This document shows, one piece after another, positions 1 to 64,000 of a stretch of 64,000 nucleotides of DNA. The stretch covers positions 1 through 64,000 of the forward strand of contig CALCCA010000122.1 of the NCBI GenBank assembly GCA_937899725.1, written 5' to 3'. Under the pieces are notes generated by a model. It saw nothing but the letters and a program-made list of their open reading frames with translations. It did not search any database and was not told the DNA's origin. Both the position numbers and the translations under genes were made by a program. Source of the DNA: an uncultured Halomicronema sp. (GTDB taxonomy: Bacteria; Cyanobacteriota; Cyanobacteriia; Phormidesmidales; Phormidesmidaceae). The number at the start of each line of letters is the position of its first letter. The stretch's first letter is position 1.

Positions 1-301
1 CCTCCCCCCCTCTTCCCGCCCCTCAGCCACCACACACTCAAATATCCTCCAGCTCCCTGCCCCCCTTTGCCTCTCTAGTCCCCCTTCCCCGCCTTCTCCG
101 CCTTCACTTTTGCCACCCCGCCCCCCCGCCCCCCTGCCCCTCTAGCTCCTCCGCTCCCCACTCTCCCGCCTTTCTCAGTCACCCTGCAGTTCAAAACCCA
201 TCAACGACAACCGTTGCTGACCCACGAGCCCAAGCGTTGCCCTGACTGACGGCCCAAAATCTGATAGTTTTGTAGTTTCCAAACGGCAGGCAGACAAGCG
301 C
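1..301. other. Gene-free leader with a polypyrimidine tract before argF
   Basis: No gene is supported here. The first ~175 bases of the + strand are almost entirely C and T, in runs of up to seven C, with very few G. The strand asymmetry is extreme compared with the rest of the window. The remaining ~125 bases up to argF are ordinary mixed sequence. A similar but shorter pyrimidine-rich spacer lies at about 3306-3382. Confidence 0.6.
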
Positions 302-1228
302 ATGACAGGGTTAAACGGTCGCGATTTTCTCAGCATCATCGATATTACTTCCGCAGAACTCGAATATCTGCTGACGTTGGCTGCCCAGCTCAAGGCCGGT
401 GAGCTGACAGCAGATTGCTCTGGCAAGGTGTTGGGCCTGCTGTTTCGCAAATCTTCTACCCGCACGCGTGTCAGCTTTTCGTCCGCGATGTGGCGGCTGG
501 GCGGGCAGGTGTTGGATCTGAATGTCAACCTGACTCAGGTCAGCCGGGGTGAACCGATTAAAGACACGGCGAGAGTGCTCGACGGCTATTTAGATATTCT
601 GGCCGTGCGCACCTATGACCCGGCAGAACTGCAGGAGTTTGCTGACTATGCCCAGATGCCCATCATCAACGCCCTGACCGATTTAGAACATCCCTGTCAG
701 ATTCTGGCGGACTTTTTGACGATGCAAGAGGCGTTTGAGGCACCTTTGACTGACCTGACGCTGACTTATCTCGGTGATGGTAACAACGTTGCTCATTCGC
801 TCCTGTTGGGCTGTGCGTTAGCGGGCATTAACGTGCGGGTGGCGACCCCCAAGGGCTATGAACCGGCAACCGCCATTGTCGATCAGGCGCAAACGCTCGC
901 GGGCGATCGCTGCACCGTCACGCTGACCGATGACCCCAAAGCCGCCGCGGCTGGTGCCCACGTCCTCTACACCGACGTTTGGGCCAGTATGGGCCAAGAA
1001 GATCTGGCGGAAAAACGGATTCCCATTTTTGAACCCTATCAGCTGAACGATGCGCTGCTGGCGGTGGCTGACCCAACCGCGATCGTGCTGCACTGCTTGC
1101 CGGCCCATCGCGGCGAAGAAATCACCGAGGCGGCGATCGAAGGCCCCCAATCTCGCGTTTGGCAAGAGGCTGAAAATCGCATGCATGCGCAGAAAGCCTT
1201 GCTGGTCGCCCTTCTCGGTGCAGACTGA
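302..1228 (+). CDS. argF: Ornithine carbamoyltransferase
   Basis: Transfers the carbamoyl group of carbamoyl phosphate to ornithine to give citrulline in cytoplasmic arginine biosynthesis. The 308 residues are the normal family length. The carbamoyl-phosphate motif STRTR is at residues 52-56, HPCQ at 130-133, the ornithine-side DVWASMGQE segment near 225-233, and the catalytic HCLPAHR motif at 264-270. The Cys and the ornithine-type C-terminal half separate it from aspartate carbamoyltransferase. The ATG at 302 begins just before the conserved N-terminal helix. It stands alone: the next gene, cobO, is convergent. Confidence 0.96.
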   Translation: MTGLNGRDFLSIIDITSAELEYLLTLAAQLKAGELTADCSGKVLGLLFRKSSTRTRVSFSSAMWRLGGQVLDLNVNLTQVSRGEPIKDTARVLDGYLDILAVRTYDPAELQEFADYAQMPIINALTDLEHPCQILADFLTMQEAFEAPLTDLTLTYLGDGNNVAHSLLLGCALAGINVRVATPKGYEPATAIVDQAQTLAGDRCTVTLTDDPKAAAAGAHVLYTDVWASMGQEDLAEKRIPIFEPYQLNDALLAVADPTAIVLHCLPAHRGEEITEAAIEGPQSRVWQEAENRMHAQKALLVALLGAD

Positions 1229-1231
1229 AGC

Positions 1232-1375
1232 GGAATTGAAGCACTAAAGGAGATTTCCGAGAAAGAATATACCGGCACTGTAAGGGCGGGTTTAGCGAGT
1301 AACCTTCATAATCATTGTTGCCAGGAATCAACAAAACCCGCTCCTACGGGTATCGTCTTTGCTAGAAGTCTCCTA
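1232..1375 (+). repeat. Dispersed repeat family 1, copy A
   Basis: About 145 bp immediately after argF. It aligns along its length with the reverse complement of 5265-5405, including a shared ACTGTAAGGGCGGGTTTAGC block. Inside the unit, a GGCGGGTTT segment near 1286 and an AAACCCGC segment near 1334 are in inverted orientation, as in small MITE-like palindromic elements. There is no coding capacity. Confidence 0.75.
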
Positions 1376-1415
1376 AGAACTCCGTGCTTGGATAAACTCC
1401 AGCACAAACCACATT

Positions 1416-1471
1416 TCTGTAGGGATTTGGCACTGCCAAATCCCTACAACCGGTACGCTATTTTGAGCAAC
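1416..1471 (+). repeat. Dispersed repeat family 2, copy A, with a perfect 13-bp hairpin
   Basis: TGTAGGGATTTGG at 1418-1430 and CCAAATCCCTACA at 1436-1448 are perfect inverted arms around a 5-nt loop. The flank up to 1471 (ending ATTTTGAGCAAC) aligns in reverse complement with 14915-14967 downstream of corA, so this is a dispersed element and not just a gene-specific terminator. It lies between the convergent ends of argF and cobO, where it could also end transcripts, but it has no following T-run. Confidence 0.75.
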
Positions 1472-1505
1472 TTCCTAAGAATGCAACCACCAACCCGGTA
1501 TCGAA

Positions 1506-2186
1506 TCAAAATTCGATGCCGGGCTGGGCTTTGACACCCTGCTCACGAAAGGGATGCTTGATGAGCTTCATTTCGGTGACCAGATCGGCCTGTTCGATGA
1601 GGGCCGGAGGGGCACCCCGCCCCGTTAAAATGACGTGGGTATCGGGAGATTTTTCCGCCAGTCCCGCGAGCACCTGATCCACGGTCAGAAAGCCATGCTT
1701 CAGCGCGATGTTGACCTCGTCGAGCAAAATCGTGCGGCAGGCCGGGTTGCGCAGATACGTGAGGGCCATTTCCCAGGCGGCGGTGGCTTTAGCGATGTCG
1801 CGATCGCGGTCTTGAGTTTCCCACGTAAAGCCTTCGCCGAGGGCGTGAAAGTCGAGCTGGCCAGCCCATCTATCAAACACGGCCTTTTCCGCCGGTTCCC
1901 AAGCGCCTTTAATGAACTGGATGATGGCGACCCGGTAGCCATGGCCGAGCGATCGCAGCACGATGCCCAAGGCGGCGGTGGTTTTACCTTTGCCGTTACC
2001 CGTGTGGACGATGATCAGCCCTTTTTCGACAGTGCGCTCTGCTAAGCGCTGCTGCTGCACCTCTTTGCGGCGCGCCATCTTGCGTTTGTATTGGTCGGCG
2101 CTGAGGCTGGACTCGGTGGACTCCGCTGTGAGGGATGCCGCTGCCGCATCGAGTTCGGTCGAAGCATGGGGGGGTATAGAGGTCAT
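1506..2186 (-). CDS. cobO: Corrinoid (cob(I)alamin) adenosyltransferase
   Basis: Adenosylates the cobalt of corrinoids using ATP in cobalamin synthesis or salvage (CobO/CobA/BtuR family). With the ATG at 2186 the protein has 226 residues. The P-loop HTGNGKGKTT is at about 61-70, followed by the family-typical GxVLRSLGHGYRVAIIQFIKG and, later, a LLDEVNIAL Walker-B-like segment. The first ~55 residues are a charged extension rich in Ala, Ser and Arg, longer than in BtuR. A TTG at 2204 could extend it by six residues. I saw no cobalamin riboswitch upstream, and no other cobalamin gene is nearby. Confidence 0.92.
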   Translation of the reverse strand: MTSIPPHASTELDAAAASLTAESTESSLSADQYKRKMARRKEVQQQRLAERTVEKGLIIVHTGNGKGKTTAALGIVLRSLGHGYRVAIIQFIKGAWEPAEKAVFDRWAGQLDFHALGEGFTWETQDRDRDIAKATAAWEMALTYLRNPACRTILLDEVNIALKHGFLTVDQVLAGLAEKSPDTHVILTGRGAPPALIEQADLVTEMKLIKHPFREQGVKAQPGIEF

Positions 2187-2533
2187 GGAAAACCGCGATC
2201 GCAAGAGCTTACCTATGCTAGCGTGTCGGCTCCGGACTCCTGCTGCTCAATTCTCCCTGAGGTTGAATCCGTCTGCACATTGCCGCCGCCTAATGCCGAT
2301 TTTCCAGGGAGCCGCTCAGAAGTCGGTAGGTGCAACCTTTGCGGTTCTGAAGCGTCTGGGTGAGCGAACGCAGCCCACTAATCACTTGCCGATTGCCGGT
2401 TGCCAAGCTCTGCCAAGATTACCTGTGTTGTTTTGTACTGGAGTCCTGGTGAATTCCGCAACAGTCGCATTGCACAGGAATGAGGAAGTGAGTGGCAAGA
2501 TAGAGGGAACGAGCGATGAAGGAGCTGGACGCC
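2187..2533. other. Intergenic region between divergent cobO and the ADP-ribosylglycohydrolase gene
   Basis: About 350 bp that must hold promoters for both divergent genes. I see no convincing hexamers, riboswitch or RNA gene. The only clear signal is an AAGGAG Shine-Dalgarno sequence at 2519-2524, 9 nt before the ATG at 2534. Confidence 0.4.
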
Positions 2534-3307
2534 ATGCTAGGTGCGATCGCGGGCGATATGATTGGCTCGGTGTATGAGTTCAACAATCGCCGTACCAAGA
2601 ATTTCCCGCTATTTATCGACGACACCACGTTTACCGATGACACGATTTTGTCGGTCGCGGTGGCCGACGTGTTGATGACCGGGGGCAACTATGCCAAAAC
2701 CTTCAAAAAATATTATTGGCGATACCCCAATCCGAGCGGTAGCTATGGCGCGCGATTTCATCAGTGGGCATCGTCGCCCAGTCTGACGCCGTACAACAGT
2801 TGGGGCAATGGCTCAGCCATGCGAGTTAGTCCAGTCGGCTTTGCGGGCGAAACCTTAGACGCGGTCTTGCAAGAAGCGGAAAAAACCGCCGTCGTAACCC
2901 ACAATCATCCCGAGGGGGTCAAGGGCGCGCAGGCGACTGCCGCCGCGATTTTTCTCGCTCGTCATCAGCATTCCAAAGCGGATATTCGCGCCTACATTAG
3001 CGAGACGTTTGACTACGACCTCAACCGCACGGTTGATGAAATTCGTCCTCACTACTTTTTCAACGAATCTTGCCAGGCGACCGTGCCTGAAGCGATCATC
3101 GCTTTTCTTGATGCCGATGATTTTGAAGATGCCATTCGCAATGCGGTGTCGTTGGGGGGCGACTCAGATACGCTGACCTGTATTACCGGTGGCATTGCCG
3201 AAGCCTTTTATGGCGCGGTGCCCGACGACATTGCCCAGCAGGTTTGGGAACGCTTGGATATGCGGCTGAAAACAGTGACCGCTAACTTTCGGGCTCGCTA
3301 CTGCTAA
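2534..3307 (+). CDS. ADP-ribosylglycohydrolase family protein
   Basis: Predicted Mg-dependent ADP-ribosyl hydrolase (DraG/ARH fold), removing ADP-ribose from a protein or small substrate; the actual substrate is unknown. The protein has 257 residues. Metal-binding signatures are GAIAGDMIGSVYE at the N terminus, TDDT at residues 34-37, and GGDSDTLTCITGGIAEAFYG near the C terminus. I chose the ATG at 2534 over an upstream one at 2516 because AAGGAG sits 9 nt before it and because family members usually begin directly with MLGAI. No DraT-like transferase is in the window. The next gene, a cysteine hydrolase, is 75 bp downstream in the same direction. Confidence 0.85.
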   Translation: MLGAIAGDMIGSVYEFNNRRTKNFPLFIDDTTFTDDTILSVAVADVLMTGGNYAKTFKKYYWRYPNPSGSYGARFHQWASSPSLTPYNSWGNGSAMRVSPVGFAGETLDAVLQEAEKTAVVTHNHPEGVKGAQATAAAIFLARHQHSKADIRAYISETFDYDLNRTVDEIRPHYFFNESCQATVPEAIIAFLDADDFEDAIRNAVSLGGDSDTLTCITGGIAEAFYGAVPDDIAQQVWERLDMRLKTVTANFRARYC

Positions 3308-3382
3308 GCTCAAGCCCCTTTCTCTACCAGTCGCCTCTCGGCCTCTACTTCCGACTCCCCACCCTCTACTCGCTACTCCTGT

Positions 3383-4429
3383 ATGACCCTCCAAACCCGC
3401 ACCCCCGTTCCTGATTTTTTTGACCGTCAAAAAGTTGACCAAGTCTATCGTGTGCCCTACCAAGCCCGCGCTGCCGAGGCCCGCACCTGGGCACAAAAGC
3501 ATGACATCACTGCTGCTAGTCGCGATCTCTTTCGTATTTGTCTGCTGCTGATCGATGTGCAAAATACGTTTTGCCTGCCTGAGTTTGAGCTGTTTGTTGG
3601 CGGGCGCTCAGGGCGCGGCGCGGTGGAAGATAATCAGCGCCTGAGCCAGTTCATTTATGAAAATCTGGGCCACCTTACTGCGATCGCGCCCACGCTCGAC
3701 ACTCACACCGCCGCCCAGATCTTTCATCCCTTGTTTTGGGTGGATGCTGACGGCCAACCCCCTGCCCCGATGACGATGATTAGCTATGACGAGGTAGTCG
3801 CCGGGCACTGGCGCGTTAACCCCGAGATGGCTGCCTACATGGCGACCCCCGACCTACAAAAATTTGCGCTGCACTACACTCAGCGCCTGACTGCCGATGG
3901 CAAATACCCCCTCACTATTTGGCCTTACCACTCAATGCTGGGGGGCATTGGTCATGCGCTAGTGTCGACCATTGAAGAGGCCTGCTTCTTTCACTCGATT
4001 GCCCGCAACAGCCCGACTCGCTATGAGATCAAAGGCGGCAACCCCCTCACGGAGAACTACTCGGTGCTGAGTCCTGAAGTGCTGGAGGATGAAGCGGGGA
4101 GCGCGATCGCGGCTAAAAATACGGCCTTTACCGAGGAGCTGTTGACCTATGATGCGATCGTGGTGGCGGGACAGGCCAAAAGCCACTGCGTTGCTTGGTC
4201 TGTGGATGATCTGCTGTCAGAAATCACCCGCCGCGACCCTGCTTTGGCGCAGAAGGTTTATTTGCTCGAAGATTGCACGTCGCCAGTTGTCGTTCCCGAT
4301 GTGGTGGACTTTACTGACGCGGCTGACGATGCGTACCAACGCTTCGCCGAGGCGGGCATGCATCGAGTCACCACGCAAACGCCCCTAGCCGACTGGCCAG
4401 GGATGCAGCTTTCGACGCTACCTCATTGA
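3383..4429 (+). CDS. Isochorismatase-family cysteine hydrolase
   Basis: A 348-residue member of the isochorismatase/nicotinamidase superfamily. The catalytic Asp lies in LLLIDVQNTF near residue 56, and the nucleophilic Cys in VAGQAKSHCVAW near residue 270. Between them are an IWPYHSMLGGIGHAL segment and a large insertion, so it is much longer than nicotinamidase (about 200 residues); the substrate cannot be assigned. It is cytosolic, with no signal peptide. It follows the ADP-ribosylglycohydrolase gene by 75 bp of pyrimidine-rich spacer, so the two may be cotranscribed. A link to ADP-ribose/nicotinamide turnover is only suggestive. Confidence 0.82.
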   Translation: MTLQTRTPVPDFFDRQKVDQVYRVPYQARAAEARTWAQKHDITAASRDLFRICLLLIDVQNTFCLPEFELFVGGRSGRGAVEDNQRLSQFIYENLGHLTAIAPTLDTHTAAQIFHPLFWVDADGQPPAPMTMISYDEVVAGHWRVNPEMAAYMATPDLQKFALHYTQRLTADGKYPLTIWPYHSMLGGIGHALVSTIEEACFFHSIARNSPTRYEIKGGNPLTENYSVLSPEVLEDEAGSAIAAKNTAFTEELLTYDAIVVAGQAKSHCVAWSVDDLLSEITRRDPALAQKVYLLEDCTSPVVVPDVVDFTDAADDAYQRFAEAGMHRVTTQTPLADWPGMQLSTLPH

Positions 4430-4448
4430 GAGAAGAGCGGGGCTGAGA

Positions 4449-4500
4449 TAAGGAGATGGCTAGCAAAAACGATATCCGTCGAGGCCGGTTTTTAGGCACC
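4449..4500 (-). repeat. Dispersed repeat family 1, partial copy C
   Basis: About 52 bp just after the cysteine hydrolase gene. It matches the reverse complement of the right end of copy A and the corresponding end of copy B: GGAGA, then CTAGCAAA-ACGATA-CCGT, then a G+C block and GGTTTT. Only one end of the element is present. Confidence 0.5.
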
Positions 4501-4529
4501 TCATCCATCGGCTGCTGGAAACTCGGTCA

Positions 4530-5078
4530 TCACTGAGCCGTCCCCGGCACGCGCTCTTCTCCACGGAGAATGACATTTGCCAGTTCAAGGGTGGCTTCTT
4601 GAGTCCCATTTTTAATCGCGGCGCTGTAGAGAATGCCGCTTAATTGCCATTGCGCTCTGGCGGTACAAAATGCCCCACAAGTGTTTACAAACTGTCCACT
4701 CATACCATTCTCAAAGCGGATCGGGACAATTTCATCCTGAGGCATCCCTTGACGAACGATGGGGCTGAGCTCCTCTACTGTAATGAACTCGCCATTCCGA
4801 TTTGCCTCGAAATGGCCATAGTTGCAAAAAGTGACTCCTCGGCAATCTGGCGTGTAATCAAAGCTAATCAAGTAATAATCAGACAAACTATCAAAGCTGA
4901 TATAAACCTCATCCATTTCAGGTACCTCATCAGGCAACCAAATCGGCAAGTCCGTTTGTGGCTGCAACTCAGCGATGACCTGATCAATATTAATCGGAGC
5001 CGCACTGACGGCAGCACTGCCTGCCCACAGCAGCAAAGGTAGCGTAGCCAAAGCACGAAACGCATGGATGTAGCGCAT
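4530..5078 (-). CDS. Exported protein of unknown function
   Basis: I do not recognise this 182-residue protein. It begins with a clear Sec signal peptide (positive MRYIHAFR, then a hydrophobic LATLPLLLWAGSAAV core and an AxA-type site near residue 27). The mature part is acidic, has an LPIWLPDEVPE segment, and contains four Cys in pairs (near CRGVTFC and CGAFC) that could form disulfides. It is therefore probably periplasmic or secreted. It is convergent with the upstream cysteine hydrolase gene. Confidence 0.7.
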   Translation of the reverse strand: MRYIHAFRALATLPLLLWAGSAAVSAAPINIDQVIAELQPQTDLPIWLPDEVPEMDEVYISFDSLSDYYLISFDYTPDCRGVTFCNYGHFEANRNGEFITVEELSPIVRQGMPQDEIVPIRFENGMSGQFVNTCGAFCTARAQWQLSGILYSAAIKNGTQEATLELANVILRGEERVPGTAQ

Positions 5079-5434
5079 GATCTCAATGCCTATAAAGATG
5101 TCACAATTCTAACTCGCCTCCTTTGCCTCAAAAATGGTGAGAAGCACTGGTAGCATTGGATTTGTTTATGGTCTAACTATCAATAAGCCGACACAGTTGT
5201 ATTCGAGAACATGTGGGTTTTGGCTGAGGGACTCACCCTAGCGCTTGCTGTTGTCGGTATGTCTTTTTGGAAATTTTTAGCAAAGGCATATCTGTAAAGG
5301 CGGTTTTTGTCGATACCTTAATGGCGATGAACTTAGGCTTTCTGGCTAAACCCGCCCTTACAGTACCGGTATGTTCTTCCTCAGAAATCACCTAGGCGCA
5401 ATTCCCTTAGGTTGGTCAAGATAGATTCTTGCCG
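5079..5434. other. Intergenic region containing repeat family 1 copy B
   Basis: About 356 bp without a gene. Roughly 5265-5405 is the dispersed repeat listed separately. The rest, upstream of the exported-protein gene, is A+T-richer and presumably holds its promoter, but no clear hexamers are visible. Confidence 0.5.
5265..5405 (-). repeat. Dispersed repeat family 1, copy B
   Basis: The reverse complement aligns with copy A (1232-1375) over about 140 bp with small indels. The best-conserved block is the 20-bp ACTGTAAGGGCGGGTTTAGC. Both copies end in a TTTGCTA-AA-T-TCC sequence. The copies lie 4 kb apart in opposite orientation. Confidence 0.75.
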
Positions 5435-6130
5435 CTAAGACTGCCGGGCCGCTGATAATTGTCGATTGCTTTCGAGGGTGAGCTGCACATCCACCAGTTC
5501 TGCCAGCTGCCGAGTCAGATCTTCAGACCGCTTTTTGGCCGTGACTTTGCGGTGTAGAGCAGCCCGCGCCAAGTCTTCGCGATCGCGCTGCAGAGCCACT
5601 TCGGCGACGCGCTGCCAGCTATCCATCTCTTGCCGGGCTCGGTCGTACTGCGTTTTGAGCGTTTGATGGGCGGCGGCAATGTTAGATAACGCCTGATGGA
5701 ACAACCCAATCGCTTCATCTGGGGTGCGATCGCGAGCTGTGCCTTCGATTACAGTGCGCAAAGCCGACCGGTTGTAGCGATCGATCTGGAGCCCAAACCC
5801 CGCGAGTTGCTCACAGTCGCTGTGGCCCGTCTTGCACCAGTTGGCAAAGTGCTCGCAATTATTGGTTAGCAGGTCGTACTGCTGCTCGTCGAGGCGGCTT
5901 GCGGCCCGTTGCACCACAACATGGGGCAAATAAGCCATCGAGCGGGGTTTCACAAAGATGCGCCCGCCGCGAGCAAACAAATCACGGGGCGTGCGAGTGA
6001 TGGTGGGCACCTCTAACCCTTTGTAGTAATGAATGATGTCATCATCGCCGCAGTCGATGCCGTGATGTTCATACACACCGGGCACCCCAGCCACCTCTCG
6101 CATGGCATATACCTGGTCACCTAGTGCCAT
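5435..6130 (-). CDS. LRAT-domain protein fused to a PspA/IM30-like helical segment
   Basis: A 231-residue two-part protein. Residues 1-107 are an LRAT-type (lecithin:retinol acyltransferase, NlpC/P60-like) domain: GDQVYAM, His23 in the HHGI motif, His34 in the DIIHYY strand, and Cys92 in the hallmark NNCEHFAN motif. This is the His-His-Cys set of thiol acyltransferases and phospholipases. Residues ~139-231 are predicted coiled coil and resemble the PspA/Vipp1 helical hairpin. The stretch WQRVAEVALQRDREDLARAA (172-191) is near-identical in pattern to the corresponding PspA segment. There is no signal peptide. A GTG at 6133 could add one residue. It probably acts on membrane lipids at the cytoplasmic face; that function is inferred. 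Confidence 0.82.
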   Translation of the reverse strand: MALGDQVYAMREVAGVPGVYEHHGIDCGDDDIIHYYKGLEVPTITRTPRDLFARGGRIFVKPRSMAYLPHVVVQRAASRLDEQQYDLLTNNCEHFANWCKTGHSDCEQLAGFGLQIDRYNRSALRTVIEGTARDRTPDEAIGLFHQALSNIAAAHQTLKTQYDRARQEMDSWQRVAEVALQRDREDLARAALHRKVTAKKRSEDLTRQLAELVDVQLTLESNRQLSAARQS

Positions 6131-6467
6131 CACTTCGTTCTCCGGTTGATTGGGTCCGTAATCTGCAAGCCGCTGACACCCTGACTTGCTGTAGATGTTC
6201 TAGCCCTGTCGATAGCCCAGCCGCATGCTTTAACGGTTGGCAGTCAGCTGAAGACGCTAGCGAGCGCCTGCAGACTAAAGGCATGAGCTGGTATCAAGTC
6301 GCAATCAAGCCGATGGGGCTAAAAGCCTAGACTCGTCACCTCACGGATATCTGCTAGAGTTCTCGCCAAGTGAGTGCTGTCTAATTAAGGGTACTAGACT
6401 GACGATTCCGGGTTCGCGATCGCACGCGATGCTTCTGTGGGCACCCGCTGTGGCTCCGTGCCGTGAT
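6131..6467. other. Intergenic region, nothing recognised
   Basis: About 337 bp between the FHA gene and the LRAT-PspA gene, both on the minus strand. I see no conserved gene, repeat or clear terminator. It should contain the promoter of the LRAT-PspA gene. Confidence 0.35.
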
Positions 6468-6899
6468 TTAGCTTTCGTCGAAATTAGTGGAGTGAATATC
6501 CGTTTTGTCTTCTGGCCCCACCGATGGAGAAGCGGCTTTGGTGCGGGTTACTACGCCATCTCTGAGCTTACGTAATGCTCTGACAGAATCAGTCCCTTCT
6601 TGCTCAATATTGATTTGAATATTTGGGCCAGACCGGGCTAAGCGAATGACGATGCCATCTTCGGCGGGGGCTTGAGCAACGCGCTTACCGTCGAGATAGG
6701 TGCCATTCGTCCCAAGGTTAACGATTTCCCAACCATCATCAACCTGGCGCAGTTCGACATGGTGGCGTGAAACGACTGCGCTGTACAAGACGACATGATT
6801 TTCGGTAGAGCGCCCAATCCTGATGACGGGGTCTTCTTTAAAAGTCCAGTTTTGAACGGGCTCTTTGTTCAGAGGATGTAGTAGCGATAGGGTAATCAC
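6468..6899 (-). CDS. FHA-domain protein
   Basis: A 143-residue protein made of one forkhead-associated (phosphothreonine-binding) domain plus a polar tail. The FHA core runs from about residue 25 to 85, with IGRSTENHVVL, SRHHVEL and LGTNGTYLDG, so the phosphate-binding Arg, Ser, His and Asn are all present. FHA proteins read out Ser/Thr kinase signalling, but no kinase is in this window. The start is GTG at 6899, the only candidate start before the domain. It lies 85 bp downstream of a second FHA gene on the same strand, with an exact 18-bp tandem duplication in between. Confidence 0.88.
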   Translation of the reverse strand: MITLSLLHPLNKEPVQNWTFKEDPVIRIGRSTENHVVLYSAVVSRHHVELRQVDDGWEIVNLGTNGTYLDGKRVAQAPAEDGIVIRLARSGPNIQINIEQEGTDSVRALRKLRDGVVTRTKAASPSVGPEDKTDIHSTNFDES

Positions 6900-6942
6900 A
6901 TCACTCGATTCGTAGGGGGTCGCGGAGGTTTAGGAAAGCATC

Positions 6943-6978
6943 AAAACTAGCTTAAGGGTAAAAACTAGCTTAAGGGTA
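6943..6978. repeat. Exact tandem duplication of 18 bp between two FHA genes
   Basis: AAAACTAGCTTAAGGGTA occurs twice head to tail (6943-6960 and 6961-6978). The unit contains the palindromic core CTTAAG and an AGCT. It lies just upstream of the shorter FHA gene and just past the stop of the longer one, so it may be a duplicated operator or simply a replication-slippage product. Confidence 0.85.
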
Positions 6979-6984
6979 AACCAC

Positions 6985-7818
6985 TTAGCCAGATTGGAAA
7001 ATAAAGGTAACCTTATCACCCTTACCGAGGGCTATTCTATCGCCCGCTCTGAGACGGTGTCGATTGCCGGGCGGTAAGGGCATGGTGTTGACATAGGTGC
7101 CGTTGGAACTACCGACATCTTCTAAGTAGTAAATGTCGCCTTCAACGCGGATGTTGGCATGTACCCGTGACACAATTTCAGAATTGGGAAACCCAGCAAC
7201 ATCAATGGTCGGGGGAATGCGATCGTTGGGTTTGCCAATGTGCAAAATGCTGAGCTGGGGCGGTAGCTCAACGGGGGTATTGGTTTGCACGTGAAACAGC
7301 TGGGCCTGATTGATTTGCAGCTGGGTGGAGCTGCTGCTGGTCGTTAAGGGCGTGACCGTCGGCAAAGGCGACGAGGGCGGTTCGATCCGGGGGGGCGATT
7401 CTGCGGGCGGTTCACTGCCCGGGGCCGATGGTGCGGCGGGCGCTTCGCTGAGCGGGGCCGCAATGCCCTCGGGTGCGGGCTCTGCAGCGGGCGGCTCTGC
7501 GATCGCCGCTTCAGCGACGGGGGTTTCACCGGCACCCACATCCTCCGTCACGATCAGCGGGTCTAGGGGTAATAAGTCGGGAATCTCCACCTCAATCTCG
7601 CTGGGGAGAGTGAGTTCTATATCCGGGGTGGTGGCGGACGAGGCGGAGAGCGTTGAATTTCTCAGGTCAAACCCACATTGGCCGCAAAAGCTCGCGTCAG
7701 ACTGTACCGAGGCACCGCAGCTCGGACAGTTTGCCAACGTCGGTAAAGGCGTATAACAAGCTTCACACTGCACTGCACCATCGGGATTTTGATGATTACA
7801 GTTGGGGCAAACGATCAT
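6985..7818 (-). CDS. Zinc-ribbon and FHA-domain protein
   Basis: A 277-residue protein. Residues 1-52 form two short zinc ribbons (CPNC with CEAC, then CPSC with CGQC; eight Cys in CxxC pairs). Residues ~60-165 are a Pro/Ala/Glu-rich, disordered linker. Residues ~185-277 are an FHA domain with IVSRVHANI and GSSNGTYVN, the phosphothreonine-binding signature. Such proteins act as adaptors in cyanobacterial Ser/Thr kinase signalling. The ATG at 7818 is directly before the first CxxC. It is likely cotranscribed with the shorter FHA gene 85 bp downstream. Confidence 0.9.
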   Translation of the reverse strand: MIVCPNCNHQNPDGAVQCEACYTPLPTLANCPSCGASVQSDASFCGQCGFDLRNSTLSASSATTPDIELTLPSEIEVEIPDLLPLDPLIVTEDVGAGETPVAEAAIAEPPAAEPAPEGIAAPLSEAPAAPSAPGSEPPAESPPRIEPPSSPLPTVTPLTTSSSSTQLQINQAQLFHVQTNTPVELPPQLSILHIGKPNDRIPPTIDVAGFPNSEIVSRVHANIRVEGDIYYLEDVGSSNGTYVNTMPLPPGNRHRLRAGDRIALGKGDKVTFIFQSG

Positions 7819-9054
7819 GACAATACCTTTCTCTTGCGACTGCCATCAACAGAGCCTGCTACAGGCGTGCACTGAGCGCTATGGCCAGATCCCAGCACGT
7901 CTCTAGCGATGCCTATAAATTGTAGAAGAAAACGCATTTTCCGCCGTGTTTTCTCAAAACTCTTGCCCTTTACATCACTGGGGCCGGGTGTATCAGGGCG
8001 AACCCGTAAGAAGCTTGCAAAAGTTAACCGTGCCGCGCCAGAGCGATCGCCCCGCTGCCGGTGATCTTCAATGCTTGTTGATGGACTTATTTCAGATGCT
8101 AGACCCGAGACGACTAATCGTCCACAAGAACTCTCGTTGTCTACTCAATAGATGTGCTGTGGCCCCATACGGCTCGCTCGCTTGCCGATGCGGAACGCGC
8201 CTTTGCTCGTTATCTGAACACCTGAGGGTGGGGGCTCGACAATAGCGTCCCAGCTTGCCGGAGTAGGACGCTGGCCATCCGTCACCCAAAATTGCTGATA
8301 CCGGGGAAGACCATTGCACCGCAGATCCCTGAGCTACCTGCAGTGATATCTCCCGCTGCAGTGAGACCGTTGGCGACTGAGATTGACCGCAGCGACATTT
8401 TCTTTTGGAGTCTGTTGCTGCCTGCTCTCGGCCTGAGTGGGCGATCGCGTTGTCGGAACCAGTCGCTAGGACTAGTTCGCTCGAACTAAGTTTTTGGCAA
8501 AAGTAATCTTTGATACTGTTTTCTCGGGTTGCAGCGACAAAGTTTTTATGAGACGGCAAAAGCCTCTATTCAAGGGAGTTTCAGCTTTTTTATTGAGGTT
8601 TCCAGTCCGTAAAAATAAGCAAACTTAACAAAAGTTCAAGAATTCAATTTTGAGATTTTTCCCCTTCCACAGCTTGTCCACAGTTTCCCTGGCAGTTTCC
8701 ACAGGTTTTCCACAGGGGATAACCGCGTTCCCTGTATTTACACCCTGTCTGTGGATTACGGGCGAGGGCCATTCACCGTGAAATCTTTGAGATCTGCCGG
8801 TTGGGATGGTTCGATGACAACCGGTGGAAGCCTGATTGCCTCGTTCGTCAGTCCTGACTGAGGCTGTCTATCGGTTTTTTTGAGCATTGACAGCTCTGAG
8901 GAGATGTAGGCAGAATGATGCGACCGGAAGACATTGTGCCTGTGCAGGCAGTGAGCTGAACTCCCTTGTATGTAAGGTTGGGAGAGGCTACTGACTACAT
9001 TGAGGTGCTGCTTTTGGCTGTTTGCCTATGCCTATGGTGTCAAAGGAGGAATGG
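7819..9054. other. Gene-poor 1.2-kb region, candidate origin or DnaA locus
   Basis: Open frames of 100-155 codons exist on both strands around 7946-8559, but none gives a recognisable or protein-like sequence and they overlap each other. From ~8563 to 8660 the sequence becomes strongly A+T-rich, and it is followed by a run of DnaA-box-like nonamers (8663-8758). Divergent genes flank the region, which must also carry the promoter of the zinc-ribbon FHA gene. Confidence 0.5.
8663..8758 (+). other. Cluster of DnaA-box-like nonamers beside an A+T-rich block (candidate oriC)
   Basis: Nonamers ending in TCCACA occur at 8663-8671 (CCTTCCACA), 8674-8682 (TTGTCCACA), 8695-8703 (GTTTCCACA) and 8706-8714 (TTTTCCACA), with TAATCCACA on the minus strand at 8750-8758. 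Their starts are spaced 11, 21 and 11 bp apart, that is, one, two and one helical turns. The ~100 bp before them is A+T-rich and could be an unwinding element. From memory, TTTTCCACA is a usual cyanobacterial DnaA box. No dnaA or dnaN gene is adjacent, so a regulatory DnaA-binding cluster is the alternative. Confidence 0.55.
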
Positions 9055-9258
9055 ATGGGTGGCCCTATGGTTAGCTTGTTAGTGGAAGTTCCAGAGGAAC
9101 TTCATGAATCGCTTCAGTGTTATCTCGATGCGCATCCGGCTTGGAATCAGCAGCGGGCTTTTTGCGCCGCGCTGTCTCTGTTCCTCATGCAGAATGGCGG
9201 CGGCGATCGCCGAGTTAATCGGATTTACCTGGATACGCTGTTTGACTTCGCTGCTTAA
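9055..9258 (+). CDS. DUF2811 small protein
   Basis: A 67-residue protein whose core (SLLVEVPEELHESLQCYLD, then the PAWNQQRAFCAALSLFLMQN segment) matches my recollection of the cyanobacterial DUF2811 family, of unknown function. The helix-rich sequence resembles a small DNA-binding or dimerising fold, but nothing proves this. AAGGAGG at 9043-9049 lies 5 nt before the ATG at 9055 and decides the start; in-frame TTG/ATG codons at 9022-9034 would place the Shine-Dalgarno inside the gene. It is the first gene after the DnaA-box cluster. Confidence 0.8.
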   Translation: MGGPMVSLLVEVPEELHESLQCYLDAHPAWNQQRAFCAALSLFLMQNGGGDRRVNRIYLDTLFDFAA

Positions 9259-9601
9259 GTAGCGCCGATCAGGCGGGAGGGCTCAGTTCAGCTGGGACTC
9301 CCGCTGTTTGTTTTTTAGGGGGTAATTTTTGGCGACTGAGTCTTTTGTCGAATGCCTGTAAGGCCTGTTGGGGGTTGATGAAGGGGGATGAGTCGGGCTG
9401 GTGGGTGAGCCCTGTCACGGCTTCAAGCGCGGCTATTTGTAAATAACGGTTGACGCTCTCGCCGTTGCTGAGATGGGTTTGATAGGGTAGGCGAGCGCTA
9501 GAAAATTTGATACCGACTCAGACCGGTCAAGCGCGCTCAGGCTATCGGTAGAGCCGATTAGCCCATCCGCTTGATGCTGGTCTCAGGCTTACCCTTTAAC
9601 T
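9259..9601. other. Intergenic region between DUF2811 and the MFS gene
   Basis: About 343 bp. It contains the start-less minus-strand frame listed separately (9269-9517) and the promoter region of the MFS gene. No terminator or repeat is evident. Confidence 0.4.
9269..9517 (-). pseudogene. Open frame without a usual start codon, possible gene remnant
   Basis: Reading the minus strand from after a stop at 9518-9520 gives 82 codons to a TGA at 9269-9271 with a plausible, helix-forming protein sequence (for example SNGESVNRYLQIAALEAVTG and PQQALQAFDKRLSRQKLPPK). There is no in-frame ATG or TTG; a GTG lies only inside it. I do not recognise a family. It could be a decayed gene, a 5'-truncated gene, or chance. 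Confidence 0.25.
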
Positions 9602-10828
9602 ATGACCACTTCTTCTAACCGTCAAACTCATTCCCAGATTCTTTGGGCACAAGTGGGGGGATTAGCCCTCGTACAGGGGGCGATCGCTCTGATGTGGGTG
9701 ATCTATAACCTTTATTTAGTCGAGCTGCTGGCCCTGGTGGGGTTTTCTCGAGGGCTGGCGACGGCGCTACTCATTGTCGAAAATCTGCTGGCGATGGTGA
9801 TGGAACCGCTGATGGGCAGTTTCAGCGATCGCCTACAGCAGCAGTTGGGCACGCGCTTTCCCCTGGTGAGTTTGGGGGTGATTTTGGCGGCAGGTATCTT
9901 TATTGGTCTGCCCGTGATCGCTTTGGGGGGCTTGGCCCCGGCGCTCCGTTGGTTACTGCCACTCATGCTAGTGGCTTGGGCCTTGGCGATGACGGTGTTT
10001 CGCAGTCCGGCCATGTCGCTGCTGGGGCGCTATGCCTTTGGTACGCAGTTACCCCAGGCGGCCAGTATCTTGACGCTAGTGGGCGGCGTCGCCGGCGCCA
10101 TGGGGCCGTTAGCCAGCAGCCAACTTTTGAGCTGGGGACCAATCGTCGTCTTTAGTTTAGGCTCTGGGGTCTTGATTCTGGCCACTTTGGTGTTGCGCTG
10201 GTCGGCACCTGAGCCCCGCGTGGCCGCGCCGGCAGCTGAGGCGAGTGCGGAGCCCACGTCAGACTCAGCGGTGGCGTGGGCAGCCCTGCCGCCCATTTTT
10301 GGGGCTGGGGTCGGAGTGGCGCTCGGGTTTCGCTCGTTGATGATGCTATTTTCTCGAGTTCTCGACAGTCGAGTGGTTGATGGCAACTCGGCACTCGTGT
10401 TGGGGATGGTGTTTGTGTCGTTGGCGGTGACGGCGATTCCGGCGGGGGCGTTGGCCACGCGGCTCGGCAATCGGCGGGCCATGATTTTGGGGCTGGCGGG
10501 ACTGGCTTTTGTTTGCGTGGCGATTGGGGTGGTTAGCCGCAATGGCACTGCGATTACCCTGGCGATTTTGTTTGGGGCGGCCTTTAGTTTGGTGTCTAAC
10601 GGCACGATTCCCTTTGCGCTCTCGATGGTGCCGCCTCCCAAAGCGGGACTCGGCACTGGCATGTTTTTTAGTGGGGGGGCGGCCGCCTCATCGCTCTTTG
10701 GTACGGTGGCGGCATCCCTACAAGCGATGCCGTTGGGCATTTCCACCGCTGTCGGTGTTACCGCTTTGCTGCTTGCGGGAGGCTGTATTGCCGCCGCGCC
10801 CCGTCGCGCCGCCTCAGTTGCGTCCTAA
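9602..10828 (+). CDS. MFS transporter
   Basis: A 408-residue integral membrane protein with about 12 hydrophobic segments, including paired six-helix halves separated by a polar Ala/Glu-rich loop (about residues 205-225). An ENLLAMVMEPLMGSFSDRLQ segment after helix 2 corresponds to the conserved cytoplasmic loop (G-x-x-SDR) of the major facilitator superfamily, and LATRLGNRRAM is its counterpart in the second half. The substrate cannot be read from the sequence. ATG at 9602. The gene is convergent with the GST gene. Confidence 0.88.
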   Translation: MTTSSNRQTHSQILWAQVGGLALVQGAIALMWVIYNLYLVELLALVGFSRGLATALLIVENLLAMVMEPLMGSFSDRLQQQLGTRFPLVSLGVILAAGIFIGLPVIALGGLAPALRWLLPLMLVAWALAMTVFRSPAMSLLGRYAFGTQLPQAASILTLVGGVAGAMGPLASSQLLSWGPIVVFSLGSGVLILATLVLRWSAPEPRVAAPAAEASAEPTSDSAVAWAALPPIFGAGVGVALGFRSLMMLFSRVLDSRVVDGNSALVLGMVFVSLAVTAIPAGALATRLGNRRAMILGLAGLAFVCVAIGVVSRNGTAITLAILFGAAFSLVSNGTIPFALSMVPPPKAGLGTGMFFSGGAAASSLFGTVAASLQAMPLGISTAVGVTALLLAGGCIAAAPRRAASVAS

Positions 10829-10965
10829 GGCCGTTTACCGGCTAGTGATGAACAACTTCATCCGGCCAAAACCGATCGCAACAGGTCCATCAAGGGGGCT
10901 TCTCTGTTCTTTATCTCCCCGGCGTGGCCCAGATTCTCTTGAGAGTCCGGTGACTGAGCATGGGT

Positions 10966-11640
10966 TTAAGCCTTCGCTATTTGCCGCTGTTGCCGCTTCA
11001 CCATTAGGGTGATCCAGCGTTGCCATGCGGCTAAAGACGCGGCATCGGGGTCAGTTTGCTGCCAGGCCGTTCTCTGTGTCAGGCGATCGCACCAGGCACC
11101 GAGCGACGGATAGGCTTGCAAGTTCACGCCCAGTCGCGTCATCAAGGGCAGAGCCGCGCCCGCCGTAACATCCGCCAGCGACAAGCGATCGCCGCCAAAA
11201 TAATCGTCCGTGCCCAGTCGCGCTGTCAAAAAAGTCAGCACGGTGTCGAGCTTGGGGGGAATAGTTGGGTCGGCCTTGGATTGGGCAGAGTCAGCGTTGG
11301 AGAACACTAGCCCTGGCAACTGGGGCATTAATTCGTTGGCAATCACAAGCTGCACCATTTTCATACGGGCGATCGCGGCTGGATTAGTCGGAGATAGCGC
11401 CGGAGTCGGAAATTTGGCTTCTAAATAGTCCAAAATTGCGAACGACTCTAAAATTTGCAGGTCGCCATCGACCATGACGGGCACATGGTGAAAGGGATTA
11501 AGCGCCAGATAGTCGGGCTTGAGATTTTCGCGATTTTTTAGATCAACGAGTACAGGCTCAAAGGCGATCGCTTTTTCTAACATCGCTAGCCAGACCCGGC
11601 GAGCGATGGGCGAGAGGGGATGGTAGTAAAACTTCAGCAT
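10966..11640 (-). CDS. Glutathione S-transferase family protein
   Basis: A 224-residue cytosolic GST-type protein. The N-terminal thioredoxin-like domain (1-80) has the Ser-containing active-site loop YYHPLSPIARRVW, the cis-Pro segment HVPVMVDG and the glutathione-binding ESFAILDYLE. The C-terminal helical domain (90-210) has the LSLADVTAGA N-capping motif. The enzyme conjugates or reduces electrophiles with glutathione; its own substrate is unknown. A GAAACCGATCGGTC palindrome lies ~31 bp before the ATG and is an exact inverted copy of one before the neighbouring tetR gene, so TetR control of this gene is likely. Confidence 0.9.
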   Translation of the reverse strand: MLKFYYHPLSPIARRVWLAMLEKAIAFEPVLVDLKNRENLKPDYLALNPFHHVPVMVDGDLQILESFAILDYLEAKFPTPALSPTNPAAIARMKMVQLVIANELMPQLPGLVFSNADSAQSKADPTIPPKLDTVLTFLTARLGTDDYFGGDRLSLADVTAGAALPLMTRLGVNLQAYPSLGAWCDRLTQRTAWQQTDPDAASLAAWQRWITLMVKRQQRQIAKA

Positions 11641-11670
11641 ACAGACTCCAGAGATAACTATGAGCTAGAA

Positions 11671-11684
11671 GAAACCGATCGGTC
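11671..11684. promoter_or_regulatory. Putative TetR operator upstream of the GST gene
   Basis: GAAACCGATCGGTC, with a perfect 10-bp palindrome ACCGATCGGT at 11674-11683, lies 31-44 bp upstream of the GST start. The same 14 bases occur in reverse complement at 12341-12354, directly upstream of the tetR start. Confidence 0.75.
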
Positions 11685-11736
11685 TTTTTTGGGGCAAATA
11701 AAAAACGCGGTAGAACTAGGGGATTCAGAGGAGCGA

Positions 11737-12333
11737 TCACAGAGGGGCGTGGAGACTATCTATATAGATATTGAGATGCGTTTTAGCTCGGTCTAAGTGG
11801 GTGCGATCGCCATATAGCTTGGCGAGCATCAACGCCCCTTCTAGAGTCGCGATCATGATCGTGGCGACGGCATCGGCATCGGTTGACGGCACCAATTCCC
11901 CAGTCTTGATGCCTTTTTGAGTAATCCGTCTGATCAAATAGCGCCAATCATCCATGGCCTGTTGCGCGCGTGCCCTCAGGGCGGGATGGGCATCGTCGCT
12001 GTCGATCGCCGTATTCATCAATGGACAGCCACCCCAGGCCGAGATGGCCTCAAAACTGTCAGCAAACGCTGCCACAATTGCCTGTAGCTTCTCGCTGCTG
12101 CCCTGCTTGCCTTTCAGCGCTCTGACGTGGCGTCGGCTAGCAAGTCGGATACTGTAGTCAAACGCCGCGATCGCTAATTCATCTTTACTGACAAAGTGGT
12201 TGTAAATGCCTCCTTTCTCTAGGCCAGTGGCGGTCATCAGCTCCGCCATTGAAGCGCCTGCATAGCCACGCTGATTGAACAGCTGCGCCGCTTTTTCGAT
12301 GATGTGCCCGCGAGTTCGGGCTGCTTTAGACAT
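11737..12333 (-). CDS. TetR family transcriptional regulator
   Basis: A 198-residue TetR-type repressor. The N-terminal helix-turn-helix is TRGHIIEKAAQLFNQRGYAG followed by ASMAELMTATGLEKGGIYNHF (about residues 7-50); the C-terminal ligand domain contains AWGGCPLMNTAIDSDDAHP. This ligand domain resembles that of AcrR/NemR-like regulators that sense toxic compounds. I chose the ATG at 12333 because the operator-like palindrome 12341-12354 lies just upstream of it and would otherwise be inside the gene. It sits just upstream of the GST gene on the same strand and probably represses both itself and GST. Confidence 0.9.
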   Translation of the reverse strand: MSKAARTRGHIIEKAAQLFNQRGYAGASMAELMTATGLEKGGIYNHFVSKDELAIAAFDYSIRLASRRHVRALKGKQGSSEKLQAIVAAFADSFEAISAWGGCPLMNTAIDSDDAHPALRARAQQAMDDWRYLIRRITQKGIKTGELVPSTDADAVATIMIATLEGALMLAKLYGDRTHLDRAKTHLNIYIDSLHAPL

Positions 12334-12340
12334 GTGAACA

Positions 12341-12354
12341 GACCGATCGGTTTC
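12341..12354. promoter_or_regulatory. Putative TetR autoregulatory operator
   Basis: GACCGATCGGTTTC, 7 bp upstream of the tetR ATG, is the exact reverse complement of 11671-11684 before the GST gene, with the palindromic core ACCGATCGGT at 12342-12351. The position suits autorepression. Confidence 0.78.
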
Positions 12355-12386
12355 TTTGTTCATCACCATAACCGAAAAAAGGTAAA

Positions 12387-12541
12387 ACTCCGCATTCCTG
12401 ATGCCGCACTCCGCATTCAAATTCCGTAGGGCGATTCTCCGAGCAGCTGCTGCGCGTCTAGTATTCTTCCTGCAGCGGACTCCGATCGCTCAATTCCGCA
12501 TTCCGCATTCCCAACTTCGAATTCAAAACTTCGCATTCATC
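12387..12541. repeat. Two heptanucleotide (STRR-like) repeat arrays
   Basis: 7-bp tandem units occur at 12387-12421 (ACTCCGC, ATTCCTG, ATGCCGC, ACTCCGC, ATTCAAA) and at 12493-12541 (ATTCCGC twice, then ATTCCCA, ACTTCGA, ATTCAAA, ACTTCGC, ATTCATC). They resemble the short tandemly repeated repetitive sequences of cyanobacteria. The second array encodes part of the C-terminal tail of the DUF1361 protein. Confidence 0.75.
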
Positions 12542-13402
12542 CAAATAAAGTGGATCGAGTCCCTGTCGGGCATAGTGCATCCGTAATTTGAGGCCCAGCG
12601 TAATTTGCTTCATCCCCCAATACAGCCCTGCCACAATCATGAAGGTGACGACAATGACGGCAAGGGGTCGTCTTGACGTCAATGTGTTGAGAGTGATTGC
12701 CAGCACACTGGTGGGGTCAATTAAGATATCCCAGCTGTTGAGGCGAATAAAGCGTCCGAGGTAGATCCCAAATGCACAAAGGGCATGCAGCGTGAGTTCT
12801 ACCGGCACGATTAACCGACTCAGTGCTCGGGCCTTGAGGAAATAGTTCACGTTTAAGAGCGCGATGACGTAGGCTTCAAACCCCAGCACAATCGCACAGA
12901 AATGCAGCGGGATAAACACGAGGGCGATGATCCAAACGGGGGTTTCGCCATAACTCGTGCCGCGAATCAGGTGAATGATATCGGTTAAAACGTAAGGCGC
13001 ATTGGGTAAAAAGGCCATGAACACCGCGAGCCACGCCCACCACTGCCCTAGTTTTGCGATGTCGGCTCGTCGCGATAGCCATCGGCTCACCGCCAGCGCG
13101 ATCACAACGACGAGCGCCAGCCCCGCTAACTGCAGCATCACTTCGCTATTGCCAGACCGCAGGCTCCGCCAGCTGCCGGCCAGAGACTGGCTCACTCGGG
13201 GCAACCGTGCTCGCAGGCTGATGACGCCGATCAGCGCCGTAATGAAACAAGCGGGGACAAACCATGGCGACGAGGCATCGCGTCGCCGGAATAGTTTGAA
13301 ACTTAGCAGCAAAGGTACGAAGGCCAAAAACAAATTCCACAGAATCCAACCGCTGTAAACGTTGTTGAGGCTCTGCAAAAGGTCGAGCATGAGCGATCGC
13401 AT
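12458..13402 (-). CDS. DUF1361 integral membrane protein
   Basis: A 314-residue membrane protein with about eight hydrophobic segments. The pattern WLAVFMAFLPNAPYVLTDIIH and the following aromatic-rich membrane segments match DUF1361 as I remember it; its function is unknown. The last ~20 residues are encoded by a heptanucleotide repeat array and look like a late addition to the gene. ATG at 13402; a second ATG at 13390 and a TTG at 13411 are alternatives. It lies upstream of tetR on the same strand but 125 bp away. Confidence 0.8.
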   Translation of the reverse strand: MRSLMLDLLQSLNNVYSGWILWNLFLAFVPLLLSFKLFRRRDASSPWFVPACFITALIGVISLRARLPRVSQSLAGSWRSLRSGNSEVMLQLAGLALVVVIALAVSRWLSRRADIAKLGQWWAWLAVFMAFLPNAPYVLTDIIHLIRGTSYGETPVWIIALVFIPLHFCAIVLGFEAYVIALLNVNYFLKARALSRLIVPVELTLHALCAFGIYLGRFIRLNSWDILIDPTSVLAITLNTLTSRRPLAVIVVTFMIVAGLYWGMKQITLGLKLRMHYARQGLDPLYLDECEVLNSKLGMRNAELSDRSPLQEEY

Positions 13403-13670
13403 GGCAGCCAACAGAATGAAAATGTCGTCTTCATCACTCTAGTTGCTGCATTTTGAGATGGGGCGATCGCCCCACCTTTTCCGACCATTCCGGACGGGCA
13501 GCCATGGCGGATCAGCCTCTTGCCCAAAGAGATAATTGGGTTCCCTCAATGCCTCGCCCTTCTGATTTAACTCTGTTACATTTCTTCAGGGTTTATCTCT
13601 GATCGAAATCAAAAGACCCGCATCGCCTAAACACCTTTTATGCTCAAAACGAACACACGAAGGTGGCGGT

Positions 13671-14888
13671 ATGGGTAAGAAACGCAGGCGCGGCAAAACT
13701 CGGCTGGGCAAACCGACACGGAACCCCGTGCAAGGCAAACTCCCGTTTATGAATGGCGAGTCGGACGAAGCAGAAATCAGCCTGCTGGACTACAACTATG
13801 ATGCGCCGGGGAGCATTCCCGGCACGCTCAATATTCCCGACGATGCCGAACCCACAGAGCTGGCCTTTATTAGTTTTGATGCCGATCAGGCCGTGCGCAA
13901 AAAGTTGCAGTCGCCAGAAGAATGTTTGCCCTATCTAGAGCAAAACATGGTGGCTTGGCTCGACGTCAGGGGGTTAGGCACTGAGGCGATCTTGCAGCAG
14001 ATTGGCAGCACCTTTCGCCTGCATCCTCTCGTGCTAGAGGATGTGGTAAATGTACCTCAGCGGCCCAAGCTGGAATTTTATGAAGATCATCTGTTGATGA
14101 TTGTGCATATGGTGCGCCCGTCTAAAAAGGGGCATGGCTTTAGTCCAGAGCAGGTGGGCTTCATCATTCGCCATCACGTGCTGCTCACCCTGCAAGAGGA
14201 AAGCTTGTGGGACTGCTTTGACCCGGTGCGCGATCGCATTCAGCGCAACTTGGGGTTTGTGCGCCAGCGGGGGGCCGGATATTTGGCCTACACTCTGCTG
14301 GATAATATTGTGGACGGCTATTTTCCGGTTTTAGAGCAGTACGGCGAATATATTGAAGAGCTGGAAGAAGAAGTCGTGATGCGTCCCAGCCGCAAAACCT
14401 TGGAAAAGATTCATGACTTGCGCCGCGAGCTGCTAATGCTGCGTCGCTATATCTGGCCCCAGCGCACGGTGATTAACACTCTGATTCGCGATGGCAGCGA
14501 CTTTTTGACCCAAGAAAATCGCATCTATTTGCAAGATGTTTATGACCACATCATTCAGATCTTGGACATCTTAGAGACCTATCGTGAGGTGTCGTCGAGC
14601 CTGATGGATGTATATTTATCGTCGGTCAGCAACCGGATGAACGATGTGATGAAGCTTCTCACGGTAATTTCCACTATCTTTATTCCCCTAACCTTTATTG
14701 CCGGGGTGTATGGCATGAATTTCAACCACAGTGCATCGCCCTTCAATATGCCAGAACTCGACTGGTACTGGGGCTATCCGCTGTGTTTGGGCGTGATGGC
14801 GGCCATCTCAATCATTTTGGTAGTCTTTTTCTGGCGACAGGGCTGGTTCGAAAACTTTGCCGCACCGCCGCCCGAAAGTGATGCTTGA
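13671..14888 (+). CDS. corA: CorA-type magnesium/cobalt transporter
   Basis: A 405-residue divalent-cation channel of the inner membrane. The long soluble N-terminal part ends in a coiled-coil region (HDLRRELLMLRRYIWPQRTV onward). Two membrane helices follow, and the selectivity motif YGMNF (GMN at 348-350) closes the first. The extracellular loop after GMN and the C-terminal FFWRQGWFE are typical of the family. The first ~35 residues are a basic extension. ATG at 13671, with an AAGGTGG Shine-Dalgarno just upstream. Mg uptake is the default assignment; Co or Ni transport is possible. Confidence 0.93.
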   Translation: MGKKRRRGKTRLGKPTRNPVQGKLPFMNGESDEAEISLLDYNYDAPGSIPGTLNIPDDAEPTELAFISFDADQAVRKKLQSPEECLPYLEQNMVAWLDVRGLGTEAILQQIGSTFRLHPLVLEDVVNVPQRPKLEFYEDHLLMIVHMVRPSKKGHGFSPEQVGFIIRHHVLLTLQEESLWDCFDPVRDRIQRNLGFVRQRGAGYLAYTLLDNIVDGYFPVLEQYGEYIEELEEEVVMRPSRKTLEKIHDLRRELLMLRRYIWPQRTVINTLIRDGSDFLTQENRIYLQDVYDHIIQILDILETYREVSSSLMDVYLSSVSNRMNDVMKLLTVISTIFIPLTFIAGVYGMNFNHSASPFNMPELDWYWGYPLCLGVMAAISIILVVFFWRQGWFENFAAPPPESDA

Positions 14889-14914
14889 GCGATCGCAGCC
14901 TCGCCCCTTAAGAC

Positions 14915-14967
14915 GTGGCTCAAAAATAGCGTCTTGAGTAGGGGCTTGGCACTGAAACCCCTGCAGA
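14915..14967 (-). repeat. Dispersed repeat family 2, copy B
   Basis: About 53 bp downstream of corA that aligns with the reverse complement of 1416-1471. Shared blocks are GCTCAAAA-ATAGCGT, then GTAGGG, TTTGGCA/CTTGGCACTG and CCC-T-CAGA. Here the hairpin arm is degenerate (GTAGGGG with CCCCT). Confidence 0.6.
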
Positions 14968-15163
14968 AAATTGTCTGTCTTGGGGATATCGGTTAAGCGC
15001 CAAGCCCTGAACGGGAGACCCTTGTGCTCGGAAGCGTCTCTTGACTTTCTCAGCGTTCTGATTGATGACAATCGCTCACCAGTTTCCCCAGCCTGCTTAA
15101 TCAGCTGCAGTGATACGATGGCGATGACTTTTGCCCCATCCTCCTTCTACCCTGCCAACCTTC

Positions 15164-15676
15164 ATGGATCTCAAGCAGCTGATTCGCGAAATTCCTGACT
15201 TTCCTAAACCGGGAATTTCCTTTAAAGACATCACGACCTTGTTGGGCAATCCAGCGGCCCTCAAACATACGCTCGATTTGTTAGAGACGCAGTGTCTGGC
15301 AATGCGCCCTGACTATGTGGTCGGCATTGAGTCGAGGGGATTTATTTTTGGCATGCCTTTGGCCGATCGCTTAAATGTCGGCTTTGCGCCGGTGCGTAAG
15401 CCTGGCAAGTTACCCGGCCCGACTCACTCAGCCGCCTACGCGCTGGAATATGGCTCCGACCAGCTCGAATTGCATCAGGATGCGTTTGCGCCCGGCAGTC
15501 GCGTCGTGGTGGTGGATGACCTGATCGCGACAGGGGGCACGGCGCTGGCCACTGCTGAGCTAATTCAAAAAACGGATGCGGTGCTGGCGGGCTTTGGCTT
15601 TGTGGTAGAGCTAGCCGATTTGAGCGGGCGTAAGAAGCTGCCCGAAGTCCCCATTATTAGCCTGGTGCAATACTAG
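15164..15676 (+). CDS. apt: Adenine phosphoribosyltransferase
   Basis: Converts adenine and PRPP to AMP in purine salvage, in the cytoplasm. The 170 residues are the standard length. [15 protein letters not shown] near the N terminus is diagnostic for Apt, and the PRPP-binding loop [13 protein letters not shown] is at 115-127. The ATG at 15164 starts at the family's usual [14 protein letters not shown]; a TTG at 15131 would add 11 residues but is unlikely. Confidence 0.96.
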
Positions 15677-15799
15677 AGCGCGTCATCTACTCACAGCTAA
15701 AACTTTTGAGTCAGCCGTGACCGCGATCGCCCTCAGCTAGAGCTTGCAACCAATTTGGCCAGTCATACATTCCCTAATCATGACGACAGGTTCTAATAT

Positions 15800-15820
15800 G
15801 GGGGGCATTACCCCCTTTTT
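15800..15820 (+). terminator. G5/C5 hairpin with T-run, ending 6 nt before a start codon
   Basis: GGGGG (15801-15805), CATTA loop, CCCCC (15811-15815) and five T form a short intrinsic-terminator-like hairpin 125 bp after apt. It ends only 6 nt before the ATG of the permease gene, so it could also cover that gene's ribosome-binding region or act as an attenuator. Confidence 0.55.
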
Positions 15821-15826
15821 AGTCGT

Positions 15827-16888
15827 ATGACGCCGTCTCAACCTTCTCGCCCGCAGCGATCGCCCGTCGAAGTCTGGTACCTCGCGCAAAACTTTTTGCT
15901 GAGTGAAACTAGTCTTTATGTCTTTAAGCGAGTCTTGCAGGCGATTTTGACGTTGTTTTTGGCGTCGATTTTTAGCTTTTTTGTCATTCAGCTGTCACCC
16001 GGCGATTTTTTAGATCTTTACCGCCAAAATCCGCAGGTGTCCCCCGAAACAATTCAACAGCTCGAAGAACAGTTTGGCCTCAATCGTCCCGTTTGGGAGC
16101 AATACTTTCGCTGGCTGTGGCAGGTGGTGAGCCGCTTTAATTTTGGCACCAGCTTTGCCTATCAGCGCCCTGTAGCCGCAGTGCTGTGGGAGCGGATTCC
16201 TAACACGCTGCTGCTGTCGGTGTCGTCCATTATCGTGACCTGGGCGATCGCTATTCCCCTCGGTATCGTTGGGGCGGTTAAGCAAAATCGCTTTATTGAT
16301 CAGTTCTTGCGGGTAGTGAGCTACTTGGGGCAGGGCGTGCCTACACTCATCACCGGTTTGCTGCTGCTGTTTTTCGCTCAAATTACGGCCCCGCTGTTTC
16401 CCATCGGCGGCATCACCAGCATCAACCACGAAGACCTCAACTGGTTTGGCAAAATGCTTGATGTGGCCTGGCACTTGGTGTTGCCAACGCTGGCTCTGAG
16501 CGTGACCAGCTATGCCGGCCTGCAGCGCATTATGCGCGGCCAGCTATTGGACGTGCTGCGGCAAGACTACATTCGTACGGCCCGCGCCAAGGGCCTGCCC
16601 GAAAACCGCGTAATTTACGTGCATGCGGTGCGCAACGCGATGAATCCGATGATTACCCTGCTGGGATTTGAGTTTGCCAACATCTTGGCGGGAGCCTTCA
16701 TTACCGAGAACTATTTCAACTGGCCGGGACTGGGACGGCTGATTTTGCAAGCGGTGCAGGCACAAGATCTGTATTTGGTGATGGCTAGTTTGATGATGGG
16801 GGCGGTGATTCTCATTGTGGGCAACCTGCTGGCCGATATTGCCCTGACATTTGTCGATCCGCGTATCCGGCTCTCAGAGATGAATTGA
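15827..16888 (+). CDS. ABC transporter permease, DppB/OppB type
   Basis: A 353-residue inner-membrane permease of the oligopeptide/dipeptide/nickel ABC importer class. It has six or so membrane segments, the family N-terminal segment SFFVIQLSPGD, and the ATPase-contacting EAA loop DYIRTARAKGLPENRVIYVHA (about 245-265), then NAMNPMITLLG. No ATP-binding, second-permease (DppC) or substrate-binding gene adjoins it, so it is an orphan; cyanobacteria often scatter these subunits. The only candidate start is the ATG at 15827, which lies just after a terminator-like hairpin. A decayed transposase follows directly. Confidence 0.92.
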   Translation: MTPSQPSRPQRSPVEVWYLAQNFLLSETSLYVFKRVLQAILTLFLASIFSFFVIQLSPGDFLDLYRQNPQVSPETIQQLEEQFGLNRPVWEQYFRWLWQVVSRFNFGTSFAYQRPVAAVLWERIPNTLLLSVSSIIVTWAIAIPLGIVGAVKQNRFIDQFLRVVSYLGQGVPTLITGLLLLFFAQITAPLFPIGGITSINHEDLNWFGKMLDVAWHLVLPTLALSVTSYAGLQRIMRGQLLDVLRQDYIRTARAKGLPENRVIYVHAVRNAMNPMITLLGFEFANILAGAFITENYFNWPGLGRLILQAVQAQDLYLVMASLMMGAVILIVGNLLADIALTFVDPRIRLSEMN

Positions 16889-16929
16889 TCGGCTAATATC
16901 TTGATGATGACGAGTCATCCTTTGTTTCC

Positions 16930-17330
16930 ATGACCATCCTTGATCAGCTGACGCCTGAGTGTGATGAGGCTTGGTCGTCTGTCAACCACAAAGGCCATCA
17001 ACAGCAGATTTGGTTGGTGCTCAATAATTGGAGCGTGTACTTGGAGGCGTGCGTTCAATACAAGCCCTGTAGAAGTCTTGCCGCCCGTCTATCGTTATGC
17101 GCAGGCTCTTATGTCTATTGCTGAGATGCCGATGCGCTCGTGATTCCGAGCAAATGGCATCATGTGGTGAGCAAAGAGACAGGAAAACCTAATCACATTG
17201 AACGTTTTAGTTTTACGATGTGTCAGCACGTTTTTTGGCTAATGCGCAGAATTCTATGGCCCTCAAAAAAGCTAGAGAATCACATCAGTGCATCTGAATC
17301 TTTGTTTATTACTAAAATCCATCTCTACCT
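16930..17330 (+). pseudogene. Decayed IS1-family transposase (InsB/DDE part)
   Basis: The sequence reads as an IS1-type transposase only if three reading-frame shifts are allowed. About 16951-17035 gives the ECDEAW-SSV-HKGHQQQIWLVLN segment (the first catalytic Asp region). About 17055-17130 in the next frame gives LPPVYRYAQALM. From 17140 comes VIPSKWHHVVSKETGKPNHI followed by ERF and, after some decay, SKKLENHI. These are the canonical blocks of IS1 ORF B in order. The N-terminal zinc-ribbon part is missing, and no intact terminal repeats were found. It abuts the permease stop and marks the left edge of an A+T-richer block. Confidence 0.85.
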
Positions 17331-17386
17331 CTCTGGGAGTACCCTTATCCGCAAATACACTCAATGAAGGAGTTCTGGGGCCGCTT

Positions 17387-18052
17387 TCATCTGCCTTTGA
17401 AGCGACTTGACCTAGAACGGTTGTGACGATACCAAGTTGAACTGCCCAATAAAAGACCAATTAGACAAAGTGGAATGAGCACAGGTAAAACATCTCCCGT
17501 TCGTAAGGCTGTTGAGCCTGTGCTGCCTAGTAATACAAAAGGGAGTACGCCTGGAAGCGTACCGATTAAAGTCCCTAGAAAATAGTCTCGAAATTTAATG
17601 GAAGTAAGACCCGCCGCATAATTTACTAATCCGTAAGGAAGAATCGGTAAAAGACGGATTGCTGCGATATAAAAAAGCCCTCCTTGCTGAAGCTCTTTAT
17701 CTAACGAGGAAAGATGATTGTTAAGACGATGAATAATCCTCGTCTGGTTGAAATTTCGGGTGAACAAAAATGCTACAACCGCAGCCAAAATTGCCGCTAT
17801 AGTTGTCCAAAACGTGCCCAACCAAGCCCCAAATAAGGCTCCTCCCATGAGATTTAAAGCAGTAGATGGAAGTATCAGTAAGGTGAAGGCAGTATAAATC
17901 AGAATGTAAATAACTGGCCCCCAAATTCCTAGAGTTGACAACCAATTTTGAATAGTTTCTGCCTCTATTTTGAGCGCTAGATAAGCTGCGAAAATAGTTG
18001 CCAAGGTGCATATGATAACCAAAAAAATAAATTTTCTCTGAGCCCTTTTCAT
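17387..18052 (-). CDS. TVP38/TMEM64 (DedA-related) membrane protein
   Basis: A 221-residue membrane protein with about six hydrophobic segments. The central STALNLMGGALFGAWLGTFW then IGTLPGVLPFVLLGS match the VTT/TVP38/DedA core, including the re-entrant gated Gly-rich segments. Proteins of this broad family move lipids or polyprenyl phosphates across membranes. Its start codon overlaps the stop of the upstream GT2 gene by one base (TAATG), so translation is coupled. The gene lacks GCGATCGC sites and is A+T-richer than the rest of the window. Confidence 0.87.
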   Translation of the reverse strand: MKRAQRKFIFLVIICTLATIFAAYLALKIEAETIQNWLSTLGIWGPVIYILIYTAFTLLILPSTALNLMGGALFGAWLGTFWTTIAAILAAVVAFLFTRNFNQTRIIHRLNNHLSSLDKELQQGGLFYIAAIRLLPILPYGLVNYAAGLTSIKFRDYFLGTLIGTLPGVLPFVLLGSTGSTALRTGDVLPVLIPLCLIGLLLGSSTWYRHNRSRSSRFKGR

Positions 18053-19149
18053 TAAACCTCCAAATCTTGGCTTTGCATCAAGTGATGGTGGTTCGTGCTT
18101 GACAACGGCCGTCCAGCTAGCGTTTGCTGATGAGTGGAGGTGGCAATTCCATAACTGTCTCTCACAAAATAGAGTGGTCGCCCTTTCACTTCCTCAAAAA
18201 TTCGACCCAAATATTCACCGAGTATTCCTAAGCCTACTAACTGAACTCCTCCTAGAAAGAGAACGATAACCATAAGTGATGCATAGCCTGGAACATCGAC
18301 CCCTAGGACCAGGGTTTTGATGAGTAGAAAGCTGCCATAGGTAAAGGCCAAACTAGAAAGCAGCAAACCAATATAGCTCCAGACTTTTAGTGGAGCGGCG
18401 GTGAAGGATGTCAAACCATCAACGGCAAAGTTCCAAAGTTTCCAGTAATTCCAAGTTGTATTTCCCCTATGACGTTTCTCACGACTGTAGGTGATAGATG
18501 TCTGCTTGAAACCGACCCAACTAAATAATCCCTTCATAAATCGATTTCGCTCAGGAAGTTGTTTTATTGCCTCTACAACACGGCGATCCATAAGACGAAA
18601 GTCGCCAGTATTTCTTGGGATCGGCACCTTGCTAACCTTGGCGATTATCCGATAAAAAGCATCAGCAGTTACCTTCTTTAAGAATGTTTCTCCTGCTCTA
18701 GAGATACGAGTTGCGTAAACCACATCATAGCCCTGCTTCCATTTTTCTATCAGATCTTCAATCAGTTCTGGTGGGTCTTGAAGATCTGCATCAATTGGGA
18801 TGACTGCTAAACCAGAAGAATAATCAATGCCTGCTGTCATGGCGATTTCTTTCCCAAAGTTTCGGGAGAGATTGACGACTTTGACAGCAGAATTTCTTTC
18901 GTTATGTTGAATAAGCCCTGCCAAGGTGCTGTCGCGGCTACCGTCATTGACGCAAACAATTTCATAGGTAATAGAAAGTTCGCTCAAAACCGATTCTAAG
19001 CGCCGGAAGAAGTCATCAAGATTGGCTTCTTCGTTGTAAAAGGGAGCCACAATTGATAATTCTGGAATTTCCAACCTTTTTTTCAAGATGGATGCATGGT
19101 CTATTCTTTTCACTTTATTTTCACTTTTAGAGTTTGACAGTGGATTCAA
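18052..19149 (-). CDS. GT2 glycosyltransferase, GtrB/DPM1-like, with two C-terminal membrane helices
   Basis: A 365-residue polyprenyl-phosphate glycosyltransferase. The catalytic domain (about 30-260) has SIVAPFYNEEANLDDFF, the CVNDGSRDSTL nucleotide site, the DADLQDPPELI metal motif, and NTGDFRLMDRRVV with SYSREKRHRG-like ends. Two membrane helices follow, and a SFVRDSYG-type C-terminal tail. These features fit enzymes that load a sugar from a nucleotide donor onto undecaprenyl phosphate. The only in-frame start in a suitable place is TTG at 19149, with a GTG at 19113 as alternative; neither has a good Shine-Dalgarno. The GT39 gene lies upstream and TVP38 downstream. Confidence 0.9.
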   Translation of the reverse strand: MNPLSNSKSENKVKRIDHASILKKRLEIPELSIVAPFYNEEANLDDFFRRLESVLSELSITYEIVCVNDGSRDSTLAGLIQHNERNSAVKVVNLSRNFGKEIAMTAGIDYSSGLAVIPIDADLQDPPELIEDLIEKWKQGYDVVYATRISRAGETFLKKVTADAFYRIIAKVSKVPIPRNTGDFRLMDRRVVEAIKQLPERNRFMKGLFSWVGFKQTSITYSREKRHRGNTTWNYWKLWNFAVDGLTSFTAAPLKVWSYIGLLLSSLAFTYGSFLLIKTLVLGVDVPGYASLMVIVLFLGGVQLVGLGILGEYLGRIFEEVKGRPLYFVRDSYGIATSTHQQTLAGRPLSSTNHHHLMQSQDLEV

Positions 19150-19353
19150 ATATAAAACTTCGATTTTCTGTCGCTGTTATTGATGATGCTCTTCTTAGAA
19201 ATCAGAAGAAAATTTACTCAGAAAACCTGACATCTTCGAATTTGAATATTAATTGATAGGCGATAGATTTTTATGGATAGACAGATGCAAAGATTCATCT
19301 AAGTTTGTGTGAGATTTTTGCATGAACTATCCGATCTAAATGTTTTCTACACT

Positions 19354-20985
19354 TCATTTTATTGATGGACTATTGATGCCATAAACAAGCTTTCCAGATT
19401 CCTCTAGGATTGTGACATCGTAGTGCTCTGACAGTTTATTGATATCTTCCTGAGCGGAGATGAAATCTTGTTCATCTTTGAGTTGAAGCTTTGTCAAACC
19501 TTCAGGTTGAGTAACCCATCGAACGGGACGATTGCTGTAGAAAAGTATTGTGGGTACGTAGATAGATTCAGCAAGTTTGAGAACTAAAATGGGTGCATTA
19601 TTGGAGTCGTATGATTGACTTGCAATGGCAGCAAGCTGGGCTTCTGCGCGGAAGTTGCCCCGATAGAGGCCGCGGATCTCTCGTAAACCAGCAGTAGCGA
19701 GCAAAAGACACAGCGCGATCGCGATCATGCGATTAAAAGAACGCTGCCAGATATGCCCAACTACCAATAAGATCGTGCCGATACTGAGACCTATCGACAG
19801 ATAAGACTTCATACTTGGCGTTAGAAAAACGATCTTTGTCGGGAAAATGGCTGCCGTTGCGATCGCGGCTACCGCTAACCCCCAGAAAGCAATAGAACGA
19901 GGGCGCTGAAACACCTGGCTACCTAATCCACCGACCCAAATTGCTAGTGCTGGGTAAACTGGAATGATATACCAGGGAAGTTTGGTGCTGGCGAACGTGT
20001 ATCCGCCCAGGACAACCGCCACCAGAATGAGAAGCGGCCATGCGATCGCTGTGGTGTCTTTTGTGAGCTTTTGGGCTTGCATCCAGAATGCGACAGGTAG
20101 CAGCAAAAACCAGGGGAAGAACTGTGCCCTGATCTGCCAGAGATAGAAGAACACTCCACCTTGGTTGCCTTCCAAGCTATTAGTAGCCCGCTCTACTACA
20201 TGGTAGAGAAAGTATTCATTGATAAAAGCCGCTCCATGCAGTTGCAGCATGGCAATATGCCAGGGCAACACAATTAAGGCCGCGAGGGCAATACCGAGCC
20301 AAAATTCTGACTTTTTGAGAGTAGGCCCAAACTGCCGGTGAACCAACAGGGCAATTGCCAGAACTAGGGGCGTAACAGCAGCGGCAAATCCTTTGATCAA
20401 AAAGGAGACCCCAATTGCTCCCCAAACTCCATACCAGGCACTCGTTTTGCCTTTGATAGCTTGACTATATAAAAAGATAGAGACGTAGATCAAAAAAGTC
20501 AGAGCGATATCGGTTGTCCCAAAGCGGGAGAAGAATACAAATACATAGCTTAGGCTCAATATGACTACCGCCAAAATGCCTGCCGCTCGATCAAAGAGGG
20601 TCTTGCCTAATAAGTAGGTAAGGAGAGCCAGCCCCGTACCGGCGATCGCGGAGATTGCACGGGCTCCAACTTCTCCAACCCCAAAGATGTAGTATGCCAA
20701 CGTGGTCAACCACATAAAAAGTGGAGGCTTATGAAACCAAGGCTTGTAGCCCCAGTGAAGTGTTAGCCATTGGTTGCTATGAAAGATTTCTTTCGAGATT
20801 TGGGCGTAAATTGCTTCATCCCAATCTGCTAAGCTGCGAGCTCCTAAATTCCAAAATAGGGCTGTGCAAACTATAGATGTCAATATAATAGGAATCCAGA
20901 GATCTTGATTTGTTACCGAAAATTTCTTGGATTCGGTATTTTGAATAGTCTTTAATAAATCTGTCGAAGAGTGTTCTCTAAGCAT
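19354..20985 (-). CDS. ArnT-like GT39 glycosyltransferase
   Basis: A 543-residue membrane protein of the PMT/ArnT group, which transfers a sugar from polyprenyl phosphate to a lipid or protein on the outer face of the membrane. The first periplasmic loop carries LADWDEAIYAQISKEIF with the catalytic Asp-Glu, followed by WLTLHWGYKPWFHKPPLFMW. About 11-12 membrane helices follow, and then a soluble C-terminal domain. I chose the ATG at 20985 because TGGAGG lies 9 nt upstream; the ATG at 21033 has no such site. It is likely the donor-using partner of the GT2 protein. Confidence 0.9.
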   Translation of the reverse strand: MLREHSSTDLLKTIQNTESKKFSVTNQDLWIPIILTSIVCTALFWNLGARSLADWDEAIYAQISKEIFHSNQWLTLHWGYKPWFHKPPLFMWLTTLAYYIFGVGEVGARAISAIAGTGLALLTYLLGKTLFDRAAGILAVVILSLSYVFVFFSRFGTTDIALTFLIYVSIFLYSQAIKGKTSAWYGVWGAIGVSFLIKGFAAAVTPLVLAIALLVHRQFGPTLKKSEFWLGIALAALIVLPWHIAMLQLHGAAFINEYFLYHVVERATNSLEGNQGGVFFYLWQIRAQFFPWFLLLPVAFWMQAQKLTKDTTAIAWPLLILVAVVLGGYTFASTKLPWYIIPVYPALAIWVGGLGSQVFQRPRSIAFWGLAVAAIATAAIFPTKIVFLTPSMKSYLSIGLSIGTILLVVGHIWQRSFNRMIAIALCLLLATAGLREIRGLYRGNFRAEAQLAAIASQSYDSNNAPILVLKLAESIYVPTILFYSNRPVRWVTQPEGLTKLQLKDEQDFISAQEDINKLSEHYDVTILEESGKLVYGINSPSIK

Positions 20986-21103
20986 GAAAACTGCCCTCCA
21001 TTTGGCGATAAAGAAGAATGACAACCTTCCCATAAAAGGGATAGATCATTGCTGTCGTTAGCGATAATCTATCCTTTTATTCCCGCTGTCGATAGACGAT
21101 ATC

Positions 21104-21164
21104 GAAAATATACCTAGAACTTTATCTACACTATTGAAAATGTACCTAGAACTTTATCTACACT
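21104..21164. repeat. 32-bp direct tandem repeat upstream of the GT39 gene
   Basis: A 29-base unit beginning GAAAATATACCTAGAAC occurs at 21104-21132 and again with one mismatch at 21136-21164 (28/29 identical, 32-bp period, three helical turns). It lies 120-180 bp upstream of the GT39 start, in A+T-rich non-coding DNA. Confidence 0.88.
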
Positions 21165-21266
21165 TTGTATTAGAGGGGCTTTTTGGCGAAAGCATTCTAC
21201 TGTCGCTAAAACCCTAAAGTTGAGGGTTCATCGCCGAGTGCACCCTTGAGAAATTAATCGTTGCTG

Positions 21267-21494
21267 TCAGCACATTGTGCTGACAAGGAGCGAGGCGAAT
21301 GCCGCAGAGGCGATGAGACGGTGGTACAGTTCATCGGCATCCTGTTGGGCCAGCTGTTTGAAGTTCTCGATGCCTAGGATGCGAAGGTTGTTTCGGTTTA
21401 TTGGCCCAGCGTTCATCAACATGGACAACTCGTCTTCAATTTTGTCGAGACGACGAACCGCGTGTGGATGTTCATGGTTTTGCGGTTCAGCCAT
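21267..21494 (-). CDS. Small protein of unknown function, coupled to a VOC gene
   Basis: I do not recognise this 75-residue protein. It is polar and largely helical (VRRLDKIEDELSMLMNAG, then NLRILGIENFKQLAQQDADE) with a hydrophobic C terminus. I chose the ATG at 21494 over an upstream codon at 21524, because it gives an 8-nt overlap with the stop of the preceding VOC gene (ATGGCTGA), typical of translational coupling. Confidence 0.5.
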   Translation of the reverse strand: MAEPQNHEHPHAVRRLDKIEDELSMLMNAGPINRNNLRILGIENFKQLAQQDADELYHRLIASAAFASLLVSTMC

Positions 21495-21891
21495 CGGTCG
21501 GTTTAGGGGCAACGGGCGAGGCAATTTCGATCAAACAGCCGTTCAGGTCACGCACATAGCCAACGACTTGGCCCCAGGGTTGGGCTGTCGGCACTTTGAC
21601 TGCCACTGCGCCTGCCGCCACCGCAACTTTAAATTTCGCTTCTGGCTGATCGGTCACAAAGGCGATTTCAAAGCCGGCGGGGAGTTCACCCAGAGTATTC
21701 GGGCGGATGGCGATGTCATTAAACTCAGCCATGGGGTTACCGGCAAATGCCAAGACGGTCGTGCCCGTTTCCATTTCGGCATAGAGTTGGCTTTCGTGGA
21801 TGAACTTACGGTTGAGGCCAAAGGCGGCTTCGTAGAACTCTACCGTGGCGATGACATCTTCAACGTAGAGAATGGTGTAGCCGAGCTGCAT
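21487..21891 (-). CDS. VOC superfamily (glyoxalase/bleomycin-resistance-like) protein
   Basis: A 134-residue protein of two beta-alpha-beta-beta-beta modules. LGYTILYVEDVIATVEFYEAAF starts the first and GQVVGYVRDLNGCLIEIAS is the second metal-site strand, with a Glu in the usual ligand position. It is probably a metal-dependent glyoxalase, dioxygenase or resistance protein; the substrate is not assignable. ATG at 21891. It shares an 8-nt overlap with the small downstream gene. Confidence 0.85.
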   Translation of the reverse strand: MQLGYTILYVEDVIATVEFYEAAFGLNRKFIHESQLYAEMETGTTVLAFAGNPMAEFNDIAIRPNTLGELPAGFEIAFVTDQPEAKFKVAVAAGAVAVKVPTAQPWGQVVGYVRDLNGCLIEIASPVAPKPTDG

Positions 21892-22050
21892 GGGTGATTG
21901 CCTCTGTGGATTGGAGAGAGTGGGTGGTGATGCAGCCGATCGCTTGAGATCTCATCGCTCAAAGAATATTTTTAGACCAGAACGGTTTGCTGTCAGAGGT
22001 TGGTCGTGTCCAATTCTGACGAGCAGAAACGCGATTTCTGAGTTCGGTGC

Positions 22051-22653
22051 TTAAGCCGATCGCCGCTGCCAATTGACGTAGGGTAAATTTGCAGCCGTCG
22101 CTTGAATGGCCGTCGCTTGGGAGACAAGCTGACCGCAAGCATCCCACGTGCCACCGACAAACATTTGTCGAGGCCCATTGTCGATCGCCACCGGGGCACT
22201 CAACTCACCCATCGTGACGGTCAGATTGTTCAGATCCAGAGTGAGCGGTTGCTGGGGCTGGGCGGCAATCTGTGCCTGCAGGGTGGCCGCAACGTCAGCA
22301 CTCACGGTGACGCAAGGCACGCCCATGGCCACGCAGTTGCCAAAAAAGATTTCGGCAAAGCTTTCGCCAATTAGCGCTTTGATGCCCCAACGGGTGATCG
22401 CCTGCGGGGCGTGCTCGCGCGATGAGCCGCAGCCAAAGTTGCGGTTGACGACCAAAAGCTCGGCGTCTTGGTATGGCGGTTGGTCAAAGGCATGTTCGCC
22501 CTTGAGCTGGGTGCGATCGTCGGCAAACACCTGTTCGCCCAAGCCGTCAAAGGTGACACAGCGCAAAAACCGAGCGGGAATGATGCGATCGGTATCAATA
22601 TCGTTGCCCGGCAGCGGCAACCCGCGACCGCTAACCGTGGTGACTGAAGTCAT
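22051..22653 (-). CDS. leuD: 3-isopropylmalate dehydratase small subunit
   Basis: With LeuC it isomerises 2-isopropylmalate to 3-isopropylmalate in leucine synthesis. The 200 residues have the swivel-domain signatures: NDIDTDRIIPARFL near the N terminus, NFGCGSSREHAPQA, and GESFAEIFFGN. ATG at 22653; a TTG at 22659 is less likely. The large-subunit gene, leuC, is not adjacent: it lies 4 kb away on the same strand, beyond a sugar phosphorylase and a regulator gene. Confidence 0.95.
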   Translation of the reverse strand: MTSVTTVSGRGLPLPGNDIDTDRIIPARFLRCVTFDGLGEQVFADDRTQLKGEHAFDQPPYQDAELLVVNRNFGCGSSREHAPQAITRWGIKALIGESFAEIFFGNCVAMGVPCVTVSADVAATLQAQIAAQPQQPLTLDLNNLTVTMGELSAPVAIDNGPRQMFVGGTWDACGQLVSQATAIQATAANLPYVNWQRRSA

Positions 22654-22714
22654 GACCAATCCTGATGAAGCTTAGCAATCTCTGGGCTTTCATCATATCG
22701 TTCTGTGGCGGTGA

Positions 22715-24556
22715 TCACTCACTCAAGAATGGGTCAGGGGTCGAGACATCTGCCGCCGAATCGACCTTATTGGTAATCCACAGCGACTGGTAGGGTTGGA
22801 TCAGGTAGTCAGCCCCGAGAGACATGAGGCGATCGCCGCTAATCAGATCAATCCACTCATCCGTATCTAGCAGGTTGAGGTCGCTCAGCTGCAGCTCCTG
22901 CGGCGCATTGCTCAAATTGTGAATCGAAAAAATGCTTTGATCGCGGGCCATACTCTGTCGCCAAAAGGCGAAGATCGCTGGGTTGAGGGGATGCAGCGTG
23001 TACTGGGTCGCATTGGGGTGAAAGGCTCGCTGCCGGCGGCGAATGCCGATCAGCCGCGACAGCTCTTGGAACACTTGGGCATGGGGCGTGTCTGGGTCGG
23101 CGAGGGCAGTTTCCAGCGCGGCAATATTCCACTTGTAGCGATTGATGGTGCGGTTGTGCCCGGTGGCGGCTACGCCCTCGTGATAATTACGCGTGCCCAG
23201 CAAACTGTGAATATAGAAGGCCGGGATACCCTCCAACGACATCATGATGGTCTGAGAGCACAAAAACCGTTCGATTTGCCACTCATCTTCGCCCGCTACC
23301 GTGCCCTTCATGGCATCGAACAGCGAAATGTTGATTTCATAGGGCGATTCAGTGCCATCGGGGCGGCGGCGCATGCTGATTTTGCCGCCAAACTGCTTCA
23401 TCGTGTCTAACAGCGAGTTGTATTCGTCGGCAGTCAGCAGGCCCTCAGTAGGCCGCAACCCAATGCCATCATGAGACGCCGTAAAGTTGAAGTAAGCGCA
23501 GCCAATCGGCGCTGGGGGCATGCTCATCATCCACTGTTTGAGATAGTCAGAGCGCCCCTGCATCAAGGCATTGAGCACCAGTGGCGGCAGACTAAAGTTG
23601 TAGATCATGTGAGCTTCGTTGCGATTGCCAAAGTAGCTCAGGTTTTCCCGATTGGGGACGTTGGTTTCCGTAATGATGGCAATTTGCGGATCGATCATTT
23701 GCAGCAGTTCCCGCAATAGCCGCACCATGGCGTGGGTTTCAGACAGGTGAATGCAGTTAGAGCCCAGCTTCTTCCACAAATAGCCGACGGCATCAAGGCG
23801 AATGTAGCGCGCCCCTGCTTCGATATACAGCAGAATGATTTTGACGTATTCCAGCAGCACGTCAGGGTTGCCAAAGTTGACGTCGATTTGGTCGGCGCTA
23901 AAGGTACTCCAAACGTGCTTTGATCCGTTCACGGTTTCCAGCTGGGTCAGCAGGGCTGAACTCCGTGGACGCACCACGGTTGACAGGCTCTCGTCGGCTG
24001 GGTCGGCTTCAATTAAATAGTCGCATCCCGGTTTTTTACCGGCTTGAAATTGCTTCACCCAAGGATGCTCACTGGAGATGTGGTTGATGACTAAATCGAC
24101 CATTAGGTTCTGGGTGGCGCTAATGCGTTTGACATCGTCCCAGTCGCCCAGCTCGGGGCTGACGCTGTTGTAGTCTTTGATCGCAAAGCCATCGTCAGAG
24201 GTATAGGGGAAAAACGGCAGAATATGCACCCCGGTCACGACATCTTGGAGGTGTTGTTCTAAAAACGTTGCCAGCACTGCCAGTGGCGATCGCTCGTCCT
24301 CAGCCACTAAGCTGTCACCATAGGTGATCAGCAACACGTTGTCGTGGCTCCATTTGCGCCAGTCTTCGCGGCTACTTTGCTGGAGGTAGGGTTGCAGCAG
24401 CGTGTGCAAGCGCTCAGTCAAGGGCTCGGCGATATGGGCCGGATACACCCGCAATAGCAAAGGTTTAATCCGAGACGAGAACATATCAAGCTCAGGATTG
24501 CTGGAGTCAGCAGGTTGAGAGGGCTGGATTTGTGGAGACTGAGGGCCGATTGACAT
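22715..24556 (-). CDS. GH13_18 sugar phosphorylase (sucrose / glucosylglycerate phosphorylase-like)
   Basis: A 613-residue GH13-family enzyme that splits an alpha-glucoside with phosphate to give glucose-1-phosphate. The catalytic residues are the nucleophile Asp255 (RLDAVGYLWKK), the acid/base Glu297 (TETNVPN) and the stabilising Asp363 (SHDGIG). VVLITYGD-like and HILPFFPYTSDDGFAIKDY segments match subfamily 18. The detailed sequence is closest in my memory to E. coli YcjM, a glucosylglycerate phosphorylase, so glucosylglycerate or glucosylglycerol is as likely a substrate as sucrose. It has a ~30-residue disordered N-terminal extension. ATG at 24556. It stands alone but lies ~6 kb from the glucosylglycerol locus. 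Confidence 0.88.
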   Translation of the reverse strand: MSIGPQSPQIQPSQPADSSNPELDMFSSRIKPLLLRVYPAHIAEPLTERLHTLLQPYLQQSSREDWRKWSHDNVLLITYGDSLVAEDERSPLAVLATFLEQHLQDVVTGVHILPFFPYTSDDGFAIKDYNSVSPELGDWDDVKRISATQNLMVDLVINHISSEHPWVKQFQAGKKPGCDYLIEADPADESLSTVVRPRSSALLTQLETVNGSKHVWSTFSADQIDVNFGNPDVLLEYVKIILLYIEAGARYIRLDAVGYLWKKLGSNCIHLSETHAMVRLLRELLQMIDPQIAIITETNVPNRENLSYFGNRNEAHMIYNFSLPPLVLNALMQGRSDYLKQWMMSMPPAPIGCAYFNFTASHDGIGLRPTEGLLTADEYNSLLDTMKQFGGKISMRRRPDGTESPYEINISLFDAMKGTVAGEDEWQIERFLCSQTIMMSLEGIPAFYIHSLLGTRNYHEGVAATGHNRTINRYKWNIAALETALADPDTPHAQVFQELSRLIGIRRRQRAFHPNATQYTLHPLNPAIFAFWRQSMARDQSIFSIHNLSNAPQELQLSDLNLLDTDEWIDLISGDRLMSLGADYLIQPYQSLWITNKVDSAADVSTPDPFLSE

Positions 24557-25785
24557 AGCGATAAGATTCCGTTTAAACCGAGAACAAAGTCAGGGGTAGT
24601 GGCTGAATGCCAGGGGCGTTTACTAGAGGCTGTCATCATTTAGCGGCTGAATCCCTATGCTGAAAGCGGTCCAGCCGCTAGCTAGGTTTACGGGGCGGGC
24701 GTGGTAATGCCCATACCGTCAGGCTTTCGAGTTTGATTGATGACGCGCCCTAATGCGGCAGCATCAAATATAAAAGACCTTCCATAAAAAAAATTCAGCC
24801 TGATGAGTCCGGCCAGCTTCCTGGCAACTTTTTCACCACAATTTCAACATCACGGCCAACCAATAAACCTTATCTTCCCCTCAAGGCTGCTTTAAGGACT
24901 CAGATTTTTAGGCCTATCGTCTGCCATCGTGTGAAAGACACCGTTAGTCAGAATATAAATTTGTTTATGTAATCAACGCTTAAGGGTGAACTGGCAGTGC
25001 CCATGCCCCCATCAATGACGGCAATCAAACATAAATTGACAACTCAAAAAAAGACGAAGTCTGCTTGGGCGTCGAGGAAATAATTAGCTTCAAGAAACCT
25101 TGACAGGGCTGAAGCTAAAAAGTTTCGGTGAGACATCAGAACTTGTCCAAAAATTCCCAGCTCTGAATGCGCTGCCCTAATGAGAGTCAGCAACCCTGGC
25201 CCTAGCAAACGAAATGTCTTAACCAATAACCATATCACTGCTGCCAAAAAGTCTTGTAACTGTTGACACCACAAAACGTTCACCTGAGGCGAAATCGATT
25301 TCTGGGCTTCTGAGATGAGTGATGCTTGTACCCACCTGAGCGAGCCGTCACTTCCTTCACGCTAGGTGTTTTGAGCATCGAGGTGGCTGATTATATGAGT
25401 TCTCAGCGCTGAGGCTTCCCCCATCATCTCGGCAATGTACGGGAGTTCAAGGACCGGGGAGATAGAGGTGTCGTCGTCCTGTTTCAGAGAGAGGGCACGA
25501 CGCGATCGTGCCACTCCCCACAATGAACATGCCAGGGTTCGTTGCGGGGGTGGGCGATGGAGCAGAAGGTTGGCTGGCAGGGAGCTTGGTGTGAGCGGCT
25601 GGAAGCCGACCCACCTCAGGCCGGGGGATGCTCAGGGCAATTGGTTCCTAGGGGCTAGAACGGCTGCTGGGCTACGGGCGACAGCGCGATCGCTCTCAGC
25701 TCGGCGCTGGATGCAACGGCTCCAATCTGGCGGGTCTCAGTCATGGGCTGATGGCTAGGATAGCGTTCAGCCACTCTGATTGACT
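24557..25785. other. Gene-free 1.2-kb region
   Basis: Short open frames exist (25044-25283 on the minus strand, 25435-25758 on the plus strand), but they are not convincing. The left part is A+T-rich (24770-25040). The right part is G-rich on the plus strand from ~25440, with inverted short words near 25690 (GCGCGATCGCTCTCAGCTCGGCGC). It must contain the promoter of the phosphorylase gene. I recognise no RNA gene. Confidence 0.4.
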
Positions 25786-26457
25786 CTACAGGGACAAGCG
25801 GCTCCAGCTGCTGTCATACAGTTGTGCCAGCTGCACAATCAAATAGCGCTGCTGGGTCTGCAACCAGCCCTCTTCTTTGAAATCTTTCAGCAGCCGCGTG
25901 ACGGTGACGCGCGTCGTACCGATCGCGGTGGCGAGCTGGTGATGGGTCAGACGCACGGGAATGCGCACGCCACAGGTTTCGACCTGGCCAAAGTCTTGAG
26001 CAATGAGGAGCAGGAGCTGTCGCAGGCGATCGGCGACCAAGCGTTTGCCGGAGATGGCTAGCCAAGCCTCTGACTGCTGCAGTCGCAGCATCAGGTGCCG
26101 ACAAATGCCGCCCATCAGCATCGGCGAAGATTCTACCTCCATCATCGATAGGGGCAGCACATCGACGTCGGTGAGAGCCGTGGCCCAGTAGGGATCGACC
26201 ACAGTCAACGGTAGGCCGATTGGCATGGAAGGCCCGGCTAATCCGAGTAGCGTTTCGCTGCCGTCTTGCTGAATGGTGTAAAGCTGCACCACCCCGCGGC
26301 AAACAATCAACAGTTCGTTCAACCGTAGGGGAATCGTTCTACCGGCGGGATAGGGAGTCAGTGTGCGCTCCCGATAAAGCTGCTCTAAAACTGCTACAAA
26401 GTCGTCAGGAGAAGATTTCGCTGTAGCGGTTGAGAGCGCAGGGGGTTTTGCAAACAC
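25786..26457 (-). CDS. Crp/Fnr family transcriptional regulator
   Basis: A 223-residue DNA-binding regulator. Residues 20-120 form a degenerate cyclic-nucleotide-binding-like beta-barrel (LNELLIVCRGVVQLYTIQQDG), a long dimerisation helix follows, and residues 165-215 are the Crp-type winged helix-turn-helix (LTHHQLATAIGTTRVTVTRL, then LLKDFKEEGWL). The recognition helix resembles that of NtcA-like cyanobacterial regulators, but the effector-pocket sequence differs and this is a paralogue. The start is GTG at 26457, the only one before the domain. It lies 203 bp downstream of leuC on the same strand. Confidence 0.88.
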   Translation of the reverse strand: MFAKPPALSTATAKSSPDDFVAVLEQLYRERTLTPYPAGRTIPLRLNELLIVCRGVVQLYTIQQDGSETLLGLAGPSMPIGLPLTVVDPYWATALTDVDVLPLSMMEVESSPMLMGGICRHLMLRLQQSEAWLAISGKRLVADRLRQLLLLIAQDFGQVETCGVRIPVRLTHHQLATAIGTTRVTVTRLLKDFKEEGWLQTQQRYLIVQLAQLYDSSWSRLSL

Positions 26458-26659
26458 AACGGGTTATCCGAAGAAGGTCAAAAATATCTCGATGCGCCCT
26501 CTGCTGGTCACAGGCTAGCCGCTAGGCTACCAAGGCCCAAGGCCACGCGCAGGTGACCACCGCTAGATATTCTTATCTGTCATCATCGACAACGTTTCTT
26601 AAGGTTAGGGAAGCTTAGGTTTAATAATTAATTAACATCGGGCTAAGTTCCCGATCGCC

Positions 26660-28069
26660 TCATCCTGGCAAATGGTGGCGCACATCTTCGACCCGGCCCG
26701 CGATCGCGGCGGTGGCAACCATGGCCGGACTCATCAGTAGCGTGCGCCCTGAGGATGACCCCTGGCGGCCTTTGAAGTTGCGGTTAGACGAGGAGGCGCT
26801 GATTTGATTGCCCTGCAGCTTGTCCGGATTCATCGCCAAACACATCGAACAGCCCGCCTCGCGCCATTCGAACCCAGCGGCCTCAAAAATGGTGTCTAAG
26901 CCCTCAGATTCCGCCGCGACTTTGACCTGTTCTGAGCCGGGCACGACAAATGCCGTGACGTCGGCAGCCACTTTTTGGCCCTGGACGACTTTGGCCGCTT
27001 CTCGCAGATCGCTGAGCCGACCATTGGTGCAGCTACCGATAAAGCACACGTCAATCTTGGTGCCTTGAATCGGGGTGCCCGGCTGCAGCTCCATATATCG
27101 ATAGGCTTCTTCGGCGATCGCGCGATCGCCCGCTGGTAGGCTCTCTAATGTGGGAATCTGTTCATTCACGCCGATGCCCTGACCCGGCGTAATGCCCCAG
27201 GTCACCGTGGGCGGAATATCTGCGGCCTCAAACACCACCACATCGTCATAGTCAGCATCGGCATCGCTACGCAGGTTTTCCCACCAGGCCACGGCGGCAT
27301 CCCATTGCGTCTCACCGGGGGCAAATTCCCGGCCGCGCAAATAATCGTAGGTCACCGCGTCAGGATTAACGTAGCCACAGCGCGCGCCGCCCTCGATCGA
27401 CATGTTGCAGACGGTCATCCGCTCTTCCATTGACATGGCTTCAATCGTGGTGCCCGCATATTCATAGGCATAGCCGACCCCACCCTTAACGCCCAACTGC
27501 CGAATGACGTGCAGCGTCACATCTTTGGCATAAACGCCGGGGGGCAGCGAACCGTTAATCTCAATTCGGCGCACCTTGAGCTTGGCCAGGGCCAAGGTTT
27601 GCGAGGCTAAGACATCGCGAACTTGGCTGGTGCCGATGCCAAAGGCGATTGCGCCAAAAGCACCGTGGGTCGAAGTGTGGCTGTCACCACAGGCGATCGT
27701 CATGCCCGGTTGGGTCAGGCCCTGCTCGGGGGCAATCACATGCACGATGCCCTGGCTGCCCGAGCCAATATTGTAAAAAGTGATGTTGTGCTCGCGACAG
27801 TTAGTTTCTAACGCCTCGATCATCTCCTCAGCCAGTCGGTCGACAAAGGGGCGCGCCTGACTATCCGTCGGCACAATGTGATCGACTGTGGCCAGGGTGC
27901 GTTCAGGAAACATGACCTGCAGTTGGCGCTCTCGCAGCATGGCAAAGGCTTGGGGGCTGGTGACTTCATGAATCAGGTGCAGCCCGATGAACAGCTGGGT
28001 TTGCCCAGAAGAGAGGGTACCAACGGTATGTAAGTCCCAAACTTTGTCGAAGAGGGTACCTGTGCTCAT
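26660..28069 (-). CDS. leuC: 3-isopropylmalate dehydratase large subunit
   Basis: The aconitase-type catalytic subunit for leucine synthesis, partner of LeuD. It has 469 residues. The [4Fe-4S] ligands are Cys347 (CFIGSC), Cys407 and Cys410 (CSMC). [20 protein letters not shown] and [11 protein letters not shown] are the substrate-binding signatures. ATG at 28069. leuD lies 4 kb downstream on the same strand; a Crp regulator and a GH13_18 phosphorylase lie between them. Confidence 0.96.
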
Positions 28070-28203
28070 GCCCCAAAAATCCCATCCAAAATGCGACGCA
28101 GATGCTCATACTAGCCCATTCCAGCGCGGCGCAGGGGGAACCACAGCATCTCTAGAAAACGGCCAGAGGGTGGTGTTCACAGGGCGATCGCTGCCCCTTT
28201 AAT

Positions 28204-28244
28204 GAGAATCCTCAGCATTCTCTAGAAAAAATGCTGAGGATCTC
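28204..28244. promoter_or_regulatory. Perfect 11-bp hairpin between arsR and leuC
   Basis: ATCCTCAGCAT (28208-28218) and ATGCTGAGGAT (28231-28241) form a perfect stem, extended by a bulged GAGA/TCTC pair. The minus-strand loop holds a run of T, but no T-run follows the stem, so this is not a clean terminator. It could be a 5' structure of the leuC transcript or an operator. Confidence 0.5.
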
Positions 28245-28316
28245 AAAGCCTTGATGATGTCGAAGCGTTTGAGCTAACGCTGGTCGAGAGCTAAACCCGT
28301 TCATTGAGTCATGCAA

Positions 28317-28652
28317 CTAGCTCGCTTCCAACAGGCGGCTAGGAATGATGGGACTGAAGCGGCGATATTCAGACAGATACTGCTCGAGGACCACAAACTG
28401 CGATAAGTCGAGGCTGTAATAGGTCCAGCGACCTTGAGGACGAGCTTGGACTAACCCCGCTTCCTTTAACACGCGCAGATGAAAGGAGAGCTTGGACTGA
28501 CTGACGTCTAGTTCTTCGCAGAGGTCGCAGACGCACATTTCGTGGGTTCGCAGACGTTCGATGACATGCACTCTCAGGGGATCTGATAAAGCGTGAAACC
28601 CCGCAAGGCAGTCTTCTGTACTGTTGGTATCTAAGATTTTGACGGTTTCCAT
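28317..28652 (-). CDS. ArsR/SmtB family metalloregulator
   Basis: A 111-residue winged-helix repressor. The helix-turn-helix CDLCEELDVSQSKLSFHLRV follows a Cys-rich MCVCDLC motif, the arsenite/antimonite-type metal-sensing signature (alpha3 site, ELCVCDL in ArsR). It then has a short wing (GLVQARPQGRWTYYSL). The classical As(III) ligands appear present, but no arsenic-resistance genes are nearby, so the regulated target may be elsewhere. ATG at 28652. A palindrome, 28661-28673, sits just upstream and is a likely self-operator. Confidence 0.9.
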   Translation of the reverse strand: METVKILDTNSTEDCLAGFHALSDPLRVHVIERLRTHEMCVCDLCEELDVSQSKLSFHLRVLKEAGLVQARPQGRWTYYSLDLSQFVVLEQYLSEYRRFSPIIPSRLLEAS

Positions 28653-28660
28653 GGGCTACC

Positions 28661-28673
28661 TATCTTAAAGATA
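28661..28673. promoter_or_regulatory. Putative ArsR operator
   Basis: TATCTT-A-AAGATA is a perfect inverted repeat with a one-base spacer, 8 bp before the arsR ATG. The position overlaps the expected promoter or leader, which suits autorepression. Confidence 0.5.
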
Positions 28674-28685
28674 AAGTATGTTGAC

Positions 28686-28892
28686 ATGTTCGATTCCGTC
28701 CTGTAGGTTCGCGAGGGTTGCTATCAGAGCTGGCACAGCTCGCAAGCTTGACGAGCCCCAGGTGACTGGTCGATAGCTGTCGGCGATCGCCACGGTCACT
28801 TCGGGCTCTACCATCTCAAAGATTGGACTCATACTAACGAATTCGATTCTGTCCTGTGGCTCTCTAATGGTCGCTATTAAAGCTGGCACATC
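28686..28892 (-). pseudogene. rsmE: Decayed partial duplications of the rsmE 3' end
   Basis: Between arsR and rsmE the minus strand encodes an out-of-context peptide with the same order as the RsmE C terminus: MVEPEVTVAIADSYRPVTWG then SSSLRAVPALIATL, against TEPEVTAAMAIGYQPVNLG and PQILRAVTAPIAAI in the real gene. A second, shorter unit repeats the last ~46 bp: 28692-28737 and 28845-28890 are about 74% identical. No start or function is apparent. Confidence 0.75.
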
Positions 28893-28895
28893 GCC

Positions 28896-29615
28896 CTAAT
28901 GCAATTGGAGTCCGGCCTGCAGAATCGCGATGGCCGCGATGGGAGCAGTTACAGCTCGTAATATTTGCGGACCCAAGTTAACCGGCTGATAGCCAATGGC
29001 CATCGCGGCTGTGACCTCGGGCTCTGTCCAGCCCCCTTCTGGGCCCACGGCAATCACCACTGAGGTCGGTTGGCAGGATAAACAGGCTGACAATAATGAT
29101 TGACTCGGCCGCCTCGCGACACAGAGATATCGGTGGGCCTGAGAGGGTTGGGTCAGCCACGTTGACCAAGCTGTGGGTTCTAAGATTGTCGGGAGGGTGA
29201 GCCGTTCCGATTGTTCTCCCGCTTCAGTGGCGATGCGCCGCCAGCGCTGCAGTTTGTGAGCACTGGGGCGGAGTAGGGTGCGATCGCTGAGCAGCGGCAC
29301 GATCTGATCAACGCCCAGTTCGGTGACTTGCCGCACGACATCGGCAAATCCTTGCTTCGGCAAACAGGCGGCCAGGGTGATGTGAGGTTTAGCGGTCACG
29401 GCGGCGGTCGTTGTCGGTTCCGGCATGGGCGTCAAGGTGGCCTGGGCGGCATCCGTCACTAGGGAGGCCAGCCAGAGGTGTCCCTGGCCATCGAGGGCGA
29501 GGAAGCGATCGCCCGCCTGCAGCCGGAGTACGCGCTTGAGATAATGCTGCTGATCAGCCGTCAGGGTGAGAGTCGTGTCGATAATTTGGCTCGGGCTCAC
29601 AATGACGCGTTGCAA
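28896..29615 (-). CDS. rsmE: 16S rRNA (uracil1498-N3)-methyltransferase
   Basis: A 239-residue SPOUT-class enzyme that methylates U1498 of 16S rRNA using SAM. The N-terminal PUA-like domain has QQHYLKRVLRLQAGD, and the C-terminal knot has VIAVGPEGGWTEPEV and LGPQILRAVTAPIAAI, which bind SAM. The start is TTG at 29615, preceded by AAGGGGG; the next frame starts would cut into the PUA domain. It is 9 nt downstream of the exported-protein gene, so the pair is likely one transcript. Its 3' end is followed by decayed copies of itself. Confidence 0.93.
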   Translation of the reverse strand: MQRVIVSPSQIIDTTLTLTADQQHYLKRVLRLQAGDRFLALDGQGHLWLASLVTDAAQATLTPMPEPTTTAAVTAKPHITLAACLPKQGFADVVRQVTELGVDQIVPLLSDRTLLRPSAHKLQRWRRIATEAGEQSERLTLPTILEPTAWSTWLTQPSQAHRYLCVARRPSQSLLSACLSCQPTSVVIAVGPEGGWTEPEVTAAMAIGYQPVNLGPQILRAVTAPIAAIAILQAGLQLH

Positions 29616-29624
29616 GGTGCCCCC

Positions 29625-30233
29625 TTAGGTCAGATCAATGAGGCGAGTGTACGTGATCACCCCAGTATCAGGATCGAATTTCAAATCGAGGGCTCGCTGA
29701 TTGCGGGTCAGTGCCACTGCGTCGGATTCTGTCTGGTCGACGTTCCACCCCAGCTCTTCTAGCGCGGCTAAGGTGGTGTCAACATCGGCTCCCAAATACT
29801 GATGGGGAAAGCCATAGGTGGTGTTGAAGCCGGGCTCTGGCGGGTCGGCAGGCCCACCGATCAGGCCGATTTCCAGTTCGGTGTTCCCCTCCGGACTGAT
29901 CTTGGCCCGATATTCTAAGTCCCCCTGCTGATTCACATAAATTTGCCAGACGTCTTCGTCTGCGGGAGGCAGTAGGTCAGCTAACACGCCATCCTGATCG
30001 GTGAAGCCGGTTTCTTTGTTGTACACATTCAAGTAAGTGAAGTTTGCTCGCTCGTAGACATGCACGACGTAGTGCTGCGTCTCAAACCGGAGCAGGGTCG
30101 TGGCCTCACTTTGAGCGATCGTGGCAGTGGTCCACTGCACTTGAGCGCGGTGAGGGGTGGTGGCCCCCCTGGCGGTACTCCCCAGACTGCTCACCGCGAG
30201 GGCGAGGCTACAGAGAGAGACAAAAAATCGCAT
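29625..30233 (-). CDS. Exported protein of unknown function
   Basis: I do not recognise this 202-residue protein. It has a signal peptide (MRFFVSLCSLALAVSSLGST with an ARG-A cleavage region near 24). The mature part is rich in beta-strand, with aromatic segments such as YVVHVYERANFTYLNVYN and a C-terminal LDLKFDPDTGVITYTRL strand. It is probably periplasmic or lumenal. It directly precedes rsmE with a 9-nt gap. Confidence 0.75.
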   Translation of the reverse strand: MRFFVSLCSLALAVSSLGSTARGATTPHRAQVQWTTATIAQSEATTLLRFETQHYVVHVYERANFTYLNVYNKETGFTDQDGVLADLLPPADEDVWQIYVNQQGDLEYRAKISPEGNTELEIGLIGGPADPPEPGFNTTYGFPHQYLGADVDTTLAALEELGWNVDQTESDAVALTRNQRALDLKFDPDTGVITYTRLIDLT

Positions 30234-30388
30234 GGTCTTTCACTCACAAACACGCACAGTCGTCCATCTTAAGGGATGAGGGCGCACCTTTCGGTGGTTG
30301 TACAGCGTTTCGGCTGGTGGCACGCTGCCCTCTGGCCTGATTGATCCATCAGGACGGTGGGTGTTCTCGGCAGTCAGCTGAGCGGCGA

Positions 30389-31372
30389 TTAGGTCAGCAG
30401 GCAAGCTTCGGCTTTGAGGTCTCGCTCCATCAAGGCTTCAACCGCTTCTTGAGCCGTAATCTTACCGTTCAAAAGCCGGTATACCTGCCGAGAGATGGGG
30501 GCGGGAATTTGTTCGCGGTTAGCGATTTGAATCAGCACGTTGGTCGTATTGACCCCCTCAGCCGTGCTGCCAATTTCCTCTAAAATCTGCTCCAGTGACT
30601 TGCCCTGAGCCAGGCCATATCCGACTCGATAGTTGCGGCTGAGCACGCTGGTGCAGGTCGCTAGCATATCGCCGAGGCCCGACAGGCCGACAAAGGTGTC
30701 GGCTTGACCGCCCAGGTGGGTGCCAATACGCATCATCTCGGGCAGGGCGCGGGTCATTAACGCCGAGCGGGCGTTAGACCCCAGCGCTAATCCTTCACAA
30801 ACGCCGACTGCGATCGCGATGATGTTTTTCAGCGTGCCTCCCAGTTCGGCCCCGAGCGGATCGGGACTGCTATAGACGCGGAAAATCTCGGACGCAAAGA
30901 GATACTGCACGGCTTCCGCGGCCTCGGGATGAGTGCTGGCCGCAACGGTGGCGGAGGGGAGTCCCTGTTCAATTTCTTTGGAGAGGTTGGGGCCTGACAG
31001 CACCACGACAGGATTGTCGGGAAAGGTATCTTGAAAAATTTGTGAGGGCGTGCGGGTGGTCTCGGGATCGAGTCCCTTGGTGGCGGTGACCAGAATGGTC
31101 TCGCGGGGAATGCCTGCGGCTTTGAGTTGGGCGGCGACGGCAGGCACCCCTTTCATGGAAACTGCTGACAAAATCACGTGGGAGCCGGCAACCGCCTTGG
31201 CCAGTGTCATGGCTGTCCGTCGCGACCATAGGCATACAGTGTGGTCATTCTTTTCGACCAGCTGAGCGAGGGCCGTACCCCAAGCCCCGGCACCCAAAAT
31301 CGTCAGCTCAGCTGACTCTTTTTGCACCTGCTCAGCGTCGATGGAAATGGGGGAGGAAGTCGTAGAGTCCAT
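30389..31372 (-). CDS. gpsA: Glycerol-3-phosphate dehydrogenase [NAD(P)+]
   Basis: Reduces dihydroxyacetone phosphate to sn-glycerol-3-phosphate. With the ATG at 31372 it has 327 residues. The Rossmann motif ILGAGAWGTALA is at 25-36, and the catalytic Lys lies in LGGTLKNIIAIAVGVCEG. The C-terminal part has GLSGLGDMLATCTS. ATG at 31396 and GTG at 31435 are alternative starts; none has a strong Shine-Dalgarno. It lies downstream of ggpS and glpD on the same strand and supplies the acceptor for glucosylglycerol-phosphate synthesis as well as for lipids. Confidence 0.94.
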   Translation of the reverse strand: MDSTTSSPISIDAEQVQKESAELTILGAGAWGTALAQLVEKNDHTVCLWSRRTAMTLAKAVAGSHVILSAVSMKGVPAVAAQLKAAGIPRETILVTATKGLDPETTRTPSQIFQDTFPDNPVVVLSGPNLSKEIEQGLPSATVAASTHPEAAEAVQYLFASEIFRVYSSPDPLGAELGGTLKNIIAIAVGVCEGLALGSNARSALMTRALPEMMRIGTHLGGQADTFVGLSGLGDMLATCTSVLSRNYRVGYGLAQGKSLEQILEEIGSTAEGVNTTNVLIQIANREQIPAPISRQVYRLLNGKITAQEAVEALMERDLKAEACLLT

Positions 31373-31463
31373 AAAACTTAGGGCCGAACTCGACATAAAC
31401 AGCAGCCGAGTGACGATTGGCGTCGCCGGGCTCACTCGGGCTCATCAATCATATCAGCGATAT

Positions 31464-33158
31464 CTAAACGGCCTGCAGCGATCGCCCAGCAGCGGCCTCC
31501 GCCATCACATAGTCGGGAATGCAGTTAGCTTCCATAAACTGCTGATAGGCCTGTACTTCGCGCTGACACTTCTCTTCATCCCAGCCGCAGTGCTGCTTGA
31601 GGGTAGCGAGGATGGGCTCTAACACGTCGTAGCCGTAGTTCGCATTCATGGCCAGCACCGTGCGCCGCCGCGTAAAGTCGAGCACTGAGTGGGCCATCTC
31701 TGTGCGCATGGCAAAGACCACTTCAGCCCGCAGGTTGGGATGAGTCGCGAGCAGCCGTTCCGCTAGATCTGGCGCTTCGTCCGTTAGGGCTAAGAGCGGC
31801 AGCGCCCGCGCCCCGTAGACGCTAAATAAATGATCCAGGCTAGCGACGCTGATGCGGTCTCGATAGCGTTGGTAAGCTGCGTCAATGCGCTCGTCGTCAG
31901 GCCAAATGCAGCCCGGTAGAGGTTGATGCCGAGTGGGGGAGGCGGGCACGGCTTGGCCCATTTTTTTGAAGGCCCAGTTGGTCATCTCTTCGCCGACTTG
32001 ACGATGGGTGGTGAGCTTGCCGCCAATCAGCGACACCAAGTTGCTGACCCCTTCTTTGGCATGATCGTAGAGGATATGAGCGCGGGTAATGCTGCCCGCC
32101 TTTTTGCCTGCGGCATAGGGCAGCGGACGAATGCCAGAATAGGTGAACTTTACATCGGCGCGGGTGATGCGGGCGGTAGGCAGCACCCGATTGGTTTCCG
32201 TCAGCAGGTAATCGATTTCGTCGTCACTGGCTTTGAACTGGTCAAGGTCACCGGTATATTTCAAATCGGTGGTGCCAATCAGGAACTGACCGCACCACGG
32301 CACGATGAAGAAGGGCCGACCATCCGATTTCGCTTCAACATAGAGCGCGGTGTTGGGTGCACCGGGAAACGGATCAACAATGATATGACTGCCTTTAGTG
32401 CCCCCAATTTTGCGATCGTGGCCAATCGGGTCAGTCTCACCGTCACGCTGCCCGAGCCCCAACACGCGGTCAACCCAAGGGCCGGAGGTGTTGACGACCA
32501 CACCCTGGGCCGATAGCGTCGCCGTGAAGTCGGCATCAGCAATTTGGTCATAGGCCGTCAGCTCGGTGAGGCGATCGCCCTCGCGCTTGAGGCCCGTGAC
32601 GGTGGCGTAGTTCAGCACGTCGGCCCCCGCCGCCTGGGCGTCTAACAAAATTTCTAAGCACAGTCGCTCGGCGTGTTCGGCCTGGCCATCGTAGTACTGG
32701 GCCGCTCCCTTGGCATCCTCATGATCGACTGAGCGAAATAGCTGTCGCAGCTTGGCCTTTGATAGCATTCGGTGGTTGGGCAGCGTCTTGTCGTAGCTGA
32801 GCATGTCGTACAGCACCATGCCCGCTTGGATTTCCCAATAGCTGCGGGTGCCGACACCATAGATCGGAATGGTCATCTGAATCGGCTGCACGAGATGGGG
32901 GGCTGTCCGCAGCAAAATCTCCCGTTCCCGCAACGACTCTCTGACCAGATGGAATTCAAAATATTCCAAGTAGCGCAGGCCACCATGCACCAGCCGAGTT
33001 GACCAGCTCGTTGTACCGCCAGCAAAGTCATTCTTTTCAATCAGCAGCACTGACAATCCCCTGAGGGCCGAGTCGCGCGCGGTCGCCGCTCCATTTACCC
33101 CGCCACCGATGATGACGACGTCATAGTCACGGCGTTGAATCGCTTGGAGATCTCTCAT
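31464..33158 (-). CDS. glpD: FAD-dependent glycerol-3-phosphate dehydrogenase
   Basis: Oxidises glycerol-3-phosphate to dihydroxyacetone phosphate, passing electrons to quinone at the membrane. The protein has 564 residues. The FAD Rossmann motif VVIIGGGVNGAATARD is at 14-29, with TSWSTRLVHGGLRYLE following, and a C-terminal DAO domain (EVVFAMRTEMAHSVLDFTRR). I chose the ATG at 33158 because AAAGGA lies 7 nt upstream; the ATG at 33212 has no such site. In cyanobacteria glpD is repeatedly linked with glucosylglycerol genes. It lies between ggpS and gpsA on one strand. Confidence 0.94.
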   Translation of the reverse strand: MRDLQAIQRRDYDVVIIGGGVNGAATARDSALRGLSVLLIEKNDFAGGTTSWSTRLVHGGLRYLEYFEFHLVRESLREREILLRTAPHLVQPIQMTIPIYGVGTRSYWEIQAGMVLYDMLSYDKTLPNHRMLSKAKLRQLFRSVDHEDAKGAAQYYDGQAEHAERLCLEILLDAQAAGADVLNYATVTGLKREGDRLTELTAYDQIADADFTATLSAQGVVVNTSGPWVDRVLGLGQRDGETDPIGHDRKIGGTKGSHIIVDPFPGAPNTALYVEAKSDGRPFFIVPWCGQFLIGTTDLKYTGDLDQFKASDDEIDYLLTETNRVLPTARITRADVKFTYSGIRPLPYAAGKKAGSITRAHILYDHAKEGVSNLVSLIGGKLTTHRQVGEEMTNWAFKKMGQAVPASPTRHQPLPGCIWPDDERIDAAYQRYRDRISVASLDHLFSVYGARALPLLALTDEAPDLAERLLATHPNLRAEVVFAMRTEMAHSVLDFTRRRTVLAMNANYGYDVLEPILATLKQHCGWDEEKCQREVQAYQQFMEANCIPDYVMAEAAAGRSLQAV

Positions 33159-33376
33159 CTGAAAATCCTTTAAATGCGGCAAATCGGCTGGTGGGAGAAC
33201 TTTGGGGAACACAACGCCCTGCCGCTGTCGATGGCAGCGCTGGCATTAATAATGACGAGGCAGAAAAGCCGCTAGTTCACTTTAATAAAACCCCTGCCGG
33301 CGTCAAAAATCACACCCCAGCGATCGGCATCAGGGGTTGATTGAGGCCGCCGATGGGGCGACCCCTTGCTGTGGCT

Positions 33377-34876
33377 TTAGACTAGCGCAGGTTCTTCAGG
33401 TAGCGCCGTAGCATTGGCTTCGCGGAACATATGATTGGCCCATTCGGACACGTCATACTGCTGAATTACCTGGTGCAGCTTTTGCATCCGCGCTTTTTGC
33501 TCTGCCGGGCTCATGGCCAGTGCCTGGTCAATACACTCATCCATATGCTTGTCAGAGTAGGGATTAGTCAAAACAGCATCTGGCAGTTCTATCGCTGAGC
33601 CAGTGAACTCCGACAAGATCAACACGCCATCGCGGCCTTGGTGGGCTGCAATATATTCCTTAGCGACCAGATTGAGGCCGTCCCGCAACGGGGGAATCCA
33701 GGCAATATCGGCGGTGCCATAGAACGCCATCAGTTCGTGATAGGGCACTGGTTCTGTAAACAGCAAAATCGGCGTCCAGTTGAGCCGAGAGAAGCGGCCA
33801 TTGATTTTGCCGACCAGTTGCTCAATCTGACTTTGGGCGATTTTGTACACCCGCATGCCCGCTGCCGCTTTGACAGCGGTCATGACAAGATTGACCTTGC
33901 CCTGCAGTTCGGGCTGTCGTTCTAACAGGCGCTCATAGCACAACAGCATTTCCCGCGCGCCTTTGACATAGTCCACCCGGCCCGCTGAGACGATGAGCTT
34001 GTTGTCGCCAATGTCATCGCGAATCTTGCGCACGCTGGCCTGCACTTCTGGCGAATTGACGACATCGGCAATGTATTGCGGATTGGTGCCCACGGGAAAG
34101 GCATCCAGATGAATCGTGCGCCCCTGATACTCCATTTTGGTGGTCATTTCGGGTTCTGCCAGGGCTAAGCCAAAGGGCGTAAAAGCCTCACGGACGGGGC
34201 CTTTTTCGACAATTTTGACTTCGCGTAGGCTGCGGGCCACCGAAACAAAATTCTCCACATAGCGAGGAATATGAAAACCACAGAGATCGCAGCACAGCAG
34301 GCTATCGACGATCGCCTTACGCCAGTGCAAAATATTGAACACGTCGGCAGCCGGAAACGGCGTGTGGTGAAAGAAGGCAATTTTGACATTGGGCATTTTT
34401 TGCCGAATGTAGTAGGGCGTTAACCACAGGTTGTAGTCGTGAATCCAGATCAGGGCATCGTCGGCCGCATCTTCACAAGCGGCGTCGGCAAACAGTTGAT
34501 TAATTGCCTGAAAGTTGTCCCAATCAGAACTTTCGTAGGTGAAATGCTCCGGAAAGGAATGCAAAATCGGCCAAAAGGCTTCTTTCGCGGTGATGTAGTA
34601 AAACTCCTTAACCTGCTGAGCACTGAGGGGAATGCGCCGGACCTGACAACTCTCATTGCCGCCTTCCATCACGACCCGCTCTTCAAAATTGGCCTGTTTT
34701 TTGGCTGATATCTGTTTCCAGGCGATCCAAGTGCTGCTCTCCGCATTGGCAAAAAAGGTTTTGAGCGTGGGCACGATGCCGTTAGGGCTCTTTTTGTCGC
34801 GGTAGACTGTCTTGCCGTCTACCACAACCTCATCGTAAGGTTCACGGTGATAGAGAATGACCAGGGAAGATTTCAT
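33377..34876 (-). CDS. ggpS: Glucosylglycerol-phosphate synthase
   Basis: Makes glucosylglycerol-phosphate from ADP-glucose and glycerol-3-phosphate, the key step of compatible-solute synthesis in moderately salt-tolerant cyanobacteria. The 499-residue GT20 protein starts MKSSLVILYHREPYDEV, which I recognise as the GgpS N terminus, distinct from trehalose-phosphate synthases. The donor site GRVDYVKGAREMLLCYERLL and the LRDGLNLVAKEYIA segment are GT20 signatures. A ggpP phosphatase is not in the window. It is the first gene of a probable ggpS-glpD-gpsA unit and divergent from gghA. Confidence 0.95.
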   Translation of the reverse strand: MKSSLVILYHREPYDEVVVDGKTVYRDKKSPNGIVPTLKTFFANAESSTWIAWKQISAKKQANFEERVVMEGGNESCQVRRIPLSAQQVKEFYYITAKEAFWPILHSFPEHFTYESSDWDNFQAINQLFADAACEDAADDALIWIHDYNLWLTPYYIRQKMPNVKIAFFHHTPFPAADVFNILHWRKAIVDSLLCCDLCGFHIPRYVENFVSVARSLREVKIVEKGPVREAFTPFGLALAEPEMTTKMEYQGRTIHLDAFPVGTNPQYIADVVNSPEVQASVRKIRDDIGDNKLIVSAGRVDYVKGAREMLLCYERLLERQPELQGKVNLVMTAVKAAAGMRVYKIAQSQIEQLVGKINGRFSRLNWTPILLFTEPVPYHELMAFYGTADIAWIPPLRDGLNLVAKEYIAAHQGRDGVLILSEFTGSAIELPDAVLTNPYSDKHMDECIDQALAMSPAEQKARMQKLHQVIQQYDVSEWANHMFREANATALPEEPALV

Positions 34877-35684
34877 ATTCAGTTCTCCTGACTACTTACG
34901 GCGATAGCAACAATAACGATGAATTAAGTATGGCAAGTTTGAGTCAGCGCCATCACCATCCAAAGGATTACTAACGTCTGTCATACTGCCACGATTTGCG
35001 GGGCAGGCGGCGGTGTTTGCCTCTCCTACGAGTGCCGTCTGTCGGTTGCCTATGGCGTTTTGCTGGCGGCTCGTCAGGGCTCAGGAGCACCGCCCCGTCA
35101 GCGAGTAATGGCCGCTGGGCAGGACTCGCTCTCTGCTTAGTGATCTCGGTGCCTAGACGTTGAGTAAATGATGAAGCACTTGACTGGGGGCGATCGCAGC
35201 TCCTTAGATCAGGCCGGTTTTGGGGTGAGGGCGATCGCGATGAAGCTGCAGAAACGGGTCTGAGTGGTGGCACTGCAAAGCCGGTTTCTACGCCCTTGCC
35301 GGCTTTACCCACTGGAGCACGACAGTTGAGAAAAAGGGCACCGGCCAATTTGTCACGACAGAATACGATTGTTGAAGTAGCCTTAATACAGTGAATTCTC
35401 CCTCGATCGACGGCATTAAAAAGCGGGCATCAATGACTTAGGCATTTAGTCAATAAACTCAATCCTTCATAAAATTCTTATTCAGCACCGTCCCATCTAC
35501 GCTCACCGATCTCCGATGTCTGACAAACTATAAATAGACCAGCCGCCTTAAGCTTCATGGCCTGGACGATCGCTTCGCGGCAGCGCTGGTGCTAGCGCGA
35601 TTGGAGCCTCTAGGAGTCCTGGCTTAGCTCGTCTGCCTAGCTTTCTCTCAATACCGCTTCGTCTACCTAAGAGTATCGATTACT
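34877..35684. other. Divergent ggpS/gghA intergenic region
   Basis: About 808 bp that carries the promoters for salt-responsive ggpS and for gghA. An open frame at 34971-35348 (minus) is Pro/Arg/Ser-rich and not protein-like. The ~350-680 portion is A+T-richer and probably holds the promoters. In Synechocystis a short GgpR protein lies upstream of ggpS, but I cannot identify a counterpart here. Confidence 0.5.
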
Positions 35685-38219
35685 GTGCAAGTTAAAAGCG
35701 TTCGCACTGCGGCTAACCTCCGCCTCGTTGACGATGAAACCCAGACATTATTGAATTGGGCCGCTTCGGTCATGGCGTCTGAAGATACCTATTTTGGCCG
35801 CGGTCAGCGCTTAGCCAAACGACTGGGTAGCCACTATCGCCGCGATGGCCTGACGGAATTTGGGTTTTGGACGCCGGAACTGATCGGGGATGTCATTCAG
35901 TCAGAGCGATCGCTTGAGCTGGAGATTTTTACCCCGCTGACGCCCATTCATTTTCAAGAACCGCGTCAGACCGTCGAGTTTCAACATGACTTAGTGCCCG
36001 TCGCGCAGCAGGGCGAATTCCTCTGGGCCGTAGTTTCAGGGGTCAAAGCGGGTAACCGCACCACCGCGGGCTCTTTTTACTGGTTGCGCTATGTGGATGC
36101 TGAGCAGCGAGTGCATATTATCCGCGATCCGCTGGCCTATTCCACGCCCTACGGGGTGTTTGCCCCCGCTGAAGTCTACGACATGCGGCGGCTGCAGCGG
36201 CGGCGTACTGACCTGAGCTACTTTCGCCGTACGGCAGCCCCGAAAGGGATACCCGATGCGGACGTACCTCGCGTGCCAACGCCGACGAATATTCTGCAAA
36301 TTCACGTCAAAACGGCTTCCCCAGAGGGCACGCTGGCAGGCCTGACCAGCATCATTCAGCGGGTGTCTGACAAAATCGCTGCGGGTGAAGCGCTGCTGCC
36401 AGCCGAGGAAATCTATACCGGGTACGATGCTGTACAGCTTTTGCCCGTAGAGCCGACGATTGAATATCGCCGCGAAGACACCAACGGTGAGCACGAATTT
36501 TTTGCTCTGGGGGCGTTGCAAAATTTCTCGGCGGATGAGGATGATACCGACATCGTCCCCGTCACCCTCCGTAAGCCCGATACACAAAATTGGGGCTACG
36601 ACGTCCCGATTGTGGCCTCGTCATCGACGAATCCAGCCGTGTTAAGCAGCCTGCGGCCCGATGAAGTGGTCGATTTTGTCGCGGCTTTGCATAACTTCGC
36701 GGGGGGCGCCATCGGCCTTATTTACGACTTGGTTTATGGCCACTCTGATAACCAAGGCATTGAATTGTTGACACAACAGTTCTTTAAAGGCCCCAACATG
36801 TACGGCCAGGATTTGAATCATCAGTTACCTCAGGTGCGGGCCATTTTGTTAGAAATGCAGCGCCGCAAAATCAACACGGGGGCTGATGGTGTGCGGGTCG
36901 ATGGCGGTCAGGACTTTCGGTTTTTTAATCCGCTCTCAGGCCGGGTGGAACAAGACGATGCCTATCTGTTGGCGATGAGCGATGTGGTGCAAACCATTCA
37001 CGGGTATCGTCGCCTGATGTTCACCATCTTTGAAGACGGACGCCCCTGGCCAGAGGACGGTTGGGAAGAAAAGTCTACCTATCGCGAACTGGTGGAGATG
37101 AAGCCGGGGTCATTTCAATGGGGGCCGTTGATCTTTGCGCACAATACGCCGACGCTTAAGGGCTTCTGGGATCGCAAGTGGCGACGGGTCGGTGAGGTGA
37201 TTTTTCAAGGCGATCATTGGATCACTGGTTGTGGCAATCACGATACCGTTCGGCGCGGTAATCAGGTCGCGCCCGAGGCCGCAATTAACTGGAATCTCGG
37301 TAAAACGCTGCCCCAAGTTTTGCACCGAGCCTACAACAATCCAGCCACTTTGCTATGGGTACATGGCTTCTCGCCAGGCTTGCCGATGGACTTTTTGAAC
37401 GCCACCGTTGAGACGCCCTGGGGCTTTTTTCGTAATACGGATGATCGCTACGGCGTGAAGGTGGTTTCCGAAGAAGTGGGCTTTCTCGATTGGGAAATTG
37501 AGCCCGAAATGTATGCCGATAGCGATGCCTTTGTGCGGCTAAAGGCGCTGGGGTTTGCCGAGTATGAGCAGCTCCGCGATTTTGCCTATGCCCTCAGAGA
37601 TGCCATGATCGAAACCGACTACGATCTGCAGGCCGTCGCCCAAATCTGCCAGCAGTGCTTGGGCCACAATGGGGAGCATGAAGCTTGCGAAATCCCGGCT
37701 CTAGAAGAACTCAATGAAGAGCCCCACTTACCCCGGTTTTTGGCCACTCTGGATGTGCCGAAGCTGAAGGCGTTTGCGATGGCCTTTATGGAAGATAGCC
37801 ATGATATGTGTAATGTCGGTCGATATTTCGCCGGGCTTGATGGGGCAATGACCCATTTTAGCCTGACGCTGCGCCAGTTTCGGTTGACCCATCCTTGGCT
37901 GCGGGAAAACCTGACGGGCCGCGATCGCTTCAACCGCATTAGCGATGACTATCGCACGATCTTTTATGGCTATCGCAGCGAACCCCATGCCGAAACCAGC
38001 CCAGCGAAGGAAGTGGTGATCTTGACCCACATGGGAGGCGACCCGATGGTAGTCAACCCCGGTGATTGGCTGCAGCTAGACATGGCCGAGTGGAAAGTTG
38101 CTTTGGCCACACCGGGCATTGACCTCAAAGATGGGGTGAAAGATTGGCGTTCGTTTGAACTGCGAGATGGTGAGGGCGTGCTGTTAATTCCCCTAGAGCA
38201 GAGCACGACGGAGACCTGA
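35685..38219 (+). CDS. gghA: Glucosylglycerol hydrolase
   Basis: An 844-residue GH13-like protein of the type that hydrolyses glucosylglycerol to glucose and glycerol (Slr1670-type). IGLIYDLVYGHSDNQGIELL, GVRVDGGQDFRFFNP and ITGCGNHDTVRRGNQVA correspond to the conserved (beta/alpha)8 regions, with an Asp-Asp-Glu-like set around D893-type motifs in the family; the exact catalytic numbering was not verified. There is no signal peptide, so it is cytoplasmic. The start is GTG at 35685. It is divergent from ggpS, which supports the pathway assignment. Confidence 0.88.
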   Translation: MQVKSVRTAANLRLVDDETQTLLNWAASVMASEDTYFGRGQRLAKRLGSHYRRDGLTEFGFWTPELIGDVIQSERSLELEIFTPLTPIHFQEPRQTVEFQHDLVPVAQQGEFLWAVVSGVKAGNRTTAGSFYWLRYVDAEQRVHIIRDPLAYSTPYGVFAPAEVYDMRRLQRRRTDLSYFRRTAAPKGIPDADVPRVPTPTNILQIHVKTASPEGTLAGLTSIIQRVSDKIAAGEALLPAEEIYTGYDAVQLLPVEPTIEYRREDTNGEHEFFALGALQNFSADEDDTDIVPVTLRKPDTQNWGYDVPIVASSSTNPAVLSSLRPDEVVDFVAALHNFAGGAIGLIYDLVYGHSDNQGIELLTQQFFKGPNMYGQDLNHQLPQVRAILLEMQRRKINTGADGVRVDGGQDFRFFNPLSGRVEQDDAYLLAMSDVVQTIHGYRRLMFTIFEDGRPWPEDGWEEKSTYRELVEMKPGSFQWGPLIFAHNTPTLKGFWDRKWRRVGEVIFQGDHWITGCGNHDTVRRGNQVAPEAAINWNLGKTLPQVLHRAYNNPATLLWVHGFSPGLPMDFLNATVETPWGFFRNTDDRYGVKVVSEEVGFLDWEIEPEMYADSDAFVRLKALGFAEYEQLRDFAYALRDAMIETDYDLQAVAQICQQCLGHNGEHEACEIPALEELNEEPHLPRFLATLDVPKLKAFAMAFMEDSHDMCNVGRYFAGLDGAMTHFSLTLRQFRLTHPWLRENLTGRDRFNRISDDYRTIFYGYRSEPHAETSPAKEVVILTHMGGDPMVVNPGDWLQLDMAEWKVALATPGIDLKDGVKDWRSFELRDGEGVLLIPLEQSTTET

Positions 38220-38366
38220 TAAGGGGGGCTGAGCTTCCCCAGATCTGGGCGAGCCCCGCGAGCCTGATGACCAATGGCCCATCAATTTTCGCGAACTCCC
38301 TGGCGGCTGGCAAAGATAAAGCTGACGAGCTAACTGCTGTCGCTTTGGCGGCTGAGCGAGATGGCG

Positions 38367-39704
38367 CTAACGTCCCCCGCTGCCCCCGTTGTCATCGCTA
38401 GGGGAACGGTTGAGGCGAGTTGATCGCACCTGAACGGAGTCTCCGTGAGAGGGCAGTCCCTCCGCTTCGGTGAGTCGGGCGATCGCCGACGAAACTTGAT
38501 CCAACGCACTCGGAGAGTATTGAATCAGACTGGAATGTTTCATAAACGTTTCGGCACTGAGAGGCGACGCATAGCGAGCTGCCCCGGAGGTCGGTAGTGT
38601 GTGATTGGGGCCAGCCAGATAATCCCCCACGGCTTCTGGGGTGGCATGACCTAAAAAGATCGCTCCGGCATGGCGAATGTGCTCCAGCCAGCGCCATGGG
38701 TCTGCCACTTCTAACTCGAGGTGTTCGGGAGCAAAGTCATTAGAGAGGGCGATCGCGGTTTCCAAACTGTCCACCACGATCGCGGCCCCGTAGTTGGCGA
38801 TCGCTTTCTCCGTTAATGTTTGGCGCGGATGCCCGGCTAGCTGATGCGCGACCTCAGCGACAACGCTTGCAGCGAGAGCGGCGTCGGGCGTGATTAAAAT
38901 GGCGGCGGCCATGGGGTCGTGTTCGGCTTGGGCCAGCAGGTCAGTAGCGACATAAACGGGGTCAGCCGTGTGGTCAGCAATGATCAACACTTCCGAAGGG
39001 CCCGCTAGGGAGTCAATACCTACCGTGCCAAACACCTGCTTTTTGGCCAGGGTGACGTAAATGTTGCCTGGGCCCGTGATCACATTGACGGCAGGAATCG
39101 TCTCAGTACCGTAGGCGAGGGCGGCGATCGCCTGCGCTCCGCCCACGCGATAAATTTCTGTCACGCCCGCTTCCTGAGCAGCGACTAGCACGGCAGGGTT
39201 AAGGGCCCCCTGATCGCCGGGGGGCGTCACCATGACAATGCGCTCGACGCCTGCCACTTGAGCCGGAACGGCATTCATTAAAACCGTGCTGGGGTAAGCG
39301 GCTCGTCCACCCGGGACATAGATGCCGGCCCGATCAACGGCAGAATATCGCTTACCCAAGACCACATCGCCCTTAAATTCCACCCAGCTACTCGGCACCC
39401 GCTGGCGATGGAAGGCTTCAATATTTTGATGCGCGAGACGAATCGCATCAATCAGCTCTTTGGAGACCTGTTGATAGGCCGCATCAATCTCGGCCCCGCG
39501 CACCCGTAATCCCGCTGCGGTTAGCACCTGCTGATCAAAGTCGGCAGTGTACTGCAGCAACGCCTCGTCGCCCTGGCGCTGCACCGCTTGCAGAATCTCT
39601 CTAACGGTTGCTTCTTTGTGAAAAACCTGACTGTCATGGGTGCGGTCACAGATTCGCTGCAACTCTACCTGTGCATCAGCTAACTGGTTGATAATGCGCA
39701 GCAT
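38367..39704 (-). CDS. hisD: Histidinol dehydrogenase
   Basis: Oxidises histidinol to histidine in two NAD-dependent steps. The 445-residue protein has the zinc-site signatures: VNVITGPGNIYVTLAKKQVF, the LAGPSEVLIIADHTADP segment, QAEHDPMAAAILIT and NHTLPTSGAARYASPLS. ATG at 39704 begins MLRIINQ, as in homologues; TTG at 39713 is unlikely. It is convergent with gghA and stands alone. Confidence 0.96.
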   Translation of the reverse strand: MLRIINQLADAQVELQRICDRTHDSQVFHKEATVREILQAVQRQGDEALLQYTADFDQQVLTAAGLRVRGAEIDAAYQQVSKELIDAIRLAHQNIEAFHRQRVPSSWVEFKGDVVLGKRYSAVDRAGIYVPGGRAAYPSTVLMNAVPAQVAGVERIVMVTPPGDQGALNPAVLVAAQEAGVTEIYRVGGAQAIAALAYGTETIPAVNVITGPGNIYVTLAKKQVFGTVGIDSLAGPSEVLIIADHTADPVYVATDLLAQAEHDPMAAAILITPDAALAASVVAEVAHQLAGHPRQTLTEKAIANYGAAIVVDSLETAIALSNDFAPEHLELEVADPWRWLEHIRHAGAIFLGHATPEAVGDYLAGPNHTLPTSGAARYASPLSAETFMKHSSLIQYSPSALDQVSSAIARLTEAEGLPSHGDSVQVRSTRLNRSPSDDNGGSGGR

Positions 39705-39911
39705 TTCGCACAAACCTGACTTAATAAGCGATAGAACCTAAGCCACCGAAGGACAGCCCTCCCGTAGCCTGAGCTTGTTTAGTAGGAAACCCCTACTGAC
39801 TTATAGCTTAGCGCGGTTTCATTTGCCCATCCGTAGTTGGCTGAACCGTTCCCCGGATTTGGTGTTATGATGCTTAATCTGTCGATTATTCTATGTGAGT
39901 TTGGGCGAGCT

Positions 39912-40217
39912 GTGGCAAATATTAAGTCTGCAATTAAACGCATTCAAGTATCAGAGCGTAACCGGGTACGCAATAAGTCTTATCGGTCAGCCGTCAAGAC
40001 GCTGACTAAGCGGTACCTCGACGCTTTAGATGCCTACGCGGCTGACCCCAGTCCCACCGCGGCTGAAACCGTGCAAGCAGAGCTGTCGGCTGTCTTTAGC
40101 AAAGTTGACAAAGCGGTTAAGCGGGGTGTTTATCACGGCAATGCCGGGGCGCGCCGGAAATCTCGACTCGCTAAAGCCTGGAAAGCAGTCGAAGCTCAGA
40201 AAGCAACAGCATCCTAA
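39912..40217 (+). CDS. rpsT: 30S ribosomal protein S20
   Basis: A 101-residue basic protein that binds 16S rRNA. The N-terminal (M)[20 protein letters not shown] and the C-terminal [18 protein letters not shown] are S20 signatures. The start is GTG at 39912, giving the correct N terminus; ATG codons upstream (39837, 39867) would add a non-conserved leader. tatD follows by 22 nt. Confidence 0.96.
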
Positions 40218-40239
40218 CGACGAGGTCGGACGCTGCCTC

Positions 40240-41061
40240 ATGCAGTTGATTGACACCCACGTTCACATTAATTTTGAAACCTTTCAGCCTGATTTAGACG
40301 CCGTTGCCACCGCTTGGCGGGCAGCGGGCGTGACTCACTTAGTACACTCTTGTGTGGAGCCGAGTGAGTTTGCCGCGATGCAGGCGATCGCTGATCGCTA
40401 TCCAGAGGTTTCACTGGCTGTGGGGCTGCATCCCCTAGATATGGATAAGTGGACGTCTGCCACTGCCCAGACTATCGAATCATCGGCTCGCGCCGATTCG
40501 CGCGTGGTCGCCATTGGTGAGACGGGCCTTGATTTTTATAAGGCGGACGATCAAAGCCTGCAAGCCGAGGCCTTTTGGCAGCAGTTGATGATTGCTCATC
40601 GATTGCATCTACCGGTGATTATCCATTGTCGAGATGCGGCAGCGGCAGCGGCTCAGCAGATCAAGGCTTTTCAATCGGAGGTGGGTGCCGTTACTGGGGT
40701 AATGCATTGTTGGGCCGGTACCCCGGAGGAAACGCAGTGGTTTTTGGCATTGGGGTTCTACGTCAGCTTTAGTGGCATTGTCACCTTTAAGAATGCCCAC
40801 CAAGTCAAAGCCTCAGCCCAGCTTGTGCCCAGCGATCGCCTCTTGGTAGAAACTGATTGCCCATTTCTGACGCCGGTGCCTCGCCGCAAAGAACGGCGTA
40901 ATCAACCCGCCAACGTACTGCATGTTGCCAGCTACCTGGCTGAACTGCGACAGGAGCCCTTAGCGACTTTGGCTGCTCAGACAACCGCCAACGCGATCCG
41001 CCTATTTCGGCTACCACTCGACCGCCCGACCCACTCGACTGTGAGTGAATCTACTGGGTAA
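40240..41061 (+). CDS. tatD: TatD family metal-dependent hydrolase/DNase
   Basis: A 273-residue TIM-barrel metalloenzyme (amidohydrolase fold) with predicted 3'-5' nuclease activity. The metal motif is IDTHVHINF at residues 4-12, and further ligands lie in [26 protein letters not shown] and [14 protein letters not shown] chose the ATG at 40240; a longer frame begins inside rpsT. The rpsT-tatD-rpoB-rpoC1-rpoC2 order is conserved in cyanobacteria. Confidence 0.93.
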
Positions 41062-41119
41062 TCGACTGCTAGAACGGGATTTTGATAGAGCTTTAACATA
41101 TTTTTTCGAGAAATAGGTG

Positions 41120-41125
41120 TTGACA
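41120..41125 (+). promoter_or_regulatory. TTGACA hexamer, possible -35 element before rpoB
   Basis: A consensus -35 hexamer sits in A+T-rich sequence 60 bp after the tatD stop. I find no good TATAAT-like hexamer 16-18 bp downstream, so the assignment is tentative. Confidence 0.3.
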
Positions 41126-41366
41126 AATGTCTTAAGGTACGTTCTTTTTGCTAAGCTGGTCTGAAGTGTGAAATATTACCGGTGGAATCTGAGGTAATGT
41201 ATTGTTTCTGTCTGAAAAAGGAAGTTGAGTTTGATCCCGAACTCGATCCCTAGCCATGTATCGCTAAAACCAATTTTTCAGTCCGTTATCGTGAGTCCAC
41301 CACGGCAATCTAGAAGGGGTCATAGATTTAGTGTTCAGAGATTTATTGAGGACAACCGCATGGGTT

Positions 41367-41400
41367 AACAATTCTGCTAAAGCGCTTTAGCAGAGTTGTT
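41367..41400 (+). terminator. 17-bp hairpin with T-run, attenuator-like, upstream of rpoB
   Basis: AACAATTCTGCTAAAGC (41367-41383) and GCTTTAGCAGAGTTGTT (41384-41400) pair over 17 bp with only one G-T wobble, and a T-rich stretch follows. This looks like an intrinsic terminator. It lies 97 bp before the rpoB start and 306 bp after tatD, so it is either the tatD terminator or an rpoBC attenuator. Confidence 0.75.
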
Positions 41401-41496
41401 TTTGCCGTTGCCTGGTGCCTACTTGAGGGCAGCGGTTATTCGTTTTGATGAGCTTTTTCTGTAGAGACTGTAGGGTTTGTCCGCCTGAGGAGACGC

Positions 41497-44400
41497 ATGA
41501 CCGACCAAATCGCCACGATGTCCAACTTTACGCTGCCTGATCTTGTTGAGATTCAGCGTTCTAGCTTTCGCTGGTTTTTGCGAGAAGGACTGATTGAGGA
41601 GTTGGATAGCTTCTCACCCATCACTGACTATACCGGCAAGCTAGAGCTGCACTTTATCGGGAAGGACTACAAACTCAAGAGCCCTAAGTACATGGTAGAC
41701 GAAGCCAAGCGGCGGGATGCTACCTATGGCGTACAAATGTACGTTCCCACTCGGTTGATTAATAAAGAGACGGGTGAGATCAAAGAGCAAGAGGTCTTCA
41801 TTGGCGATTTGCCGCTCATGACCGATCGCGGCACGTTTATTATCAATGGGGCCGAGCGGGTCATTGTTAACCAGATTGTGCGCAGCCCAGGCGTTTATTA
41901 CAAAGCCGACACCGATAAAAATGGTCGCCGCACCTACAACGCTAATTTGATCCCGAACCGGGGGGCTTGGCTCAAATTTGAGACTGACAAAAATGATCTG
42001 GTTTGGGTGCGGATTGACAAGACTCGTAAAATCTCGGCGCAAGTCTTACTGAAGGCATTGGGGCTAACCGATGCTGAGATCTTTGACTCACTGCGTCACC
42101 CAGAGTATTTCCAAAAAACGATCGATAAAGAAGGGCAGTTTAGCGAAGACGAAGCGCTACTCGAACTGTATCGTAAGCTGCGTCCCGGTGAGCCGCCCAC
42201 GGTTTCGGGCGGACAGCAGCTCTTAGAATCGCGCTTCTTTGATGCGAAGCGCTACGACCTGGGTAAGGTGGGGCGCTACAAGCTGAACCGTAAGCTGCGC
42301 CTGAGCATTCCAGACACCACGCGGGTGTTGACGCCGGTTGATATCTTGTCAGCGATCGACTACCTGATCAACCTCGAGTTTGACACAGGCATGGTCGACG
42401 ATATCGATCATCTCGGCAACCGCCGCGTGCGGTCGGTCGGCGAGCTGCTGCAAAATCAGGTGCGCGTGGGTCTCAATCGACTAGAGCGGATTATTCGAGA
42501 GCGGATGACCGTTTCTGATGCTGACTCGCTGACCCCGGCTTCCCTGGTGAACCCGAAACCCTTAGTGGCAGCAATCAAAGAGTTTTTTGGCTCTAGCCAG
42601 CTATCGCAGTTTATGGATCAGACCAATCCCCTCGCGGAGTTGACCCATAAACGTCGACTCAGCGCCTTAGGACCGGGCGGCTTGACCCGTGAGCGGGCCG
42701 GTTTTGCGGTGCGTGATATTCACCCCTCTCACTACGGTCGGATTTGCCCGATCGAAACGCCAGAAGGCCCGAATGCGGGGCTGATTGGTTCTCTGGCCAC
42801 CCATGGTCGGGTTAACGATTTTGGCTTCATTGAGACGCCCTTTTTCCGCGTTGAGCAAGGCCGGGTGCGGCGCGATTTGCCGCCCTCCTATATGACTGCG
42901 GATGAGGAAGATGATCTGCGGGTGGCGGCAGGTGACTTGCCGACCGATGCGGATGGCTACATCTTGGGTGATGCCGTCCCGGTGCGCTATCGGCAGGATT
43001 TCGCCGTATCGCCGCCGGAAGAGGTTGACTATGTGGCGGTGTCGCCGGTTCAAATTATTTCGGTAGCGACCTCGCTGATTCCCTTTTTGGAGCATGATGA
43101 CGCCAACCGGGCGCTGATGGGTTCCAACATGCAGCGCCAAGCGGTGCCTCTATTACGGCCAGAACGACCGCTGGTCGGTACCGGGCTAGAAGCTCAGGCA
43201 GCGCGTGACTCAGGCATGGTCATCGTCAGCCGCACAGCGGGTGAAGTGGTCTATGTTGATGCTGACTTGGTGCAGGTGCGAGATGAGCAGGGGCAGATCT
43301 ATGACTATCCACTGCAAAAGTATCAGCGCTCTAACCAAGATACCTGTCTGAATCAGCGACCTCTGGTGTTTCAAGGGGCGCAGGTGCAGGCGGGGCAGGT
43401 CTTGGCCGATGGCTCAGCGGCGGAAGGGGGCGAAATTGCCCTCGGTCAGAACGTCATCATCTCTTACATGCCCTGGGAAGGCTACAACTACGAAGACGCC
43501 ATTCTCATTAGTGAGCGGCTGGTATTCGAGGATGTATACACCTCAATTCACGTCGAGAAATTTGAGATTGAGGCGCGCCAGACGAAGCTAGGGCCAGAAG
43601 AGATTACCCGTGAGATTCCTAACGTCGGTGAGGACGCGCTGCGGCAGTTGGATGAGGGCGGGATCATTCGGATCGGGGCCTGGGTCGAGTCTGGTGACAT
43701 TTTGGTGGGTAAGGTGACCCCCAAAGGGGAATCGGATCAGCCGCCGGAAGAAAAGCTCTTACGGGCGATTTTTGGCGAAAAGGCCAGAGATGTGCGCGAC
43801 AACTCGCTGCGGGTGCCTAACGGCGAAAAGGGCCGGGTCGTTGATGTGCGCGTCTTTACTCGCGAGCAGGGCGACGAGCTACCGCCGGGGGCCAACATGG
43901 TCGTGCGGGTTTACGTGGCGCAAAAGCGCAAAATCCAGGTTGGTGACAAGATGGCGGGTCGCCACGGCAATAAGGGCATCATTTCCCGAATTCTACCGTT
44001 GGAAGATATGCCGTACTTGCCTGACGGCACCCCGATTGATATCGTCCTCAATCCGTTGGGCGTGCCCTCTCGGATGAACGTCGGTCAGGTGTTTGAATGT
44101 CTGTTGGGTTGGGCCGCCGAAAATCTAGACGTGCGCTTTAAGATCACGCCGTTCGACGAGATGTACGACAAGGAAGCGTCGCGTAATACGACCCACGGGC
44201 AACTACAGCAGGCGCGTGATCAGTCGGGTCAAGACTGGGTCTATAACCCCGACGATCCGGGCAAAATCCAGCTTTACGATGGTCGCACAGGCGAACCGTT
44301 TGATCGCCCCGTCACGGTCGGGGTGGCCTACATGTTGAAGCTGGTGCACTTGGTCGATGACAAGATTCACGCGCGCTCGACGGGACCCTACTCGTTGGTG

Positions 44401-44802
44401 ACACAGCAGCCCTTGGGCGGCAAGGCCCAGCAGGGCGGGCAACGCTTCGGCGAGATGGAAGTGTGGGCACTGGAGGCTTACGGCGCTTCCTACACCCTGC
44501 AGGAGCTGCTAACGGTGAAGTCAGACGATATGCAAGGGCGCAACGAAGCGCTTAACGCGATCGTTAAAGGCAAGGCGATCCCTCGACCAGGCACTCCTGA
44601 ATCCTTCAAGGTGCTGATGCGAGAGCTCCAGTCTCTCGGCTTGGACATTGCTGTCCATAAAGTGGAAACCCACGAAGATGGCACCAGTCGGGACGTTGAA
44701 GTTGACTTGATGTCTGATTTGAGTAACCGCCGGACACCGACTCGCCCCACTTACGAATCAATCGTAACCCCCTCTGAGGCGACAGAAGAAGTCGAAGAAT
44801 AG
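41497..44802 (+). CDS. rpoB: RNA polymerase subunit beta
   Basis: The 1101-residue beta subunit, cyanobacterial length. It has the rifampicin-pocket region, the [17 protein letters not shown] motif and the [19 protein letters not shown] segment of the active site, and the [27 protein letters not shown]-terminal region. ATG at 41497, after a GAGGAG Shine-Dalgarno. rpoC1 follows by 87 bp. A long leader with a terminator-like hairpin precedes it. Confidence 0.98.
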
Positions 44803-44889
44803 TAGCTTCTAGGCTGAGAGTTCTCTCAGCCTACGGAGTTCCTGGTCGGTTGAAAACTAGCGCATATCTGTAGAAGGAAAGAGCTGAGC

Positions 44890-46761
44890 ATGGCAAAGCT
44901 AGAGCAGCGTTTTGATTACGTCAAAATTGGATTAGCGTCTCCTGAACGAGTTCGTCAATGGGGGGAGCGGACGCTTCCCAACGGTATGGTTGTTGGCGAA
45001 GTCACAAAGCCTGAAACCATTAACTACCGAACGCTGAAGCCCGAAATGGACGGGCTATTTTGCGAGCGCATCTTTGGCCCCGCAAAGGATTGGGAATGTC
45101 ACTGCGGTAAATATAAGCGGGTGCGGCATCGCGGCATTGTTTGTGAGCGCTGTGGCGTTGAGGTGACGGAATCGCGAGTCCGCCGTCATCGGATGGGCTA
45201 CATCAAGCTAGCCGCGCCGGTGGCGCATGTTTGGTACCTCAAAGGCATTCCCAGCTACATTGCGATTCTGCTAGATATGCCGCTTAAGGATGTCGAGCAG
45301 ATTGTCTATTTCAACGCGTACGTTGTTCTCGATCCCGGCAATGCTGACAATCTGTCTTACAAACAGCTGCTGACCGAAGACCAGTGGATTGAAATTGAAG
45401 ATCAGCTTTATGACGAAGAGTCTCAGCTGGTGGGAGTCGAAGTCGGGATTGGGGCGGAAGCGTTGCAGCGACTGCTGCAGGATCTGAACCTGGAGGAAGA
45501 GGCCGAGAATCTGCGGGAGCAGATCGCCGTCTCCAAAGGGCAAAAGCGAGCCAAGCTGATTAAGCGTCTGCGGGTCACTGATAACTTTGTGGCCACTGGT
45601 TCTCGACCGGACTGGATGGTGATCAACGCAATTCCGGTAATTCCCCCTGATTTGCGGCCCATGGTACAGCTAGATGGCGGGCGCTTTGCTACCTCTGACC
45701 TGAACGATCTCTATCGTCGGGTGATTAATCGCAACAACCGATTGGCGCGTCTGCAGGAAATCTTGGCGCCTGAGATTATCGTCCGGAATGAGAAGCGCAT
45801 GCTGCAAGAGGCAGTTGATGCGCTGATTGATAACGGCCGTCGCGGCCGCACGGTCGTGGGTGCAAACAATCGTCCCCTCAAATCGCTGTCAGACATTATT
45901 GAGGGTAAGCAAGGTCGTTTCCGGCAAAACCTGTTGGGTAAGCGAGTTGACTACTCCGGTCGTTCAGTCATTGTGGTCGGCCCCAAGCTGAAGATTCACC
46001 AGTGTGGTTTGCCCCGCGAGATGGCGATCGAGCTGTTCCAACCCTTTGTGATTCATCGCTTGATTCGCCAAGGGATGGTGAACAACATCAAGGCCGCGAA
46101 GAAGCTCATTCAGCGCAACGATCCCAGCGTTTGGGAAGTGCTGGAAGAAGTGATCGAGAGTCATCCGGTCATGTTGAACCGGGCACCGACTTTGCACCGT
46201 CTGGGCATTCAAGCGTTTGAACCGATTTTGGTTGAAGGCCGAGCCATTCAGCTGCATCCGTTAGTGTGTCCCGCCTTTAACGCTGACTTTGATGGTGACC
46301 AAATGGCTGTGCACGTGCCGCTATCGCTAGAAGCGCAGTCAGAAGCCCGGCTGCTCATGTTGGCCTCTAACAATGTGCTGTCGCCGGCCACCGGGCGACC
46401 CATCATTACGCCGAGTCAGGATATGGTGTTGGGTTGTTATTACCTGACGGCAGAGAATCCCTATGAGCAAAAGGGGGCTGGGCAAACCTTTGGCAATATG
46501 GAGGATGCCATTCTGGCCTTTGAACAGGGCACGGTCAGCCTGCATGCTGAAGTCTGGTTGCGTTTTGATGGTGCGGTTGAGTCGGGCGGCGCTGACAATT
46601 TGGTGGAAGAGACGACCGAGCCGGATGGTACGGTCAGGCGTCTTTATGCACATCGCCGTACTCGAGAAGATAGTGACGGTCAGTTGATTTCGCAATATAT
46701 CAAAACGACAGCTGGGCGAATCATCTACAACAAGACGGTACATGAGGCACTGGCGAACTAG
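44890..46761 (+). CDS. rpoC1: RNA polymerase subunit gamma (N-terminal part of beta-prime)
   Basis: The 623-residue gamma subunit, a lineage-defining split of beta-prime in cyanobacteria and plastids. The zinc-binding [19 protein letters not shown] is near residue 75, and the catalytic Mg motif NADFDGD is at 464-470. ATG at 44890 follows AGAAGGAAAG. rpoC2 follows by 90 bp. Confidence 0.98.
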
Positions 46762-46851
46762 CGCCACCCGTTTTGTTGAGAGGAAGGCAAAGAGCTTGTC
46801 TTCCTCCGACCATTTTTAGAGACTTACATCAAGCAAGGGCGAGAGGGCAAC

Positions 46852-49800
46852 ATGGCAGAGCAAGAATCCAATCAATCCCCCATGGTCTTTACAAATCGGG
46901 TGATTGACAAAAAGCAGCTGAAAAAACTTATTTCCTGGTCTTTTGAGCATTTTGGCACGGCTAGAACCTCACAGATGGCCGACCGGATGAAGGATTTAGG
47001 CTTTCGGTATGCGACCCGAGCGGGCGTTTCGATTAGCGTCGAAGACTTGCAAGTGCCAGCTGAGAAGCGGGGGTTGCTGGATGCAGCGGATGAAGAAATT
47101 CGCACCACTGAGGAGCGCTACACCCGTGGCGAAATCACTGAGGTAGAGCGATTCCAGAAGGTGATTGATACCTGGAATGGTACGAGTGAAGAACTCAAGA
47201 ACCAGGTCGTCAAGAACTTTAAGGAAAATAATCCGCTGAACTCGGTCTACATGATGGCGTTCTCTGGTGCCCGCGGCAATATTTCTCAGGTGCGCCAGCT
47301 GGTGGGTATGCGTGGCTTGATGGCAAATCCTCAAGGGGAAATCATTGACCAGCCGATTCGGACGAACTTCCGGGAAGGGCTGTCAGTGACGGAGTATGTC
47401 ATCTCTTCCTATGGGGCGCGGAAAGGGTTAGTAGATACGGCCTTAAGAACGGCAGACTCAGGCTATCTCACCCGCCGCTTGGTGGATGTTTCCCAAGATG
47501 TGATTATTCGCGAAAGCGATTGCGGCACTGAGCGCGGCATTCCTCTGGGCAGCATGATGGCGGGTGAGAAGGTGTTAATCCCCCTCTCAGATCGCTTGCT
47601 AGGCCGCGTCCTAGCCGAAGATGCTGTACATCCTGAAACCGGTGAAATTGTGGCGCGTCGTAACGATGCGCTGTCGCAGCACCGGGCAGATGATATCTAC
47701 GAGGCGGTGGGTGATTTCGGTGAGGTGATGGTGCGCTCGGCCCTCACTTGTGAAGCTACGCGGTCGGTGTGTCGCCATTGCTATGGCTGGAGCTTGGCTC
47801 ACTCTGAAATGGTGGATTTGGGTGAAGCGGTTGGCATTATTGCGGCGCAGTCGATTGGTGAGCCGGGGACACAGCTGACGATGCGAACCTTCCATACGGG
47901 CGGCACCTTTACTGGCGAAATGGCTCCGCAGGTGCGCGCCAAGCGAAACGGTGTTGTGGAGCTACCGGCGAAACTGAAGAGCCGGGCTTTCCGCACGCGT
48001 CATGGCGAAGATGCCTTAGTGCTGGAAGGGGCGGGCAAAATTGTAGTGCAGGGCGAAACTAGTGGTAAGCAAACGGAGTCTTTGCCCCAAGGTGCCATCA
48101 TGTTTGTCAATCATGGTGATCGCGTGGTTAAGGACCAGCTATTGGCCGAGATGCCGACCTCTAGCCGCATTCGGAAGGTGACTGAGAAGGCCACGAAGGA
48201 CGTGAACAGCGACCTCTCCGGTGAGGTGCAGTTTGCCGGGCTGGTGCAAGAAGAAAAGATTGACCGCCAGGGCAATACCACCCGCCTAGCACAGCGGGGG
48301 GGGTTGATTTGGGTGTTATCGGGTGAAGTGTATAACCTGCCCCCCAATGCCGAGCCGGTGGTGCAAAACGGCGATCGCATCGTCCCTGATAGCATCATTG
48401 CAGAGACTCGCCAGGTGACGGAGCGTGGCGGTTTAGTGCGACTGCCAGAAGTCGTGGAAGGCAAAGACGCGCGGGAAGTTGAGGTGATCACCGCATCCGT
48501 GCTGCTGGATCAGGCCGAAGTCAAGATGGAGAGCGGTCAAGGGGGCGAGCACTACATCATTGAAACGGCTAACGGTCAGCGTTTTTCTTTGATTGCCACC
48601 CCCGGCACCAAGTTGGTGAACAATGGCGTGGTCGCCGAGATGGAAGATACGGCGTATCAAACCAGCACGGGCGGCATGATCAAGTACTCTGGCCTAGAAG
48701 CGGCGAAGAAAGGGAAAGGTAAGCAGGGTTACGAGGTCACGAAGGGGGGTCAGCTGCTGTGGATTCCGGAAGAAACCCACGAAGTGAATAAGGATCTCTC
48801 TCTCCTGTTGGTCGAGGACGGTCAGTATGTCGAGGCCGGGACAGAAGTGGTCAAAGACATCTTCTGTCAAAGCAGCGGTGTGGTTGAGGTCACCCAGAAG
48901 AACGACATTCTACGGGAAATCGTTATCAAGCCGGGCGATCTGCATATGGTCGATAACCCGGAAGCCGTGATGGAGCGCGATGGTACCATCGTGCCGCCTG
49001 GTGAAACGCTGATGGCGGGACTCACGACCTCAGCTCTCAGCTACGTGGAATTCTTAGAATCACCGGAAGGCCCCGCCCTGCTGGTGCGTCCGGTCGAAGA
49101 ATATACGGTGCCGAATGAGCCGCCAGTGCCCAGTCAAGATTCCACCAGTGATTCGGGTTGTCACATTCGGCTCCGGGCCATGCAGCGGATTTCGTTCAAG
49201 GACGGCGATCGCGTTAAGTCGGTAGAGGGGCAAGATCTGCTACGAACCCAGCTAGTGCTTGAGATCGGCGAAGAATCTTCTCACCTGGAAGCTGACATCG
49301 AGCAGGTACCTGACGAAAACGATCCTGACGTGATGCGTTTACAGCTGGTGATTTTGGAATCGATCATCATTCGTCGTGATGTGATTGCTGACCAAACCCA
49401 AGGCAGCACCCTGACGCGAATTTTAGTCGAAGAAGGACAGCAGATTGAGCCCGGTGCTGTGGTTGCTCGCACCGAGATCCAATGTAAAGAAGAAGGCGAA
49501 GTCCGAGGAATTCGCGAAGGCACCGAGGCGATTCGCCGAATTTTGGTCGTACGTGAGAACGATCTCATACAGCTAGCGCTTGACGGCAAGCAACCTTCAG
49601 TAGCGGTGGGTGATCTCGTGGTTGACGGCAGCGAGGTGGCGCCGGGCATGATGCTAGAGGAATCGGGTCAGGTCACGGAAATTACCGATGCCTACATCAA
49701 ACTCCGCATTGCTCGCCCTTACCGGGTATCAACGGGGGCCGTCCTGCATATTGAAGACGGTGACTTGGTACAGCGGGGTGACAGCCTGGTCTTGCTGGTG

Positions 49801-50847
49801 TTTGAGCGCGCTAAAACGGGCGATATCATTCAGGGCTTACCGCGGATTGAGGAGCTGTTAGAAGCTCGGAAACCGAAGGAAGCCTGTGTGTTGGTCGAGC
49901 GACCGGGTACCACTCAGGTCGTCTTTACCGATGACGAAACCGCCAACGTCAAGGTGGTAGAAGAGGACGGCGTCGTAGCCGAGTATCCGCTCAATCCGGG
50001 GCAAAACTTGCTCATCAACGACGATCAATACGTTGTTGCGGCTGAGCCGCTCACGGATGGGCCAGCCAACCCCCACCAAATTCTGGAAATCTTCTTCAAA
50101 TATCACTTGTCTCAGGGTGAAGGCACCCATGGTTCAGCGATGAAAGCGCTTCAAGAAGTTCAAACTTTCTTAGTGAACGAAGTGCAGTCGGTTTATCAAT
50201 CCCAAGGGGTCGATATTTCGGACAAGCATATTGAAGTGATTGTGCGTCAGATGACCTCTAAGGCCCGGATCGAAGACGGTGGCGATACCACGATGCTGCC
50301 GGGTGAGCTGATGGAAATTTATCAGATTGAGCAGGTCAATGAAGCAATGGCGATTACCGGGGGAGCCCCAGCGGAATATACGCCAGTCCTGTTGGGTATC
50401 ACTAAAGCCTCTCTGAATACGGATAGCTTTATCTCGGCAGCGAGTTTCCAAGAGACGACTCGAGTGCTGACTGAGGCCGCTATTGAGGGTAAATCTGACT
50501 GGCTACGCGGCTTAAAAGAGAACGTGATTATCGGGCGTTTGATTCCTGCTGGTACCGGCTTCAACGCTTATGAAGAACCAGCCCCCATCCTTGATGCAGA
50601 AGAGGGCGTGGGCTTTGACGGAGCCATGATTGACGATGCCATGGCTCGTGACGTGGTGTTAGATGACGAATCGGCTCGAAGCTATAAGCTAGAGAGCGGT
50701 TTAGGTCTCTTGAAGGATGATGAGATGGTAGGGTTCTCGAAGCCCGGTGACGCGGCGGCTGATAATGGCGGTGAAACGCCCCCCCCGAATGGGGCTGGAC
50801 TGGATGATGACAATCTGCTGATTGACGACAGCAGCGACATTATCTAA
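46852..50847 (+). CDS. rpoC2: RNA polymerase subunit beta-prime (C-terminal part)
   Basis: The 1331-residue protein that, with RpoC1, makes up the bacterial beta-prime. The second zinc site uses Cys residues such as [15 protein letters not shown] and CYGWS, and the bridge-helix and trigger-loop segments [28 protein letters not shown] are conserved. The middle part (about 340-970) is the large SI3 insertion characteristic of cyanobacterial RpoC2. ATG at 46852. A strong terminator follows at 50872. Confidence 0.98.
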
Positions 50848-51162
50848 ACGCCTAAGATTGCCAAACTGCCGATCAAAAAGGAGCTCTCAACTGAGGGCTC
50901 CTTTTTGATGCTTTGCAAGCGGCAGTTGCGATTTGCAAAGCGATTGCAGGAAGAAAAATCCATCAGCGGGGGCGTTACGCTAATGCTTCTGGTATGGCAG
51001 TCGCCAGTCCGGTTAGGACAAGACTGCGGAGCCACCTTGCTGATGCGCTAGGGTTCAGAGCGCTCCTAGGTGTCCTAGGCAAAGTGGCCAGCCCCATATT
51101 GGTTCTGCTGCTTTTGGCATGGTTCTGCCAAGGCTCACAACACCCGGCAAGGTGACAGGCGG
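50848..51162. other. Intergenic region after rpoC2
   Basis: About 315 bp. A strong terminator hairpin lies at 50872-50909. The remaining ~250 bp up to the convergent lepB gene shows nothing convincing. Confidence 0.5.
50872..50909 (+). terminator. Strong intrinsic terminator of the rpo operon
   Basis: ATCAAAAAGGAGC (50872-50884) and GCTCCTTTTTGAT (50897-50909) form a perfect 13-bp stem around a 12-nt loop, with T-rich 3' arm, 24 bp after the rpoC2 stop. A-rich and T-rich arms mean it could function in both directions, which suits the convergent lepB gene. Confidence 0.88.
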
Positions 51163-51756
51163 CTAAAGTCCGCCAATGCGACCGGGCGGCCAAAAGCGGA
51201 CGACGGCCTTACCAATAATATTGTCGGCAGGCACAAACGACTCCGTTTCCCAAGCGTGACTATCGTAGCTGCTGTTGCGATTGTCGCCCAACACCAAATA
51301 GGCTTCCGGAGGGACTGTCTCAGGTCCCCAGCTATAGTCAGGTTCGGCCTTAATATAGCCTTCTTCCAGGGCGTCGCCGTTGACAAAGACTGTTCCGTCG
51401 GCAACTTCTACGGTATCGCCGGGGAGGCCAATCACGCGCTTAATGAAAGCATCTCGCCGCTTATCTTCGTCAAAGAGGCTTTCGGGCGGCCAGAACACAA
51501 TGATGTCACCGCGTCCGGGGGGGTTGAGGTGGTAACTGATTTTTTCAATAACGAGGCGATCGTTGATTTCCAACGTGGGTTCCATGGAGCCAGAAGGAAT
51601 GTAGCGAGCTTCTGCGACGAAGGTGCGAATACCTAGTGCTAAAACGACACTCAACCCCAGGGTTTGTAACCCTTCAACGACGGGATTGGTGGAGCGATCA
51701 ACAGCCTGGTTGTTGGTATTTTCCGATGTTTTCGGAGGCTGAGGGAAGTCAGTCAT
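51163..51756 (-). CDS. lepB: Signal peptidase I
   Basis: Cleaves signal peptides on the outer face of the membrane. With the ATG at 51756 it has 197 residues. A single N-terminal membrane anchor lies at about 30-50. The catalytic Ser57 lies in PSGSMEPTL and the general base Lys106 in RRDAFIKRVIGLPGD; GDNRNSSYDS is the third conserved box. GTG at 51786 is an alternative start. It is convergent with rpoC2. Confidence 0.94.
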   Translation of the reverse strand: MTDFPQPPKTSENTNNQAVDRSTNPVVEGLQTLGLSVVLALGIRTFVAEARYIPSGSMEPTLEINDRLVIEKISYHLNPPGRGDIIVFWPPESLFDEDKRRDAFIKRVIGLPGDTVEVADGTVFVNGDALEEGYIKAEPDYSWGPETVPPEAYLVLGDNRNSSYDSHAWETESFVPADNIIGKAVVRFWPPGRIGGL

Positions 51757-52094
51757 TTTGGTCACAGCGTCCGTGAACGGTTCCACGAATATAGCCTATT
51801 GATCATACTTCATCCATAGCCTTTCCTATCCGGTCGGTGACCAGCTGTCCAACCGGTTCAATCTTCACTGTGCGGTGCGAAGGGTCACGGTTTATCGTCG
51901 TCATTTTGATCAACGAGTTCCTCAACCAAAGCCCCCTCGGCTCCTAGCAAAGGCTGCCCGCATACCGCTGCTATCCGTAGAAGCACAGCAGTTGCAGTCA
52001 ATTCAGTAGGCGCTAGTTTTAGAGACGCGCCCCTCGGTGAGCGCCAGACTATCTGAGGCGTCACGCCAGGGGGGGATTTCTAACTGATAACGGT
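51757..52094. other. Intergenic region between lepB and the metallophosphoesterase gene
   Basis: About 338 bp between divergent genes. No repeat, RNA or clear promoter element is recognised. Confidence 0.35.
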
Positions 52095-53084
52095 ATGGAC
52101 AAGGAGCAATGGCGATTTTGCTTCAACCGCGAATTTGAGGCGTCGATGCGGGGGCGATCGCCGACCGTTGGGGATAATGGGTCATCACCTGCGGATAGAA
52201 CGGTTATGCTACCGGCTTTGACGGCATCGCTGAAGACGGAACGGGTTGCGGTCACGATTGAGCAGCTACCACTGGCGCTGCATGGCACTACCGTGGTCCA
52301 GCTTTCAGATTTTCATTTTGACGGCTATAGTCTGTCGCCCTCACTGCTGGAAACGGCGATCGCCCAATGCAATCGTCTGGTCCCCGACTTGGTTGTGCTG
52401 ACGGGCGATTTTATTACCCGCAATCCGTCAGATATTGAGGCGCTGGCGGTCTACCTACAGCATTTGCGCAGTCGTTTGGGGGTTTATGCCGTATTGGGCA
52501 ACCATGATTCCCCCAGTGCCAGGGTGAGACGGCACGTGCAGCAGACCCTAGCCGCCGTGGAGGTTGTTCCCCTCTGGAATGACATTGCCTATCCCTGGGG
52601 CGATCGTCTACCCCTGGTGGGACTGGCGGATATCAGCTCACCTGACTGTCAACCGGAGTTGCTGCTCGCCCAACTGCCCCCCAGCACGCCGCGGCTGGTG
52701 TTGGCCCATAACCCGGACACGATGGATAAACTTCGGTCATCACGCGCTGATTTGGTGCTGTCGGGCCACACCCACGGCGGGCAAGTCATTCTGCCTGGAG
52801 GAATTCCCGCGCCTAGCCTACTAAAGAAGCTGTCTCCTTGGGTGCCGCCGATCGTCAAACAACAGATGCCGTTTTTCAATCAAGACTGCGAGCGCGTTTT
52901 TCGCCATTGGGAGTGGGCGGCGGGGCTGCATACCGTGGGCGCTCGGCAACTCTACGTTAATCGAGGCCTGGCCAGCTATTGGCCGGGGCGACTGTTTTGT
53001 CCGCCGGAGTTGACGGTGATTACGCTGTTAGCAGCCCCACCGTTGGAGGAAAAGGACTCAGCTATTTGTAGCGGTAGTGATTGA
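52095..53084 (+). CDS. Metallophosphoesterase
   Basis: A 329-residue calcineurin-like phosphoesterase. Its metal motifs are in the normal order: LSDFHFDGY (DxH), LTGDFITRN (GD), LGNHDSP (GNHD) and the GHTHGGQ box. The sequence resembles the YkuE/YaeI type, which acts on membrane or cell-wall phosphate esters; its substrate is unknown. ATG at 52095; ATGs at 52146 and 52206 are alternatives if the N-terminal extension is not translated. The last 23 nt overlap the 3' end of the opposing TrpD2-like gene. Confidence 0.86.
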   Translation: MDKEQWRFCFNREFEASMRGRSPTVGDNGSSPADRTVMLPALTASLKTERVAVTIEQLPLALHGTTVVQLSDFHFDGYSLSPSLLETAIAQCNRLVPDLVVLTGDFITRNPSDIEALAVYLQHLRSRLGVYAVLGNHDSPSARVRRHVQQTLAAVEVVPLWNDIAYPWGDRLPLVGLADISSPDCQPELLLAQLPPSTPRLVLAHNPDTMDKLRSSRADLVLSGHTHGGQVILPGGIPAPSLLKKLSPWVPPIVKQQMPFFNQDCERVFRHWEWAAGLHTVGARQLYVNRGLASYWPGRLFCPPELTVITLLAAPPLEEKDSAICSGSD

Positions 53085-54117
53085 TGGCTGATTGTAGGGC
53101 GGCGATCTGGCTCGTGAGGTGATCGCTGCTGAGCAGCGATCGCGCGGTTTCGATGCCCTGCTCTAGGCTAACGGCCAAGCCGCTGCGCCAGAGATAAAAG
53201 CCGCCGTTCCACAGGGCGACGGGGGTGAGGGGGGTGGTTTGACCCTTGAGCGTGGCTTGCAGGGCGTCTAAATAGGCAGCCTCTGATTCTAGGGGGGCTT
53301 CGCTGGTCTCGCCCAAGCCCAAGTCGCGGGCGTGCAGCACGATCCGCTCTTCACCAGTGGGGGTATAGACGCCGATAATGGCCGCCCGCGCCCGGGGTAA
53401 ATCAGAGCTACCCTCTAGCCCTTTGACCGTCAGGTAATGGGGGACGCCGATCGCGGTTAGGGTACCTTTAGCCAGCCCTTCGGTGGGGGGATGAACATAG
53501 CCCACTACCACCTGACAGTCTCCCGCATAGGGGCACCACATCAGCTCTAGGGTGGCCTGCGGTGGACGTTTGCCAATTTGTTCGCGGTAGGGCACTAATC
53601 CCTGGGCGGCGGGAAAATGGTCGGCTAAATGAAGATAGCCCAAATGAGTCTGCTGCAAAATTGCCTGCACGGCCGCCAATGATAAACCCGACCAATCAAG
53701 GCCGAGGGCTTGCCAAATGTCGATGAGCGGTAAGCCGTATTTGGTGGGCATGCGATCGCCCCCATGCAGCACCACCGGACAGCCGAGCGCCGAGAGCATC
53801 AGCGCCACCAGGGGTTGAGCTGGAGCCGTGCGCGATCGCCCATCGTAGGGCAGGCCAAACACCAGGGCCGGATAGTCGGCGGTGACGGGGCTGAGGGTAG
53901 GGCCGACCTCAGCATAGGCATCTAAAAATCCCGCCAGTTCGTCGGGATGGGGACGTTTGATGCGATGGGCAATCATAAAGGCCCCAATCTGCGCGGGCGT
54001 GGCCTCTTGAGCCAGCATGAGTCGCGCTGCTTCGGCGGCTTCCGCCCGGGTCAGCACGGCTGATGTGTGCTGGCCGCTGCCGACTTTTTTAAGAAGCGCT
54101 CGAAATGCTTGGCTCAT
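53062..54117 (-). CDS. Anthranilate phosphoribosyltransferase family protein (TrpD2-like)
   Basis: A 351-residue nucleoside-phosphorylase/TrpD-fold protein. GLPYDGRSRTAPAQPLVALM and the VVLHGGDRMPTKYGLPLIDI segment occupy the positions of the TrpD PRPP and substrate loops, but the canonical GTGGD-type PRPP signature is not present, so it is a TrpD2-type protein and probably not the tryptophan enzyme. Homologues such as E. coli YbiB bind DNA. ATG at 54117, only 6 nt after the lysR stop, so they form a likely operon. Its 3' end overlaps the metallophosphoesterase gene. Confidence 0.82.
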   Translation of the reverse strand: MSQAFRALLKKVGSGQHTSAVLTRAEAAEAARLMLAQEATPAQIGAFMIAHRIKRPHPDELAGFLDAYAEVGPTLSPVTADYPALVFGLPYDGRSRTAPAQPLVALMLSALGCPVVLHGGDRMPTKYGLPLIDIWQALGLDWSGLSLAAVQAILQQTHLGYLHLADHFPAAQGLVPYREQIGKRPPQATLELMWCPYAGDCQVVVGYVHPPTEGLAKGTLTAIGVPHYLTVKGLEGSSDLPRARAAIIGVYTPTGEERIVLHARDLGLGETSEAPLESEAAYLDALQATLKGQTTPLTPVALWNGGFYLWRSGLAVSLEQGIETARSLLSSDHLTSQIAALQSAINHYRYK

Positions 54118-54123
54118 CAGCAG

Positions 54124-55065
54124 TTAGAAAGGTTCAACAGATAGCAGTTGGGCGGCGGATTGGGGCGGCAAAAAGCAGGCACCCCGTTCCATGACCAGTT
54201 GGCAAAAATCGCGGATGATGGGAATGACCAGGCGATCACGGGTCGTTACCAGCACCACCCGCCGGGATAGGGTCGGGGCCTCAGTGGGACGAATCGCTAA
54301 GGTGGGATCGGGCTGCCCTTCGGTGAGAGCCGATTGGGGCAGTAGGGCGGTGAGCTGCCCTTGGCGGACAACGCCCCGAAAGGCGTCGAGGGTGTTGAGT
54401 TCCAGGGCCGCATGGAGTTCTCCCCCGCTGCGTTCAAACTGCGCTTGCACTAGGCGTTGCATGCCGTAGCCGTCTTTAAATACCACTTGAGGATACTCTG
54501 CTAGCGCTGCCCAAGGCACTTGATCAAATTGCGTGAGCGGATGATCAGCGGCCATCAACACTTCTACGGGTTCCTCATAGAGGGGCTGCACGCTCATATC
54601 AGGACTGGTCGTTAATCGTTCGTTATCCATCACGATCGCCACATCTACCAGGCCATCCCGCAGCACCTTGAGAGAGCGATCGCTGCCCAGGGCCGTCACC
54701 CGCAGCTGCACGTGAGGATGGCTTTGACAAAATTGCTGCAGGACCGGTGGTAGCAGATGTGAACAGGTGGACTGAATGGCGGCGATACACAGTTCCGGCT
54801 GTTTACCGGCCATCAAATCAGCGATGTCACGAGTAGCCTGTCGCCAGTCTTGGCACATGCGGCGAGCTTTGGGTAACAAAGCCTCTCCGGCAACCGTCAG
54901 CTTGGCTTGGGCCGAACGGTGCAGTAGCGGGGCGTCTAATTCTGTCTCTAACGCTTGAATTTGGCGACTAACGGTCGATTGCGTCACCCCACATTTTTTC
55001 GCAGCTTGTTGAAAGCTCCCAGTCTCTGAAACCAATAAAAATGCTTCAAGCTGTTCTATGCGCAT
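54124..55065 (-). CDS. LysR family transcriptional regulator
   Basis: A 313-residue LysR-type regulator with an N-terminal winged helix-turn-helix (MRIEQLEAFLLVSETGSFQQ, then AAKKCGVTQSTVSRQIQALE; about 1-60) and a periplasmic-binding-protein-like effector domain. The signal molecule is not evident. The TrpD2-like gene follows by 6 nt, and a divergent transporter gene lies 388 bp away, so either could be a target. Confidence 0.92.
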   Translation of the reverse strand: MRIEQLEAFLLVSETGSFQQAAKKCGVTQSTVSRQIQALETELDAPLLHRSAQAKLTVAGEALLPKARRMCQDWRQATRDIADLMAGKQPELCIAAIQSTCSHLLPPVLQQFCQSHPHVQLRVTALGSDRSLKVLRDGLVDVAIVMDNERLTTSPDMSVQPLYEEPVEVLMAADHPLTQFDQVPWAALAEYPQVVFKDGYGMQRLVQAQFERSGGELHAALELNTLDAFRGVVRQGQLTALLPQSALTEGQPDPTLAIRPTEAPTLSRRVVLVTTRDRLVIPIIRDFCQLVMERGACFLPPQSAAQLLSVEPF

Positions 55066-55453
55066 CCACTCTAAATTCGATTAAAAGGGCGACTCAAAAC
55101 ACCCTAGAGGGTTAGGAATTGACGAATTTCCTGCAGAGGTCATCTTTAAACCCTAATTAACAGATACCGGCACTCAACTTGGTATCAATCATTGCCAAAC
55201 GGCTCGAAACCGGCTGCGGTAAGAGCGTGACTAAGCCGGGCTCAAGGCGATGAATTCATGGCCCAGGTCGCGGCGACTTTCTCGGCTCTGTTGAGGTATC
55301 GCCTAACGAACCGTCATCACCGCGCCGCGCTGATGGCATGGGTGCGGCCTCTGGTTCGGTGCTGATGGCATGACCCGCCGGATGAGCTGTGACAATGCGG
55401 TAATCTGGCTGAAGATTCTATCCCTCTGCCCCCCATGCCTCTGAGGTAACGCT
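55066..55453. other. Intergenic region between divergent lysR and the symporter gene
   Basis: About 388 bp. Close to the lysR start are ACCCT-AG-AGGGT (55101-55112) and AGGAA-N9-TTCCT (55114-55132), inverted repeats that could be LysR sites. Further right, a GCTGATGGCATG word occurs twice (near 55328 and 55361). No gene is seen. Confidence 0.45.
55101..55132. promoter_or_regulatory. Possible LysR-binding inverted repeats
   Basis: Two adjacent inverted repeats, ACCCT-AG-AGGGT and AGGAA-N9-TTCCT, lie 36-67 bp upstream of the lysR start, a usual autoregulatory location. The match to the loose T-N11-A rule is not specific. Confidence 0.35.
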
Positions 55454-56332
55454 ATGGAAACGAGTTTGCTCACGGCGGTGTTCTTGCCTTTAGCGCTGTT
55501 TATCATCATGCTCGGCATGGGGTTGGGCCTAACGCTCACGGACTTTCAGCGCATCTTTGTGGCACCTAAAGGCGTGGCGCTGGGCTTAGGGGCGCAGCTG
55601 ATCATGCTGCCGCTCGTCGGCTTTGGGCTGGCGTCAGTGTTGCCCCTCACCCCTGAGTTGGCGGTCGGCGTGATGATTTTGGCCGCCTGTCCTGGTGGCC
55701 CGACATCAAACCTGGTGACCTATTTGGCCCGCGGCAATGTGGCGCTGTCGATTACGTTGACAGCCCTCAGCAGTTTGGTGACAGTCTTTACGATTCCGCT
55801 GGTAGTCAACTGGGCCATGGTGCAGTTCATGGGGGCGGGCACCGATCTGCAACTACCATTTTTGACCACGGTGCTTCAGATCGCGGTGATCACGCTTATT
55901 CCCGTTAGTTTGGGGATGGCGCTGCATCACTATGCGCCCCGATTTGCCGCCACGGTAGAAAAGTGGGTGAAAGGGCTGGCTCTAGTTTTCCTCGGGTTGA
56001 TCATTGCGGCTCTCTTGATCAAAGAGCGGGCCAATGTGCTGGCCTTCTTTTTGCAGGTGGGCTGGGTGACGTTGTTGCTGGTCATTTTGACGATGGCGCT
56101 GGGCTATGGGCTGGCGCAGCTGGCGCGATTGGACGATCGCAGCGCCACGGCCATTACGGTAGAAGTCGGTATTCAAAATGGCACGCTGGCGATCGCCATT
56201 GCCAGTGCCCCCACCTTTTTGAACAATGCCACGCTGGCGATTCCGGCCGCGATTTATAGCTTATTGATGTTTGCCGTTGGGGGCGCGTTTGCCTGGTGGG
56301 CCCAGCGGCGATCGCCTGTGAAAGCTCAATAG
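55454..56332 (+). CDS. Bile acid:sodium symporter (BASS/SBF) family transporter
   Basis: A 292-residue membrane protein with about nine to ten helices. The family motifs MLGMGLGLTLTDF in helix 1 and AACPGGPTSNLVTYLARGNVALS in the Na-site region are clear, and TVEVGIQNGTLAIAIA is the second crossing motif. Substrate is probably an organic anion such as pyruvate, bicarbonate or another small acid; it cannot be decided here. ATG at 55454. Confidence 0.92.
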   Translation: METSLLTAVFLPLALFIIMLGMGLGLTLTDFQRIFVAPKGVALGLGAQLIMLPLVGFGLASVLPLTPELAVGVMILAACPGGPTSNLVTYLARGNVALSITLTALSSLVTVFTIPLVVNWAMVQFMGAGTDLQLPFLTTVLQIAVITLIPVSLGMALHHYAPRFAATVEKWVKGLALVFLGLIIAALLIKERANVLAFFLQVGWVTLLLVILTMALGYGLAQLARLDDRSATAITVEVGIQNGTLAIAIASAPTFLNNATLAIPAAIYSLLMFAVGGAFAWWAQRRSPVKAQ

Positions 56333-56754
56333 TGATGGCAGAGTGAATTTGGCAATCGAAAGGCGGCAGGCGTAAAAAAAGAGTGCACTCCCCGCTCCTT
56401 CACGCCGCCCAATTCTGATCGACCGGAATTAGAGTTGCGATGAAGGCAGAAGCTACCGTAGCTTTTAGTATTGCCGACTGGCTGTAATTTTCCCCGTACC
56501 TCAGAGATTGCTAAATGGAGTGATGTTGGGAGGACGCGTGATGCGAGAGTGGGGTAGCGTATCGCTGAATAAGAGTGGTGAGAGATGAGAGTGCTTAAGC
56601 GAGTTGGCCGGAGGCTTGTGTTTAGGCGCAGTTGGCAAACTTGCTGTTGCTGCAGCCATTGCAACAGCAAGATGTTGTGATGAGGGAGAGCTGCCACATC
56701 CTGGCCCTAACGCCCGAAGAACGCCTCCCTGCTGAGTTCTTAAGTGCTTGATCA
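56333..56754. other. Intergenic region before the glycosyltransferase genes
   Basis: About 422 bp. A short hairpin AGCTACCGTAGCT lies near 56450-56462. Open frames on the minus strand are not protein-like. No promoter hexamers are clear. Confidence 0.4.
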
Positions 56755-59061
56755 ATGACCTCATCCCTTGATCCCAATACACCTCTACGGAGCGTCCATA
56801 CCCAAAGCTTTCATGCTGTGCTCTCCCAAATGGGAGTATCGCTGGTGGTCTCTACCTACCAGGCTGGGAAACTCATTCTCATGCGGGCTGACGGTAATGC
56901 TGTGAATACGCACTTTCGAGTATTCGATCAGCCCATGGGCGTGGCCGCCGATCGCGAAAAAATCGCCGTCGGCACCGCCTATGACATCCAAGAGCTACGC
57001 AATGTGCCTGCTGTGGCTGAGAAAATTCCGCCAACTGGCCGTCATGACGGCTGCTATCTGCCTCGCCGTAAGACGGTTACCGGTGATATTGATATTCATG
57101 AAATGGCCTGGGTTGACCAGGAGCTGTGGTTTATCAATACTCGGTTCTCTTGCCTGTGTACCCTCGATCCCAGCTATAGTTTTGTGCCCCGCTGGCGACC
57201 GCCGTTTATCACCGGTTATGACCTGACGGATCGGTGCCATCTCAATGGGCTCGGCATCCGTGACAATCGGCCCCACTACGTGACGGCCCTAGGCGAGACC
57301 GATCGCCCCAACGGCTGGCGGGCTAATAAAGCCAGCGGCGGCATCCTGATGGATATCACCACCAATGACATTCTGGTGCGGGGCTTGTCGATGCCCCATT
57401 CGCCTCGCTGGTATCGCGATCGCCTGTGGGTCTTAGAATCCGGGCGCGGCACTCTAGTCCAAGTCGATTTAGCCACGGGCACATTGACCCCAGTGGCAGC
57501 ACTCCCTGGCTTTACACGAGGTCTCGATTTTTGGGGCGACTTGGCCTTTATTGGCCTTTCCCAAATCCGCGAGACCGCTGTTTTTAGCGGCATCCCCCTC
57601 ACCCAAACCCTAAGAGAGCGCATTTGCGGCGTGTGGGTCGTCAACATTGTCAGCGGTGAGATTGTCGCGTTTCTCAAGTTTGAGGATGCGGTTCAGGAAA
57701 TCTTCGCGGTGTCGGTGTTGCCGGGGCTCCGCTTTCCCGAACTAATTGAGCATGATGATGATTTGCTCAGTAGCTCTTACGTGCTGCCCGATGCCGCCAT
57801 GGCTGAAGTGGTGCCGCTAAAGGCAGATCAGCCCTCTGCTCTTAGCTATTTTGAGCAGGGGTGTGCCCATTACCAAGCCGGGGAACGAGAAGCGGCGGTA
57901 ACGGCTCTACAGCAGTGTCTGGTTGTACAGCCGGATTATCTGCCCGCCCGCTACAACCTGGGGGTCGTTTTGGGGGAGTTGGCACGCTATGATGCGGCGA
58001 TCGCCTATCTACATCAGGTGATTGCAGCGGAGGCGGGTCATACCGGTGCTCACAAGACTTTAGGCCATCTCTATGGTCAGCAAAACCAGTGGGAGCCGGC
58101 CCGCTGGCACTATGAACAAGCGGTACGCATCAGTCCTCAAGATGCCCAGGCCCATTACAACTGGGGCATGATGTGCCTGACCTTAGGAGACTTTGAGACC
58201 GGCTGGGCCGAATGTGAGTGGCGGTGGCAAACCGCTGAGTTTACCCCCTTCAGCTGTCCTCAGCCCCGCTGGCAGGGGCAACTGCTACCGCAGCAAACCC
58301 TGCTCATCCATACCGAGCAAGGGGCCGGGGACGCAATTCAGTTTGTGCGCTACGTGTCTTGGGCCGCAGCGCGCTGTCAACGGGTGGTCTTGGTGTGTCC
58401 CGCTGCTCTCTTACCCTTATTTGAACAGCTACCGGGTGTTGATCAGTGCCAAACGCCCGGTCAGATTGCCCTGACAGCCTTTGATGTCTACGTGCCGCTG
58501 CTGAGTTTGCCTTATCTCGCCCACACGACGGTAGAAACCATTCCCGCCCCGATTCCCTATCTTTCGGCGGACGCTAGCCGGTGTCCCTTGTCCGCTCGTC
58601 GCCACGCTCACCGCGTTGGCATTGCTTGGGCTGGTAGCCCCACCCATGGGAATGACCGACAGCGCTCGACTCAACTCGCTGACTGGTTGCCCGTACTGCG
58701 CGTTCCTGGGATTGAGTTTTTTAGTCTGCAAAAGGGCCAGCCAGTGCAGGCATTGGCCGACTTGCCACCAGACGTCAACGTTCAGGATTTAGACGCCGTT
58801 CTACAAGACTATGCCGACACGGCGTCTGTCGTCGCGCAGCTTGATCTCGTTATCAGTGTCGATACCTCTGTCACGCATCTCGCCGGTGCTTTGGGCCGCC
58901 CCTGTTGGACTCTGCTGTGCTATTCTCCCGACTGGCGCTGGCTGACCCCACGCTTAGACTCTCCCTGGTATCCGACCATGCACCTGTTTTGGCAAACTCA
59001 GCCAGGGGCTTGGGCTGGGGTCTTTGACGAGGTGGCGACCACCCTAGGGCATGCTTTCTAA
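56755..59061 (+). CDS. TIGR03032-TPR-GT9-like fusion protein
   Basis: A 768-residue three-part cytosolic protein. Residues ~1-335 match the TIGR03032 type as I recall it (VVSTYQAGKLILMRAD, GDIDIHEMAWVDQELWFINT, CHLNGLG), a probable beta-propeller of unknown role. Residues ~365-480 are TPR-like helical repeats (ALSYFEQGCAHYQAGEREAA, PARYNLGVVLGELARYDAAI). Residues ~490-768 resemble a GT-B ADP-heptose-type (GT9) domain: WRWQTAEFTPFSCPQPRWQG, HTEQGAGDAIQFVRYVSW, VISVDTSVTHLAGALGRPCW. The fusion of the first part to a TPR-GT is unusual. It is 36 bp upstream of a GT9 gene. ATG at 56755. Confidence 0.8.
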   Translation: MTSSLDPNTPLRSVHTQSFHAVLSQMGVSLVVSTYQAGKLILMRADGNAVNTHFRVFDQPMGVAADREKIAVGTAYDIQELRNVPAVAEKIPPTGRHDGCYLPRRKTVTGDIDIHEMAWVDQELWFINTRFSCLCTLDPSYSFVPRWRPPFITGYDLTDRCHLNGLGIRDNRPHYVTALGETDRPNGWRANKASGGILMDITTNDILVRGLSMPHSPRWYRDRLWVLESGRGTLVQVDLATGTLTPVAALPGFTRGLDFWGDLAFIGLSQIRETAVFSGIPLTQTLRERICGVWVVNIVSGEIVAFLKFEDAVQEIFAVSVLPGLRFPELIEHDDDLLSSSYVLPDAAMAEVVPLKADQPSALSYFEQGCAHYQAGEREAAVTALQQCLVVQPDYLPARYNLGVVLGELARYDAAIAYLHQVIAAEAGHTGAHKTLGHLYGQQNQWEPARWHYEQAVRISPQDAQAHYNWGMMCLTLGDFETGWAECEWRWQTAEFTPFSCPQPRWQGQLLPQQTLLIHTEQGAGDAIQFVRYVSWAAARCQRVVLVCPAALLPLFEQLPGVDQCQTPGQIALTAFDVYVPLLSLPYLAHTTVETIPAPIPYLSADASRCPLSARRHAHRVGIAWAGSPTHGNDRQRSTQLADWLPVLRVPGIEFFSLQKGQPVQALADLPPDVNVQDLDAVLQDYADTASVVAQLDLVISVDTSVTHLAGALGRPCWTLLCYSPDWRWLTPRLDSPWYPTMHLFWQTQPGAWAGVFDEVATTLGHAF

Positions 59062-59097
59062 AATGCTGTTGATGGCTCATCTCGCCAGAAAACGCCC

Positions 59098-60237
59098 ATG
59101 CAACTGTTTGCCAACGAATCCCTCGGAGTCCGGCCGCACATTGCGGTTTTGGGCTCCCATAAGCTCGGTAACTTTGTGGTAACGACGCCTCTGCTGCGGG
59201 GGCTGAAAGCCAAATATCCAGGCTGCACACTAGACTTCTTTGGCAGCGATCGCACCGCTGAGTTTGAGCGCCAGCTGGCCACCATTGATTGGCGCATAGC
59301 GTTGCATACCAGTACACCTGAGACTTCCCCAGCCTTGCTGACAGTCATTGATCGACGGCGGCAGCAAGTCGGCCCCTACGACTTGGTGATTAATTGCGAT
59401 GATGACAGCGATCGCACCCAGGCCATCATTCCCTATCTACAGCCCACCTACCTGGTCGGTAGCCCTACCCCATTAGGGGCTTACCCCAGGCTGAATGTGG
59501 GCCAGCCTCTAGTTCAGGCGATTCGGCAAGACCCCAACTGGAACAGTCCGACTTTTGTGCAAACCCATGTCCCGCTGGTGCAGAGCAATTACATTGCTGA
59601 AATCTTCTGTCGGTTGGCCTATGTAGAGACGGATTTCACCCAACTGGATTTACCTACCCAGGCCCCTGCTTTTGCAGTACCGGATGTGCTGATCCATATA
59701 ACTGCCAGTCGCGCCGCCAAGCTGTGGCTGCCCAAGTACTGGCAACAGCTCATCCAATGGTGTCACCAGCAAGGACTGACGGTTGGCCTGGTCGGGAGTG
59801 CGCCCGCTGTGCAGAAGCAGCACTATCACGCCAGCAATACCGAAGACTGGCTGTTGGCAACGACGGCACTGATTGACCGGCGAGGGCAAGCAACGCTGCC
59901 TGAGCTAGCGGGGGCGCTAGCTCAAGCTCGGGCTTTCGTGACGGTGGATACGGGACCCTTGCACGTAGCCGCAGCGGTCGGGTGCCCGACGGTGGCCATC
60001 TTTGGCAATGACAGTGAGGGGGATGGGGCCAGCCCCATGCGGTTGTGGGCACCCCGGCAGCAGCATGTAAAACTGGCGCTCTCCCAGGTGAAATGCACCC
60101 ACTGTCAAGCACAGCAGTTCAAAAACACCCACTGTCTCCTGAGCGAGCACTGGTGCATGATGGCGGTGCGCCCTAAGACCGTCATGAGCACCCTACAGGA
60201 TTGTTTAGCGTTGACAGATGGGGGAAACTCACCGTAA
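59098..60237 (+). CDS. GT9 family glycosyltransferase
   Basis: A 379-residue GT-B enzyme of the heptosyltransferase family (GT9): GSHKLGNFVVTTPLLRGLKAKYPG at the N terminus and FVTVDTGPLHVAAAVGCPTVAIFG at the nucleotide-sugar site. Heptose itself is not certain for cyanobacteria; other sugars are used by GT9 members. ATG at 59098 is 36 bp after the fusion protein gene. The last 9 nt overlap, tail to tail, with the methyltransferase gene. Confidence 0.87.
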   Translation: MQLFANESLGVRPHIAVLGSHKLGNFVVTTPLLRGLKAKYPGCTLDFFGSDRTAEFERQLATIDWRIALHTSTPETSPALLTVIDRRRQQVGPYDLVINCDDDSDRTQAIIPYLQPTYLVGSPTPLGAYPRLNVGQPLVQAIRQDPNWNSPTFVQTHVPLVQSNYIAEIFCRLAYVETDFTQLDLPTQAPAFAVPDVLIHITASRAAKLWLPKYWQQLIQWCHQQGLTVGLVGSAPAVQKQHYHASNTEDWLLATTALIDRRGQATLPELAGALAQARAFVTVDTGPLHVAAAVGCPTVAIFGNDSEGDGASPMRLWAPRQQHVKLALSQVKCTHCQAQQFKNTHCLLSEHWCMMAVRPKTVMSTLQDCLALTDGGNSP

Positions 60238-60795
60238 GGGTTTGACCACCCGCCACTGCATTTGCACCTCTTCAATCAGGTTGTTGTACAGCGCGCTTTC
60301 TTGCAGCAGCAATTGAACATCATGGGCGCGATCGCCATAGCGCTCAAACCACAGCGCACTGCCCACTAAATTGGTCCGCACTAGGTCAAAGTCCACATCC
60401 AGATACAGACCCAAGGGGGTATTCGCATTGCCCTGACGCTGCCAGTCTCGGTTGCGCTGCCGCGAAAACAGCTCCAGGCCGCTGGGGGTAATTGCCCGCA
60501 CATGGGTGGGGTCATGCACAAAGTTGTCGTGACGATGGTGGGGCACCGTAATGTGAATCAGGCTATTGGCCTGACCAATCCGATAAAGCTCTTGAATGAT
60601 GCGCAAATAGGTGGTTGTCTGCTGTCCCAGGTGCTCTAAGACATGGGTGAGCTGCACTTCAGCGACACTATCGTCCTGCCAAGGCCAGGGGAAGGTTTCC
60701 AGATCAAACGTGAGATCCGGCGCACCAAACTTATCAACATTCATGTAGCCAGATAAGCATCGCTGCCCGCACCCCAAATTAAGTTTTAATACCAC
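60229..60795 (-). CDS. SAM-dependent methyltransferase
   Basis: A 188-residue class I methyltransferase. Motif I is LNLGCGQ at 5-11, the acidic motif II NVDKF follows, and LTHVLEHLG is the post-I/II region. Family members of this short type accompany glycan or lipid-modification clusters. ATG at 60795. It is convergent with the GT9 gene and divergent from the large adhesin gene. Confidence 0.82.
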   Translation of the reverse strand: MVLKLNLGCGQRCLSGYMNVDKFGAPDLTFDLETFPWPWQDDSVAEVQLTHVLEHLGQQTTTYLRIIQELYRIGQANSLIHITVPHHRHDNFVHDPTHVRAITPSGLELFSRQRNRDWQRQGNANTPLGLYLDVDFDLVRTNLVGSALWFERYGDRAHDVQLLLQESALYNNLIEEVQMQWRVVKPLR

Positions 60796-60957
60796 GGTTA
60801 GTGTTACCCATCCCCTGAGTTCACTGTCTTAATCCTGAGACAACAGTCAGGTTAGGACGTCGTTTTCGCTGGTTCATTCACACATCTTCACGCAAAAATT
60901 TGTGTAATTTATTACACTCGTGACATCTGACAAGCTGCCGTCACGACATTATTTGCC

Positions 60958-63900
60958 ATGCGTTGCCTACCCAAATCCGTACTGGTGCTGATTGTTTGCC
61001 TGCTCGCCTCGAGAATGCCGCGATCAGCAGTCGCCCAATCGATTACGGTTGCTCCCGACGGTGCTGGCACCAACGTCACCTTCAACTCTGCCAGTCAAAC
61101 CTACACCATCAACGGCGGCACCCAGGTTGATGCCAATCTGTTTCACAGCTTTCAGCAGTTTGGCTTGAGTACTAACGAAATTGCCAATTTCCTAGCCAAT
61201 CCCGATGTCGCCAATATTCTGGCTCGGGTGAGCGGCGGGCAAACCTCAATCATTGACGGTCTCTTGCAAGTCAGCGGCGGTAACCATGCCAATCTCTTCA
61301 TTCTCAATCCCGCTGGGGTGTTGCTGGGCCGCAACGCCAACTTAGACCTATCAGGGTCATTTTCGGTGAGTACGGCCAGTGGTCTGGCCTTTGGCGACAA
61401 TGTGCTCCATGCTACGGGCAGCAATGATTACAGTACCCTCACGGGAACTCCTACCGGCTACGTCTTTTTCGGGAATGAAGGAGTTTTGCTCAACGAAGCT
61501 GACCTCGCCGTCAACCCCGGTGCAAGTTTGACTTTGGCGGGTAGCACGGTGATTAACACGGGGGACTTAGCAGCCCCTGGCGGCAACGTGTCCATCGTGG
61601 CAGTGCCGGAGCAAGGGATTCTGCGCATTTCCCAAGACGGCTTAGTAATGAGCTTGGCGGTGCCGACTGACCAACTCCAAGGACTCGTGGATGCGGGCAT
61701 TACCCCGTTAGATTTGCCCGGTTTGCTCGCTGGCGAATGGGGCGGTGCCGCTACCACGGTGACGACTCTGGCCGATGGCACGGTGGTCTTTGCGGGTGAG
61801 AGCAGGGCGGTGAATGTCGCGGCGGGTGCCGCAACCAGCAGCGGAACTGTGGATGTGTCTGGTCAGCAAGGGGGGCAGGTGGTCTTTCAGGCTGACGACG
61901 TGGCGCTGCCGTCTGGCTTGATTGATGTGTCAGGTACCGAGCGAGGCGGCGAGCTGGCGGTTTATGCCCGTGATGATTTGAGCTTAGGGGTCACGGTTGA
62001 TGCCAGTGGCGGCGGCGGACATGTTTTGTTTGACCCCGCCACCTTAGATATTGATGCGGCGGCGGTAACCAGCGTCGTGAGTGGCTTAAACACGGGTGAT
62101 GTCACGCTGCAGGCGTCAGAAACGATCAATGTCAATGCCGCAATTGATAGTAGTGCTCAAGGCAATGGCAATACCCTGACGCTAGCAGATGAGAATAGTG
62201 ACAATGATCTAGAGATCAACCTCAATGCCCTGATTTCCTTGGGCGCGACCCAGACGCTAACCGGCGAAGGCACAGCCGTGAACGTAAACGTCACGGATGC
62301 CGGGATTGTGCAAAACGGGGTGGATGTCGCTGCCCCTAACGGTACAGTGAACCTAGCCGCAGGCACCTTTCAGGAAGGGCAGGAGGTAACGATCAGTCGA
62401 CCGGTAACCCTGAGGGGAGCGGGCCAGACGAATACGGCCCTGGATGGGGGGGGCACCCACCGGCTGTTGAATAGTACCAGCGGGGATACGCTCACCCTGA
62501 CCGATCTAACGGTGCAGAATGGCAGTACGACAGGCAATGGCGGCGGGTTCTCCAGCAATGGTGCTGTCACCCTAAACAATGTCACCGTTTCAGGGAATTC
62601 AGCCGGTGATAGGGGCGGCGGGATTTATACCCCTAATGCTGTGACGCTGAACAATGCCACTGTTTCAGGGAATTTGGCAAACGACAGAGGCGGGGGGATT
62701 TATGGCCGCAATGGTTTGATTACGATGACGGATTCTACGGTGTCGAGTAATTCGTCAAACCAATATGGCGGGGGGATTCACACCCGTAATCGGGTTACCG
62801 TGACGAACTCTACGGTGTCGGGCAATTCGTCGCGTCGCAACGGTGGAGGAATTTATAGCCGTAGTGGTGCAATTACCGTGACAAATTCTACGGTGTCGGA
62901 CAATTCATCAAACCGTCATGGTGGCGGTGTTTGGAGCCGCAATCGTTCGATTAACCTGACCGATTCTACAGTGTCGGGCAATTCGGCCAGGCTTTCTGCC
63001 GCCGGAGTTTACTCTCACGATGTCACCGTGACAAATTCTACGGTATCGGGAAATTCAGCGGGAGATTTGGGAGGCGGCCTGTATGCCACCGGGTCGCTCA
63101 CCATCACGAACTCTACGGTGTCGGGAAATTCGGCAACGAATAAAGGCGGCGGGTCTTATCACCGAAATGTTGCCACCATTACGAATTCCACGATATCGGG
63201 TAATTCGTCTAATCGAGGTGGCGGTATGTATGCCCGTGGTGGTGGTGCTGTCACCCTGACCAATTCGACGGTGTCGGGAAATTCAGCGAATGATTGGGGC
63301 GGGGGGATTTTTATGCGCAACAACGGCGGCGGCAACCTCATCCTGAGCAACGCTACGATCGCCCTCAACACCGCCAATTTAGATGGGGGTGGCATCTTTT
63401 TCAACACGGCAAGTAATAACACGATTAACAACAGCATCGTTGCCAACAATGTTGCTGGAGTGAACGGCCCCGATATCAGTGGCAGTCTCGGCAACAGTAC
63501 TATCACCAGCAGCCTGATTCAAGACACGACGGGCATCACTGCTGGGGCACCCGTCAATGGCGTTGATGGCAATATCGTCGGCCAAGATCCGCTGCTGACT
63601 CCCCTCGCCCATAACGGTGGGCCGACCCTCACTCATGCCCTCGCGATCGGGAGCCCCGCCATTGACGCCAGCGGGGCTGGAGCCACAACCACGGATCAAC
63701 GGATTCTTGCTGCCGTTAATCTTCGTGACCTGGGGGCGTTTGAATTTGCGGCTGAACCTGACTTCACGATCATTGCTGGCAACAATCAGCGCACCACTGT
63801 CGACACGACATTTGGGACGGCCCTACAGGTACAGCTGCGGGATGCCAATGGTGACCCCTTCTGGCTTGGCTCCGATATTATCTTTACGGCCCCCAGCAAT

Positions 63901-64000
63901 GGTGCCAGTCTCAGCCGCACCCGCCAAACAATCACGCCTGGTGTCGATGGCATTGCTAGCCTGACAACCTCTGCTAACACGGTGGCTGGCGCCTTCACGG
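60958..64000 (+). CDS. TpsA-type secreted beta-helix protein (filamentous haemagglutinin-like), 5' part
   Basis: An open frame from ATG at 60958 runs to the end of the window (1014 codons, no stop). It has a signal peptide (MRCLPKSVLVLIVCLLASRM, cleaved near the AVAQS). The two-partner secretion domain follows: VDANLFHSFQQFGLSTNEIA and NHANLFILNPAGVLLGRNAN. Residues ~495-800 are a right-handed beta-helix of about 12 repeats with the consensus TxTNSTVSGNSAxxxGGGIY, like polymorphic outer-membrane repeats. Then come PLAHNGGPTLTHALAIGSPA and an Ig-like/Big-type domain. It is an exoprotein for adhesion or biofilm; the TpsB partner and 3' end are outside the window. Confidence 0.9.
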   Translation, partial: MRCLPKSVLVLIVCLLASRMPRSAVAQSITVAPDGAGTNVTFNSASQTYTINGGTQVDANLFHSFQQFGLSTNEIANFLANPDVANILARVSGGQTSIIDGLLQVSGGNHANLFILNPAGVLLGRNANLDLSGSFSVSTASGLAFGDNVLHATGSNDYSTLTGTPTGYVFFGNEGVLLNEADLAVNPGASLTLAGSTVINTGDLAAPGGNVSIVAVPEQGILRISQDGLVMSLAVPTDQLQGLVDAGITPLDLPGLLAGEWGGAATTVTTLADGTVVFAGESRAVNVAAGAATSSGTVDVSGQQGGQVVFQADDVALPSGLIDVSGTERGGELAVYARDDLSLGVTVDASGGGGHVLFDPATLDIDAAAVTSVVSGLNTGDVTLQASETINVNAAIDSSAQGNGNTLTLADENSDNDLEINLNALISLGATQTLTGEGTAVNVNVTDAGIVQNGVDVAAPNGTVNLAAGTFQEGQEVTISRPVTLRGAGQTNTALDGGGTHRLLNSTSGDTLTLTDLTVQNGSTTGNGGGFSSNGAVTLNNVTVSGNSAGDRGGGIYTPNAVTLNNATVSGNLANDRGGGIYGRNGLITMTDSTVSSNSSNQYGGGIHTRNRVTVTNSTVSGNSSRRNGGGIYSRSGAITVTNSTVSDNSSNRHGGGVWSRNRSINLTDSTVSGNSARLSAAGVYSHDVTVTNSTVSGNSAGDLGGGLYATGSLTITNSTVSGNSATNKGGGSYHRNVATITNSTISGNSSNRGGGMYARGGGAVTLTNSTVSGNSANDWGGGIFMRNNGGGNLILSNATIALNTANLDGGGIFFNTASNNTINNSIVANNVAGVNGPDISGSLGNSTITSSLIQDTTGITAGAPVNGVDGNIVGQDPLLTPLAHNGGPTLTHALAIGSPAIDASGAGATTTDQRILAAVNLRDLGAFEFAAEPDFTIIAGNNQRTTVDTTFGTALQVQLRDANGDPFWLGSDIIFTAPSNGASLSRTRQTITPGVDGIASLTTSANTVAGAFT
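62494..63400 (+). repeat. Coding tandem repeats of a beta-helix, period about 60-75 bp
   Basis: About 12 imperfect units encode the consensus VTNSTVSGNSAxxxGGGIYxR, each one turn of a beta-helix. Near-identical 17-20 base words (for example ATTCTACGGTGTCGGG and TTCTACGGTGTCGGGAAATTC) recur every 60-75 bp. They lie inside the adhesin gene and give it potential for recombination between units. Confidence 0.88.

Follow-up and report, generated by a model that had tools for sequence, protein, structure and literature searches.

Vipp1 and PspA shape and protect the thylakoid and plasma membranes, and little is known of the enzymes that they bring along. In the window analysed here, by which we mean the whole 64,000-nucleotide stretch of contig CALCCA010000122.1 from an uncultured Halomicronema sp., one reading frame appears to join an LRAT-like enzyme to a piece of PspA. 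This raises the questions of whether the two halves truly form a single protein, how much of PspA is present, and what such a piece might do for an enzyme.

A conserved two-part gene

The open reading frame at 5435-6130 (minus strand) is a genuine coding sequence that begins with an ATG at 6130 and encodes 231 amino acids followed by a stop codon. A GTG at 6133, one codon 5' of the ATG, is an alternative start, though the N termini of homologues coincide with the ATG; residue numbers given here are counted from the GTG, such that the ATG-based number is one lower. A GGAG read directly from the sequence at 6140-6143 (minus strand) is the likely ribosome binding site, and scans for sigma-70 promoters and terminators gave no clear excess over shuffled sequences. 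The nearest relatives are likewise from Halomicronema (L005, 95-96%; L006, 78%), and dN/dS against L005 was about 0.08 for the LRAT half and about 0.04 for the tail, indicating purifying selection on both.

Profiles of both parent families, PF04970 (LRAT) and PF04012 (PspA_IM30), matched all 26 of 26 homologues, bearing out the proposal of an earlier note on this DNA that an LRAT-type enzyme and a PspA-derived segment share one conserved chain. That note had held that a lack of homologues with both halves, or a tail that was an unrelated coiled coil, would count against the fusion; both possibilities were pursued, and the fusion withstood them.

The N-terminal half is an LRAT/PLAAT-type enzyme

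Pfam and structural matches delimit an LRAT/PLAAT-like catalytic domain at residues 3-105 (5819-6127, minus strand), the PF04970 match having an E-value of 3.1e-20 and scoring 73.1 bits where the cut-off is 24.3. Alignment to HRASLS2 located the catalytic residues, all encoded on the minus strand, at His23 (6065-6067), which aligns with the His of 'YAHWAI', at His35 (6029-6031), 12 residues further on, and at Cys93 (5855-5857) within NNCEHF. None of the three varied across an alignment of 46 homologous sequences, so the complete His-His-Cys set that had been read from the NCEHF region is indeed present. The best matches to the predicted structure of this half were HRASLS2, PLAAT3 and PLAAT4 (VIA-align Z 13.4-13.3); against 4dpz and 7zom the comparison gave Z 13.4 and an rmsd of 2.0-2.3 over 97 residues, for a model of moderate confidence. 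As far as fold and active site go, the N-terminal half is established as an LRAT/PLAAT-type enzyme. Its activity is predicted to be the transfer or hydrolysis of lipid acyl chains; phospholipase A and acyltransferase activities in vitro are described for the PLAAT/HRASLS family (PMC4624172).

The tail is a PspA-derived hairpin

The PF04012 match at 5480-5701 (minus strand) covers positions 42-115 of the 220-position profile, from the end of alpha1 into alpha2. As a single sequence it scored 34.4 bits (E 2.3e-8), narrowly above the curated cut-off of 33.9, and when the genome was scored it fell slightly under it at 32.7; this weak score is not a matter of chance, since every one of the 26 homologues matched both families. 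When a profile of the tail was aligned by hhalign with 46 cyanobacterial PspA/Vipp1 proteins, a probability of 98.1% was obtained over 74 ungapped columns with 34% identity, compared with 28.9% for reversed PspA, 33.3% for the reversed tail and at most 6.4% for 50 column shuffles. Masking of residues 171-196, the hairpin tip, lowered the probability to 54%, and the tip therefore supplies most of the homology signal. A search of the PDB with the family profile returned Vipp1 first (E 2e-9).

The structure model predicts a two-helix hairpin (residues 138-182 and 186-231; 5441-5722, minus strand) with a pLDDT of about 85-95 near the tip, and its turn coincides with the alpha1-alpha2 turn of PspA. 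The orientation of the hairpin relative to the LRAT domain is uncertain in this model (pTM 0.48; linker pLDDT <50). Although the eleven best PDB matches of the tail model by Foldseek were all Vipp1 or PspA, the best E-value was only 0.005, and VIA-align scored Vipp1, PspA and Snf7 in the same range (Z 11-12.5) as chemoreceptors, moesin, PI3K and other proteins. Taken alone, the structure of the tail is thus unspecific, and it is the sequence that identifies it as PspA-related. A chance resemblance or a generic coiled coil was ruled out by the reversed and shuffled profile controls together with conservation that is specific to the PspA/Vipp1 register.

The tail is an alpha1-alpha2 hairpin derived from PspA and nothing further. 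Helix alpha0 is absent, as the LRAT domain occupies the N terminus and the PF04012 match starts within alpha1; the polymerisation helices alpha4 and alpha5 are absent too, as the chain ends in alpha2 at residue 232. The score against the NCBIfam PspA equivalog TIGR02977 was low (39.8 bits vs 242.95). The description of the tail as a PspA/IM30 segment of ESCRT-III type is upheld in its first part, the kinship with PspA/Vipp1, but not as regards the whole fold, given that the likeness to PspA is confined to the two hairpin helices and the five-helix core with its alpha5 domain swap is missing. Without alpha0, alpha4 and alpha5, and with most lateral contact residues gone, the tail lacks what self-polymerisation requires, and a reading of it as a self-polymerising membrane-remodelling unit is not supported.

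Only the tip of the hairpin was kept

The strongest conservation shared with Vipp1 lies in the tip motif W173 to L193 (5555-5617, minus strand), which corresponds to W71 to L91 of Vipp1 in both the profile alignment and the conservation mapping; the motif WQxxAExALxxxREDLARAA, as quoted before, is exact and has the Vipp1 spacing. With W173 mapped to W71, we considered the 27 positions between 36 and 130 that are at least 90% conserved in the cyanobacterial PspA/Vipp1 set, defined the tip as 68-94, and counted a position as kept where at least 80% of the fusions carry the same residue. Ten of the 12 tip positions were kept (W71, A75, A78, L79, E84, L86, A87, R88, A90 and L91) versus none of the 15 in the shaft (Fisher 8e-6); within the columns aligned by hhalign the counts were 10/12 and 0/6 (Fisher 0.0015). 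Both p-values are descriptive, as the division into tip and shaft was chosen after the motif had been seen.

In the polymer, alpha5 reaches from subunit j to the hairpin tip of subunit j+3 and binds there, and polymers no longer form once alpha5/alpha6 is deleted (PMC8281802). The tip residues that receive alpha5 of another subunit in published structures are W71, L86, R88 and L91, and in PspA rods the fixed contacts are made by W71, K74, R88 and L91 with F196 and M212, distinct from the lateral hairpin contacts at R44, K55, L125, K128, L138 and R142 (PMC11746142). Amongst the fusions, W71 is found in 100%, R88 in 96% and L91 in 81% (the remainder having Ile), whereas position 74, a Lys in PspA and Arg or Asn in the cyanobacterial set, is an invariant Val. 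Of the lateral positions, R44 and K55 are lost and L125 is nearly or largely lost, whilst position 128 is an Arg in the few rows that reach that far. The hairpin of the fusions thus reads, from its residues, as able to receive alpha5 but unable to stack into a filament.

Distribution, phylogeny and gene neighbours

Full-length fusions, counted as single-frame matches to the full profile, were present in 44 of the 386 sampled Cyanobacteriota genomes, with named carriers including Leptolyngbya, Nodosilinea, Spirulina, Moorena, Snowella and Pleurocapsales. Beyond these there were one fusion split over contigs and two loci (L146 and L149) in which the hairpin follows a hydrophobic Gly-rich stretch. 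No full-length fusion was found in one large family of the sample, Nostoc-like by our reading, and outside the Cyanobacteriota a scan that used peptides from a single sequence revealed only LRAT domains lacking the tail. There was no plasmid match covering >80% of the query. An origin in phages was considered and rejected: viral-labelled contigs otherwise yielded LRAT domains only, and their single full-length match (L172:150-827) lies at the end of contig IMGVR_UViG_3300037308_000710, perhaps in host flank. The window protein had no PADLOC match that would link it to anti-phage defence.

A tree of the LRAT domain, whose 103 columns allow only shallow resolution, placed the standard fusions in one clade (98/95). 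LRAT proteins of picocyanobacteria branched inside a clade with the hairpin-bearing L149 and L146 (97/93), a placement which suggests that their two-helix tails are worn-down hairpins, and the tree as a whole fits a single old origin of the fusion. The proteins of L146 (483-1361, minus strand) and L149 (575-1447, minus strand) have an intermediate architecture, in which the LRAT domain is followed by approximately 30 hydrophobic residues and then by the PspA hairpin; this is possibly the ancestral order. At seven further loci (L144, L147, L148, L150-L152 and L155), mostly of the Nostoc-like family, a long Gly/Ala-rich hydrophobic domain takes the place of the hairpin after the LRAT domain; in L144 this hydrophobic domain was weakly matched to BnzA by PADLOC (E 1.9e-5).

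Upstream of the fusion in the window, Pfam identified an FHA-domain protein (6468-6899, minus strand) and a zinc-ribbon and FHA protein (6985-7818, minus strand). About 25 loci, all from one lineage, preserve this three-gene arrangement, which Nodosilinea, Spirulina, Moorena and Pleurocapsales lack; given such restricted synteny, we do not regard the FHA pair and the fusion as a functional operon. Elsewhere in the window lie an ADP-ribosylglycohydrolase-like gene (2516-3307, plus strand; NCBIfam DraG, E 1e-13) and, beside it, a gene for a 348-residue protein (3383-4429, plus strand) that resembles isochorismatase-type cysteine hydrolases by eye and for which neither Pfam nor NCBIfam gave a convincing match; a homologue of the latter also adjoins the fusion in L006, L007 and L089. 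Comparison of locus neighbourhoods revealed no gene neighbour tying the fusion to Vipp1 or PspA. Every fusion-bearing genome included in the PF04012 survey has a full-length PspA/Vipp1, and the genome of the window encodes two.

A possible role in docking on Vipp1/PspA assemblies

Our preferred reading, which we hold tentatively and at somewhat less than even odds, is that the protein is a lipid enzyme drawn to Vipp1/PspA assemblies through the binding of their alpha5 in trans. A cysteine-dependent enzyme of LRAT/PLAAT type would act on membrane lipids, and its tail, having kept the tip that receives alpha5 and lost the faces for self-polymerisation, would form no filament alone but could take up alpha5 from a subunit of Vipp1 or PspA. 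The enzyme would thereby be placed on, or cap, such assemblies where membranes are under stress or growing. Judging from domain order, the LRAT domain would sit where alpha0, which faces lumen and membrane, sits in Vipp1, and from there might hydrolyse or transfer the acyl chains of local glycerolipids such as PG, SQDG or galactolipids. The lipids of most cyanobacteria are MGDG, DGDG, SQDG and PG, the last being the sole phospholipid (PMC13101131), hence the substrate should be sought amongst these and not in phosphatidylcholine. Several points temper this reading: the Val at position 74 alters the docking surface, A75, A78, L79 and A90 may have been kept solely for the packing of the hairpin, the gene neighbourhood offers no tie to Vipp1 or PspA, and the orientation of the LRAT domain relative to the hairpin is uncertain.

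The main rival, which we think less likely, is that the hairpin binds bilayers directly and anchors the LRAT enzyme as the C-terminal transmembrane helix does in animal PLAAT proteins, making a Vipp1/PspA partner unnecessary. On its own, the alpha1-3 hairpin of Vipp1/IM30 is enough to attach to membranes, both in vitro and inside living Synechocystis cells, and does so chiefly by way of alpha1-alpha2 (PMC12636044), and the fusions have no hydrophobic anchor of their own (the 19-residue Kyte-Doolittle maximum of the window protein is 0.71), in contrast to L146 and L149 with their hydrophobic stretch between LRAT domain and hairpin. However, binding by the Vipp1 hairpin is electrostatic and needs positive charge, whereas the tails of the fusions have net charges from -3 to +6 with a mean near +2, against +2 to +5 in the same region of Vipp1, and no longer have the basic residues R44, K55 and R56 that are conserved in the shaft, whilst keeping the tip. 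Docking on Vipp1/PspA is favoured over plain membrane binding because the tail is less positive than the Vipp1 stretch and these basic residues are gone. Under either reading the LRAT domain would hold the position of alpha0.

A tail inherited from PspA might instead have become a regulatory coiled coil, either within one chain or in a homodimer, for instance one lying over the LRAT active site, with no remaining tie to PspA/Vipp1 or to membranes. We regard this as improbable: the Val at position 74 would agree with it, as would the hairpin's resemblance in shape to many unrelated coiled coils and the picocyanobacterial tails without a tip motif, which indicate that an LRAT domain and a hairpin can persist together, yet a generic coiled coil would not need the invariant W173, R190 and A177/A180/A192 in the register of Vipp1. 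Less probable again is that the LRAT-like domain is a cysteine hydrolase of the permuted NlpC/P60 type with proteins or other amides as its substrates, for example in processing Vipp1/PspA clients, rather than a lipid enzyme. NlpC/P60 chemistry is diverse, some permuted members possibly cleaving fatty acyl-amino acid amides (PMC3142127), and the window protein has a weak PPPDE peptidase match (E 0.0024), but the nearest solved structures, by both sequence and fold, are the PLAAT phospholipase/acyltransferases.

If docking on Vipp1/PspA were correct, a lipid enzyme with a docking tip would constitute a chemical arm of bacterial ESCRT-III, remodelling acyl chains at the site of bending or repair.

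Other loose PspA hairpins

Further PspA hairpins were noticed outside full-length PspA. In Nostoc-like genomes there is an apparently split PspA (L168:7266-8069 and L168:5200-6972, both minus strand; similar arrangements at L167:6608-9149 and L170:6423-9742). Its first protein consists of alpha0, two Gly/Ala-rich hydrophobic repeats and an alpha1-alpha2 hairpin, or two tandem hairpins, and the closely downstream protein has a similar hydrophobic domain, an alpha4/alpha5-like segment, WD40-like repeats and a J domain, recalling the link between CDJ2 and Vipp1 in chloroplasts. A 311-residue protein (L171:7209-8144, minus strand; also in L161) carries a PspA alpha1-alpha3 hairpin at its C terminus, after an N-terminal helical domain that looks phycobiliprotein-like by eye.

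A broader and decidedly speculative proposal, which we think unlikely, is that cyanobacteria use the PspA/Vipp1 hairpin as a transferable docking unit: hairpins that stand apart from PspA but keep the alpha5-receiving tip would bring enzymes such as LRAT, and further modules, to the polymers of bacterial ESCRT-III in trans. Were it true, it would provide a bacterial counterpart of the recruitment codes of eukaryotic ESCRT-III, and the split PspA gene pairs would exploit this principle in a second way.

Comparison with known systems

The earlier note knew of no described protein of this architecture; however, a PspA_IM30-NlpC/P60 fusion (AFZ52345.1) predicted to modify phosphatidylcholine is given one sentence by Ravi et al. 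(2024, mSystems, PMC11237479), and, judged from the text of that paper, it very probably belongs to the same family. The window protein is thus a new member of a fusion type already on record. Common to both accounts are PspA and a domain of the NlpC/P60 superfamily, which includes LRAT, in one chain, and a predicted lipid modification that alters membrane composition. The main text of that paper differs in giving neither the restriction to a hairpin nor the retention of the tip, docking or spread of the family, and its phosphatidylcholine substrate misfits cyanobacteria limited to the four lipids named above, a guess which is here corrected for organisms without phosphatidylcholine. Literature searches returned no paper combining LRAT and Vipp1 and none for 'NC domain-containing protein' with Synechocystis; as far as we searched, the distribution, the tip-only retention and the docking hypothesis are undescribed.

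In animal PLAAT enzymes a C-terminal hydrophobic helix serves as the anchor. The window protein shares with the PLAAT/HRASLS and LRAT enzymes the fold, the invariant His/His/Cys and the NCEHF motif, but has a PspA hairpin in the place of that helix. The LRAT proteins of Prochlorococcus and Synechococcus WH7803 are alike in joining an LRAT domain to a two-helix tail and differ in that the tip motif is lost, no PspA Pfam match is obtained and the tail is modelled with low confidence. With Vipp1/IM30 and PspA themselves, the fusions share alpha1-alpha2 and the tip motif W...A..AL....LAR.AL in the same register, but they do not retain the lateral-contact and ATPase residues R44 and E126, and are not expected to polymerise by themselves.
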